A stretch of 35,884 bases of DNA, taken from the IMG/VR virus record IMGVR_UViG_3300027971_000123, positions 1-35,884 of that record. One strand, given 5' to 3'. The notes under the pieces were generated by a model, which ran no database searches, was not told the origin of the DNA, and worked only from the letters and a program-made list of their open reading frames with translations. Shown here in pieces: positions 1 to 35,884 of this stretch (position 1 is its first letter; the number at the start of each line of letters is the position of its first letter). The translations under genes and the position numbers were made by a program. Origin of the DNA: a virus.

Positions 1-302
1 TTGTTATACGCCTCCTCAACCTTACTTAATCGAGATTGATCTCCGCCTAGCCTTTGCTGGATATCTTCTTGCCGTGTAATGCCTTCTTCTGCCGCCTTAT
101 TAGGATCAAATATACCGCTAATACCAGCTCTAACGCTAGATCCAAATGACTCAGCACCACGCTGTACATCAGTAAGCAAGCTTTCTTTTCTTTTTGGCTG
201 GCGTTCTAAAGTTAATCTTTTAACTGTTTTCTCAATAACAGACGGATCTGTATCTTCAGGAAACTCTAGCCTTGTTCCATCAAATAGTTCTGCTATTGGC
301 AT
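1..302 (-). CDS. Probable internal virion/ejection-type protein, C-terminus cut by window edge
   Basis: An open frame starts at ATG 302 and runs off the left edge after 100 codons without a stop. It begins MPIAELFDGTRLEFPEDTDP, the kind of 'x-DGT-x-LEFP-x-DT-x-P' opening often found at the start of large phage internal virion or transglycosylase proteins (family recollection). It continues into a charged region (RQPKRKE) and a Gln/Arg/Glu-rich stretch likely to be helical. It begins 3 nt after the stop of the upstream transglycosylase gene, so it belongs to the same late operon and is probably another ejection protein. The missing C-terminus prevents a firmer call. No good Shine-Dalgarno is visible, so translation is probably coupled. 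Confidence 0.7.
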   Translation of the reverse strand, partial: MPIAELFDGTRLEFPEDTDPSVIEKTVKRLTLERQPKRKESLLTDVQRGAESFGSSVRAGISGIFDPNKAAEEGITRQEDIQQRLGGDQSRLSKVEEAYN

Positions 303-304
303 AT

Positions 305-2584
305 TTATTTTACCGGGTTACCTTTGGAATCAAACTTCAATATATTTTTATCTGATACTTCAGGCATTGTATATGGATCATCCGGGTACGTTTTATTATA
401 TCGCTTAATATACTCAGGACTAGAAAATAAGGCGGCTTTTTCGGCCTCATATTGAGACAAAATCTTCTTGTCCCCTAGAGCAAAAAGAGGATTATTTTTG
501 TATTTTGCATCAATAGGGGCTAATAACATCTTTGTATACCTATCTAAAGCCTGCTCCCTCTTTGAAGCATCATCGTTTAAATTTTTTAATCTTCTTTCGT
601 CTAGTGTATCAGTCCTGCTTAGATCAAGTCGATCATTTTCTATCTTTCTTTGAACTAACAACTCATCCCTATATTCTTTTGTTAAGTTTTGATTTCTTAA
701 TTCTGCATCAATTCTAGCAAGATTATAAGCCGCACTTTGAGCTAATTGAGCTTTTGTATTCTCACCTAAAGCTTGATACCTTAACCCTGTACCAAAAGAC
801 TTATCTAGTGCAGCTCGTTGAGCAGCTCTTGTTTTCTGAGTATCGCTCATCATTTGTAGTCCGGCTAAACCTCCCGCACCAATATTCTCATTAGCATACT
901 GAGACGTACCACCATACATTTTAAGTGCCGCAGCTAACAATGCCATATTCTGGTCATTTTTTTCCTGCTTAGTTATGTCTTCCTCTTGACGCATAAGTCT
1001 TTCAAAGTACTTTGCAAAGTCTGACGTATCTTTTTTACTTGCTCCCTCAGAAGGTTTTGTTTCTTCTTTTGCCGGAATAGGAGGTAAGTTTATTCCTTGG
1101 TCAGCCGTCATTTGCGCATCTGTACTTTGGAAGATTGGCGGAATAATTGGCTTTTTAGATCCAACCGGTTTTACAGGAGGTGGTTTAGGCGTAAAACCAG
1201 CATCAAGATTAGCTTCTCTAGCTATTTGCTCATCCGCAGTTTCTTTAAGCTCAACCGGTTTAACTTTATCTTTAGGCTTGGAAGATGTTAATCGTTGTAC
1301 TTCTGCCATTCTTTTTTTTGCCTCTGCTCTCTCTTCATCTGTTTGATTTTTAAATAAACCAAAAAAACTAGAGGCTGGACCGTATTTATTTATTGTTTCA
1401 TTTCTTATTCTTTCTTGTTCGGCAAGGTCATTTCCAAAGTCAGATCCTTTAACAAATTCTTCTACACTTGCTAGATTCTCTTGTTTTTGTTTCTCTAACA
1501 TTCTTTCATAAGGAGTCCCACCACCCGCAAAACGAATTGCCCCACCTTCAGCTAATTCTACTGTTCCTTGTCCGGTCTTCTTACTTAACTGAGACATAAC
1601 ATCACCTACTGTACGGCCTCGTAAGTACGGGTTTTGTTTTAATACTGTGCTAGATACCGCTTTTTCCATAGGTGTTTTAGGATCAAGACTTAATAACTCT
1701 TTAGCACCCTGTAGCCCAAAGTGATTGGCAGCATAAACTTCACCGTATGTTGGATCTCTGCCAAAGGCTTTCTTTAATCCTTCAGCATTTTGGCGAGTAA
1801 ATAAAGCGCCTAACTCAGCGTTCTTCTCAGGATCTAGCTGTTCTCCTTCTTTACCGCCCATACCCTTCCATGTGGCATTAGTAAACTGGAATAAACCTTT
1901 AGCAGAACTTAATGGGTTTGCAGCGTCAGGTCTTCCACCGCTTTCTGAATATGCAATTCTTTGTACTAAATCTGCTGGTAAGTTATATTTTTCTGCCTTT
2001 GAGGAGATAAGTTGTTTAATACCACCAGCCGGCATTTGAGATGTTTTAGTAGATTGCGTAGGCATACTTGACGTATCTGCTTCTCCTGCTGGAGTTAATG
2101 GCACACTGTAATCCTGAACTTGCATGGCGTTTACATAATCGTCATACTCGTCTTGTTCATTATCTTCATCTTCAATTAAATCACCTTCAGCAAATGCAAT
2201 AATCCCACCGCCGGCCATCTGCATAGGCGGTACTGGATTAGATGCTATACCTACATCAGCAGCTCCTTGTGGGGGTTGAGGCTGTTGAGGTGGCCGCATA
2301 GGGACTTGCATTGCAGGAGGCATCCTACCCATTGCTTGTGGATTATCTGCCTGTGCGTTTTGCGCCATAATCTGTTCCATGACAGATTGTGTTTGTGGCT
2401 GTGTCTGCATTGCTTGTGCTTTGAGATTTAAGTCAATCATCTCAGCTTTTTTAGCTAATATTGCAGGAACTATTTCCGGCAGTATTTGCTTCCTTTGCGC
2501 CATCTGCATAATCATGGCCTGAGGTAGTCTAGCCAAGTCTTCAATAGACCCGCTTTGCTGTTTAATTGCGCTTAATATACTCAT
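305..2584 (-). CDS. Internal virion protein with SLT-type lytic transglycosylase domain
   Basis: This 759-residue protein carries a soluble lytic transglycosylase domain at about residues 190-330. It is recognisable from YNLPADLVQRIAYSESGG, with catalytic Glu214 in the YSESGG motif, then NPLSSAKGLFQF and PTYGEVYAANHFG. In this family the enzyme cleaves peptidoglycan between MurNAc and GlcNAc; in a virion it would open the wall locally during DNA ejection. The N-terminal 110 residues are Met/Gln/Pro-rich, and residues 136-150 are very acidic. Copies of the short A-x-GG motif occur at MAGGGIIAFAEGD (123-135) and AEGGAIRFAGGG (345-356). The C-terminal half (about 530-720) is charged and probably a long helix. 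It sits in the last block of late genes beside other large repetitive proteins, as ejection proteins do in podoviruses. The enzymatic domain is clear; the ejection role is inferred. Confidence 0.85.
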   Translation of the reverse strand: MSILSAIKQQSGSIEDLARLPQAMIMQMAQRKQILPEIVPAILAKKAEMIDLNLKAQAMQTQPQTQSVMEQIMAQNAQADNPQAMGRMPPAMQVPMRPPQQPQPPQGAADVGIASNPVPPMQMAGGGIIAFAEGDLIEDEDNEQDEYDDYVNAMQVQDYSVPLTPAGEADTSSMPTQSTKTSQMPAGGIKQLISSKAEKYNLPADLVQRIAYSESGGRPDAANPLSSAKGLFQFTNATWKGMGGKEGEQLDPEKNAELGALFTRQNAEGLKKAFGRDPTYGEVYAANHFGLQGAKELLSLDPKTPMEKAVSSTVLKQNPYLRGRTVGDVMSQLSKKTGQGTVELAEGGAIRFAGGGTPYERMLEKQKQENLASVEEFVKGSDFGNDLAEQERIRNETINKYGPASSFFGLFKNQTDEERAEAKKRMAEVQRLTSSKPKDKVKPVELKETADEQIAREANLDAGFTPKPPPVKPVGSKKPIIPPIFQSTDAQMTADQGINLPPIPAKEETKPSEGASKKDTSDFAKYFERLMRQEEDITKQEKNDQNMALLAAALKMYGGTSQYANENIGAGGLAGLQMMSDTQKTRAAQRAALDKSFGTGLRYQALGENTKAQLAQSAAYNLARIDAELRNQNLTKEYRDELLVQRKIENDRLDLSRTDTLDERRLKNLNDDASKREQALDRYTKMLLAPIDAKYKNNPLFALGDKKILSQYEAEKAALFSSPEYIKRYNKTYPDDPYTMPEVSDKNILKFDSKGNPVK

Positions 2585-2596
2585 TATTTATCTCAC

Positions 2597-4468
2597 TTAT
2601 TTAATCATATTTGCTAAAGATAAACCGCCAAGCCCAATACCTGCTAGTTGGCTTGCAAAACTAGGAGCAGTTTGAGTTGTTGTCTGTGTACCATAAGTAT
2701 CGCCAAGTGGAACGCCTCGTAAGATATTAGACATAGATCCTAACTGCTGTTCTGCAAACCCTGCTCCACGCATTACGTCTTGATACTGTGCATCTAACTG
2801 TTGTTGAGCAACGCCTCGTTCTGATCCGCCATAAGCACCTAAAGCCGCAGCTCTTGCAATATCGGCCTGTTGTTGTAAAGCACCTTGCTGTCCTAGGCCT
2901 TGACCCATTGCACCATATGTCTGACCTAATTGACCTAAACCAGCAGCTCTTTGCATCTGCGCAGCTTGATTAGCCCGTTGAGCTTCTAGAGACTGCCCAG
3001 CACCAAGTTGTTGGATACCCAACTGTGCTTGAAGATTAGCCTGTCCTGTAGCCTGTTGAGCAGCTTGATTAGCCAACATAGCTTGCATATTCTGACCAGC
3101 GCCAAACTGTTGTGTAGCCTGTTGAGACTGTAAGTTTGCTTGTTGTGCAGCCTGTTGTGCCTGTTGATTGGCAAGTTGTGACTGTAAGTTTTGCCCTGCG
3201 CCGAACTGTTGAACTCCCAACCTAGCCTGTTGATTAGCCAATTGTGCGGCTTGTTGAGCCTGCTGATTAGCAAGCTGAGACTGCATACTCTGTCCAGAAC
3301 CTAATTGCTGAACACCGAGTTGTGCTTGTTGATTAGCTAACTGGGCCTGTTGTTCATTTGCCCTATTAAACTTTTGCGCCTCTAAAGACTGTCCCGCACC
3401 AAACTGTTGCACTCCTAATCTGGCTTGTTGGTTGGCTAACTGAGCTTGTTGTTGAGCTTGTTGATTGGCTAACTGGGCTTGTAAATTCTGTCCTGCACCT
3501 AATTGCTGAACTCCTAAAGCAGCTTGTAGGTTCTGTGCATTAGCAGATTGTTGTAGCTGATTCTGGGCATTAAATTGATTCTGTGCGTTTTGGAATGCAT
3601 TTTGTGATCCCGTAGCCTGTATGTTACCCATCTGCGTCTGAAGATTACGATTGGCTTCCGATTGCATTAATGCATTTCTTGCACCACCATAAGTACCTTG
3701 TCTAGAAGATCCTAAATTAGCACCGACAAGTTGTTTTTGTGCATCTCGTAAAGCCTCGGCTTTTTGTACATCAACAACATTCTGTTGGTACGGAGACATA
3801 TACTGAGATACATTTTGCCCAAGATATGATTGCGGCCCACCCATTTGATAAGTATTTAAGTTTTGAGCATTTACGTTTCCAGCCCCACCTATATCAAAAG
3901 AAGATAAACCTTGCGGTGCATTTACGTTACCAGCACCCGCTATATTAAATGACTGTAAGCCTTGCGGAGCGTTTACATTGTTAGCGCCAGATACATCGAA
4001 AGAAGACAGTCCTTGTGGGGCATTAACTCTATCAGCACCAGCCATACTAAATGTTGTTAACCCCTGTGCATTTACAGCACCGGGCGCTTGCATTTGAAAC
4101 TGTGTTAAGTTCGGTGCATTTACATTTGAACCACCTTGATACGCTGTTCTGGCTGCATCTAAAGAACCTAAACCTGTTTGATAAGCAGATTGTCCTTGTC
4201 GAAACTGTGATGGCTGTCTCAGATCAGATATTTGTTGACCTGCGGCTACTTCGTTAGGGGATAATCCAGCTATTCTCCCTGCACCCGCTAATCCAGATTG
4301 ATCTAAAACATCTCCATATCTTTGTTGATATGATTGGGAAAATAAATTTTGTGCAGCTGGAAGTAAACCACCAGCAACGCCTGTTCCAGTTTGACCAACA
4401 CCTGTAAAGTACGGTTCTAATATAGCCGGTGTAGTGGTTTGTGCGGTACTTACGGTAGTATTTGCCAT
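2597..4468 (-). CDS. Gln/Ala-rich repetitive helical protein, probable internal virion protein
   Basis: This 623-residue protein is unusually rich in Gln, Ala, Asn and Gly and has two repeat arrays. Residues 116-211 hold six units of 16-17 residues of the type VNAPQGLSSFD-x-x-GAGN. Residues 318-515 hold six consecutive units of exactly 33 residues of the type LGVQQLGAGQ-x-LQ-x-QLANQQAQ. The second array splits into 11-residue subunits, a period typical of long amphipathic helices in right-handed coiled coils. A Gly/Ser-rich tail ends in LAGIGLGGLSLANMIK, which may be membrane-active. It lies between the 1115-aa protein and the transglycosylase protein, with short gaps, so it probably belongs to the same ejection apparatus. 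I do not recognise a catalytic domain; function is inferred from context and composition. Confidence 0.8.
   Translation of the reverse strand: MANTTVSTAQTTTPAILEPYFTGVGQTGTGVAGGLLPAAQNLFSQSYQQRYGDVLDQSGLAGAGRIAGLSPNEVAAGQQISDLRQPSQFRQGQSAYQTGLGSLDAARTAYQGGSNVNAPNLTQFQMQAPGAVNAQGLTTFSMAGADRVNAPQGLSSFDVSGANNVNAPQGLQSFNIAGAGNVNAPQGLSSFDIGGAGNVNAQNLNTYQMGGPQSYLGQNVSQYMSPYQQNVVDVQKAEALRDAQKQLVGANLGSSRQGTYGGARNALMQSEANRNLQTQMGNIQATGSQNAFQNAQNQFNAQNQLQQSANAQNLQAALGVQQLGAGQNLQAQLANQQAQQQAQLANQQARLGVQQFGAGQSLEAQKFNRANEQQAQLANQQAQLGVQQLGSGQSMQSQLANQQAQQAAQLANQQARLGVQQFGAGQNLQSQLANQQAQQAAQQANLQSQQATQQFGAGQNMQAMLANQAAQQATGQANLQAQLGIQQLGAGQSLEAQRANQAAQMQRAAGLGQLGQTYGAMGQGLGQQGALQQQADIARAAALGAYGGSERGVAQQQLDAQYQDVMRGAGFAEQQLGSMSNILRGVPLGDTYGTQTTTQTAPSFASQLAGIGLGGLSLANMIK
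2924..3517 (-). repeat. Six tandem 99-bp (33-residue) coding repeats
   Basis: Within the 623-aa protein, residues 318-515 divide without gaps into six units of 33 residues. The start of each is LGVQQLGAGQN, LGVQQFGAGQS, LGVQQLGSGQS, LGVQQFGAGQN, QATQQFGAGQN and LGIQQLGAGQS. Each unit is three 11-mers, the second and third resembling LQAQLANQQAQ and QQAQLANQQAR. The DNA copies differ at many positions, so the constraint is on the protein. Confidence 0.9.
3836..4123 (-). repeat. Six 16-17-residue VNAPQGL repeats
   Basis: Residues 116-211 of the 623-aa protein contain six units beginning VNAPNL, VNAQGL, VNAPQGL (three times) and VNAQNL, each followed by a short aromatic segment (TQFQM, TTFSM, SSFDV, QSFNI, SSFDI, NTYQM) and a Gly/Ala turn. 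The alternating hydrophobic pattern and Gly turns look like a small beta-solenoid or beta-hairpin array. This fold is an inference. Confidence 0.85.
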
Positions 4469-4478
4469 GATTTATCCT

Positions 4479-7400
4479 TTATACGGGCATGAGTTTGGTT
4501 GGTTTAATTTCACGCCCTTGCTTACGGTTGCCCGTTCTTGCTTTACGAACTCGATCCATCATATCGTACAACTGTTTTGCGCCCGCCTTTGATGAACCAT
4601 TACCTAAATGTGAAACTACATCTGCTGGTATTACAAATTCTCCATCAGCTAATCTAGCCTCTTGTGTTCCTTCTATACTTGCCTTAATAGAGTCTGACAT
4701 ACCATCTCCACCGCCAGATAAGAATCTAGGAACTCCGCCTTCTGCATAGCCACGTTGTTTCTTTTGATACTCATATATGTTGGCGGCACTTAAAGGCTCA
4801 GTATCATATGGATTGCTAACTAAGTATTGTCCAGACGATGTTGCTTTTGGTGAAAATGTTGGCGGCGGTAAAGTAGGATCGTTGCTAACTAAAGGTGGAG
4901 CAGTAACTACTGGAGGAGGTGTAGGCGCATTTTTAGCTGCTTCTGCCGCTTTTGCTGCATTTTCTGCATCTTGTTTTGCTAAAAACTCTTCTACCAATGG
5001 TTTAATTTGTGCAAATCCGCCAAAACCAAATTCTTGAATATCTCCACCTTCGGCATATCCACGTTGTTTTTTCTTTTGATATTGATAAATATTGGATGCA
5101 TTTAATGGCTCTGGACCATATGGATTTCTAATCATATACTGCCCCGCAGGTGTAGCATTTGGTGATTGATAGACAGGAGGAGGTGTAGGTCCACCACCTC
5201 CTACGGCTAGTGCTTTTTCAACGGCTCTTGAAATATCTCTTGAACTGTCTCGCACAATATCCGAGAAATCTAATGCTCTATTTGCATTAGCCCTTACTGT
5301 TTCGATATCAAGCGGTGGTGAAGGTGGTTGGTCATAAATATTTCCATACGTTTTAGATAAATAATTTTGGTTTTGTTTTAACAAACCCGCATATCTTGGA
5401 TCAGACATAGGATCAACTTCATTCCTATTATTTTCCATTTTTGTCATAAAATCTAAATCATCTGCGGACGTTACAGGTCCGCCCGGACCAGCTCCAAAAA
5501 ATACTGGTGGTGTAACTGGAGTAGGTGGCGGTGGGGGTGGGGCTACAGCTCCAGTTAATGGTGTTGGTGCAGCAGACGGTGCTGTTGCTACAGGCGGAGG
5601 TGACTCAACAAGTTGAGGCGTTGGTTGATTATAGATGTTACCGTATATTTTAGATAAATAATCTTGGTTCTGCTTTAGTAAACCTGCATATCTTGAGTCT
5701 GACATTGGATCAACTTCGTTTCTATTATTTTCTAGTTGAGTCATAAATTCTAAGTCTTCTGCATTTGTTACTGGCCCACCATCGGCATATCCCATGAAAC
5801 CGTTTTGCATATTTCCATTTACGGTATTCATGTCATCGCTACCGTACTCGTCATCTATTGATCCACCCATAGCAAATCTATAAGGATTTTCACTTACGGC
5901 TTGTTGCGCACGTTTTTTACCTGCTAAAACTCTAGCATTAAATGCGGCTTCATCTGCTTGATTGATAGCAGCAGCTTTGTCAGATTCTTTTTTCAGTGCA
6001 TTGCTTTCATCTACTCCCATCATGCCTGTTGTACCCATAATAAGTGGTACGCCAGTATTAAATGTTCCAACCTTGCTTGATAAGGCATCCATAGCATTTT
6101 TATATTCTGGAGTATTGCTATTTTGTAATAAGTTGCCTATACCTTTTTGCATTGCTGCTGGGTTTCTAAATGTTGGATTAGAACTTACAGCCGGTCCGGT
6201 ACTTGTTGTTATTCCCAATCCAGATGTGGAATTATCTAAACCTATTTCTTTGAGGTAATCTGCGCTACCAGATATGTTTGGCGAATCCATAGTTTGCAAT
6301 AATGATGGTTCAGTTCCTGCGGCTTCTATTCCGCCCATAAGGTTAGACATACCATAAGCAGCAATACCGCCCATCAATGCACGTTTCATATCAAATCCAC
6401 CGGGCTTACCAAAGCCGGATGCCAGTCCACCTATACCAGCCGCCATAGCGGGATTGCCCATCATAGCTCCTGCGGCTATACCAGCATACGGAGCCATATC
6501 CTTTAAGAACGGAGCAGCTTCACCTATTGGTCGTAATATAGCTTTTTCAAACGGCTGGGCTACACGAGTTAACATATTAGAGATTCCGCCGCCAGCAAAA
6601 TGTTCTACTTCTCCACCATCTGCATAACGATTTAAAGAGCGATATCCTGCCGTTGGACTATAAACATTACCGGCATTTACTCTATTTCTGGGTATATAGT
6701 TAGATCCGGAAGATGTTGAAGTGCCATAAGTGTAAACTCTCTTTGCCTCTTCTTCTTCATCTAATTGTGCTTGCGATTTACCCTGTTCAGCACCACCGCC
6801 TAAATTAGATAGTCCATATAATCCAGCCGCACCTAGCGCCATTTGTGGATATGTTAATGAGGAAAGATAAGCTTTAGCTGTGTCATACGCAGCGGAAGGT
6901 AAATTTGGATCTAATATTTTATCTATACTATATTTAGATGGATAATTTGCCGTATCAGAAGGGTTTAATACAGTTGACGCTTCTCTTATTGGCGCTCCAG
7001 TGCTTGGAGTGGTTGGCGTATATTCAGCATTAATACCAGCTTCTCTAACTATTTGAGAGTTAATAGATTCTGGCACAGTAGAATTAACTACAGGAGTTTG
7101 TGTACCCATCATCTCTTTAGTTATCCCTAAATCAGGATCAAAATCTGGAGGCGTATAGTTGTAGTCAGGAATACCTGATGGGTCAAATTGGTTAAAATAC
7201 GTTTCTAAGTTTTTTTGTCTAAGAAATTCATCTACAACACTACTATCTACTGTTTGAGGAATATTTGCTAATGCTTGTTGGGATACCTCGCTAATTATTT
7301 CTGGGCTTAATGCAGATTCTGTTAATAAAGTATTTCCAACTACATCCGCTGCAGCACCTTCACCGGCCAATGTTCCTAATCCCGTTTCTGATAACCCTGT

Positions 7401-7826
7401 AAATGCAGTTGCGCCAACAGTTCCTGCGCCAGCCCCTACCCCTCCAGCACCGGCCATTGCTGAATCTGCTAATGCTGCCGATTCTGCCAATGCCGCGGAT
7501 TCTGCTGCGGTTAAGCCTGTTGTAGTTGATGCAAATAATGTAGGATCAACATATCCTGTTGCTACCGCTATAGCAATTGCTGCTGGCAAATACCAACCAC
7601 CGGGTATCTCTTCATTAACAAAATCATCTACACTTGCTAATGCTCCGCCAATAGATTCAACGCCTTCATCAACCACGTTAAGCAGACCTTGATCACCACC
7701 GCCTGTACCTATAATGTCAGAGAATGTGTCTAATACTCCACCGCCACCGCCACCGTGCAGAGTCATGCGTCCAAGGATTGGTTGGAAAGCCCCTATCGGA
7801 AGATACGATTCGTGGTTATATCTCAT
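4479..7826 (-). CDS. Very large Gly/Ala/Pro-rich structural protein, probable internal virion or tape-measure-like protein
   Basis: I start this gene at ATG 7826, which overlaps the upstream stop as ATGA and follows GGATGG, giving 1115 residues; a frame extension reaches 7841. Visible parts are an early poly-Gly run, a membrane-like segment (YLPAAIAIAVATGYV, about residues 78-92), Ala/Gly-rich hydrophobic stretches near 430-490, proline-rich linkers, and two internal duplications. The end carries the ADGEFVIPADVVSHLGNGS motif (about 1057-1075) followed by a basic tail; I know this ending from phage structural proteins of unknown mechanism. Five A-x-GG motifs (YADGGEVEHFAGGG, FAMGGSIDD, YADGGPV, YAEGGDI, YAEGGVPRFLSGGG) punctuate it. 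The neighbouring transglycosylase and Gln-rich proteins suggest a joint role in DNA ejection. Its length alone would also fit a tape measure, but no long-tail genes are seen. Confidence 0.8.
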   Translation of the reverse strand: MRYNHESYLPIGAFQPILGRMTLHGGGGGGVLDTFSDIIGTGGGDQGLLNVVDEGVESIGGALASVDDFVNEEIPGGWYLPAAIAIAVATGYVDPTLFASTTTGLTAAESAALAESAALADSAMAGAGGVGAGAGTVGATAFTGLSETGLGTLAGEGAAADVVGNTLLTESALSPEIISEVSQQALANIPQTVDSSVVDEFLRQKNLETYFNQFDPSGIPDYNYTPPDFDPDLGITKEMMGTQTPVVNSTVPESINSQIVREAGINAEYTPTTPSTGAPIREASTVLNPSDTANYPSKYSIDKILDPNLPSAAYDTAKAYLSSLTYPQMALGAAGLYGLSNLGGGAEQGKSQAQLDEEEEAKRVYTYGTSTSSGSNYIPRNRVNAGNVYSPTAGYRSLNRYADGGEVEHFAGGGISNMLTRVAQPFEKAILRPIGEAAPFLKDMAPYAGIAAGAMMGNPAMAAGIGGLASGFGKPGGFDMKRALMGGIAAYGMSNLMGGIEAAGTEPSLLQTMDSPNISGSADYLKEIGLDNSTSGLGITTSTGPAVSSNPTFRNPAAMQKGIGNLLQNSNTPEYKNAMDALSSKVGTFNTGVPLIMGTTGMMGVDESNALKKESDKAAAINQADEAAFNARVLAGKKRAQQAVSENPYRFAMGGSIDDEYGSDDMNTVNGNMQNGFMGYADGGPVTNAEDLEFMTQLENNRNEVDPMSDSRYAGLLKQNQDYLSKIYGNIYNQPTPQLVESPPPVATAPSAAPTPLTGAVAPPPPPPTPVTPPVFFGAGPGGPVTSADDLDFMTKMENNRNEVDPMSDPRYAGLLKQNQNYLSKTYGNIYDQPPSPPLDIETVRANANRALDFSDIVRDSSRDISRAVEKALAVGGGGPTPPPVYQSPNATPAGQYMIRNPYGPEPLNASNIYQYQKKKQRGYAEGGDIQEFGFGGFAQIKPLVEEFLAKQDAENAAKAAEAAKNAPTPPPVVTAPPLVSNDPTLPPPTFSPKATSSGQYLVSNPYDTEPLSAANIYEYQKKQRGYAEGGVPRFLSGGGDGMSDSIKASIEGTQEARLADGEFVIPADVVSHLGNGSSKAGAKQLYDMMDRVRKARTGNRKQGREIKPTKLMPV
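4736..5175 (-). repeat. Internal duplication B/B' in the 1115-aa protein
   Basis: Two segments of about 42 residues, encoded near 5050-5175 and 4736-4860, match along their length. One reads ATPAGQYMIRNPYGPEPLNA then SNIYQYQKKKQRGYAEGG. The other reads ATSSGQYLVSNPYDTEPLSA then ANIYEYQKKQRGYAEGG. Both end in the same Tyr-Ala-Glu-Gly-Gly motif. Confidence 0.85.
5330..5778 (-). repeat. Internal duplication A/A' in the 1115-aa protein
   Basis: Two segments of about 50 residues, encoded near 5628-5778 and 5330-5478, are close copies. Both contain ENNRNEVDPMSD, RYAGLLKQNQ and YLSK followed by YGNIY. A proline-rich linker of about 45 residues separates them. Each copy begins with GGPVT followed by an Asp/Glu-Asp-Leu segment. 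Confidence 0.85.
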
Positions 7827-8206
7827 ACTTTTGCCATCCATTCATATTTTGGATTATCACTTGGTAGAACGTCCACCCCCAATGTCTTTAACATAGTTAA
7901 TGTTTGTTTAAGTTTATTACTGTTTGGAACATTTTCTTTTGGTCCATAAACCGCTTTAAGATCAGACTTGCGAATTTTGTCCACAAATCTTGATAATGCT
8001 TTTGCTACTTTAATTGGGCTATCTGTAGTAAATAAATGTAGCTCCACATTTCCATCGCCTAGTGCAATTAAAATTAGAATAGTGTTTTCTTCTTGCATTA
8101 TGATTGCTAATTTTTTGCGCAATGCAGCGCTTAACTTTTTAAGAAATTCACCTGAATCTTTTCCAAGTTTTTGAAATTCCGCATTAATGATTTCTGTAGG
8201 TTTCAT
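7823..8206 (-). CDS. Conserved phage protein of unknown function (127 aa)
   Basis: This is a compact globular-looking alpha/beta protein. A helical basic N-terminus (FLKKLSAALRKKLAI) is followed by alternating strands and helices (TILILIALGDGNVELHLFTTD, then PIKVAKALSRFVDKI) and a C-terminal GVDVLPSDNPKYEWMAKV. I know similar small proteins from tail regions of uncultured phages, always unassigned. The fold order loosely recalls small acetyltransferase-like domains, but no acetyl-CoA loop is visible and I do not claim it. The start overlaps the previous stop as ATGA (8203-8206), and its own stop overlaps the start of the 1115-aa gene, so the three are translationally coupled. Confidence 0.8.
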   Translation of the reverse strand: MKPTEIINAEFQKLGKDSGEFLKKLSAALRKKLAIIMQEENTILILIALGDGNVELHLFTTDSPIKVAKALSRFVDKIRKSDLKAVYGPKENVPNSNKLKQTLTMLKTLGVDVLPSDNPKYEWMAKV

Positions 8207-8499
8207 ACTGTCACCGTCACTGTTCCTAAATTAACTGTTGCCGATACGCCGCCTAAGTATGCAAAATTAGGTAGAACTATCTTTAAGTATTCTCCATCCC
8301 GAAAGACTGTTCCTTCCCTAAGATTGTAACCCGATGTCGGCAAATTTAAAAGCCGTATTCCATCCAACTGTAAAGGAGTATTTGAGTCTAACTGCGTAAA
8401 ATATAATCTTAAAACTGATATTAACTGATTAAATTGGTTTTGATCGTAATCTGTTGGCGCTAATGGTAAAGCTGGCGCTCGAAAGGTTTGCATCCCCAT
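8203..8499 (-). CDS. Small conserved virion-associated protein of unknown function (98 aa)
   Basis: The N-terminus [20 protein letters not shown] and the following helix NQFNQLISVLRLYFTQLDSN are typical of a short protein found beside nozzle or tail genes in many environmental phages (family recollection, no known function). The C-terminus is beta-rich and ends in GGVSATVNLGTVTVTV. This tail resembles the repeat unit of the 232-aa beta-repeat protein and the end of the 127-aa zinc-finger protein in this window. It begins in a TAATG overlap with the nozzle gene stop. It may be a small fitting of the tail, but that is inferred from position only. Confidence 0.75.
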   Translation of the reverse strand: MGMQTFRAPALPLAPTDYDQNQFNQLISVLRLYFTQLDSNTPLQLDGIRLLNLPTSGYNLREGTVFRDGEYLKIVLPNFAYLGGVSATVNLGTVTVTV

Positions 8500-10544
8500 T
8501 ATCTACGCCCATCCGGTCTACCATCTAATCTTGGACTACCTAGCTGCCATTGAACGTCTACATTACTTGATGAAATCTCTACCGCCATCTGTCTTGCACG
8601 GGTTCTTAAAAAGACTTGTTCTGTATATATGTCCACTGCCGTCTGTATTACAGAGGCCGATTCGGTATTACTATATGCCGATCCGGGGAAGTTGCGTGGC
8701 TTAATTGTCATTGTTACTTCAGGCAGCGTAGCCGTAGAACCCGTAAAACTTACGTCTGGAATAATCCGCTTAGTCAATATAAACTGATCCCCGTCAAGTA
8801 AATCAAAGTCAGATGAGGCAATATATGAGGCCATAGCAGATACATTATCATTTGTTCCTTGCTCATGGTTGTACATAATAGCGTCAGCAGTAAGCTCACT
8901 AGATAAGATTGTTTGTGAAATGTTTACTGTATAAGTCCCTATTCCACCAGTTCCTGTTCCTAGTGCAGTTATTAATGTACCAGTTAAGACAGCACCACCT
9001 GTTATAACACTACCTATTTTTAATATTCCAGAGTTAATTGCCGTTACCGTCATGGTTGTTCCAGTAATAGATGCAGTAATGTAGGTTGCAGTAAATGCTT
9101 GAGGGTATTCCCTTAGTGATGAATCTGACCATGCCGTTCTTTGGATTGATCCGTAATACCAAATTTTTTCTAAATGATTGTAGATAACGTAGGCATTATT
9201 AATCTGGCTAGTTGCTGTTGGATAAAACCACCAGATTTCATTCCAGCCTTCATTTGTTCCTGAAACTACTTGATCGGTTTGATCATAATTAAAGTTCTCA
9301 AAAACGTGGTTTCGTAATGAGCAAGGCAGAGTCTCTACTCTACCGCCATATGCATAAAACTTATCATGTCCCATCCAGTAGGCTGTGTTATTCACAGTCA
9401 CCACAGATCTTGGGCTGATAATAGATATATTGTCTGACAACTCAGTTAGTCCAAATACGTCTGTTGTGCCTAAGAATTGGAACGAGTTTAATGTTCCTTC
9501 CGTATATACAAGGATTTCTTGTCGTGTTGCAATGGCACAAACAATCTGTGAACCACGAGATACTCGAATAAATCCCGCCGTATTAGTCGTTAATGGTGTC
9601 CATATATTCGGCTCATCTTGACTTGCCCATCTAATTAATAAAGGATCAAACGCTCCTCCACCATACGGCGTTGCACCAAAACAAACTAAATGTTTACTAT
9701 TTTGTGATACTAAAGTCTGCATAGCCTGAGTCGGCACATCTGCGGCTGGTACTGTATTTATCGTAGTTGTGGATAATAACGATGCACGAGTTGTTAATGA
9801 TGAGGAATATTGCCAGTAGTAAATAGCGCCGTTTCGTACATTAGCCACCATATCATCATCAAAGTTACCTATAAACCAATCTCTTTGAGCTAGGTAAACG
9901 GGTGTTGCTGATCCTGCACCCCACGCTCCTGCTGAGTACGCACTTGCTCCCCAACCATAACCCTGTGTTGCATTGTCATAACCAATGTTAATTTGAAACG
10001 CCGCTGTAATCCCTGCTCCCCCACCTGTTGCTGTAGAGGTAGCCGCTGCTGTAGCAGTAATTGAGAATGAATTAGCGGTTATATACGTCATAATATATTC
10101 GGCATTAAGTACTGTTGCCGAGATACCGCCTACTGCTGAAGCACCTGAAAAGGTTACATAGTCTCCACTTGCACCACCGTGAACTGCAATAGCCACAACT
10201 ACCGTTTTAGATCCGTTTGTAGTCGTAAAACAATTATTAGTTGCTGGTGAGGTAAATGTTTGTCGAATTGGAGTCATGTCATATAACTGCTGACCAGCTT
10301 CGATATATAGCTTTCTACTTGACCCAATCCCTAAAAAATTCTCGTTACTAGTGGTTATCCAGTTAAATGCTTGTCGTACAATGCCCGGAATAATAAGTAA
10401 AGAGTACCTTAACCAACCCCCCACCTTTTGTGGAAAGCCGGAACGGAATCGTACTTTATCGCACTCAAACCATCCACCCTCGTTTGAGTAGTTTGTCTGA
10501 TCTCGATTAACTCCGGGCTTAAACTGGATTTTCTGTAATGGCAT
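8499..10544 (-). CDS. Tail nozzle-like protein (P22 gp10 / T7 gp12 role)
   Basis: This 681-residue beta-rich protein starts [20 protein letters not shown], followed by [21 protein letters not shown], a beginning I associate with propeller-type nozzle proteins of short-tailed phages. Repeated aromatic strand segments follow ([86 protein letters not shown]). Two low-complexity Thr/Ala-rich beta insertions interrupt the core at about residues 105-175 and 490-550. The nozzle closes the distal end of the tail after the adaptor ring. It sits immediately after the endolysin gene (1-nt gap). The family assignment rests on motif recognition and context, so an alternative large tail hub remains possible. 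Confidence 0.7.
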
Positions 10545-10545
10545 C

Positions 10546-11082
10546 TTAACCTATCATGGTCGAGGCGGATGTTTGCACATCGGCTACCCGCTTGAGCCAG
10601 CCTTTGCCATAGGTTGGAAAGGTTGGTAGTGATTTATAGAACGCTTCTTTACTGTGACTAAACTTTTCAAGCAGGTCTTTACCTTCAGCATCTTGAATCG
10701 CCTTCATGGTTGCCGGACCAATTGAGCCATCGGCAGTTACACCAAGAGCCTTTTGTATCATCTTACGAGCAGCGGCTGGTCCAGCATTAATAGCAAAGTC
10801 GAAAACAGCGTAGTCCACGCCAGCAGGTAAATCATCACCCCTGACTGCATCCCAATAATCTCTTTTATATAACGGTTTAACATCTTCTTTCTTTAGCGCT
10901 TTCATGTCGTCTTGAGTTACTTGATGCCCTATGTACTTCTCCCAGTTAGCTTGGGTACAACCCCACATGGTAGAACCTTTGCGCCCGTCTGGTAACTTAT
11001 TGCCGGGGTCACGCTCATCATTAGTAAAACCGCCCTCATGGGCTATGACCATATCAAAAGACTTATCCCAATTATTTAGCAT
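10546..11082 (-). CDS. Endolysin: GH108-type N-acetylmuramidase with peptidoglycan-binding domain
   Basis: The 178-residue protein begins with the GH108 signature [13 protein letters not shown], with probable catalytic Glu16 in the EGG motif. A C-terminal PG_binding_3-type segment ([16 protein letters not shown], about residues 114-129) is the usual partner in this family. These enzymes hydrolyse the glycan backbone of peptidoglycan and cause lysis. No signal peptide or membrane anchor is seen, so release would depend on the holin just upstream, whose gene it overlaps by 11 bp (11072-11082). Length and domain order are normal for a complete GH108 endolysin. Confidence 0.93.
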
Positions 11083-11473
11083 TTTTTTTCATGTCCATAA
11101 TTTTTTCAAGGGTTCTACCACCGAAATAAAAGCTCATAATGAGCATACCCCACTGCCCAAGCAACTCCACATAATTGTTATTTACTTCTACATCCCAAGC
11201 ACTCATCATAGCAAAGGTTGTGTAGGTCATTAGGATAAATACCAGCGTCATTGGACGGATGTTCTTAGATAGCCAAGAGTCTGACATCATGTCGGCTTGT
11301 AGTCGTTTAGTCAGTTCTTGTTGCTCGCTTACATCTGCTTGTAACTGAGCCAACTCGCCATTCTGAGCTAGGGTTGCTAACTCCAACTGTGCCTTAGCCT
11401 TGGCTTCCGGGTCGGGAATCAACTTATCAATTAACTTACCGCCTATGTTGAGTATTGCGTCAAGTCCTAACAT
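11072..11473 (-). CDS. Holin, 3TM superfamily type
   Basis: This 133-residue protein matches the pattern of the GTA_holin_3TM family. An amphipathic N-terminus with KLIDKLIPDPEAKAKAQLEL (residues 13-32) is followed by a charged helix, the conserved SWLSKNIRPMT segment, a membrane span near 74-92, a second span near 102-118 (LLGQWGMLIMSFYFGG) and a short basic tail. Such proteins make inner-membrane lesions that let endolysin reach the wall. The next gene is the GH108 endolysin, which it overlaps. It starts one base from the stop of the upstream 87-aa membrane protein. The assignment is strong on sequence and context. Confidence 0.88.
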   Translation of the reverse strand: MLGLDAILNIGGKLIDKLIPDPEAKAKAQLELATLAQNGELAQLQADVSEQQELTKRLQADMMSDSWLSKNIRPMTLVFILMTYTTFAMMSAWDVEVNNNYVELLGQWGMLIMSFYFGGRTLEKIMDMKKNAK

Positions 11474-11736
11474 TATTTTCTCTTTTCTCGTTCTTCAAGC
11501 AACTGTACCTTAACTTGTAGTTGATGGATGTCTTTATAAACTTCTTCTTTAAGTCTATGCCTTGCCTCGGCAGACAAGGGCGAGTCAGTCGGCACATTTT
11601 CTTTGGTAATTAGTGCTGGCATCTGCCCTTCAATCTTTGTTAAACGTGTAGAAAAATCCGCAACCTGACCAAGTAGCCAAGCCAAACACGCTACAACAAT
11701 TGGCAGTACCGCTTTTAGAACGTCTTGAATGTTCAT
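11473..11736 (-). CDS. Small inner-membrane/coiled-coil protein, spanin-like candidate (87 aa)
   Basis: One N-terminal membrane span (VLKAVLPIVVACLAWLLGQV, residues 6-25) is followed by a long hydrophilic helix with KIEGQMPALITKENVPTDSP and a terminal coiled coil (HQLQVKVQLLEEREKRK). This type II layout next to holin and endolysin genes is what an inner-membrane spanin looks like, but no nested outer-membrane lipoprotein gene was found, so the role is tentative. The MPALITKENVPTDSPLSAEAR segment is one I recall from unassigned proteins in phage lysis regions. Its ATG overlaps the stop of the 48-aa gene as ATGA, and its stop abuts the holin start. Confidence 0.75.
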   Translation of the reverse strand: MNIQDVLKAVLPIVVACLAWLLGQVADFSTRLTKIEGQMPALITKENVPTDSPLSAEARHRLKEEVYKDIHQLQVKVQLLEEREKRK

Positions 11737-11879
11737 TTCTTATTCCAAAGTTCAAACAGCGTCTTCACTTTTTCTTCAAGGACTGACACTTTATTATCCA
11801 TTTTGGCAAGCACAATAACTAGCGTTACAAACCCTACGAGTAGAGGCCAAATCTTTGCTAGTATGTCTACTGTTTCCAT
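11733..11879 (-). CDS. Small single-span membrane protein of the lysis group (48 aa)
   Basis: An ATG at 11879 preceded by AAAGGGGAGC opens a 48-codon frame beginning METVDILAKIWPLLVGF and continuing VTLVIVLAKMDNKVSVLEEK. It has one membrane span (about residues 8-25) and a short coiled coil. The stop TGA overlaps the next ATG as ATGA, and the frame exactly fills what would otherwise be a 171-bp gap in a gapless operon, which strongly supports it as real. It could be a second holin or antiholin, or a partner of the following spanin-like protein; sequence alone does not decide. The GC-rich segment just upstream could fold over its Shine-Dalgarno. Confidence 0.78.
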   Translation of the reverse strand: METVDILAKIWPLLVGFVTLVIVLAKMDNKVSVLEEKVKTLFELWNKK

Positions 11880-11881
11880 TG

Positions 11882-11908
11882 CTCCCCTTTAAGGGGGTTG
11901 CCCCCCCC
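11882..11908 (-). promoter_or_regulatory. G-C-G tract with alternative hairpins over a Shine-Dalgarno
   Basis: Read on the minus strand, eight G (11908-11901) are followed by CAA, five C (11897-11893), TTAAA and GGGGAG (11887-11882), just before the ATG at 11879. The C run can pair either with the upstream G run or with the downstream GGGG, which is the Shine-Dalgarno of the 48-aa lysis-group gene. The two pairings exclude each other. That it acts as a translational switch is inference. Confidence 0.4.
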
Positions 11909-12144
11909 TACTGCACTGTCTCTTCAGGCACCTTTTCTAAAGGAGCCACTAAAGATTGCTTTAACATATTAACAAATGCTTGTTTTCCCACATTGAGTTG
12001 GTCAAGATTAAACTGCGATGATGCCATTTTCCGACTTAAATCATCAATGTGATTAACCATCATTTGCTGCTCGTTGGTCATATTGTCTATCAAATACTCT
12101 ACTTCATCAATAGTTATGGCGGGCTTTTTAGTGTTTTCGCTCAT
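11908..12144 (-). CDS. Small conserved phage protein, DUF6447-like (78 aa)
   Basis: The protein is a predicted helical bundle: KPAITIDEVEYLIDNMTNEQ, QMMVNHIDDLSRKMASSQFN, then LDQLNVGKQAFVNML. The order 'acid-rich strand, NHI-x-DL, FNLDQL-x-V, AFVNML' is what I remember of DUF6447 proteins, which have no known function. It lies between the fibre gene and the lysis genes with its own Shine-Dalgarno (AGGAGAATAGC before ATG 12144). No membrane segment is present, so it is not itself a holin. The family name is given from memory and should be regarded as probable. Confidence 0.72.
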   Translation of the reverse strand: MSENTKKPAITIDEVEYLIDNMTNEQQMMVNHIDDLSRKMASSQFNLDQLNVGKQAFVNMLKQSLVAPLEKVPEETVQ

Positions 12145-12177
12145 GCTATTCTCCTAGGTTGTACTACGGTTTAAAAA

Positions 12178-12390
12178 CTATTGTGCTGCACTCCTTAAAG
12201 GAGTTAAATCTTCTGTTGTCCAAAAGTCTTTAGCAATCATAATTTCAAGATGTTCTTTGTTACGCTTTAAAATATCAGCCCAATCTTTATCAGACATATC
12301 TTCTGTCTTTCCCGCATTAATTAGATTAACTGAATCCATTGCCGCACTATAGTGTTTAGCAATTTGTTCTGCTGTTATTGTGTTTTCCAT
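12178..12390 (-). CDS. Small conserved phage protein of unknown function (70 aa)
   Basis: An acidic, helical protein containing ITAEQIAKHYSAAMDSVNLI, NAGKTEDMSDKDWADILKRN and KEHLEIMIAKDFWTTEDLTP. I recognise this as a recurrent small ORF directly after tail fibre genes in environmental phages, without a known function. It starts at ATG 12390 behind AAGGAGAATTAA. Its place after the fibre gene would suit a fibre-assembly helper, but nothing in the sequence proves it. Confidence 0.75.
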   Translation of the reverse strand: MENTITAEQIAKHYSAAMDSVNLINAGKTEDMSDKDWADILKRNKEHLEIMIAKDFWTTEDLTPLRSAAQ

Positions 12391-12400
12391 TTAATTCTCC

Positions 12401-15343
12401 TTAAGGGTGGGTTGCTTTGTATGCGTCAAATTCTGCTTTGAGTTCTTGAATTGCTGAGACAAGTGTTGCTACCAAGAATGATGTATCTACACCTTGGGGC
12501 ATGATTGAACCATCTTCTTTAAGTGCATCTTTTTCCCCTGATACTGCTTGTGGACATATTTTGGCTAGTTCGTGAGCAATAAAGCCTTCGGCCTTAGAGC
12601 CGTCAGATTTCCACTTATAAGTGACTGGCTTTAGTTGAGCCACTCTAGCCAATGCACCTGTCATTGGTTGCACATCCTCTTTTAACCGATAGTCAGATGA
12701 AGTAACATAAGATGTTGTAGTACCACTTACTGATACATAACCACAAGTAGAAAATGTATTGCCATTATTACTCCAAATTGCACCATAATATTGGGCAGTT
12801 CCACTTGCATTTGTAGATTGATAAGCCGCTGTGCCATTAGCGCATAATGCTACTACAGAATTACCACCTGTATTAACAAAAGTAGCCTTAGCCACTTGCG
12901 TTAAAGCAGAATCATTACCAACTATAAAATTACCACTATCGTTAAATATCCCTCTAGGATTCCCATCACCATCAGATAAGACGATGTAGTTACTTGCTGT
13001 ACGGATGTCTAGACCACCATTGTTACCTGTATATTTACCAATAATAGTATTTTTAGAACCCGTGGTAATTTGACCGCCAGCGTTATACCCTACAAAAGTA
13101 TTTGTTGAGCCTGTTGTTAAATCATATCCAGCCTGTAATCCAACAGCAGTATTTAATGTTCCAGTTGTATTTGTATATAAGGCTTGAAAACCTATCGCTG
13201 TGTTGGCAGAGGCGGTGGTATTTGAGTAAAGGGCTTGTAAACCAATTCCTGTGTTTTGTCCGCCAGATGAATTAGAATAACCCGTATCAGAACCCATCCA
13301 AGTATTTTGTGCGCCTGTAGTTGTATACCCTGCTCTGTAACCTACTGCTGTGTTACCAGAGGCAGTGGTATTATTAAAAAGTGCTGATGCACCAACAGCA
13401 GTGTTATATGCTCCAGTTGTGTTTGAATACAATGCCGCTTGACCAAAAGCACTATTAAAAAACCCAGTAGTGTTTGTTGCTAGTGAGTCCGAACCAAATG
13501 CGGAACTTGCATAGCCACTTGTAGTGGCTCTCATAGATATATAACCAAATGCGCTATTAGAGTTTGTTGTAGTTTGTGTTGATAGTGCTTGGTAGCCAAC
13601 AGCAGTAGAGTTAAATCCAGTAGTGTTGGCACTCATTGTTTGATAACCTACCGCTGTATTGTATGAGGCGGTGGTGTTTGCTTGAAGTGCATAGTCACCT
13701 ATACCAATATTGTAATTACCTGTTGTGTTAGCAAGTAAAGTTGTATTACCTACTGCCGTATTAGATGCGCCAGTAGTATTATTTCTTAGTGCTGAAGTGC
13801 CAATAGCAGTAACAAAACCTGTAGTATTAGCAGCCCCCGCTTGGTAACCTACGGCTGTGTTGTATCCTGCCGTACTAGCAAACAACGCTTGATAACCTAC
13901 TGCTGTGTTGTATGAGGCTGTGGTGTTGGAATAAAGAGCTTGTCTACCTATGCTTACATTAAATGCACCCGTTGTGTTTGAGTACATTGCGGCAGCACTG
14001 ATTGCAACATTTGCCTCGCCCGTAGTATTACTTCTTAAAGAAGAAGCGCCTATAGCCGTTGTAAAATTCCCAGTGGTATTTGAATACCCCGCTTGATACC
14101 CCAAAAAAATAGTTTCGGTAGCCGTAGTATTACTATACCCTGCTTGATAACCTACTGCTGTGTTGTTAGATGCGGTGGTGTTGTTGACTAATGATTGTCT
14201 TCCATAAGCCGTGTTATATGCGCCAGATGTGTTTGATTGAAGCGATCCAACACCAAAAGCAGAATTGTCAGTGCCAGTGGTATTTGCTTGCAATGCGCTA
14301 ACGCCAAGGGCTGAGTTTAATTGACCCGATGTATTTGCAATTAAAGCCTGCCAACCAATTGCAGTGTTATACGCACCTGTTTGGGAGCCACCACCCAAAG
14401 CACTCACACCCACCGCAGTGTTGGTAGACACCGCACCAGCACCACGACCAACAGTAAGACCATTTACAGAAGCGTCGTTAACAGTAGTTAATATACCAGC
14501 GGCGGTAATTCGCATTCTGTCTGTGTTATTGGTAAAAAAGACAAGTGGGTGATTTGTTGCTGTTCTTATTGAGCCTGAAGTTGAATCCGCATACATTGAC
14601 ACAACAACATCATTTGTTGTTTCTCGAACTAATACTTCTGGTTGAGATGTGCCGTTAACATATAGCATTTGAGTTGTAGTACCAAATCCCGGTGCTTCTG
14701 CTACAGCACCAACATGAAGTAATGCTTGTGGACTAGAAGTACCCACACCAACCGAACCTGATGTAGTAACAAAATTAGCACCTGTAGCAGCAGTTAATGT
14801 AGTGCCGTTAAATGTTAAGTTGGCTGAGTCTGTTTCTAATCCGCCTGTTGTGGAGTACACTACTCGACCAGATGTAAGTCCTGAGTTAGTAATTGATGTA
14901 GCAGTAATTGCGCCTGTAGAGATTGAACTCGCATAATTCACGGCTTCTACCACATTCGTACCGTTGTTATAGACAAACATGGTCTTACCAGCAGCTACGG
15001 CAATTCCTGTTCCTGTTGTGTTCTTAACCGTTACCGCATCCGCTAGACCGTTATTAACTAGGTAAAGTTTCTCAATCTGGCATCCAGAACCAAGGATTAA
15101 GTTCCTTGCACCGCCAGATGTACCTGTTAGATTAAGGCGTAAATTACGGGCTGACTGTGTAGCATTTGTATCTACTAAAGTTATGGTTACGTCTGCACTT
15201 GAGAAGGCTACGTCCGCTGAACCTGTTATTGCCTCACCTAGAGCAGAATCGCCCAAGTTTACGTTGGTTGTTGCGCCCCATGTACCGGTCTGATCTCCCG
15301 TGCCGATTAACTCTATTTTTAGTGCTGAATATGTGGATGCCAT
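12401..15343 (-). CDS. Tail fibre/spike with YadA-like repeats and C-terminal S74 intramolecular chaperone
   Basis: This is a 980-residue receptor-binding type protein. The N-terminus (YSALKIELIGTGDQTGTWGA, residues 5-24) is a virion-attachment segment known from many phage fibres. Residues about 306-771 contain roughly 27 repeats of 16-17 residues of the type NTAVGYQALYSNTTGAY, the pattern of left-handed trimeric beta-rolls in YadA-type adhesins. From about 880 to the end lies a Peptidase_S74 (endosialidase chaperone) domain with SDYRLKEDV, KPVTYKWK and GFIAHEL. In that family the domain drives trimerisation and is then cut off autocatalytically near the SDYRLKE motif. The gene starts behind AAGGAAAACAA and follows the 232-aa beta-repeat protein. 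It probably sets host range. Confidence 0.92.
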   Translation of the reverse strand: MASTYSALKIELIGTGDQTGTWGATTNVNLGDSALGEAITGSADVAFSSADVTITLVDTNATQSARNLRLNLTGTSGGARNLILGSGCQIEKLYLVNNGLADAVTVKNTTGTGIAVAAGKTMFVYNNGTNVVEAVNYASSISTGAITATSITNSGLTSGRVVYSTTGGLETDSANLTFNGTTLTAATGANFVTTSGSVGVGTSSPQALLHVGAVAEAPGFGTTTQMLYVNGTSQPEVLVRETTNDVVVSMYADSTSGSIRTATNHPLVFFTNNTDRMRITAAGILTTVNDASVNGLTVGRGAGAVSTNTAVGVSALGGGSQTGAYNTAIGWQALIANTSGQLNSALGVSALQANTTGTDNSAFGVGSLQSNTSGAYNTAYGRQSLVNNTTASNNTAVGYQAGYSNTTATETIFLGYQAGYSNTTGNFTTAIGASSLRSNTTGEANVAISAAAMYSNTTGAFNVSIGRQALYSNTTASYNTAVGYQALFASTAGYNTAVGYQAGAANTTGFVTAIGTSALRNNTTGASNTAVGNTTLLANTTGNYNIGIGDYALQANTTASYNTAVGYQTMSANTTGFNSTAVGYQALSTQTTTNSNSAFGYISMRATTSGYASSAFGSDSLATNTTGFFNSAFGQAALYSNTTGAYNTAVGASALFNNTTASGNTAVGYRAGYTTTGAQNTWMGSDTGYSNSSGGQNTGIGLQALYSNTTASANTAIGFQALYTNTTGTLNTAVGLQAGYDLTTGSTNTFVGYNAGGQITTGSKNTIIGKYTGNNGGLDIRTASNYIVLSDGDGNPRGIFNDSGNFIVGNDSALTQVAKATFVNTGGNSVVALCANGTAAYQSTNASGTAQYYGAIWSNNGNTFSTCGYVSVSGTTTSYVTSSDYRLKEDVQPMTGALARVAQLKPVTYKWKSDGSKAEGFIAHELAKICPQAVSGEKDALKEDGSIMPQGVDTSFLVATLVSAIQELKAEFDAYKATHP
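13020..14425 (-). repeat. About 27 tandem 16-17-residue YadA-head-like repeats in the fibre
   Basis: Successive units read, for example, NTAVGVSALGGGSQTGAY, NTAIGWQALIANTSGQL, NSALGVSALQANTTGTD, NTAVGYQALFASTAGY and NTFVGYNAGGQITTGSK. The conserved core is N-[TS]-A-[VIF]-G-x-x-[AS]-L followed by NTT-G/A. Codon use varies between units, so the array is old and kept at the protein level, although some units (NTAVGYQA-type) are near-copies of each other. Confidence 0.9.
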
Positions 15344-15353
15344 TTGTTTTCCT

Positions 15354-16052
15354 TTATGCCGCTATATCATTCCATACCGGAGTTTGTGTATCAATAATAT
15401 CAGTCCAAGTAGGTGTTTGTCCATCATTTATCGCCCCCCAATTTGGCACTTGATTCGTATCTATAATGCCCCAAACCAATACCGGCTCTATCTCTCCTGT
15501 TGCTGATACACCTACTACATATACTTCAACAGATGGTAATACGGTTACCGTTCCTACATCACCTGTTGCACTTACACCTGTTACGTTAACATTTGTCTGT
15601 ATAACTACTGTTACAGTACCAACTTGTCCAGTTCCATCTACGCCCGTTACACTAATGCTAACGTCCGTTTGAATACTTACACTACCTACACTTGCAGTCC
15701 CTGCTACGCCAGTAACGTCTACATTAACATCACAAGTAACAGTAACTAACCCAACTGCGCCCGTCCCAGATACTCCTGTTACGCTAACTTCTGCCGTTCC
15801 TGTAACACTTACAGATCCCACACTTCCAGTAGAATCTACTCCCGTTACTGAAACATCAGCATCTGCTGTAACAGTTACAGTCCCTACACTTGCCGTTCCA
15901 GATACACCAGTTACACTTACATTTGCATCTGCATTTATTGTTACAGAACCTATTGATCCTATTACTTCAAATGATACATTTCCATTACCCCAAGATGCCT
16001 CACCCCATCCTTGGCTTCCATAACCTCCTAGGGCAATTGATACATCAGCCAC
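15354..16052 (-). CDS. Beta-repeat structural protein with Trp-rich terminal motif (232 aa)
   Basis: Translation appears to start at GTG 16052, two bases after the upstream stop. After a Gly/Trp-rich beginning (GGYGSQGWGEASWGNGNVS) come about seven units of roughly 22 residues of the type VSVTGVSGTASVGTVTVTAD, alternating Val/Thr with Gly turns, a pattern fitting a beta-solenoid or stacked beta-sandwich. The C-terminus holds three short units: DTNQVPNWGAIN, DGQTPTWTDII and DTQTPVWNDIAA. It lies just upstream of the fibre gene, so it is likely a virion surface or fibre-associated protein. I do not recognise a characterised homologue. No Shine-Dalgarno is obvious, so it is probably translated by coupling. 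Confidence 0.78.
   Translation of the reverse strand: MADVSIALGGYGSQGWGEASWGNGNVSFEVIGSIGSVTINADANVSVTGVSGTASVGTVTVTADADVSVTGVDSTGSVGSVSVTGTAEVSVTGVSGTGAVGLVTVTCDVNVDVTGVAGTASVGSVSIQTDVSISVTGVDGTGQVGTVTVVIQTNVNVTGVSATGDVGTVTVLPSVEVYVVGVSATGEIEPVLVWGIIDTNQVPNWGAINDGQTPTWTDIIDTQTPVWNDIAA
15470..15960 (-). repeat. About seven 22-residue VTGV-x-GT-x-SVGTVTV repeats
   Basis: The repeated unit is V-[SN]-V-T-G-V-[SDA]-[GSA]-T-[AGS]-x-VG-x-VTV followed by a variable 4-5-residue link. Examples are VTGVSGTASVGTVTVTAD, VTGVDSTGSVGSVSVTG, VTGVAGTASVGSVSIQTD and VTGVSATGDVGTVTVLPS. The underlying DNA is only loosely repeated because synonymous positions differ. Confidence 0.85.
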
Positions 16053-16054
16053 AT

Positions 16055-16492
16055 TTACGCTATTCGAATGATGGCGTTAGTTGAATCTGCCGCAGGAAAT
16101 ACAATTGTAAATGTTCCCGAAGTAGATGTCTTAGCACCACCAAAGTCTAGTACGCATACTGTTGGATCACCAGCCGCCGTATCGTTATATATCAAAGCCC
16201 CATAAGCAGTAATCGTAGCTGTAGTAAACGATAAGTCAGCAAAGTCTGTAAAAGCTGTAGTTGAAGTAGACGTTGGCGTTACGTTTGTCAATGTCCCACC
16301 ACCTGCTGTATAAGTACCAGAGTTAGCTACTTCGTTTGTGGCTGTATACGCTGTGGTCGCCGCTGTAAAGGACGCTGAGTTATTGTACAAAGCTAACTTA
16401 AACGTATTTCCTGTACCAGTTGTAAAGTTATGCACTGCTTTCATTAACTCTACTTTAAAGCTAGTACACATAAAATTGCCTGTAAATGCCAT
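16055..16492 (-). CDS. Conserved small virion structural protein (145 aa)
   Basis: The start MAFTGNFMCTSFKVELMKAV follows ATAGGAGTTTATT. The protein continues NFTTGTGNTFKLALYNNSAS and ATNEVANSGTYTAGGGTLTN, and ends TFTIVFPAADSTNAIIRIA. This highly characteristic beta-rich sequence recurs in structural gene blocks of many environmental phages; I know no assigned role. Alternating Thr/Ala/Val strands and the absence of charged segments suggest a surface decoration or fibre-base protein. An internal ATG (MCTSFKVEL) is possible, but the first ATG has the better Shine-Dalgarno. It is followed two bases later by the beta-repeat gene. Confidence 0.78.
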   Translation of the reverse strand: MAFTGNFMCTSFKVELMKAVHNFTTGTGNTFKLALYNNSASFTAATTAYTATNEVANSGTYTAGGGTLTNVTPTSTSTTAFTDFADLSFTTATITAYGALIYNDTAAGDPTVCVLDFGGAKTSTSGTFTIVFPAADSTNAIIRIA

Positions 16493-16501
16493 AATAAACT
16501 C

Positions 16502-16780
16502 CTATAAAAGATTAATTAGTTCTGCATGACCTGAATCTTTAAGCTTTTGTGCAATAGTTACACGGTCAAATTTAACTGCTTCATTCATGTAAAAAACTAA
16601 TATCCCACGAATATGTTCACGAAACGCTACTGCCTGATCTCGAATGACGGGATGTGACTGATCGCCAATCTGAATAATTTTATCTACTGCTCGATCTGCT
16701 AATTCTTCTGGCGTAAACCCACGGTAGTCTACTGTTGCTACTTGAATTAGTCCTATCTCACTTTTGTTCTGTGCGTTCAT
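16502..16780 (-). CDS. Small conserved helical protein of unknown function (92 aa)
   Basis: The segment GFTPEELADRAVDKIIQIGD, then QSHPVIRDQAVAFREHIRGI and LVFYMNEAVKFDR is predicted to be all helix. I recognise it as a common companion of the SU10-type adaptor gene in phage structural blocks, without known function. Its ATG overlaps the stop of the adaptor gene as ATGA (16777-16780). The soluble, charged character suggests an assembly factor or minor virion protein. That is inference. Confidence 0.75.
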   Translation of the reverse strand: MNAQNKSEIGLIQVATVDYRGFTPEELADRAVDKIIQIGDQSHPVIRDQAVAFREHIRGILVFYMNEAVKFDRVTIAQKLKDSGHAELINLL

Positions 16781-17436
16781 CTTACGGGATACCTTACTTG
16801 TCCACTACGATAAGCATCTTGACGGTTCTTGCCATCGCCTAATTGTTTGAGTTCTTCCATCGCTTCGTCATAGCGAGCTTTGTAAAAATTAATAACTTCT
16901 GCCTCTGACTTCATAAAAGAGGCCGCCTCTAATAATGAGCCATACAATAATACTGAATCAAAGTTATCACCTAACCATGATGTTGATGCCGTAACTATGG
17001 AATTTGGATAATAAAAATAATGTAACTCTGCGGAATAATTTGCATCCGGAGTTGGTCCTAGAATAAAAGTATTATCATCAAAAACTGCATAGTACTTTGG
17101 TACTCCATAAAACGGTGAATCTGTATCAGGATACGACTCTCGAATAAAGTTTACATCCTTATTCAATAGATATAAGTACTCGTTACTTGCGTTAATTATA
17201 GCTAAACTAAACGTAGATAACCAGTCTGTAGGCGTAGTTAAATACTTATTTCCACTTGTTAAATTACCTGTTACGTTCTTTCTGATTGCTGGTAACTGCA
17301 CCATATTGTAAATGCGTTGTTCTGCCATCTTTACGAAAGTAGCAATCTGGTTTGCAGAAGTAAAACTCCCTACCGTATCTGGAAAGGTATTCTCAGCATA
17401 GCCTTTAATTGCAGCAGTTAATTCTGTGTAGTTCAC
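16777..17436 (-). CDS. Head-tail adaptor protein, SU10 type
   Basis: This 219-residue protein has the order of the SU10-type phage adaptor family: an N-terminal helix (YTELTAAIKGYAENTF), FVKMAEQRIYNMVQLPAIRK, NVTGNLTSGNKYLTTPTDWL, a strand region with YLYLLNKDVNFIRESYPD, VPKYYAVFDDNTFILGPTPD, ELHYFYYPNSI and a C-terminal helix LLYGSLLEAASFMKSEAEVI. Such adaptors form a ring below the portal and hold the short tail. The start is GTG 17436 in a GTGA overlap with the upstream stop; no ATG fits as well. The family call is from sequence pattern and I consider it strong. Confidence 0.8.
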   Translation of the reverse strand: MNYTELTAAIKGYAENTFPDTVGSFTSANQIATFVKMAEQRIYNMVQLPAIRKNVTGNLTSGNKYLTTPTDWLSTFSLAIINASNEYLYLLNKDVNFIRESYPDTDSPFYGVPKYYAVFDDNTFILGPTPDANYSAELHYFYYPNSIVTASTSWLGDNFDSVLLYGSLLEAASFMKSEAEVINFYKARYDEAMEELKQLGDGKNRQDAYRSGQVRYPVR

Positions 17437-17624
17437 GCCATCGGGCCTCTAGCTATACGACCTTTAGTAGCTGCGCCATTCCCACGGGTTTCTATCCCTG
17501 TAGTCTTTACACCAGCCATTTGGTTTTTTGGTTTCATTGGCTTACCATCCATCGTATGTGGTTCGGCATAGACTGTCGCATCACCAATCTCTTTACCCAT
17601 TACTTTTTTAGAGAACTTTGCCAT
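17433..17624 (-). CDS. Tiny basic conserved phage protein (63 aa)
   Basis: The protein begins MAKFSKKVMGKEIGDATVYA and ends ETRGNGAATKGRIARGPMA. It is basic, Gly-rich and probably disordered at the C-terminus. The same opening and the GNGAATKG-x-x-x-RGP ending recur in small ORFs beside adaptor genes of environmental phages (recollection, function unknown). It begins in a TAATG overlap with the previous gene and its stop overlaps the adaptor GTG. It fits the set of small Lys/Gly-rich proteins seen further upstream, but lacks their C-terminal tag. Confidence 0.75.
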   Translation of the reverse strand: MAKFSKKVMGKEIGDATVYAEPHTMDGKPMKPKNQMAGVKTTGIETRGNGAATKGRIARGPMA

Positions 17625-17809
17625 TATCGACCCCTTGAGCCAGATTTCTGATTCATCACACGAGCCATGTTTCTGCCGTATTTCTTCATATCAACGGTAG
17701 TAACACCACCAGCTTTCATGCCGTGCATACGCTTCTCATGTCCTTTGACGGCTTTCTTTGCTACCTTCTCCATCATTGGCATATCTTTTTTTACGTCTTC
17801 GTGTTTCAT
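17624..17809 (-). CDS. Tiny Lys/Met-rich conserved phage protein (61 aa)
   Basis: The sequence opens MKHEDVKKDMPMMEKVAKKA and continues VKGHEKRMHGMKAGGVTTVD, MKKYGRNMARVMNQKSGSRG. It is strongly basic, with a helical N-terminal half and the M-K-A-G-G-V segment that also occurs just before the tag of the cassette proteins at 19.8-22.1 kb. Small ORFs with the same 'MKHEDVK ... GRNMAR-x-x-NQ' pattern are common in environmental phages with no assigned role. It has a usable Shine-Dalgarno (TAGGAGTAATT before ATG 17809). It could be a DNA- or RNA-binding packaged protein, which is speculative. Confidence 0.78.
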   Translation of the reverse strand: MKHEDVKKDMPMMEKVAKKAVKGHEKRMHGMKAGGVTTVDMKKYGRNMARVMNQKSGSRGR

Positions 17810-17817
17810 AATTACTC

Positions 17818-18201
17818 CTAAGTTATGGTTACTGTTACGGTTCCTAAACCACTTTGGGCTGCTAAATTGTTTGGTGTTAGCCCATCATTACTAGACCCTC
17901 CAACGGGATTCCATCCCCATTGAAATATTCTACTACCTCCTGACACATTCCCCAAGCTATCTGTACCGGAATTTTTATAACTTACATCTGGTCTAGGATT
18001 CCTTAAAGCCTGTGGATCATCTACTGGGTACATTCCTAAACTTAACTGCGGTTGATCTGGTTCCCAACACTCAGGACATACTTTAATATTCTTTTGTGTT
18101 TGTTTTATTGTTAGCTTCTTTAACTCTTTTAGTTTGTAACGCTGCCCACAACGATCACACTCTGAAATCGCATTTTTTCCGGATGCAAATGCATTAGGCA
18201 T
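17818..18201 (-). CDS. Zinc-ribbon-like conserved phage protein (127 aa)
   Basis: I start at ATG 18201, behind AGGA; the longer frame would need a TTG at 18222 inside the previous gene. Residues 1-50 hold two Cys-x-x-Cys pairs (Cys15/Cys18 in ECDRCGQRY and Cys42/Cys45 in VCPECW), spaced as in a zinc ribbon. DQPQLSLGMYPVDDPQALRN and RPDVSY follow, then a Gly/Ser-rich tail ending SGLGTVTVTIT. The zinc-ribbon half is a recurrent small phage protein with no assigned function. The tail resembles the beta-repeat unit of the 232-aa protein. Its place between two connector-type genes suggests a minor virion or assembly role. Confidence 0.78.
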   Translation of the reverse strand: MPNAFASGKNAISECDRCGQRYKLKELKKLTIKQTQKNIKVCPECWEPDQPQLSLGMYPVDDPQALRNPRPDVSYKNSGTDSLGNVSGGSRIFQWGWNPVGGSSNDGLTPNNLAAQSGLGTVTVTIT

Positions 18202-19123
18202 AGAATGTATTCCTAGGAACAAATCGAGAAGGTGCTTTTTCTCGATCTTCTGTTGATGCTAATAACCACTGTTCTTCGTACTCTTGTTTTAAAAACCCAA
18301 GCCGTGCCTGTCCATCTGGAAGTTTTTGTGCCATATAGAACGCTAGTCCAGATACCAAACAAGGTAGTAATCTAAACGGTATATCTTGAATAATCTCACC
18401 ATTCGTTCCACCGTCTTGAATTCTACGCAAACGCCAGTAAATAAATGTGTATGGTCCACCACCAGCATCCGGAGTTGGCCAGATATTAATACATGGTAAG
18501 TTCTGTACGGTAATTGGCGCAGCCGTTGTATGAGATGCGGCGGTTGTATTATTCTGCCCTCTTGCACAGTTTGTTAATACGTTTCCTACAATATTTACAT
18601 AACTAATCGTCTCGGAATCAATCTTAATAAATCCCGCACTAGGTAAACTGTATGCACTAGATACCGTGATTGACGTTGTTGTAGCGTTAATCGTGCCATT
18701 TAAAGTCGCAGTTGCGGTGTAATCTAAACCTGTTTGACGGTTAATCCATACTTGAATTGGTCTACCAGTAGTCAGTTTATTAGGTATCGTAGCGTAGGTT
18801 GGCTCAGATATACGACTAATTGATATGTCTATTTGGGTAGACGGAGTACTATTATTTTGCCGGATTTGATGGTCTAAAAGGTCTATTGTATCAATTGGAA
18901 TTGGGTAAATAGCCTGTCCTGTGGTAAGTAAGATCTGACCTTGTTCTACCGTCCAAAGATTTAAACCTCGGTTTGCCCACTCAATTGTTAATAAATTAAG
19001 TGACCGGCGAGCTGTGCGCATATCATAACCTGTACGCAATTCAGTACCACAACGCTCAAAGGCTTCCTCAATTAGATTATTTAGATCTAAATTTGATGTG
19101 GTAGTTCCCGATGTCAGTGCCAT
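18194..19123 (-). CDS. Probable connector/tail adaptor structural protein (309 aa)
   Basis: The N-terminal helical part (NLDLNNLIEEAFERCGTELR, then RTARRSLNLLTIEWANRGLN, LWTVEQ) resembles head-completion or tail-tube connector proteins such as P22 gp4 in pattern, and is followed by a beta core (INIWPTPDAGGGPYTFIYWR) and helices (FRLLPCLVSGLAFYMAQKLP). A beta insertion at about residues 135-210 (IKIDSETISYVNIVGNVLTN, CARGQNNTTAASH) is a module that recurs in many phage tail proteins. It sits five genes before the SU10-type adaptor. Which of the two contacts the portal cannot be decided here. It begins in a TAATG overlap. Confidence 0.65.
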   Translation of the reverse strand: MALTSGTTTSNLDLNNLIEEAFERCGTELRTGYDMRTARRSLNLLTIEWANRGLNLWTVEQGQILLTTGQAIYPIPIDTIDLLDHQIRQNNSTPSTQIDISISRISEPTYATIPNKLTTGRPIQVWINRQTGLDYTATATLNGTINATTTSITVSSAYSLPSAGFIKIDSETISYVNIVGNVLTNCARGQNNTTAASHTTAAPITVQNLPCINIWPTPDAGGGPYTFIYWRLRRIQDGGTNGEIIQDIPFRLLPCLVSGLAFYMAQKLPDGQARLGFLKQEYEEQWLLASTEDREKAPSRFVPRNTFYA

Positions 19124-19356
19124 TATCTATACCCTGCGGTTTTCTTTGCTATATTCTTCGGTTGCGCTACAAACTGTTTACCTTTTGACTTACCTGCTCG
19201 TTTTGCTTTAGTTGTTGCTGCATACTCCTGTGGGCTTAACGCTTCAATAGCTTTCTTTGGTAAATACCGCTCACCAGTTACAGATGACTTCTTACCTGAC
19301 TTGGTTGTCCACTTCTGTTCACCCCAAGACTTTAAAGACTGTTGTGGCGCTTTCAA
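19123..19356 (-). CDS. Small basic conserved phage protein, possibly DUF6321-like (77 aa)
   Basis: The start is a TTG at 19356 overlapping the upstream stop (TTGA), behind AAGAGGCAAAAGA; no ATG is available near the conserved beginning LKSWGEQKWTTKSGKKSSVT. The middle GERYLPKKAIEALSPQEYAA and the end KGKQFVAQPKNIAKKTAGYR match a widespread small basic phage protein that I tentatively place in DUF6321. It is rich in Lys and probably binds nucleic acid or is packaged; no direct evidence for either. It ends the cassette of small basic genes before the connector-type gene. Confidence 0.75.
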   Translation of the reverse strand: MKAPQQSLKSWGEQKWTTKSGKKSSVTGERYLPKKAIEALSPQEYAATTKAKRAGKSKGKQFVAQPKNIAKKTAGYR

Positions 19357-19484
19357 TCTTTTGCCTCTTCTTTTTCAAGAAGCTCCATATCAATTTGTTC
19401 ATCAGTTATATACTCATCTAGTCCACAATCACAAGGACCATTATCATATATAAAACAAGTTGTACTATGTTTACTTTCAATCAC
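19353..19484 (-). CDS. Small acidic Cys-containing ORF (43 aa)
   Basis: A GTG at 19484, preceded by an ideal GGAGGAGGTTATC, opens a 43-codon frame: MIESKHSTTCFIYDNGPCDC followed by GLDEYITDEQIDMELLEKEE and AKD. It overlaps the upstream stop by 8 bp and its own TGA overlaps the TTG of the next gene, filling the only gap in this operon. It is acidic, unlike its basic neighbours, and has Cys10, Cys18 and Cys20, which could bind a metal. No family is recognised. The Shine-Dalgarno and perfect coupling support it as a gene. Confidence 0.7.
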   Translation of the reverse strand: MIESKHSTTCFIYDNGPCDCGLDEYITDEQIDMELLEKEEAKD

Positions 19485-19833
19485 GATAACCTCCTCCTGC
19501 TGCTTTATACCGTTTAGCCATCAATTGTGCTTTTCTGGCTGACCACTGCCCCGCACCCGTACCCTGTACTGCGGAGGCTTTGATGCTATTAAATATACGT
19601 TTACGCAAACTTGGTTTTGTGTAGTTACCAGCTTCGTTTACTTTAGACTGTCCACCTGCGGCCATTTTCTTAGGTTTAATACCCTTTTCTTTCATAGCAA
19701 TTGCCGTAGCCGCCTGTTTAGCTAAACCGCCTTCAGCAAATTGCATAAAGTCCGTATCATCTCTACGAGCTTTCTTTTTAGCACCGGGCATTTTAGATGG
19801 GTTTATATCTCCCATTCCACGAGAGGATCTCAT
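19477..19833 (-). CDS. Basic conserved phage protein, DUF5872-like end (118 aa)
   Basis: The N-terminus (MGDINPSKMPGAKKKARRDD, then TDFMQFAEGGLAKQ) is followed by KPKKMAAGGQSKVNEAGNYT and KPSLRKRIFNSIKASAVQGT, GAGQWSARKAQLMAKRYKAA, GGGYRD. The last half, with GQWSARKAQL-x-AK-x-Y and GGGY, is a short domain I recall as DUF5872; its function is unknown. It carries two A-x-GG motifs (FAEGGLAKQ, MAAGGQSK) of the kind that precede the C-terminal tag in the neighbouring proteins, but not the tag itself. Its ATG overlaps the previous stop as ATGA (19830-19833). It is very basic, suggesting nucleic-acid binding (inference). Confidence 0.8.
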   Translation of the reverse strand: MRSSRGMGDINPSKMPGAKKKARRDDTDFMQFAEGGLAKQAATAIAMKEKGIKPKKMAAGGQSKVNEAGNYTKPSLRKRIFNSIKASAVQGTGAGQWSARKAQLMAKRYKAAGGGYRD

Positions 19834-20111
19834 GCACGGGTCTTTCCACGAATAGCACAGCCGTCAGCACGTTTAGAGGCGCTGGAAACGTTTCCACCAG
19901 CTTTATATTTGCTAGGCTTTATGATTGTTTCTTTCTCTATAACAATTTCTTTAACGGGTTCTTTTGCTTTTATTCTACGGGCTTTAGACTCTTCACGAGT
20001 TTCTCCGCCAAGCTCTTCGTTAATTACTTCTATAGGATTTGCTAATTTATACTTATCAGTAACTTCACTTACCTTGTCACTGGTATCTTTTAACATTTTC
20101 ATTATTGACAT
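19830..20111 (-). CDS. Cassette protein with VSSASKRADGCA C-terminal tag (93 aa)
   Basis: I start at ATG 20111, just after the upstream stop; a longer frame to 20144 would overlap the previous gene's conserved tag. The body is helical and charged (MSIMKMLKDTSDKVSEVTDK; EELGGETREESKARRIKAKE; PVKEIVIEKETIIKPSKYKA). It ends in GGNVSSASKRADGCAIRGKT-RA, nearly identical to the ends of three other proteins encoded within 2 kb. The shared end with unrelated bodies suggests a recognition tag. No known function. Its stop overlaps the next ATG (ATGA), which ties it to the 118-aa protein. Confidence 0.78.
   Translation of the reverse strand: MSIMKMLKDTSDKVSEVTDKYKLANPIEVINEELGGETREESKARRIKAKEPVKEIVIEKETIIKPSKYKAGGNVSSASKRADGCAIRGKTRA
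19833..19892 (-). repeat. C-terminal tag copy 1 (NVSSASKRADGCAIRGKTRA)
   Basis: The last 20 codons of the 93-aa gene encode the shared tag, in the form ending Ile-Arg-Gly-Lys-Thr-Arg-Ala. Synonymous codons differ from the other copies. Confidence 0.9.
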
Positions 20112-20113
20112 AA

Positions 20114-20908
20114 TTAGGCTCTTGTCTTTCCACGAACTGCGCATCCATCGGCTCTTTTAGATGCACTAGAAACGCTCCCTCCACTAGCCATCTTTTTAAT
20201 TGTGCCGCCTTTTTTCTTACCCATTAAACTTCTTTGATTTTTAATAATACGGTCTTCTCTTTCAAAATCTTCAAAAGGTGTACCTTTTATTGCGCCAGAT
20301 TCTTTTGCTAATTTAAACTCAGGACTATTTAGTCTCTTCATTACCGCACGATAATCAGGATTTGATTTCTCCATACTTGAGGCATATGACTCTTCTGCCG
20401 CTGCTGCATCATATGCAGGTTCTTTTGCTTTTGGTTTGGCTAATTCTGTAGTGTAAGACTTTCCATTAAAAGTAAATGTCTTGCCACCGCCAGCTCTTGC
20501 ACTTTTAAACGCTTCGCCAAAAGTTTGTTTTTTAGGTGAAGCTGTAGGTTTGCTTCTAACACTTGTTTCTTCTTCAACACCGGCCTCTATTATTGGCGTT
20601 GTTATAGTTTTAGTTTCTGTTTTAATTTCAGCAGGTTTTTTATCAAGTTGGACAGGTTTAGCTATTTGATCTTCGCCTCTTACTAATTTAAATAGATCAA
20701 TTCCGGGATCTTTTAATTGACCCATACGGTATTTAACTATCTCATCATCGCCAGTGTATCCGCCATCCTCAAATTTTTTCATTCGTTTAGAGCCCTTTTT
20801 CATAGGGTGTTTTGTCATTCCACCCTTTTTCATATAGCCCATCTTGTTACGAACTTCTGTGGGTAACTTAGCTAATCCGGGATTTTTCTTAGCATCAACA
20901 GGTTTCAT
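20114..20908 (-). CDS. Cassette protein with VSSASKRADGCA C-terminal tag (264 aa)
   Basis: The largest tagged protein. Its N-terminus is Lys/Met/Gly-rich (MGYMKKGGMTKHPMKKGSKR, MKKFEDGGYTGDDEIVKY). A long low-complexity region of Lys, Glu, Thr and Pro follows. Near residues 127-155 is FGEAFKSARAGGGKTFTFNG then KSYTTELAKP, a segment I recall from many environmental phage proteins of unknown function. The C-terminal part is helical and ends GGTIKKMASGGSVSSASKRA-DGCAVRGKTRA. The start ATG 20908 directly abuts the previous stop. The body has no recognised enzyme motif. The FNGKSY segment may be a small ordered domain and the rest is probably disordered. Confidence 0.82.
   Translation of the reverse strand: MKPVDAKKNPGLAKLPTEVRNKMGYMKKGGMTKHPMKKGSKRMKKFEDGGYTGDDEIVKYRMGQLKDPGIDLFKLVRGEDQIAKPVQLDKKPAEIKTETKTITTPIIEAGVEEETSVRSKPTASPKKQTFGEAFKSARAGGGKTFTFNGKSYTTELAKPKAKEPAYDAAAAEESYASSMEKSNPDYRAVMKRLNSPEFKLAKESGAIKGTPFEDFEREDRIIKNQRSLMGKKKGGTIKKMASGGSVSSASKRADGCAVRGKTRA
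20117..20176 (-). repeat. C-terminal tag copy 2 (SVSSASKRADGCAVRGKTRA)
   Basis: The last 20 codons of the 264-aa gene encode the tag. It is preceded by the sub-motif KKMASGG, as in copy 4. Confidence 0.9.
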
Positions 20909-21385
20909 TTAGCAAGCCCTTCCGCCTTTAGTCATTTTCTTCATAGGCATACCACCCATGTTCATTTTTACCATAGTGCCTTTGGTCTTACCCTTGACTT
21001 CAACACCACCACCTTTAGCCATACCACCCATATTCATTTTCTTTACAGGTTTTTTTGCCATACCACCTTTTTTCATTGGCATTGCAGGAGTTCCGGGCAT
21101 CGGTCTACCAGCTTGCCCCATTTGATTGTCCATACCCATACGTCCGCCTACAGGCATTTGCGCTCTTTGTGGCATTGCCGGTCTTTTAGCGGCCATCATT
21201 GCTGCCATCATTCTTGGATCCATTTTTGAAGCCATCGTATCACCACCTTTTTTAAAAGTTTTGCCTTTGTCGGCGTTTGAAAAATCACGCCCCACGGACT
21301 GTGGGACACCTACCTTCTTAGCAAAAGCTTTATTATGAGCAATTGCTTCCATAAAATTGTGCTGCTTTTTACTGCTACTTGGCAT
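20909..21385 (-). CDS. Met-rich basic protein with DUF3008-like start (158 aa)
   Basis: Residues 1-48 (MPSSSKKQHNFMEAIAHNKA, FAKKVGVPQSVGRDFSNADK) form a short helical module that resembles DUF3008-type small phage proteins. The remainder is extremely Met-rich (26 Met of 158 residues) and Gly/Lys-rich, with repeated GGM, KMNMGGM and MKKGGMAKK segments. It ends GGGVEVKGKTKGTMVKMNMG then a tail closing in GGRAC, which looks like a diverged version of the tag (GG-x-V ... KGKTKG, with the single Cys moved to the end). It starts in a TAATG overlap with the 98-aa tagged gene. The composition suggests a disordered nucleic-acid- or metal-binding tail, by inference only. Confidence 0.8.
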   Translation of the reverse strand: MPSSSKKQHNFMEAIAHNKAFAKKVGVPQSVGRDFSNADKGKTFKKGGDTMASKMDPRMMAAMMAAKRPAMPQRAQMPVGGRMGMDNQMGQAGRPMPGTPAMPMKKGGMAKKPVKKMNMGGMAKGGGVEVKGKTKGTMVKMNMGGMPMKKMTKGGRAC

Positions 21386-21681
21386 TACACCATCCTACCT
21401 CTAGTTTTACCTTTAACTGCACAACCGTCAGCACGCTTAGACGCACTAGATACTGATCCGCCTTTTTTCATTGATTTTATTTTGTCCATTGGAATATCAT
21501 CAAATCCTTCTATTCCTGTTTTAATTTTTGTATCACTTCCAGTTGGTTTTCTTAAAGGTACACTTTTTACTTCTTTACCATCCATTTTAAAATCATAATC
21601 TCTATCTGGTTTGCGAAGCATTCCTTTATCTGTAGTTTTACCAGATTTTAATGCGTTTGAAAACTCTTCCATATCAGCCAT
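21385..21681 (-). CDS. Cassette protein with VSSASKRADGCA C-terminal tag (98 aa)
   Basis: A charged, probably disordered body (MADMEEFSNALKSGKTTDKG, MLRKPDRDYDFKMDGKEVKS) leads to KIKSMKKGGSVSSASKRADG followed by CAVKGKTRGRMV. The body has no similarity visible to the other tagged proteins, while the end is nearly identical. Start and stop are both in TAATG overlaps with the neighbouring cassette genes, so the set is translated as a coupled unit. Function unknown. Confidence 0.82.
   Translation of the reverse strand: MADMEEFSNALKSGKTTDKGMLRKPDRDYDFKMDGKEVKSVPLRKPTGSDTKIKTGIEGFDDIPMDKIKSMKKGGSVSSASKRADGCAVKGKTRGRMV
21388..21456 (-). repeat. C-terminal tag copy 3 (SVSSASKRADGCAVKGKTRG + RMV)
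   Basis: The last 23 codons of the 98-aa gene encode the tag in the Lys form (AVKGKTRG) with a short hydrophobic end, RMV. Confidence 0.9.
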
Positions 21682-22094
21682 TATATTATCCGTCCTCTTG
21701 TTTTACCTTTGACTGCGCAACCATCAGCTCGTTTAGAAGCACTAGAAACTTTGCCACCACTAGCCATTTTCTTAACCTTACCACCTTTATGCATTTCAGC
21801 GGATTGCATTCTTGAATTAATTTGTCTTAATTCGTCATCTGCTGCATAGTCTGGGTTTAAGTTAATACTTCTTTTTTCAATTTCAGGCTTTGTTTCGCCA
21901 ACTTTAGGAATGTTTGTTCTGTAATTAATAGATGGCTTTTTTGCTTCTGTTATTTCGTTCGCTCTTGCTCTATCAGCAAACTTACTCAGTGCTGCTAATC
22001 CAGTTCCTTTTGCTCTTCCTAACGGACTTTTAGCATAAGCAGCATCTTCTTCAGCTTCTAAGAAGGCGAATATTGGGTCTTTTACTTTAGCCAT
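21681..22094 (-). CDS. Cassette protein with VSSASKRADGCA C-terminal tag (137 aa)
   Basis: The N-terminal part MAKVKDPIFAFLEAEEDAAY, AKSPLGRAKGTGLAALSKFA is helical and Ala-rich. The middle is charged (KPSINYRTNIPKVGETKPEI). The end reads MHKGGKVKKMASGGKVSSAS then KRADGCAVKGKTRGRII. It is the first of the tagged genes in transcription order and follows the 80-aa membrane protein gene by 5 bp. The KKMASGG sub-motif before the tag is shared with the 264-aa protein. No enzyme or binding motif is recognised beyond the basic tag. Confidence 0.82.
   Translation of the reverse strand: MAKVKDPIFAFLEAEEDAAYAKSPLGRAKGTGLAALSKFADRARANEITEAKKPSINYRTNIPKVGETKPEIEKRSINLNPDYAADDELRQINSRMQSAEMHKGGKVKKMASGGKVSSASKRADGCAVKGKTRGRII
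21684..21752 (-). repeat. C-terminal tag copy 4 (KVSSASKRADGCAVKGKTRG + RII)
   Basis: The last 23 codons of the 137-aa gene encode the tag in the Lys form with end RII. The DNA differs from copy 3 mostly at third codon positions. Confidence 0.9.
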
Positions 22095-22099
22095 TTTGT

Positions 22100-22342
22100 T
22101 TACCTCGAAATAAGCTGGTCAATTTTGTTTTCAAGCTTGTTAAACCTTGCATCAATGTGTTCAACAATCCGGTCAACTTCTGCTTTAGTGACGTTATCAC
22201 GGGCTACCTCTTCTCTTGTTTTGTTTAACAAAATACCGATACGGGCTAACTCTGTAAACTTCTCATTCATCATATAGGCTATGACTGCTATTAGTATAGT
22301 CAGTCCGCTTGTCCATAACTCCATCACGTTTAGCATTTCCAT
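22100..22342 (-). CDS. Small membrane protein with coiled coil (80 aa)
   Basis: One membrane span lies at about residues 9-24 (LWTSGLTILIAVIAYMM), followed by a charged helix with EEVARDNVTKAEVDRIVEHI and a terminal heptad-like DARFNKLENKIDQLISR. The first ATG (22342) overlaps the upstream gene by 13 bp; internal ATGs at 22336 and 22324 are alternatives. It resembles the small lysis-region membrane proteins at 11.5-11.9 kb in layout, but it is 10 kb away from holin and endolysin. It could anchor a virion or assembly complex to the membrane, or be an accessory holin-like protein. Not resolved. Confidence 0.72.
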   Translation of the reverse strand: MEMLNVMELWTSGLTILIAVIAYMMNEKFTELARIGILLNKTREEVARDNVTKAEVDRIVEHIDARFNKLENKIDQLISR

Positions 22343-22584
22343 CTTTTTAGACTCGCAGCCTTCCTTGTTGGTTTGCCGTTCTCGTCTTTCATTGGTCCGG
22401 GCATCCCTGACATCCTAGCGCAAAACGACTTCTTCCTTGCACCGCCTTGCGGTTGCGGAGCCTTTAGATTAGACCCCGTAGCCGCATTATACTTAGCTCT
22501 GCCTTTTGCAGTAAGACCCGCCCCTTTAGATACAGGCAGTTTCTCACCTCTACCAATAGACAGGGACGGAGACTTTTTAGCCAT
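22330..22584 (-). CDS. Small basic conserved phage protein (84 aa)
   Basis: The start is ATG 22584, inside the previous gene's last codons (8-bp overlap); the longer frame to 22632 lies within that gene. The sequence MAKKSPSLSIGRGEKLPVSK, GAGLTAKGRAKYNAATGSNL, KAPQPQGGARKKSFCARMSG then KPTRKAASLKRWKC is a very well conserved small phage protein in my experience (SKGAGLTAKGRAKYN and GGARKKSFCARMSG are its hallmarks). Its function is unknown. Lys/Arg richness with two conserved Cys suggests nucleic-acid binding or an internal capsid component. Confidence 0.8.
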   Translation of the reverse strand: MAKKSPSLSIGRGEKLPVSKGAGLTAKGRAKYNAATGSNLKAPQPQGGARKKSFCARMSGMPGPMKDENGKPTRKAASLKRWKC

Positions 22585-23089
22585 AATAAATATTAACTGC
22601 CAGTAAGTTAACCATGTAAGCATAGATACCACTTACAGCTACAACACCTTCTCCGGGAATTAATGGTGCATTATTAAATATATCTGTTGCACTTACGTCA
22701 TACGATAGTAACCATCTACCCGTGGTATAGACTGCGGCTGGACTAGCTGTGATAGTTCCAGTATTAATATCGGTAATAGTAAAAGTGCTAGATGTTAATA
22801 CTGTAACCGCATAGTTACCATTAGTCGCAGCGCCACCTGTACCAATACCAAACTCAATCCCAATAACCTGTCCTGTGGTTAGTCCATGAGCAGACTGCGT
22901 AACGGTGACTGTTGTTCCAGAGCGTCCGTAGGTTGCTGTGGTTACTGGGGCTGTAGTTGTATCAAATAGCGTGACTTGTCCTGCGGTAGCAGTACCCACA
23001 AAAGAAAGCCCTTTGACACGATTTCTTCCCAACACCAAAAATCCACTTTGATTTAGGTGTCCTTGTTTTACGTCATATTGCATACCCAT
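22577..23089 (-). CDS. Virion structural protein with beta insertion (170 aa)
   Basis: The ends (MGMQYDVKQGHLNQSGFLVL, and GEGVVAVSGIYAYMVNLLAV) frame a central module SGTTVTVTQSAHGLTTGQVI, NGNYAVTVLTSSTFTITD. This 'SAHGLTTG...NG-x-Y-x-VT...STFT' pattern is a beta-sandwich-type insertion repeated in many phage tail and head surface proteins. The gene follows the 179-aa gene after a 39-bp gap with Shine-Dalgarno GGAGATTAATT. A role as head fibre, decoration or connector component is inferred from place and composition. Confidence 0.7.
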   Translation of the reverse strand: MGMQYDVKQGHLNQSGFLVLGRNRVKGLSFVGTATAGQVTLFDTTTAPVTTATYGRSGTTVTVTQSAHGLTTGQVIGIEFGIGTGGAATNGNYAVTVLTSSTFTITDINTGTITASPAAVYTTGRWLLSYDVSATDIFNNAPLIPGEGVVAVSGIYAYMVNLLAVNIYYG

Positions 23090-23128
23090 AATTAATCTCC
23101 AAAAGTTAAGGGGCTATCCCCAGATTAA

Positions 23129-23668
23129 TTAAGAAGTAGCAAACGGAGTAGCAACAGTACCAGAACCTAGCACTGTGCCTGTAACCATATACTTTAGTGC
23201 AGTAATTGCGTAGATCTGTACAAATGTACCTGCAACTCCACCAGTGGTTGTACCGTTAAAGTTAATAAAGTCATCACTTGCACCAGCAACGAAGCCACGG
23301 GCTGCGTCTGTTGAATCAGTGTCAATTGACAATATAGCGCCTACATACTTATCTGTGCCGTCAGTACCAATCTTCAAGGAAGAAGTAGAGATTGTGGTTG
23401 GAACCCAAATGGTGTACACCACGCCTTCGTTGTTCAGCGTGCTTGGATCTTGACCGGGGCCGGAAGTGGTTGGGTTTGCAGATGAGTTAATGGTTGGTAA
23501 AGTTAAAGTTAAAGCAGCCGCTAAAGAACCACCTACGGAAATAATACGTCCACCATGAGCCTCTGGGCTTAGGGTAGTGCTGGTTGTAATTTCAACAATA
23601 GTTGCTGGACCTTGTTGATAAATGCCACCTAATGAACGAAGTGGACCTTGGAATGTGGTGCGAGCCAT
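23129..23668 (-). CDS. Virion structural protein, possible decoration protein (179 aa)
   Basis: A Thr/Ser/Gly/Ala-rich beta protein beginning MARTTFQGPLRSLGGIYQQG, with strands TIVEITTSTTLSPEAHGGRI, AALTLTLPT and DKYVGAILSIDTD. Its composition is typical of surface-exposed capsid or tail proteins. It is the first gene after the terminator and leader that follow the major capsid gene, with a good Shine-Dalgarno (ATAGGAGAATTAAT). That position suggests an abundant structural protein with its own control. I recognise no named family. Confidence 0.68.
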   Translation of the reverse strand: MARTTFQGPLRSLGGIYQQGPATIVEITTSTTLSPEAHGGRIISVGGSLAAALTLTLPTINSSANPTTSGPGQDPSTLNNEGVVYTIWVPTTISTSSLKIGTDGTDKYVGAILSIDTDSTDAARGFVAGASDDFINFNGTTTGGVAGTFVQIYAITALKYMVTGTVLGSGTVATPFATS

Positions 23669-23775
23669 ATTAATTCTCCTATATACAAGTTAAGCCTATT
23701 AATCGGTATATCGTCTGCTGGGTGCAGTTTAATAAGCTGGTATTACCCAGATAAATAATCATACTACAAATAAAT
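23669..23775 (-). promoter_or_regulatory. Leader region with alternative hairpins between capsid and downstream structural genes
   Basis: Of the 137-bp gap after the capsid gene, this part lies between the terminator and the next ATG. On the minus strand TTGTAG followed after 17 bp by GTAATA (about 23730-23765) is a weak promoter candidate. The element 23718-23750 can fold either as CTGGGT...ACCCAG (21-nt loop) or as the short CTGG-GTAATA-CCAG hairpin. Both use the same CTGG. No protein frame was found here. Confidence 0.4.
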
Positions 23776-23801
23776 GAAAAAGGGGAGTTTTATCTCCCCT
23801 T
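23776..23801 (-). terminator. Rho-independent terminator after the major capsid gene
   Basis: On the minus strand the sequence reads AAGGGGAG, loop ATAAAA, CTCCCCTT, then a T run: an 8-bp GC-rich stem with a U tract, beginning 4 bp past the capsid stop codon. It would end or attenuate the high-level head operon. On the plus strand the same stem is also followed by CTTTTT, so it may work both ways. Confidence 0.85.
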
Positions 23802-23805
23802 CTTT

Positions 23806-24717
23806 TTACGCTCCGGGCGAACCGAACATTCCTAATGGATCCGAGAATCCAAAAGAATAACGCTCACGAGACTTGTAACGGACGTTACCTGTATCGAAGT
23901 CACCGTCCATCGAGTTACTCAAAGGTGTACGAACAAAATGCTTCATACCATTTGGTACATCGGTGCAGATGAAGTAAGCATTTGTATCAGTCAGATAGTT
24001 ATTTACTGTATAACCTTCTGGGATTGAACTATTGCTTACGATAGCGTTGATGTCGTTGTCTGCTGTTGCAGTACGGAGCTGTGTCTCTAATAGACGAGTA
24101 GCCACGAACTGTAATGCAGGTGGAACAACTAGCTTACGAGGTTTAGCGGCGATTAACAAGCCACGCTCATCAGTCCAAGCAGCGATTTGAATGACAGCGG
24201 CTTCTAAAGAAGTCTCATTCAAGTCAGCAGGGGTAGATTGAGTGTTGCTGTTTGTGCCGCCAGAAACCAATGGATGTGACGTACTGAATAAAGCCACGCC
24301 ATCACCACCAGCATAAACACCAGCAGAGAAACCGTTGTTTAAGACGGAAGCTGCTTTAGTTTGCTTAGTGTAAGCCATTGCACGAGCTAATGCTTTGGTA
24401 TAGCGTGATGATAGGCTATCGTAGAGGTTATCTTCGATTGCTTCTTCAGTCAAGCTAAAGCCAAGGGCAATAGTTTCGTGGTTATAACGAGCTGTGAAAG
24501 CTTCTTGTGCATTGTCATAAGCGATGGCAGAACCTTCGTTTTTGACCGGTGCAGCATTAAAGCCAGACAGTTTTGTTTCTTCTTCGAACGAACGCTCAGA
24601 AGTCTCTGATGCATAGATTTCTTTGTGTTGTTCGCCATACGTTGCATACTCCAAACCAAACAAAGCGTTTAGTCCGGGAAGCAACTCTTTAAGTAGCTGC
24701 GCTCTTGAAATAGCCAT
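23806..24717 (-). CDS. Major capsid protein (Mu gpT-like / HK97-fold)
   Basis: A 303-residue protein with the features of Mu-gpT-type major head proteins. The N-terminus is MAISRAQLLKELLPGLNALF. A conserved SFEEETKLSGFNAAPVKNEG region follows, then helix SSRYTKALARAMAYTKQTKA, ALFSTSHPLVSGG, AKPRKLVVPPALQFVATRLL-ET and YFICTDVPNGMKHFVRTPL, and it ends KSRERYSFGFSDPLGMFGSP. The HPLV-x-GG and 'KP-x-x-LVVPP-x-L' segments are what I use for recognition. The gene follows the scaffold and precedes a strong terminator, as expected for the most abundant late product. Shine-Dalgarno GGGAG lies 7 nt upstream. The precise family could be a related HK97-fold group. Confidence 0.83.
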   Translation of the reverse strand: MAISRAQLLKELLPGLNALFGLEYATYGEQHKEIYASETSERSFEEETKLSGFNAAPVKNEGSAIAYDNAQEAFTARYNHETIALGFSLTEEAIEDNLYDSLSSRYTKALARAMAYTKQTKAASVLNNGFSAGVYAGGDGVALFSTSHPLVSGGTNSNTQSTPADLNETSLEAAVIQIAAWTDERGLLIAAKPRKLVVPPALQFVATRLLETQLRTATADNDINAIVSNSSIPEGYTVNNYLTDTNAYFICTDVPNGMKHFVRTPLSNSMDGDFDTGNVRYKSRERYSFGFSDPLGMFGSPGA

Positions 24718-24729
24718 TTAGTTGCTCCC

Positions 24730-25338
24730 TTATACGCCAGTTGAGTTGTTATACTGATGCATAGTCGCATTTATCTTAACGATAAACTCAACAAATGTGT
24801 CAGTGCCAGTTGCTGTATCTCTTACCACATCAATAATACGAATAGGTAGAGTATTAGTAGTAGCTTGCGTTCCTTCATCAATCGCTACAGCGGAATTACC
24901 AGTAGTGGTAGAACCAGCGTTTTGAATTAAAGCAATGTTATTACCAATAGCAGAAATACCCATTCCAGCTACAGTTGTGGTTGAAGAACAAGAAACTACT
25001 TGGAACAATGTATCAGGATCATCCGCAACGACTGCAAAAATCTTCGTTCCAGATTTGATTGCCTGACTTGCTGGGTAGAACTGTTGTTGCTGTACTTGCC
25101 CAGTAGATGAGTTAGTAAAACTAACACCTAAAAATACACCGCAAGGTGTAGCTGTAGTTGTGCCAGTATCTTTCTCAATCGTTCCATCGGAAATACGTTT
25201 TACTAAATCGCCATAGAAAATGTTCGTAGCATAGCCACTTGCAATTTCCATCTGACGAGTTGCCCCTGCAAAGACCTGACCGCCAATTAAATTGACTGGT
25301 TTTAGTCCATACGGAGCGCTTACAGTTGGATAAGCCAT
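24730..25338 (-). CDS. Structural protein just upstream of the major capsid gene (202 aa)
   Basis: The beginning MAYPTVSAPYGLKPVNLIGG then QVFAGATRQMEIASGYATNI is one I repeatedly associate with a beta-rich protein next to phage capsid genes. The rest is Thr/Ala/Gly-rich with strands (CGVFLGVSFTNS, GTKIFAVVADDPDTLFQVVS, LPIRIIDVV). It may be a head decoration or capsid-associated protein; decoration proteins often sit directly before the capsid gene. Shine-Dalgarno AGGAG precedes ATG 25338, and the capsid gene starts 12 bp after its stop. Function is inferred from position. Confidence 0.75.
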   Translation of the reverse strand: MAYPTVSAPYGLKPVNLIGGQVFAGATRQMEIASGYATNIFYGDLVKRISDGTIEKDTGTTTATPCGVFLGVSFTNSSTGQVQQQQFYPASQAIKSGTKIFAVVADDPDTLFQVVSCSSTTTVAGMGISAIGNNIALIQNAGSTTTGNSAVAIDEGTQATTNTLPIRIIDVVRDTATGTDTFVEFIVKINATMHQYNNSTGV

Positions 25339-25357
25339 ATTAAACTCCTAAGTTAAA

Positions 25358-25801
25358 TTAATTACCTTTACCAAATGTGGTCGTAGACTTACTCTCTTTA
25401 AAGAGTGGCATCCGTGGATCACTTTGGCGCATAAGACTATTATCTACGGCCTCCATCTGATTTTCTGCTTGATTACGGAAGAAACTGTTCCGTTGATCAA
25501 CTAAATCTTCTGGCGTTTTGCAGAGTAATAATCCACTGATCTCAATATTCTCTTTGTATCGACTATTGGGATCTATCAACATTTGCATCTGTGGCTGTTC
25601 TTCAATACCTACAGGCTCCCATCCTTCTCTCAATTTCGATGAAAGATTTCTTGGGTCGGCTTGATTCAGCGTTGCTACTCGTATCCATCGGTACTTATAA
25701 CCTGCTTGCTTGTCTGGTTCTGGTAAAAGCTCTGCTTGTTTCCAAACTTTTACACGTTCCGTAAACTCACGGGTTTCTATTTCTCTTGGTTTCGTTGTCA
25801 T
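25358..25801 (-). CDS. Conserved morphogenesis-region protein of unknown function (147 aa)
   Basis: A mixed alpha/beta protein with RYRWIRVATLNQADPRNLSS-like content (YKYRWIRVATLNQADPRNLS), REGWEPVGIEEQPQMQMLID and ISGLLLCKTPEDLVDQRNSF. It has a Gln/Asn/Arg-rich helical end. The 'LREGWEPV' then 'GLLLCKTPEDL' pattern recurs in phage head modules between scaffold and capsid; no activity is assigned. It follows the scaffold gene with Shine-Dalgarno GGAG 7 nt before ATG 25801. It may be a capsid maturation or minor head component. Confidence 0.75.
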   Translation of the reverse strand: MTTKPREIETREFTERVKVWKQAELLPEPDKQAGYKYRWIRVATLNQADPRNLSSKLREGWEPVGIEEQPQMQMLIDPNSRYKENIEISGLLLCKTPEDLVDQRNSFFRNQAENQMEAVDNSLMRQSDPRMPLFKESKSTTTFGKGN

Positions 25802-25802
25802 A

Positions 25803-26723
25803 TTAAGACTCCATTTTTACTAGTTCACGGGCGTATTGCTCTGGCGTTAGACCTAACCTTTTAGCTATCGATAGCTGCGAAGTATTAAGCTTTACCTTTT
25901 TCGAGGATGTGCTTCGGTTCGCTGGGGCAACTACGTTACTAAGTTTTTGTCGAGGCTTCTCGTCTTCAGCTTCTTCAAAGTTTTCAGGAAATCTTTTGCG
26001 CATTGTTTCGTCAATACGCTTGTAATACTCGTCAGTCGTAGCATAAGCCATTCCATTTTCTTTGACAAGCTTTTCGTGTAGCCCTAAAGCTAGACTTGTC
26101 ATTTCATCATCTTGCCCAAACCAAGAGTTTCGGTCTTGCCATGAGGAAGCTTTCTGATCACGGGGTGGTCTTTCCGGCTGTTGTTGTATTTTTACTTCAT
26201 TTCTTTCTTGTTGTAAAGCATTTTTTTGTTGCATATTTTGCGCAACATTATCTGCCCTATCTAATTTAATGCGGGCGGTAGTCATTTTTTCCTGTGCTTC
26301 GACTAACCTATCGCCATCTCCGGAGTCATAAGCCTCTTTATATTCCCGCTTTGCCATCTCCATTTCACGCTGGGCGGCGGTTTTGTAAGAGTCAACAGCA
26401 TAATTCTCACTGTTGGTAACTCTGCCTTTTAAAGATTTATTCTCCTCAAAAAGCTGTTTGGCTATATTAATAGCTTCTTGTCTTTCACGGTCAGCCTCTT
26501 CTTTAGCACGGCGTTCATCGTGATAAATCTTCCTAAATCCAGCTATCTTTTGTTTAGCGGCCTCAGAGTATTCATCAAGTTCATCCTTTTCCATGCTCTC
26601 AACAAACTCAGGTTCAGAAGGAGTTTTGCCACGATCCTGTTTGGGAACGTCACTCTCCACCTCAACTTCTATCTTTTCGTCTGGATACTTAAATTCGTCA
26701 AAGCCTAATTTATTTTCTGCCAT
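25803..26723 (-). CDS. Probable scaffolding protein (306 aa)
   Basis: I start at ATG 26723, which has a strong AAGGAG 6 nt upstream; the open frame extends to 26753 without a good start. The protein is highly charged and mostly helical. It has an acidic N-terminus (residues 1-50), a long coiled coil (about 55-185; DERRAKEEADRERQEAINIA and TAAQREMEMAKREYKEAYDS), a Gln-rich linker and a basic C-terminal end with KKVKLNTSQLSIAKRLGLTP then EQYARELVKMES. A basic helical C-terminus that binds coat protein is the hallmark of scaffolds such as P22 gp8. Position between co-chaperonin and capsid genes agrees. No protease domain is seen. Confidence 0.8.
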   Translation of the reverse strand: MAENKLGFDEFKYPDEKIEVEVESDVPKQDRGKTPSEPEFVESMEKDELDEYSEAAKQKIAGFRKIYHDERRAKEEADRERQEAINIAKQLFEENKSLKGRVTNSENYAVDSYKTAAQREMEMAKREYKEAYDSGDGDRLVEAQEKMTTARIKLDRADNVAQNMQQKNALQQERNEVKIQQQPERPPRDQKASSWQDRNSWFGQDDEMTSLALGLHEKLVKENGMAYATTDEYYKRIDETMRKRFPENFEEAEDEKPRQKLSNVVAPANRSTSSKKVKLNTSQLSIAKRLGLTPEQYARELVKMES

Positions 26724-26733
26724 CGTAAACTCC

Positions 26734-27129
26734 TTATTTTCGTCTAATACCACGGGGGTCGGAAACTACACCTTCTACTGTATCGTCATTGATAATGCGG
26801 AACTCTTTATTATGTATGACTAGTCTTGTGCCTGCGTGGGGGCGTACAAGGATAAAATCACCCTTCTTACACCACGGCCCAGTTGGGAACTTAACTTTAT
26901 CTAAATAACAATCGGGTCCTAAATCTATTACAAACAGCACTGTCGTAAGCGTTTCTTCATTTCGCATTGTTTCGTCTGATTTGAGGATGCCTCCGTCATG
27001 CTCTTTTTCCGCTTCCGGAATGGCGCAGAGTATGCGATATCCAGAGGGCTTTGGGAGCTGTGTTGCCTTCTCTTCGCTTCTTTTATTAAGAACTAAAGAT
27101 AAATCTACTGCCTGTGCTAGGTCATTCAT
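26734..27129 (-). CDS. Phage co-chaperonin, GroES-like
   Basis: A 131-residue protein whose residues 27-125 follow the Cpn10 fold: KPSGYRILCAIPEAEKEHDG (first strand of the barrel), a mobile-loop-like GGILKSDETMRNEETL (46-61), VLFVIDLGPDCYLD, FPTGPWCKKGDFILVRPHAG, TRLVIHNKEFRIINDDTVEG and VVSDP. The 'GDF-x-LV-x-x-x-AGT' and 'NDD-x-V-x-GVV' parts are typical of GroES and phage relatives. Such proteins cap the host GroEL and, in T4 (gp31), are needed to fold the major capsid protein. Position between portal and scaffold supports a capsid-folding role. It overlaps the upstream 63-aa gene by 8 bp. Confidence 0.85.
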   Translation of the reverse strand: MNDLAQAVDLSLVLNKRSEEKATQLPKPSGYRILCAIPEAEKEHDGGILKSDETMRNEETLTTVLFVIDLGPDCYLDKVKFPTGPWCKKGDFILVRPHAGTRLVIHNKEFRIINDDTVEGVVSDPRGIRRK

Positions 27130-27313
27130 CGTTTGCCTTTTCTATTCGATCCTTCAGGTCTAATGCGTAACCACGAGCAGTGAGCAGACCCCGAATCTCA
27201 CCACACGTTTTTTTGTAATCTTCAAACTTCTCAAAATTACCGTTTACTACTGCTTCGTTTAACTGTTTAACTTTTTCGTCTAGTTGTTGAACAATTATTT
27301 CTAACTCTGTCAT
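27122..27313 (-). CDS. Small coiled-coil protein after the portal gene (63 aa)
   Basis: The sequence MTELEIIVQQLDEKVKQLNE, AVVNGNFEKFEDYKKTCGEI, RGLLTARGYALDLKDRIEKA is helical with a heptad-like first half. Small ORFs of this kind often follow the portal in phages with large portals, without assigned function. It overlaps the portal stop as ATGA and the co-chaperonin start by 8 bp, so the three genes are coupled. It may be an assembly factor for the portal or scaffold. Confidence 0.78.
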   Translation of the reverse strand: MTELEIIVQQLDEKVKQLNEAVVNGNFEKFEDYKKTCGEIRGLLTARGYALDLKDRIEKANDE

Positions 27314-29727
27314 TGTCTATTCCCTGCGTTTCGTTCTCTAGCGGCTGCTATATCAATACCCATTTGTGTAGCTTGCATCTCACTATCACGGTCTAATTTG
27401 TCTTTGTCGTAAGACATCTTAATCCCCGCTTTTTGTCCTTCTATATCGACTTGAGACTGTATTCGTTCTCTCTCAACCTGTATCTGTTCGCCTTTAAGCT
27501 GTGCATCCACTTGATCTTTCTGGGCTTTGCGCTGAACGTCTTGCATCTTGATCTGTAATTCTTGCTGTTGCATTTGAATAATCGGATCTTGAGCTTGCTG
27601 TTGAGCCTGTTCTTGAGCTGCCTGTGATTGATTTAATTGGAGTAACTGTATAGAGGCTTGAGCAATCAGTCTAGAAATCTGGACTTCGTACTCTTCCGGA
27701 ATTGTATCTTCGTCTTCTTTGAGATACGGTAACGGTGCGCCTAACTGCTGTTCTATTAACTGGCGATACTTGAATCCAAAGTGTTCCGCTATATGTGCCT
27801 GTAAACCTGCCGTCATTACCTGTGCTTGTGGATTCTGACCAATAACCTTTGCTGTTAGCGGATCTTTTAGGAAGTTAGTATGGGCAGTAATGTGCGCTTC
27901 GTGGTCTTGATAAATGAAAGCTTTAAGGGGCTTACTATTAAGTACATCCATATTTTCAGTAATAGGATCTTTGGGTTTTCTATCCTCTTGCATCGGGATT
28001 AACTTTTGGGCGTTTCGAATACCCAGCACATCTAACATCTGCCTATGTAATTGCGGTAGATTGTAAATCTGTGGTGCGCCCTGTGCTAACTGAAGAACGG
28101 CCTGATACTGCACAATCTTCTGTGCCATCGTTGCGGCGTTTGGATCGCTAACTGGAATAACGTTAACTAAGTCATAATCTGACTGTTTAGCCCGTGGACT
28201 TCCTTCTTCGGGTTCGTAATCGTATTCTTCAGGGGTGTAATCACGGATTATCTCTTTGAGGAGCTTAAGTTCCTGCTTCATCGAGTAGTGAATACGAGAC
28301 TGTACTGCACTCATTACTTTAAGGGTACGTTCTAAGATGGCTAAAGTTGTTCCAACAGGAGAATTGGCTGACATATCAGATATCTTCATATCCGCTGCTG
28401 AGGCAAATCTGCGGCCTTCTTCTACAATAGTTCCTAGTAGACTATATAAGACCTGACTTGGTTCTTTATACGGCAGACTCATTAAGTTGTCTTTGAGCGC
28501 CCCACTTGGAACATCCGCATCCCGCCATTCGCCCGGAGCTATCGGGGTATCATCACCTTTGATTCGCAATCCACGGGTTTTAAATCCGCCCGGTAAGTTA
28601 GATAAGGTTCCTGCATCCACCAGTTGCCGTATAAGGGAAGTACTAGACTTGGCAAAAGCACCAACAAGATGGATAAGACCAAAACAGTAGAAACCAAAGC
28701 CCGGCACATAACCATAGTGAACAAAATGATTTCTCTTCTGATGTGTATCATCCTCTGGCCTCCAGTTACGCCGTATAGATAGGATAGTTTCTGAATCCTT
28801 ATCTATAGTTACTACATATGGTAAGGCTATTCCTGTTGGTTCGCCATCTTCTTCGTCTTCATATCCTACTAAGTCTAGATAAACGTGCATTTCGAGAAGT
28901 TTATAGCGGTCATCTGTGGTAGCTCGAAAGCCCATCTTTTCTGCGATCTTCTTCTCTACTTCGTCTAATGAAGAGCTGGCCTCACCCAAATCTACGTCCC
29001 GATAAAATCCGGCAAACTGTAAACGCTTTACCTCGTTCTCGGTCTTTCGCATAATGTGGGTTATTCGTGGAGACTGTTCTAGACTAGAAGCCCCGTAAGG
29101 TACGACTATATCTTCTGCCGGAATAAACATCGAAACTTGCCGATTCAGAGAGGGATCAAAGTAGACCTTCTTAAATGCATTACCAGAAAGTCCTAGTCCC
29201 CAAATCATTCGCTCGTGTTCAGGGCGGTATTCTGTCATTACATCCGTAAGCTGATAGTTCATATCTTCTTGAACTCGTATGGCAGCGTCCTTCTTTTCGG
29301 GAGTCTCTTTCCCGATAATCATAGTCTTGACCGGACCCGCAGCTGGAAACGTTTCCATGATGGTTTCAGCTTGGAACTTAACAAGAGCTTCACTTAAGAG
29401 GGGGTGATATACTCCACAAGCACCTTCCCACGGGTCTGTTCTTTCCTCAATCTTCATTCCCAAAAGCTCAAGTCCGTCTACATAGGTCTGGATCCAGTCC
29501 TTCCTAGCATCAATATCGTCTTGGTAGTCAGCTAATAAGTCGCCAGCTATTTGGACTAATTCTTTCTCACTTATTTCTTCTGCTAGATTATCATCAAAGC
29601 TGTCTTCAACATCAATCTCAATCTCTAAAGATTCTAAACCCACAGGATCTTCTATCTCTATCTCTATATCGGGCATTATTTCTTCTTCTATCCCAAGAGG
29701 AGCTGCGTATAAACTTTTTTCAATCAT
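27310..29727 (-). CDS. Portal protein, large P22-like type
   Basis: An 805-residue portal. The first 55 residues are very acidic. The core contains DPWEGACGVYHPLLSEALVK (98-117), ETIMETFPAAGPVKTMIIGK, ERMIWGLGLSGNAFKKVYFD, GYVPGFGFYCFGLIHLVGAF, AKSSTSLIRQLVDAGTLSNL and SANSPVGTTLAILERTLKVM, all typical of large phage portals. The last 110 residues are a Gln/Ala-rich coiled coil, comparable in place to the long C-terminal barrel of P22 gp1. Twelve copies would form the DNA channel at one capsid vertex, contacting TerL, adaptor and genome. The gene follows TerL by 8 bp. Confidence 0.9.
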   Translation of the reverse strand: MIEKSLYAAPLGIEEEIMPDIEIEIEDPVGLESLEIEIDVEDSFDDNLAEEISEKELVQIAGDLLADYQDDIDARKDWIQTYVDGLELLGMKIEERTDPWEGACGVYHPLLSEALVKFQAETIMETFPAAGPVKTMIIGKETPEKKDAAIRVQEDMNYQLTDVMTEYRPEHERMIWGLGLSGNAFKKVYFDPSLNRQVSMFIPAEDIVVPYGASSLEQSPRITHIMRKTENEVKRLQFAGFYRDVDLGEASSSLDEVEKKIAEKMGFRATTDDRYKLLEMHVYLDLVGYEDEEDGEPTGIALPYVVTIDKDSETILSIRRNWRPEDDTHQKRNHFVHYGYVPGFGFYCFGLIHLVGAFAKSSTSLIRQLVDAGTLSNLPGGFKTRGLRIKGDDTPIAPGEWRDADVPSGALKDNLMSLPYKEPSQVLYSLLGTIVEEGRRFASAADMKISDMSANSPVGTTLAILERTLKVMSAVQSRIHYSMKQELKLLKEIIRDYTPEEYDYEPEEGSPRAKQSDYDLVNVIPVSDPNAATMAQKIVQYQAVLQLAQGAPQIYNLPQLHRQMLDVLGIRNAQKLIPMQEDRKPKDPITENMDVLNSKPLKAFIYQDHEAHITAHTNFLKDPLTAKVIGQNPQAQVMTAGLQAHIAEHFGFKYRQLIEQQLGAPLPYLKEDEDTIPEEYEVQISRLIAQASIQLLQLNQSQAAQEQAQQQAQDPIIQMQQQELQIKMQDVQRKAQKDQVDAQLKGEQIQVERERIQSQVDIEGQKAGIKMSYDKDKLDRDSEMQATQMGIDIAAARERNAGNRQ

Positions 29728-29735
29728 GATATGCC

Positions 29736-31223
29736 TTAGTAATATGCCGCTTTACGTCTAAAGGATCTTACTTCATCCTCCTCATCAGAGGGAAGTCTTA
29801 AAAATCCACCTTTTCTAAATCTAATCAACGCCTGTGTACTACTGTCCACTAAGTCATCGTGGTCTGAATTGGGAAATGCCGCCATTTCCTCGATCACTTC
29901 CTCCGCCCATCTTGTTGGCGGTGCCCAGACTTTACCAGATGAGAATAAATCCGATACACTATTAATTCGCACTATCTTATCATTACCTCTTGTCGGTGTA
30001 AACTCTTGGACAGGTATCCCCATCGCCCGAAGTTCATAGATTAGTGGTGCACCAGACGCTTTTGCCTCTACTACAAACGCATCCGGCTCCCATTCTCGGT
30101 AATGTTCCATCGCTTTTTCCTTTAATTCTGGAAATTCCATACGTCTTTTAAACGCATCGAGAAGAATAACGTGCGGGTCGGCCTCGTTTTCGTCTTTATA
30201 GAAAACTCCCCATGTCGTACACGCACTATAGTCGCTTCTTTCCGTCTTTGTAAAGGCAGTATCCCAGCTTTGGATGATAAATTGACATTTTGGCGGTCTT
30301 TCTGGCTCCCAAATCTGCCACCACTCTCTTTTTATAATCGCTCCTTCCTCAGAAGTAGGATCTTGTTGGTACTGTGCTTGCCATTTAGATAGCGGAAGTT
30401 CAGTTCTTAACGCTTCAAGCTCTTCATAACTCCAAAATTCTGGCCATAACGGTTTATCACTCGGCAAAATTGCAGGAAAGTCTATTACCTCCCAGTTATC
30501 CCCATCTCTTTCTAAACTCGCCCGCTGTATTTTTCCCACTAAGTCCCGTTTAGACCACCTTGTCATCACAATTACTATACTACCGCCCGGTTGGAGTCGC
30601 TGTCGTGGACCTGATGTGTACCATTCATAGACCTTATCAAAGACAGAAGGGTCGCCGGCGGCTAACGCTGCTTCTTGTTCGGAATGTGGATCATCAATAA
30701 TAAGCAGATCAGCTCCTTTACCAGTAACAGTCCCGCCCACACCAATAGCAAAATACTCACCATTAGAATTAGTGGACCACCGACCAGCAGCTTTACTGTC
30801 GTGTCTAAGACTGACATTTGGGAATACCTTACCATAATGATCTCCATCAACTAAATTCCTTACTTTCCTACCAAACCCTACGGCCAACTCTGCCGTATTC
30901 GAACATTGAATGATTTTCTTATTTGGGAACTTTCCTAGAAACCACGCCGGCAGAAGATAACTCGCAAACTCCGACTTCGTATGTCGAGGAGGAAGGTTAA
31001 TGATTAACCGTCTCGTCTTTCCAGCGGCGATCTCCTCAAACTTCTTTGCCATGACCTTGTGGTGTCTGCCGTCTATAAAGCCCGGCCACATCATTCTTAC
31101 AAACGGTAGAAAGTTTTCCTGCGCCCGTTCCATATCTTCACTGGCTATCCACTGCGCTGCTGCTCGAAATATCTCTTCCCTCTCGCCCGGCGGAAGCTTC
31201 TCTAAGATCTGTTCAAGATTCAT
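29736..31223 (-). CDS. terL: Terminase large subunit
   Basis: A 495-residue packaging motor. The ATPase half has an adenine-pocket-side HHKVMAKKFEEI, a Walker A-like LPPRHTKS (77-84), Walker B LLIIDDPH (173-180; the usual D-E is D-D-P here, a form common in this terminase group) and a coupling motif VMTRW (219-223). The RNase H-like nuclease half has Asp321 in QSWDTAF, Glu386 in FVVEAKASG and Asp456/457 in DHDDLVD. It cuts and translocates concatemeric DNA into the prohead through the portal. It starts in an ATGA overlap with the LexA-like gene. Length and motif order are complete, so it is probably active. Confidence 0.95.
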   Translation of the reverse strand: MNLEQILEKLPPGEREEIFRAAAQWIASEDMERAQENFLPFVRMMWPGFIDGRHHKVMAKKFEEIAAGKTRRLIINLPPRHTKSEFASYLLPAWFLGKFPNKKIIQCSNTAELAVGFGRKVRNLVDGDHYGKVFPNVSLRHDSKAAGRWSTNSNGEYFAIGVGGTVTGKGADLLIIDDPHSEQEAALAAGDPSVFDKVYEWYTSGPRQRLQPGGSIVIVMTRWSKRDLVGKIQRASLERDGDNWEVIDFPAILPSDKPLWPEFWSYEELEALRTELPLSKWQAQYQQDPTSEEGAIIKREWWQIWEPERPPKCQFIIQSWDTAFTKTERSDYSACTTWGVFYKDENEADPHVILLDAFKRRMEFPELKEKAMEHYREWEPDAFVVEAKASGAPLIYELRAMGIPVQEFTPTRGNDKIVRINSVSDLFSSGKVWAPPTRWAEEVIEEMAAFPNSDHDDLVDSSTQALIRFRKGGFLRLPSDEEDEVRSFRRKAAYY

Positions 31224-31441
31224 AAATTACGCATCACTATCCCTAAAGGTCTGACAGTCCGTGCTTTATCTGGCATCCGCTTACAATGACCTAACTCACA
31301 AAGGCGCTTCATAATTCGATGAATGTTGCCCCTACCGTTGACATTTGCCATATACATTACTTCGTCTACTGATGGGCCATACCCATATGACTTCCAGAAC
31401 TCATCAATAATCATATAGATCTCTTTCTGTCGTGGTGTCAT
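31220..31441 (-). CDS. LexA-type winged-helix DNA-binding protein without protease domain (73 aa)
   Basis: The whole protein aligns in pattern with the N-terminal DNA-binding domain of LexA: TPRQKEIYMIIDEFWKSYGY (2-21), GPSVDEVMYMANVNGRGNIH (22-41) including the recognition helix region, then RIMKRLCELGHCKR and a C-terminal RTVRPLG. LexA continues here with an S24 autoprotease domain; this protein ends. It lies inside the packaging operon between two ATGA overlaps (31438-31441 and 31220-31223). It could regulate late transcription, bind LexA boxes in the host, or assist DNA recognition by the terminase. None is proven by sequence. Confidence 0.82.
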   Translation of the reverse strand: MTPRQKEIYMIIDEFWKSYGYGPSVDEVMYMANVNGRGNIHRIMKRLCELGHCKRMPDKARTVRPLGIVMRNL

Positions 31442-31590
31442 TTCTGTCTCGTCTTCGTTTGCGCACTAGCTATCCATCCCTTTGCAATCACGCCCGCTAA
31501 TTCCCAGCGGCGTTGGAACTCTAACATCAACTCTATAGCCTTGTCTACGTCTACAGAACGCATCTTTCTCTTAAATTCTTCATTTTCCAC
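31438..31590 (-). CDS. Small helical protein between terminase subunit genes (50 aa)
   Basis: The frame is open to 31665, but upstream ATGs lie within the TerS gene. I choose GTG 31590 behind a G-rich stretch, overlapping the TerS stop by 11 bp; ATG 31563 (MRSVDVDKAIELMLEFQRRW) is an alternative. The protein is VENEEFKRKMRSVDVDKAIE, LMLEFQRRWELAGVIAKGWI followed by ASAQTKTRQK, probably two helices. No family is recognised. Its stop overlaps the LexA-like start as ATGA, so it is part of the packaging operon. The exact start is uncertain. Confidence 0.6.
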   Translation of the reverse strand: MENEEFKRKMRSVDVDKAIELMLEFQRRWELAGVIAKGWIASAQTKTRQK

Positions 31591-32506
31591 CCCCCACCCC
31601 CTTTTCTCTCCAAACATTGACGGGGGGGTGTTCCTGTACAGTATCTTCAGACTCTTCCCAAACATTTAATACCCCCTCCCCCTCCTCTTTTTTTTCTTCA
31701 TTAGAATCAATGACTTGCGCATCAATGTTAATGTCGTTTATGTCATGTGGTAACGTTACCACTTGCTCTTTTTCTTCAATAGAATCAATGGGTTCTGCGT
31801 CATTTTGTGGTGATTTAGCGTGTGGAATAGTATGCATATCCGCTGGCGTGTCGGTGCGCCCGTTTTGGGTTGTGGGGGTGCGGTGCGTCTGCGGTTCTGC
31901 GGATTGGTTAGGCGTGGGCGTTCCCTTAATTTCCTCTAGTAAACTCTCACCCGTCATGGCGTAATCTACTGTAATGGCGTTCCGGCTGAGTGCATCTTTT
32001 AATTGTTTCATTAGTTTATTCTTAGCATCGAATGAACTATTAATAGTGGTTATTTCCTTCCGTTCTACGAATAAGCCGACATCGTAAGACTTTCCCAGCA
32101 GTTCGAGCGCACGGACACGAGTGGCGGGCGGTGTTTCAGGACTAAGGGCGTGGATTGTTAGTTGGTGCAATATGAGTGCCTTCAAGTTCGAACTCTCATA
32201 ATGTGCCTGTGCCTCAATAGCCAACTTGAACGCCTCTATCTCATTGTGTATTGTTGGGTTACTTGCCAACTTGTGCGCCTCATTACCCTGATATTGTTTT
32301 TTACTCTTAGAGTTATAGTTATCCCTGTAGGCTTGGGCTTTAGTTTTACCCATGGCGACATCTTTAATAAAACCCCTCTGTTTTGTTGTGAGTGTTCTTT
32401 TCTTACCCTCACCCATTATTAGAGACTCTATAGGGAATTGTTTTAGTCCTTCCCTTATTTGTGTTCTATTCAACTTAATTTTATTGGCGGGCTTTTTCGT
32501 AATCAT
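31580..32506 (-). CDS. terS: Probable terminase small subunit with acidic C-terminal extension
   Basis: Residues 38-95 (LTTKQRGFIKDVAMGKTKAQ, AYRDNYNSKSKKQYQGNEAH, KLASNPTIHNEIEAF) have the pattern of Terminase_2-type small subunits: 'T-x-KQ-x-x-F ... AYR ... A-x-KL-x-x-NP-x-I'. A central helical region (about 100-195) would form the oligomer. The final 110 residues are unusual: Pro/Thr/His-rich and then acidic, with a repeated IDSIEEKE / IDSNEEKKE and NVWEE / NVWRE. TerS rings recognise phage DNA and load TerL. It is the first gene of the late block, next to the divergent promoter region. Start ATG 32506 has only a weak Shine-Dalgarno (AAGACA); ATG 32416 is possible. Confidence 0.72.
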   Translation of the reverse strand: MITKKPANKIKLNRTQIREGLKQFPIESLIMGEGKKRTLTTKQRGFIKDVAMGKTKAQAYRDNYNSKSKKQYQGNEAHKLASNPTIHNEIEAFKLAIEAQAHYESSNLKALILHQLTIHALSPETPPATRVRALELLGKSYDVGLFVERKEITTINSSFDAKNKLMKQLKDALSRNAITVDYAMTGESLLEEIKGTPTPNQSAEPQTHRTPTTQNGRTDTPADMHTIPHAKSPQNDAEPIDSIEEKEQVVTLPHDINDINIDAQVIDSNEEKKEEGEGVLNVWEESEDTVQEHPPVNVWREKGVGGGK

Positions 32507-32536
32507 TGTCTTATGTATAGGGTATAAAGTAAGAAT

Positions 32537-32566
32537 ATTCTACCATCATCTTAGAACTAAACACAA
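32537..32566 (-). promoter_or_regulatory. Possible sigma70-type promoter for the packaging operon
   Basis: On the minus strand TTGTGT (32566-32561) is followed after 18 bp by TAGAAT (32542-32537), about 30 bp before the TerS start. The -10 is good and the -35 is weak. Confidence 0.3.
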
Positions 32567-32640
32567 TGCGGGCTTTACTGTATATAAAACCATGAGGGAA
32601 TGTCCTAATAAAATAATTACATAAAATGTAAATAAAACAC

Positions 32641-32668
32641 TTGACAAGCCCATTTTATATGATAATAT
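32641..32668 (+). promoter_or_regulatory. Sigma70-type promoter for the plus-strand gene cluster
   Basis: A perfect TTGACA (32641-32646) is followed after 16 bp by TAATAT (32663-32668) in an AT-rich context. It would give a leader of about 60 nt before the first plus-strand gene at 32737. No other hexamer pair nearby is as good. Confidence 0.65.
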
Positions 32669-32736
32669 CTACACATGAATTAGTTTTATAGTAATACATT
32701 GTAGTTATCTTAACCATATAAATAAAGGGTTTAACC

Positions 32737-32904
32737 ATGAAATTATTTGCACATTATTGGGTATCAAAAAGAAAAGGAAATATTTTAAGCATTAGCGTAG
32801 ATTTTCCTAAGCCTAGCAGTTTAGACAAACAATACAGGGTATCAGGCAAACGAGAGGCTCGCAAAATTGCCAAAGAACTTAATGCCACTTGCTGGAATTT
32901 TTAA
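32737..32904 (+). CDS. First plus-strand early gene, small basic protein (55 aa)
   Basis: An ATG at 32737 behind AAAGGG opens a 55-codon frame: MKLFAHYWVSKRKGNILSIS, VDFPKPSSLDKQYRVSGKRE, ARKIAKELNATCWNF. It is basic, with two or three strands and a helix (GKREARKIAKELNATCW). This layout fits a tiny alpha/beta protein. No family is recognised. It is the promoter-proximal gene, which in phages often codes for a host-takeover factor, but that is inference. It is supported by Shine-Dalgarno, promoter and correct spacing to the next module. Confidence 0.72.
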   Translation: MKLFAHYWVSKRKGNILSISVDFPKPSSLDKQYRVSGKREARKIAKELNATCWNF

Positions 32905-32911
32905 TTAATAC

Positions 32912-32939
32912 GCGGGGAAACCCGCCACCAACTAAGGGA
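32912..32939 (+). repeat. Hairpin/Shine-Dalgarno module, copy 1
   Basis: The 28-nt sequence starting GCGGGGAAACCCGCCACCAA and ending in AAGGGA contains a 5-bp stem GCGGG/CCCGC closed by a GAAA (GNRA) tetraloop, followed by the Shine-Dalgarno of the gene at 32944. It differs at one base from copy 2 at 33405-33432. Confidence 0.85.
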
Positions 32940-32943
32940 TTAT

Positions 32944-33201
32944 ATGAACACAACCGCACAAGTAGAAATAAAAGAAGTTTACGGAAATAGAGCAGTTTAT
33001 CCCGTGAATGATACCGCCAAGTATTTGGCACAATTAGCCGGCACTAAAACATTGACAACCGGCACGATTAACACGGCCAAGAATATGGGCTTTACATTCG
33101 AAGTAATTACGCCAACTTTAAATAATATGGGTAATTTATTAAACGAAGAACAAAAGAACCATTACAACCAAATTTTATTAAACACAGTTAAAGGGAGTTA
33201 A
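32944..33201 (+). CDS. Small early-region protein of unknown function (85 aa)
   Basis: The protein starts MNTTAQVEIKEVYGNRAVYP, continues VNDTAKYLAQLAGTKTLTTG and TINTAKNMGFTFEVITPTLN, and ends in a helical LLNEEQKNHYNQILLNTVKG. The first half, with 'EIK-x-VYG-x-x-x-YPV-x-x-TAK-x-x-A-x-LAGTKTLT', is a recurrent small phage domain in my memory, with no assigned function. The central part may be a helix-turn-helix-like unit (TGTINTAKNMGF). Shine-Dalgarno AAGGGA (from the hairpin module) lies 4 nt before the ATG. Probably early. Confidence 0.75.
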   Translation: MNTTAQVEIKEVYGNRAVYPVNDTAKYLAQLAGTKTLTTGTINTAKNMGFTFEVITPTLNNMGNLLNEEQKNHYNQILLNTVKGS

Positions 33202-33206
33202 TAACT

Positions 33207-33440
33207 ATGCAAAATGAAAAACTTACACATGACGAATTGCATTGGATTGTTATATCAATTAATAATGAAATTGGAAGAATGTTTAAACAAGCGCAATCAT
33301 TTAATGAATTAGATTCTTGGAAATACAGAAGAGAGAATGAGGGATATATAGAAGTTCTTTTGAGTGCAAAAACCAAACTAATACTTACACAATTTAACTT
33401 AGAGGCGGGGAAACCCGCCACCAACCAAGGGAGTTTATAG
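33207..33440 (+). CDS. Small helical early-region protein (77 aa)
   Basis: A charged helical protein: MQNEKLTHDELHWIVISINN, EIGRMFKQAQSFNELDSWKY, RRENEGYIEVLLSAKTKLIL, TQFNLEAGKPATNQGSL. The last 12 residues (EAGKPATNQGSL) are encoded by the second copy of the hairpin/Shine-Dalgarno module, so they may be an add-on without function. No family is recognised. It starts 5 bp after the previous stop behind AAAGGGAG. Confidence 0.72.
   Translation: MQNEKLTHDELHWIVISINNEIGRMFKQAQSFNELDSWKYRRENEGYIEVLLSAKTKLILTQFNLEAGKPATNQGSL
33405..33432 (+). repeat. Hairpin/Shine-Dalgarno module, copy 2
   Basis: This copy matches copy 1 at 27 of 28 positions. With one base on each side the stem is 6 bp (GGCGGG/CCCGCC) with a GAAA loop. 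It lies inside the 3' end of the 77-aa gene and supplies AAGGGAG upstream of the gene at 33442. Confidence 0.85.
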
Positions 33441-33441
33441 C

Positions 33442-33723
33442 ATGATTTATTTTAAGCCTATGGGCGATATGTTATGTATGAATAGAACGCCAGCACTCAG
33501 TTATCCACGGGTAGCGGATTCCATTCTAAGCGGGATTTTAGCCGGCTTAATGGAAAGAGGATATACCGAAAAGATGGCAAGTGCTTTTATTACTTCCAAA
33601 ATTTTAAGGTGCGAACTTGACGGAAAACTAGAGGATGCACTTTTTAATTTTGCCAAATTTTACGGGGAAACAATAGCACCAACTTATATTGATAAATGCG
33701 AACAATACGCAAAGGAAGATTAA
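33442..33723 (+). CDS. Small early-region protein of unknown function (93 aa)
   Basis: MIYFKPMGDMLCMNRTPALS is followed by YPRVADSILSGILAGLMERG, YTEKMASAFITSKILRCELD and a helical C-terminus GKLEDALFNFAKFYGETIAP. The middle looks like a helical bundle of two or three helices. A possible shorter start is ATG 33460 (MGDMLCM). No family is recognised. The gene uses the second hairpin/Shine-Dalgarno module. It is followed after 3 bp by the next gene. Confidence 0.72.
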   Translation: MIYFKPMGDMLCMNRTPALSYPRVADSILSGILAGLMERGYTEKMASAFITSKILRCELDGKLEDALFNFAKFYGETIAPTYIDKCEQYAKED

Positions 33724-33726
33724 AAC

Positions 33727-33987
33727 ATGAATGATTATTACACTTTTAACATAGCCAGCCACTATGCCAGCGCAATTGTGAACGGGGATTATTCCGGTTT
33801 AGATGATGCCGAGGAAAAACAGTTAAACGAATTTTTTGAGAACCTTAACAATTATCTAGGTGTAGAAAATACCACTATGGATTTAATGCTAGACGATTAT
33901 GAGCAAGATAGTTATTTTGACATTGACGAAGTAAGCGGGCTTTATGCGGACTGTATCGAATTTAAATTATACATAAGGACAATATGA
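33727..33987 (+). CDS. Small acidic early-region protein (86 aa)
   Basis: A strongly acidic protein: MNDYYTFNIASHYASAIVNG, DYSGLDDAEEKQLNEFFENL, NNYLGVENTTMDLMLDDYEQ, DSYFDIDEVSGLYADCIEFK. The element 'ASAI-x-NGD-x-SGL-x-D-x-E' recurs in small phage and plasmid proteins whose role is unknown. Acidity is a property of DNA-mimic inhibitors, but I have no specific support for that. Its stop overlaps the next start as ATGA (33984-33987), so it is coupled to the ArdC-like gene. Confidence 0.72.
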   Translation: MNDYYTFNIASHYASAIVNGDYSGLDDAEEKQLNEFFENLNNYLGVENTTMDLMLDDYEQDSYFDIDEVSGLYADCIEFKLYIRTI

Positions 33988-34283
33988 ACGAATACGCACA
34001 AATAGCCCTAGAACGGGCAACCGGCAATACTTCCATGATGAATTATGGGCGCATAATGGCGGGCTTTCAGTCCAAGGGATTACCAGCCGAGGAAATACAC
34101 CCTAGGGTAAATGTATTGACTTTACAGGCATGGAACGCCAAAGGGCGCAGAGTAAAACGCTATGAGACGGGCGTAAAAATATTAACTTGGGTAAACATGA
34201 AAGCAAAAGACGGGACAGAATACAAACGCCCTAAAAATGTTTCAGTATTCCACATATCACAAACCCAACCAATGAAAGGTTAA
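33984..34283 (+). CDS. ArdC N-terminal-domain-like protein (99 aa), possible antirestriction or ssDNA-binding role
   Basis: Residues 20-96 resemble the N-terminal ssDNA-binding domain of ArdC antirestriction proteins: NYGRIMAGFQSKGL, then RVNVLTLQAWNAKGRRVKRY, ETGVKILTWVNMKAKDG and a strand ending VSVFHISQTQP. In full ArdC a metallopeptidase domain with HExxH follows; here the protein stops, so it would act as a stand-alone domain. ArdC from plasmid pSa protects incoming DNA. A role in protecting injected phage DNA fits its early position but is inferred. Good Shine-Dalgarno AAGGAC before ATG 33984. Confidence 0.65.
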   Translation: MNEYAQIALERATGNTSMMNYGRIMAGFQSKGLPAEEIHPRVNVLTLQAWNAKGRRVKRYETGVKILTWVNMKAKDGTEYKRPKNVSVFHISQTQPMKG

Positions 34284-34286
34284 ACC

Positions 34287-34517
34287 ATGATTACAAACGA
34301 TAGTTTTACACGGGTAAACAATGACACGAACGGCAATCCCCGTTATGTTATCCACTTTTTAAACTTAAATAATGATTATGAGAACGCACTAAAAACCGCT
34401 AGAAAATTAGGCGGGCGTAAATTCCATAATAAACAATACGGGGGCGGGATTGTTTTTCAATCCTACAATAACCACGCTTTAGCCAATCAACTCAACAAAT
34501 TAATAGGTGCAATATGA
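34287..34517 (+). CDS. Small conserved phage protein (76 aa)
   Basis: The protein reads MITNDSFTRVNNDTNGNPRY, VIHFLNLNNDYENALKTARK, LGGRKFHNKQYGGGIVFQSY, NNHALANQLNKLIGAI. The 'NDTNGNPRYV-x-HF' then 'A-x-KLGGRKFHNKQYGGGIVFQSYN' pattern is recurrent in small proteins of phages and plasmids in my memory, with no function. The FHNKQYGGGIVFQSYN part looks like a compact strand-turn unit that might bind nucleic acid. It is in the same operon as the ArdC-like gene, and its stop overlaps the next start. Confidence 0.78.
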   Translation: MITNDSFTRVNNDTNGNPRYVIHFLNLNNDYENALKTARKLGGRKFHNKQYGGGIVFQSYNNHALANQLNKLIGAI

Positions 34518-34813
34518 AAATTACAATGACCACTATAAAAAGTTTTATTAAGAAAAATGATAATTTATATATTCAAAATTTATCCCGTTTTGATGGCATG
34601 GTAGATTGTGTAATGCCAAGCGCAGAGCAGAGTTTTCAACCCGTGGAAAGAATACCATTACGGGACATTTGGAACGATAACCACAAAGGAATTAAACAGG
34701 CTTGGTTTACCCTTGGCGGGGATGATAGATTTTACCCGTTTGAGGATGACACTTTCAAGGGTTATGAAGTGGTTAATTGTTGCGGGAAGTTTATTCTAGC
34801 AATCAAAAAATAA
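34514..34813 (+). CDS. Small conserved protein of unknown function (99 aa)
   Basis: MKITMTTIKSFIKKNDNLYI is followed by QNLSRFDGMVDCVMPSAEQS, IKQAWFTLGGDDRFYPFEDD, TFKGYEVVNCCGKFILAIKK. The 'KSFI-x-KN-x-x-LYI ... FDGMVDCVMP ... GYEV-x-NCCG-x-F-x-LAI' pattern is one I recall from phage and mobile-element proteins of unknown function. The vicinal Cys pair (NCCG) near the end may be structural. It starts in an ATGA overlap (34514-34517) behind AGGTGCAAT and is followed by a stretch holding two hairpins. Confidence 0.76.
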   Translation: MKITMTTIKSFIKKNDNLYIQNLSRFDGMVDCVMPSAEQSFQPVERIPLRDIWNDNHKGIKQAWFTLGGDDRFYPFEDDTFKGYEVVNCCGKFILAIKK

Positions 34814-34820
34814 TAGCCGT

Positions 34821-34860
34821 TAGCCCGTTTAATGCGGGTTAATGGATGCTATTTTGCATC
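34821..34860 (+). promoter_or_regulatory. Two tandem hairpins upstream of the 57-aa gene
   Basis: TAGCCCG-TTTAATG-CGGGTTA (34821-34841) can form a 7-bp stem with one G-U pair. GATGC-TATTTT-GCATC (34845-34860) forms a 5-bp stem. Neither is followed by a T run, so they do not look like terminators. The Shine-Dalgarno GAGGGGG (34869-34875) follows. Confidence 0.5.
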
Positions 34861-34879
34861 TTACACTTGAGGGGGTTAT

Positions 34880-35053
34880 ATGAATGTTTATATAGAAAAC
34901 GGATTTAAGAACCGCAAAGAGTATCTTGAGAACTTAGCGGATGATTTTGGAACGGATACGGGAACTGTATTTATGTTAGCCGAATTTTTAGGACAATCCG
35001 AGGACTTCGATGGATTGATTACTTCACTAGAGGATTACTTACAAGACTATTAA
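34880..35053 (+). CDS. Small acidic conserved phage protein (57 aa)
   Basis: An ATG at 34880 behind a strong GAGGGGG opens a 57-codon frame: MNVYIENGFKNRKEYLENLA, DDFGTDTGTVFMLAEFLGQS, EDFDGLITSLEDYLQDY. The 'NGFKNRKEYLENLADDFG ... VF-x-LA-x-x-LG-x-SEDFDGL' pattern is familiar from short proteins of phages and conjugative elements, with no known activity. It is acidic and helical. It is preceded by two hairpins and followed by another. Confidence 0.78.
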   Translation: MNVYIENGFKNRKEYLENLADDFGTDTGTVFMLAEFLGQSEDFDGLITSLEDYLQDY

Positions 35054-35060
35054 ACTAACC

Positions 35061-35080
35061 GCCCGCCCTAAAAAGCGGGC
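35061..35080 (+). promoter_or_regulatory. GC hairpin upstream of the Shine-Dalgarno of the next gene
   Basis: GCCCGC (35061-35066) pairs with GCGGGC (35075-35080) over an 8-nt CCTAAAAA loop, 4 nt before AAAGGGA (35084-35090) and ATG 35095. The layout (GC stem, Shine-Dalgarno, start) matches the two repeated modules further left. Confidence 0.55.
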
Positions 35081-35094
35081 AAGAAAGGGACACA

Positions 35095-35298
35095 ATGAAA
35101 TATATTAGACTGAGCCAGCATTTATCGAACATAGCAACAGGCAATTATTGGAACGATACAGTATTAAAACGGGTATTTAAAAACCCATTATTAAACGATA
35201 CGGAACGCTTGCTTGTTTTATGGTTTAGTAAAGGTTATCCAAATTTACGCCACCAAATGCAAGAAATATCTATAAAACTTTATCTAAACAGGGCATAA
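35095..35298 (+). CDS. Small basic early-region protein (67 aa)
   Basis: The protein MKYIRLSQHLSNIATGNYWN, DTVLKRVFKNPLLNDTERLL, VLWFSKGYPNLRHQMQEISI is basic and helical. No family is recognised. A strong Shine-Dalgarno AAAGGGA lies 4 nt upstream, directly after a GC hairpin. Its stop is followed by an 8-codon frame (ATG 35301 to TAA 35327) that carries the Shine-Dalgarno of the next gene. Confidence 0.68.
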   Translation: MKYIRLSQHLSNIATGNYWNDTVLKRVFKNPLLNDTERLLVLWFSKGYPNLRHQMQEISIKLYLNRA

Positions 35299-35329
35299 AA
35301 ATGAACGAACTTTTAAAAGGATTGTAAAA

Positions 35330-35563
35330 ATGCAAAATATTGAATTAGATAATTGGGTTTACGCTTGCATAGCACGATTAACAGATAATTTTGATTGGGC
35401 TGGGCAAGATATAGAGTTTGAGGATAGATGCCAATTTGAGCAGTTATTAATTGACGCTATTATTTCAAATAAAGAACTAGCGGATAAATTCGTGGATTTA
35501 TGCTTAGACCACGGAATTGTTGAGCATGATTATTTTGATACTTTAGAGGAAAATTATGACTAA
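35330..35563 (+). CDS. Small acidic early-region protein (77 aa)
   Basis: The protein MQNIELDNWVYACIARLTDN, FDWAGQDIEFEDRCQFEQLL, IDAIISNKELADKFVDLCLD, HGIVEHDYFDTLEENYD is acidic and predicted mainly helical. No family is recognised. AAAGGATTGTAAAA precedes the ATG. It overlaps the following gene by 8 bp, so the two are coupled. Confidence 0.7.
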   Translation: MQNIELDNWVYACIARLTDNFDWAGQDIEFEDRCQFEQLLIDAIISNKELADKFVDLCLDHGIVEHDYFDTLEENYD

Positions 35564-35759
35564 ATATTTATGCAAGTGGGGTAGTGCTGGCAAATACCTA
35601 GAATTTGACCATTTTGAAGTGCAAGAATTTCACTACTTTAATGATGATAACGGGTATACGGCAGAGAACCGGCATTACATTTTAAAACTTAATAAAGGGG
35701 ACAGGCTAGACCTATCGGACGGGATTAGCCAATACCACGAGATAGAGGTATTAACATGA
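35556..35759 (+). CDS. Small beta-rich early-region protein (67 aa)
   Basis: The protein MTKYLCKWGSAGKYLEFDHF, EVQEFHYFNDDNGYTAENRH, YILKLNKGDRLDLSDGISQY, HEIEVLT has alternating strands and could be a small beta barrel. No family is recognised. It starts within the previous gene behind GAGGAAAATT and its stop overlaps the next ATG as ATGA. Confidence 0.68.
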   Translation: MTKYLCKWGSAGKYLEFDHFEVQEFHYFNDDNGYTAENRHYILKLNKGDRLDLSDGISQYHEIEVLT

Positions 35760-35884
35760 TTAAAACGCTAGAAAACAGTATCTATTGGCAAACCCATGTA
35801 TTAAACAATTCCAAGGATAAACGCCAGCAAGACAGGTGTAGGTTAGCCATTGAACGATTACAGAAACAAATTGACGAACTTAAA
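35756..35884 (+). CDS. Small early-region protein, truncated by window edge
   Basis: ATG 35756 overlaps the previous stop as ATGA and opens a frame to the end of the window (43 codons): MIKTLENSIYWQTHVLNNSK, DKRQQDRCRLAIERLQKQID, ELK. It is charged and probably a coiled coil in its second part. No family is recognised from this fragment. Confidence 0.6.
   Translation, partial: MIKTLENSIYWQTHVLNNSKDKRQQDRCRLAIERLQKQIDELK

Follow-up and report, generated by a model that had tools for sequence, protein, structure and literature searches.

A C-terminal tag shared by unrelated proteins of a phage head-gene block, a candidate capsid-loading signal

Tagged genes between capsid and adaptor

The window, the whole stretch of 35,884 nucleotides that was analysed (IMG/VR virus record IMGVR_UViG_3300027971_000123), holds four minus-strand genes of 93, 264, 98 and 137 aa whose products end in VSSASKRADGCA-x-[KR]-GKTR (Table 1). 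The final residues common to the four are SASKRADGCA[VI][KR]GKTR[GA], and the tag consensus spans about 17-20 residues, KGG-x-SSASKRADG[CI]A-x-[KR]-GKT[KR]. The bodies in front of the tag are unrelated, as the initial annotation had held (best pairwise BLASTP E = 0.28 with tags removed). A fifth gene among them, of 158 aa, had been credited with a diverged form of the tag; its product does contain a related core short of the terminus, in a form belonging to a sub-terminal class of 128 ORFs, and its N-terminus is phrog_16759. An alternative upstream start at 20144 would extend the 93 aa product to 104 aa, but the start at 20111 is preferred because a start 2 nt past the previous stop is more typical of coupling.

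Table 1. Features of the tagged block and its surroundings in the window
Feature	Coordinates	Strand	Basis
61 aa protein with GRNMARVMNQ tail	17624..17809	-	Relatives by tail
Portal/tail adaptor homologue bounding the tagged block at its other side	18194..19123	-	phrog_12985
Tagged gene, 93 aa, orphan body	19830..20111	-	ORF; body in 1/128 loci
Tag VSSASKRADGCAIRGKTRA of the 93 aa gene	19833..19889	-	Sequence; class-2 codon bias
Tagged gene, 264 aa, helix-hairpin module (TFGEAFKSARAGGGKTFTFNGKSYTTEL) and disordered tag	20114..20908	-	ORF; AF2; body in 10/128 loci
Tag VSSASKRADGCAVRGKTRA of the 264 aa gene, short "2-residue" class	20117..20173	-	Sequence; whole-record profile search
158 aa protein: N-terminal KKQHNFM module, repeated KKGG/MNMGG, diverged sub-terminal core (GGGVEVKGKTKG)	20909..21385	-	phrog_16759, PHROG E 3e-20
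Tagged gene, 98 aa, orphan body	21385..21681	-	ORF; body in 0/128 related loci
Tag VSSASKRADGCAVKGKTRGRMV of the 98 aa gene	21388..21453	-	Sequence; profile E 6.3e-19
AGAGGTAGG within tag codons (Arg-Gly-Arg), Shine-Dalgarno-like	21394..21402	-	Sequence; codon bias, 471 genes
Tagged gene, 137 aa, orphan body	21681..22094	-	ORF; body in 0/128 related loci
Tag VSSASKRADGCAVKGKTRGRII of the 137 aa gene	21684..21749	-	Sequence; profile match E 1.7e-18, whole-record search
DUF6321 protein, untagged here	22330..22587	-	Pfam PF19846 E 2.9e-23
Major capsid protein, reference point for tag position	23806..24717	-	phrog_371 E 2.7e-24

The tagged block sits between the capsid and decoration genes and the adaptor genes; the counterpart of the window's adaptor homologue in phage DSL-LC04 is annotated as a Pam1 adaptor. 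In contigs that include the capsid gene, 356 of 356 tagged ORFs lie on its strand and downstream of it, and none was found upstream in 744 kb. The window's large structural and enzymatic proteins are without the tag. The adaptor gene is present in all of 128 related loci that span capsid to adaptor, a set that was selected by having it.

Distribution of the tag and turnover of the bodies

A search for proteins ending in the tag, as the initial annotation had suggested, recovered 471 different proteins, nearly all of them from IMG/VR, in which the distance from core to stop is exactly 2 or 5 residues. Their bodies (n=465) fall into 216 clusters, 158 of them singletons. The reading of a shared C-terminal signal on unrelated proteins beside the head-tail adaptor genes is strongly supported. 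Each of 19 IMG/VR records (43-87 kb) searched over its whole length has 2-5 tag matches, which almost all fall in a single block. Of the 75 tags in loci that were collected independently of the tag pattern, 55 retain the full core, while the basic positions drift between Lys and Arg. The single Cys, described as conserved and as part of a possible nucleic-acid clamp, is constant in the window but not elsewhere: where five residues follow GKT (406 proteins) the position is Ile in 49%, Cys in 48% and Val in 2%, so that half of the tags have Ile in its place and the clamp idea is weakened. In 398 of the 471 proteins a KxGG-like stretch stands ahead of the tag; it is loosely kept and often repeated elsewhere in the same proteins. 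At the N-terminus the core occurs in only one family, of 59-68 aa, as against the 471 C-terminal cases. The window's 61 aa protein shares its tail with other proteins that have an ADGxAxKGKT core 5-6 residues from their N-terminus.

The tag-bearing lineage is a widespread, largely uncultured one of bacterial viruses. Two forms of the window-type tag gave no tblastn match in 50,697 deposited phage records, and the only match in that set was to the tag form of Planktothrix phage Pag-Yong1, in three records that are apparently one genome. There the orphan protein UMO75986, ending in GMIGRDGCAKRGRTKGRFI, is encoded downstream of a capsid gene that has 69% identity to that of the window; the arrangement is alike, but the tag is present in one copy with a diverged core. 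A tag stretch identical to that of Pag-Yong1, in a genome of equal length, also stands under Synechococcus phage MinM2 and Planktothrix phage Pra-JY27. A genome scan yielded 63 stretches, mostly chance, of which L125, L139, L170 and L174 look real and are probably phage contigs in environmental bins. Two loci, L332 and L368, had seemed to be capsid-less; they belong to the same lineage and are cut by contig ends. Literature searches with strings of the tag found no relevant paper.

The bodies are replaced far faster than their neighbours. In the 128 capsid-to-adaptor loci the window's four tagged bodies recur in 0, 0, 10 and 1, whereas the DUF6321 and 118 aa genes recur in 120-122. Between phages whose capsid genes are ≥92% identical, the shared fraction is 16% for tagged bodies and 80% for the other interval genes (few pairs), and in every bin of capsid identity the sharing is 2-18% against 31-80%. 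Such high variability between close relatives is a mark of proteins with a T4-type capsid targeting sequence (CTS). The full proteins range from 40 to about 350 aa, one cluster having members of 56-57 aa with little beyond the tag. All are net positive (median +10, range +6 to +23), the tag itself contributing about +5, and the bodies are about ten-fold poor in Cys.

Few of the bodies resemble anything known. Pfam, PHROGs and NCBIfam searches of 80 different tagged proteins gave one convincing match, a DUF6321 fusion, and relatives of the window's DUF6321 protein form an 18-member cluster of tagged proteins. DUF6321 (PF19846) and phrog_16759 are alike in being small modules of the same gene block that occur both with and without the tag, but they are bodies to which the tag can be joined, not the tag. 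In the AF2 model of the 264 aa protein, pLDDT is about 95 at residues 131-150, in the helix-hairpin, and about 43-52 over the last 30; Foldseek gave this model one weak match, to an uncharacterised uncultured phage protein, and its family had no Pfam match. The tag is predicted to be disordered (AF2 pLDDT <60), and therefore to be a short linear motif. It has no significant PDB match and no PHROG match below E 0.08. Two explanations that the initial annotation had named as refuting its reading have been rejected. An ordinary part of a known folded domain is at odds with these searches and with the predicted disorder. Simple gene duplication is at odds with the best E of 0.28 between window bodies and with the 216 clusters among 465 bodies, no homology of the bodies being detectable within the sensitivity of BLAST.

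Selection on the core and the dual use of its end

Across the tag codons of the window, synonymous sites are near saturation and replacements few (pS 0.80, pN 0.10), which confirms that the peptide is under purifying selection; a conserved DNA element is rejected on the same silent sites. The companion claim, that the copies are not recent, is only partly borne out: in two pairs of copies, local stretches have the same codons. Across genomes, too, same-type tags of one genome are somewhat closer at silent sites (0.58 vs 0.38-0.39), which points to a degree of copying or gene conversion. The variable x-[KR] dipeptide of the core tracks the genome more closely than it does the body (same-genome 0.44 and 0.70 vs same-body 0.27 and 0.55), the pattern that a single genome-encoded reader of all the tags would produce; the similarity of tags within a genome is partly explained by copying. 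Between tag type and the adaptor tree there is co-variation (z -5 to -6). The adaptor was at first the best candidate for a partner of the tag, but neutral labels and nucleotide trees erased the difference, the capsid tree then fitting about as well, so that no partner was singled out.

By codon statistics, the 3' end of the tag is at the same time the Shine-Dalgarno site of the next gene, an overlap absent from the initial annotation. The start of a following ORF lies only a few bases from a tagged gene's stop in nearly all cases. Where five residues follow GKT, the Gly at -4 is encoded by GGA or GGG in 72%, as against 3% for the Gly of GKT; where two residues follow, it is the Gly of GKT that is GGA or GGG, in 80%, and the switch between tail classes is highly significant (Fisher p 3e-44). 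The Shine-Dalgarno-like codons of the 98 aa gene would serve an ATG at 21385 that overlaps the stop, and the Gly-Lys codons GGAAAG in VSSASKRADGCAIRGKTRA (19842-19847) lie 8 nt before an overlapping next start (19833). This second function explains why the tail is of fixed length. Within the core, purine-rich codons are avoided (Arg AGR 3-5%, Gly GGR 13-14%) and silent sites are near saturation, so that it is as a peptide that the core is kept.

A candidate loading signal and its alternatives

The initial annotation knew of no described mechanism for such a tag; a close functional precedent is the CTS of phage T4. T4 internal proteins are small and basic (PMC9026906), and IPI, IPII and IPIII are rapidly diverging head proteins with a common terminal peptide, the CTS (PMC3012670, PMC9026906). 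The likeness is that of one short terminal peptide on otherwise unrelated small basic proteins whose bodies vary between relatives. The T4 peptide, however, is N-terminal, has 10-19 residues and is cut off by the prohead protease gp21, whereas the tag is C-terminal, differs in sequence, overlaps the next ribosome-binding site and has a putative role in packaging. The cargo-loading (targeting) peptides of encapsulins are likewise short linear peptides on unrelated cargo that are read by an HK97-fold shell (PMC8346489, PMC10960027); those are cellular compartments with a few dedicated enzymes, and recognition of the tag by the phage shell is putative. We tentatively favour the reading of the tag as a C-terminal signal that loads cargo into the capsid, similar to the T4 CTS at the opposite end of the protein and in another lineage, and regard it as possible, if short of probable.

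Other readings of the same observations are less likely. The tag could instead dock proteins at the neck or surface, binding the capsid exterior, the portal or the tail adaptor, with the bodies decorating or plugging the junction of head and tail instead of travelling inside. The block does lie directly between the genes concerned, and tag type does follow the adaptor tree, but it follows the capsid tree as strongly when nucleotides are used, and largely disordered, basic, Cys-poor bodies are unlike typical decoration domains; we consider docking unlikely. The charges of the tag and of whole proteins would also suit basic proteins that condense or protect packaged DNA and enter the head with it through a nucleic-acid-binding tag, unaided by specific recognition. 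An electrostatic clamp, however, needs no kept Asp, Gly, Gly and Thr, and it is the full core that persists while Lys and Arg interchange, which makes this less probable again. Lower still in our estimation is the idea that the tag is the active part, for instance a multi-copy inhibitor of a host enzyme, and the bodies mere spacers or drifting disordered carriers. Their extremely fast turnover, the single family match among 80 and the proteins that scarcely exceed the tag would fit; conserved body modules (DUF6321, the KKQH module and the AF-AR helix-hairpin), the wide range of lengths and the selective poverty in Cys would not.

Two further readings are very improbable. Were the conserved end only the ribosome-binding site of the next gene, or a nascent-peptide control of coupling, the Gly codon bias and the closely following starts would be explained, but for the last 3-5 residues only; the codon choice and silent-site saturation of the core, and its occurrence at protein N-termini, mostly refute such an artefact for the core. 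Just as remote seems a proteolysis or maturation signal, in which a protease would recognise the tag, perhaps at the KGG before it, and so free or eliminate the proteins: the KxGG-like stretch is frequent, but the conserved part follows it, and no protease partner was recognised among the window proteins scanned.

Under the capsid-loading proposal, one component of the assembling head (the capsid interior, the scaffold, encoded at 25803-26753 in the window, or the portal vertex) would recognise the constant linear motif and so bring in bodies that are small, basic, largely disordered and free of Cys. These would be exchangeable cargo of the virion, probably ejected together with the DNA. Bodies would be exchanged rapidly and the tag retained, and with the following gene's Shine-Dalgarno site built into the final tag codons, each tagged gene would be a self-contained plug-in unit of a coupled late operon. 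Several points weigh against this proposal: no tagged protein is known from a virion, the T4 signal sits at the other terminus and is cleaved, a scan of window proteins with Pfam and PHROGs recognised no prohead protease, co-variation singled out no partner, copying accounts for part of the likeness of tags within a genome, and the large structural and enzymatic proteins of the window are untagged. The fullest form of the proposal, in which a C-terminal tag independent of a prohead protease and fused to the next ribosome-binding site loads hundreds of unrelated proteins into heads for delivery into host cells, is somewhat more doubtful.

Should loading prove to be the role of the tag, a simple sequence rule (ADG-x-A-x-[KR]-GKT plus 2 or 5 residues at the end of an ORF) would pick out a large set of candidate injected proteins of phages. 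Among the T4 internal proteins of this sort is an injected restriction-enzyme inhibitor, and the tagged pool may therefore hold new counter-defence or host-takeover proteins. The tag would likewise provide a C-terminal loading tag for the heads of such phages and an experimental handle on the entry of cargo. Its overlap with the ribosome-binding site would be an example of the way in which a phage can exchange the genes of an array without losing either their label or their translation.

Tagged block and its position relative to the capsid gene

The late region of the window, a virus record of 35,884 bases, lies on the minus strand, and four of the five genes at 19830-22094 carry a common end peptide (the tag, with core ADG-x-A-x-[KR]-GKT) on bodies without similarity to one another, bearing out the initial annotation on both points.

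Features of the window
Feature	Position	Strand	Remark
Terminase, portal, GroES-like gene, putative scaffold		minus	late region
Major capsid protein	23806-24717	minus	
Decoration-like genes and DUF6321 protein, then tagged block		minus	late region
Decoration-like gene beside the capsid gene	23129-23668		
30-residue module F..AF..AR..G.KTF.[WF].GK.Y.T	20438-20533	minus	residues ~126-157 of the 264 aa protein
Two adaptor genes		minus	late region; one matches Pfam SU10_adaptor
Small protein with GRN[ML]A[RK]..NQ tail	17624-17809		

Searching the viral collection with degenerate DNA that encodes K-R-A-D-G-x-A-x-[KR]-G-K-T gave at least 120 matches, as did narrower patterns, and the core was found in at least 685 distinct ORFs across all loci collected. 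It stands exactly five or two residues before the stop in at least 471 of these (at least 406 and at least 65, respectively). The loci are largely partial contigs and non-independent; all counts from the collection are minimum values, and the frequencies describe the sample. When capsid-to-adaptor loci were picked by the capsid gene alone, one or more strict tags were present in 27 of 32 and one or more relaxed tags in 29 of 32, and the finding is therefore independent of the pattern search. Scanning the loci chosen by the capsid gene with a position-specific matrix yielded 75 tag-like ends, with the strict core in 55.

Across 211 capsid-bearing loci, all 356 core ORFs lie downstream of the capsid gene on its strand (median 2.4 kb), with none upstream in 744 kb and none on the opposite strand. 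Among 93 tagged loci that extend 4 kb or more upstream, 90 show the capsid gene; of the other three, two are contig-end cuts of the same lineage and one is a mixed bin. Profile searches of 19 IMG/VR records (43-87 kb) gave 2-5 matches each, which cluster in one block save for a few short, weak ones, some of which look like a protein with an N-terminal core. The tag is absent from the whole genomes of five related isolates (HTVC023P, HTVC027P, DSL-LC04, CRP-901 and 023Pt_psg01), and Planktothrix phage Pag-Yong1 has one, at the corresponding place. OL906435.1 (Pag-Yong1), OQ594354.1 (Synechococcus phage MinM2) and PP438419.1 (Planktothrix phage Pra-JY27) are of equal length (65,014) with identical tag stretches, and appear to be a single genome deposited with three different host names.

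The decoration-like gene beside the capsid gene is present in just 13 of 128 related loci. Its copy in the locus L332 is 94% identical while the adaptor there is 77% identical; the gene apparently passes as a unit from phage to phage.

Conservation and nature of the peptide

The search imposed ADG, [KR] and GKT, the DNA patterns also K-R before and A after, and left free how far the core stands from the stop, what follows it and the SSAS before it. Conservation at free positions is nonetheless high (S 74%, A 86%, S 90%; G at -4 in 94%). Selection on the peptide, proposed from the window alone, is upheld by its tag copies (pS 0.80, pN 0.10); pN/pS across all genomes is 0.30, and 0.46-0.48 at the columns left free. 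The supposed single conserved Cys did not hold up, being optional.

Neither alone nor within the 264 aa protein does the tag have a confident AF2 structure (pLDDT <60), and no solved structure and no PHROG or Pfam family covers it; because of this the tag is, on these predictions, a short linear motif. A 59-68 aa protein also has the core, and in 41 of 42 cases there are 5-6 residues between it and the N-terminus; a further 128 proteins have it sub-terminally, and many of them are relatives of the 158 aa gene in the window. We infer that these three arrangements at protein ends fit a docking peptide. A small protein of the window, with equivalents ~4-7 kb past the capsid gene, keeps the tail GRN[ML]A[RK]..NQ behind a variable N-terminal half; many such proteins elsewhere have an N-terminal ADGxAxKGKT core, which the window's copy lacks.

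The x-[KR] dipeptide within the core tracks genome more than body. Part of this pattern comes from copying among the genes within a genome, where same-type pairs of tags have a silent identity of 0.58; the remainder would fit a partner differing from phage to phage. Naming that partner by co-variation with single genes failed its control.

By its codon statistics, the 3' end of the tag resembles a ribosome-binding site for the next gene as well, and that gene nearly always begins within a few bases of the stop. Where five residues follow GKT, Gly(-4) is GGA/GGG in 72%, with the next codon mostly AAG or AGG, and the Gly of GKT is GGA/GGG in 3%; where two follow, the latter rises to 80%, and the Lys beside it is AAG in 80% (the switch in Gly codons has Fisher p 3e-44). 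Given this switch, Shine-Dalgarno spacing is the most likely reason for the fixed length of the tail, and GKT[KR] is probably where the peptide proper stops. The core is not itself such a site, since purine-rich codons are avoided in it.

Tagged bodies and the likely role of the tag

Tagged bodies fall into 216 BLAST clusters, 158 of them singletons, although these are short disordered sequences in which homology below BLAST sensitivity is possible. Among 80 different tagged proteins, a known-family match was convincing for the DUF6321 protein only. The window's four bodies recur in 0, 0, 10 and 1 of 128 capsid-to-adaptor loci; the same loci have DUF6321 in 122 and a 118 aa gene in 120. Over all locus pairs, tagged bodies are shared at 2-7% below 85% capsid DNA identity, 18% at 85-92% and 16% above 92% (the last from only 12 ordered pairs and 19 bodies), compared with 31-80% for other genes of the interval; the lower sharing of tagged bodies persists within the 50-120 aa size class. 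The bodies are themselves mosaics, because they share several modules (KKQH, the AF-AR hairpin, MKK..[FY]..GG starts). The 30-residue AF-AR module is predicted as a confident helix and hairpin (AF2, pLDDT ~95 in the 264 aa protein) within otherwise disordered tagged proteins, and in relatives (alignment A2) it recurs at the start of some proteins and in the middle of others. Cys makes up 0.08% of tagged bodies versus 0.88% of neighbouring genes, a roughly ten-fold depletion, yet half of the tags have one Cys.

Tagged proteins have a median of 114 aa, and all are net positive (median +10). That they are basic proteins bound to DNA is improbable, and that the tag serves as an effector slightly more so; docking at the neck or surface, though unlikely, ranks ahead of both. 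All three stand behind cargo loading, which we tentatively favor because of the precedent of the T4 internal proteins, among them IPI, an injected protein that blocks a restriction enzyme (PMC9026906). We do not class the tag with the T4 family: it is C-terminal, differs in sequence and has no known cleavage. If cargo loading is the right reading, the tag would work like the T4 signal.
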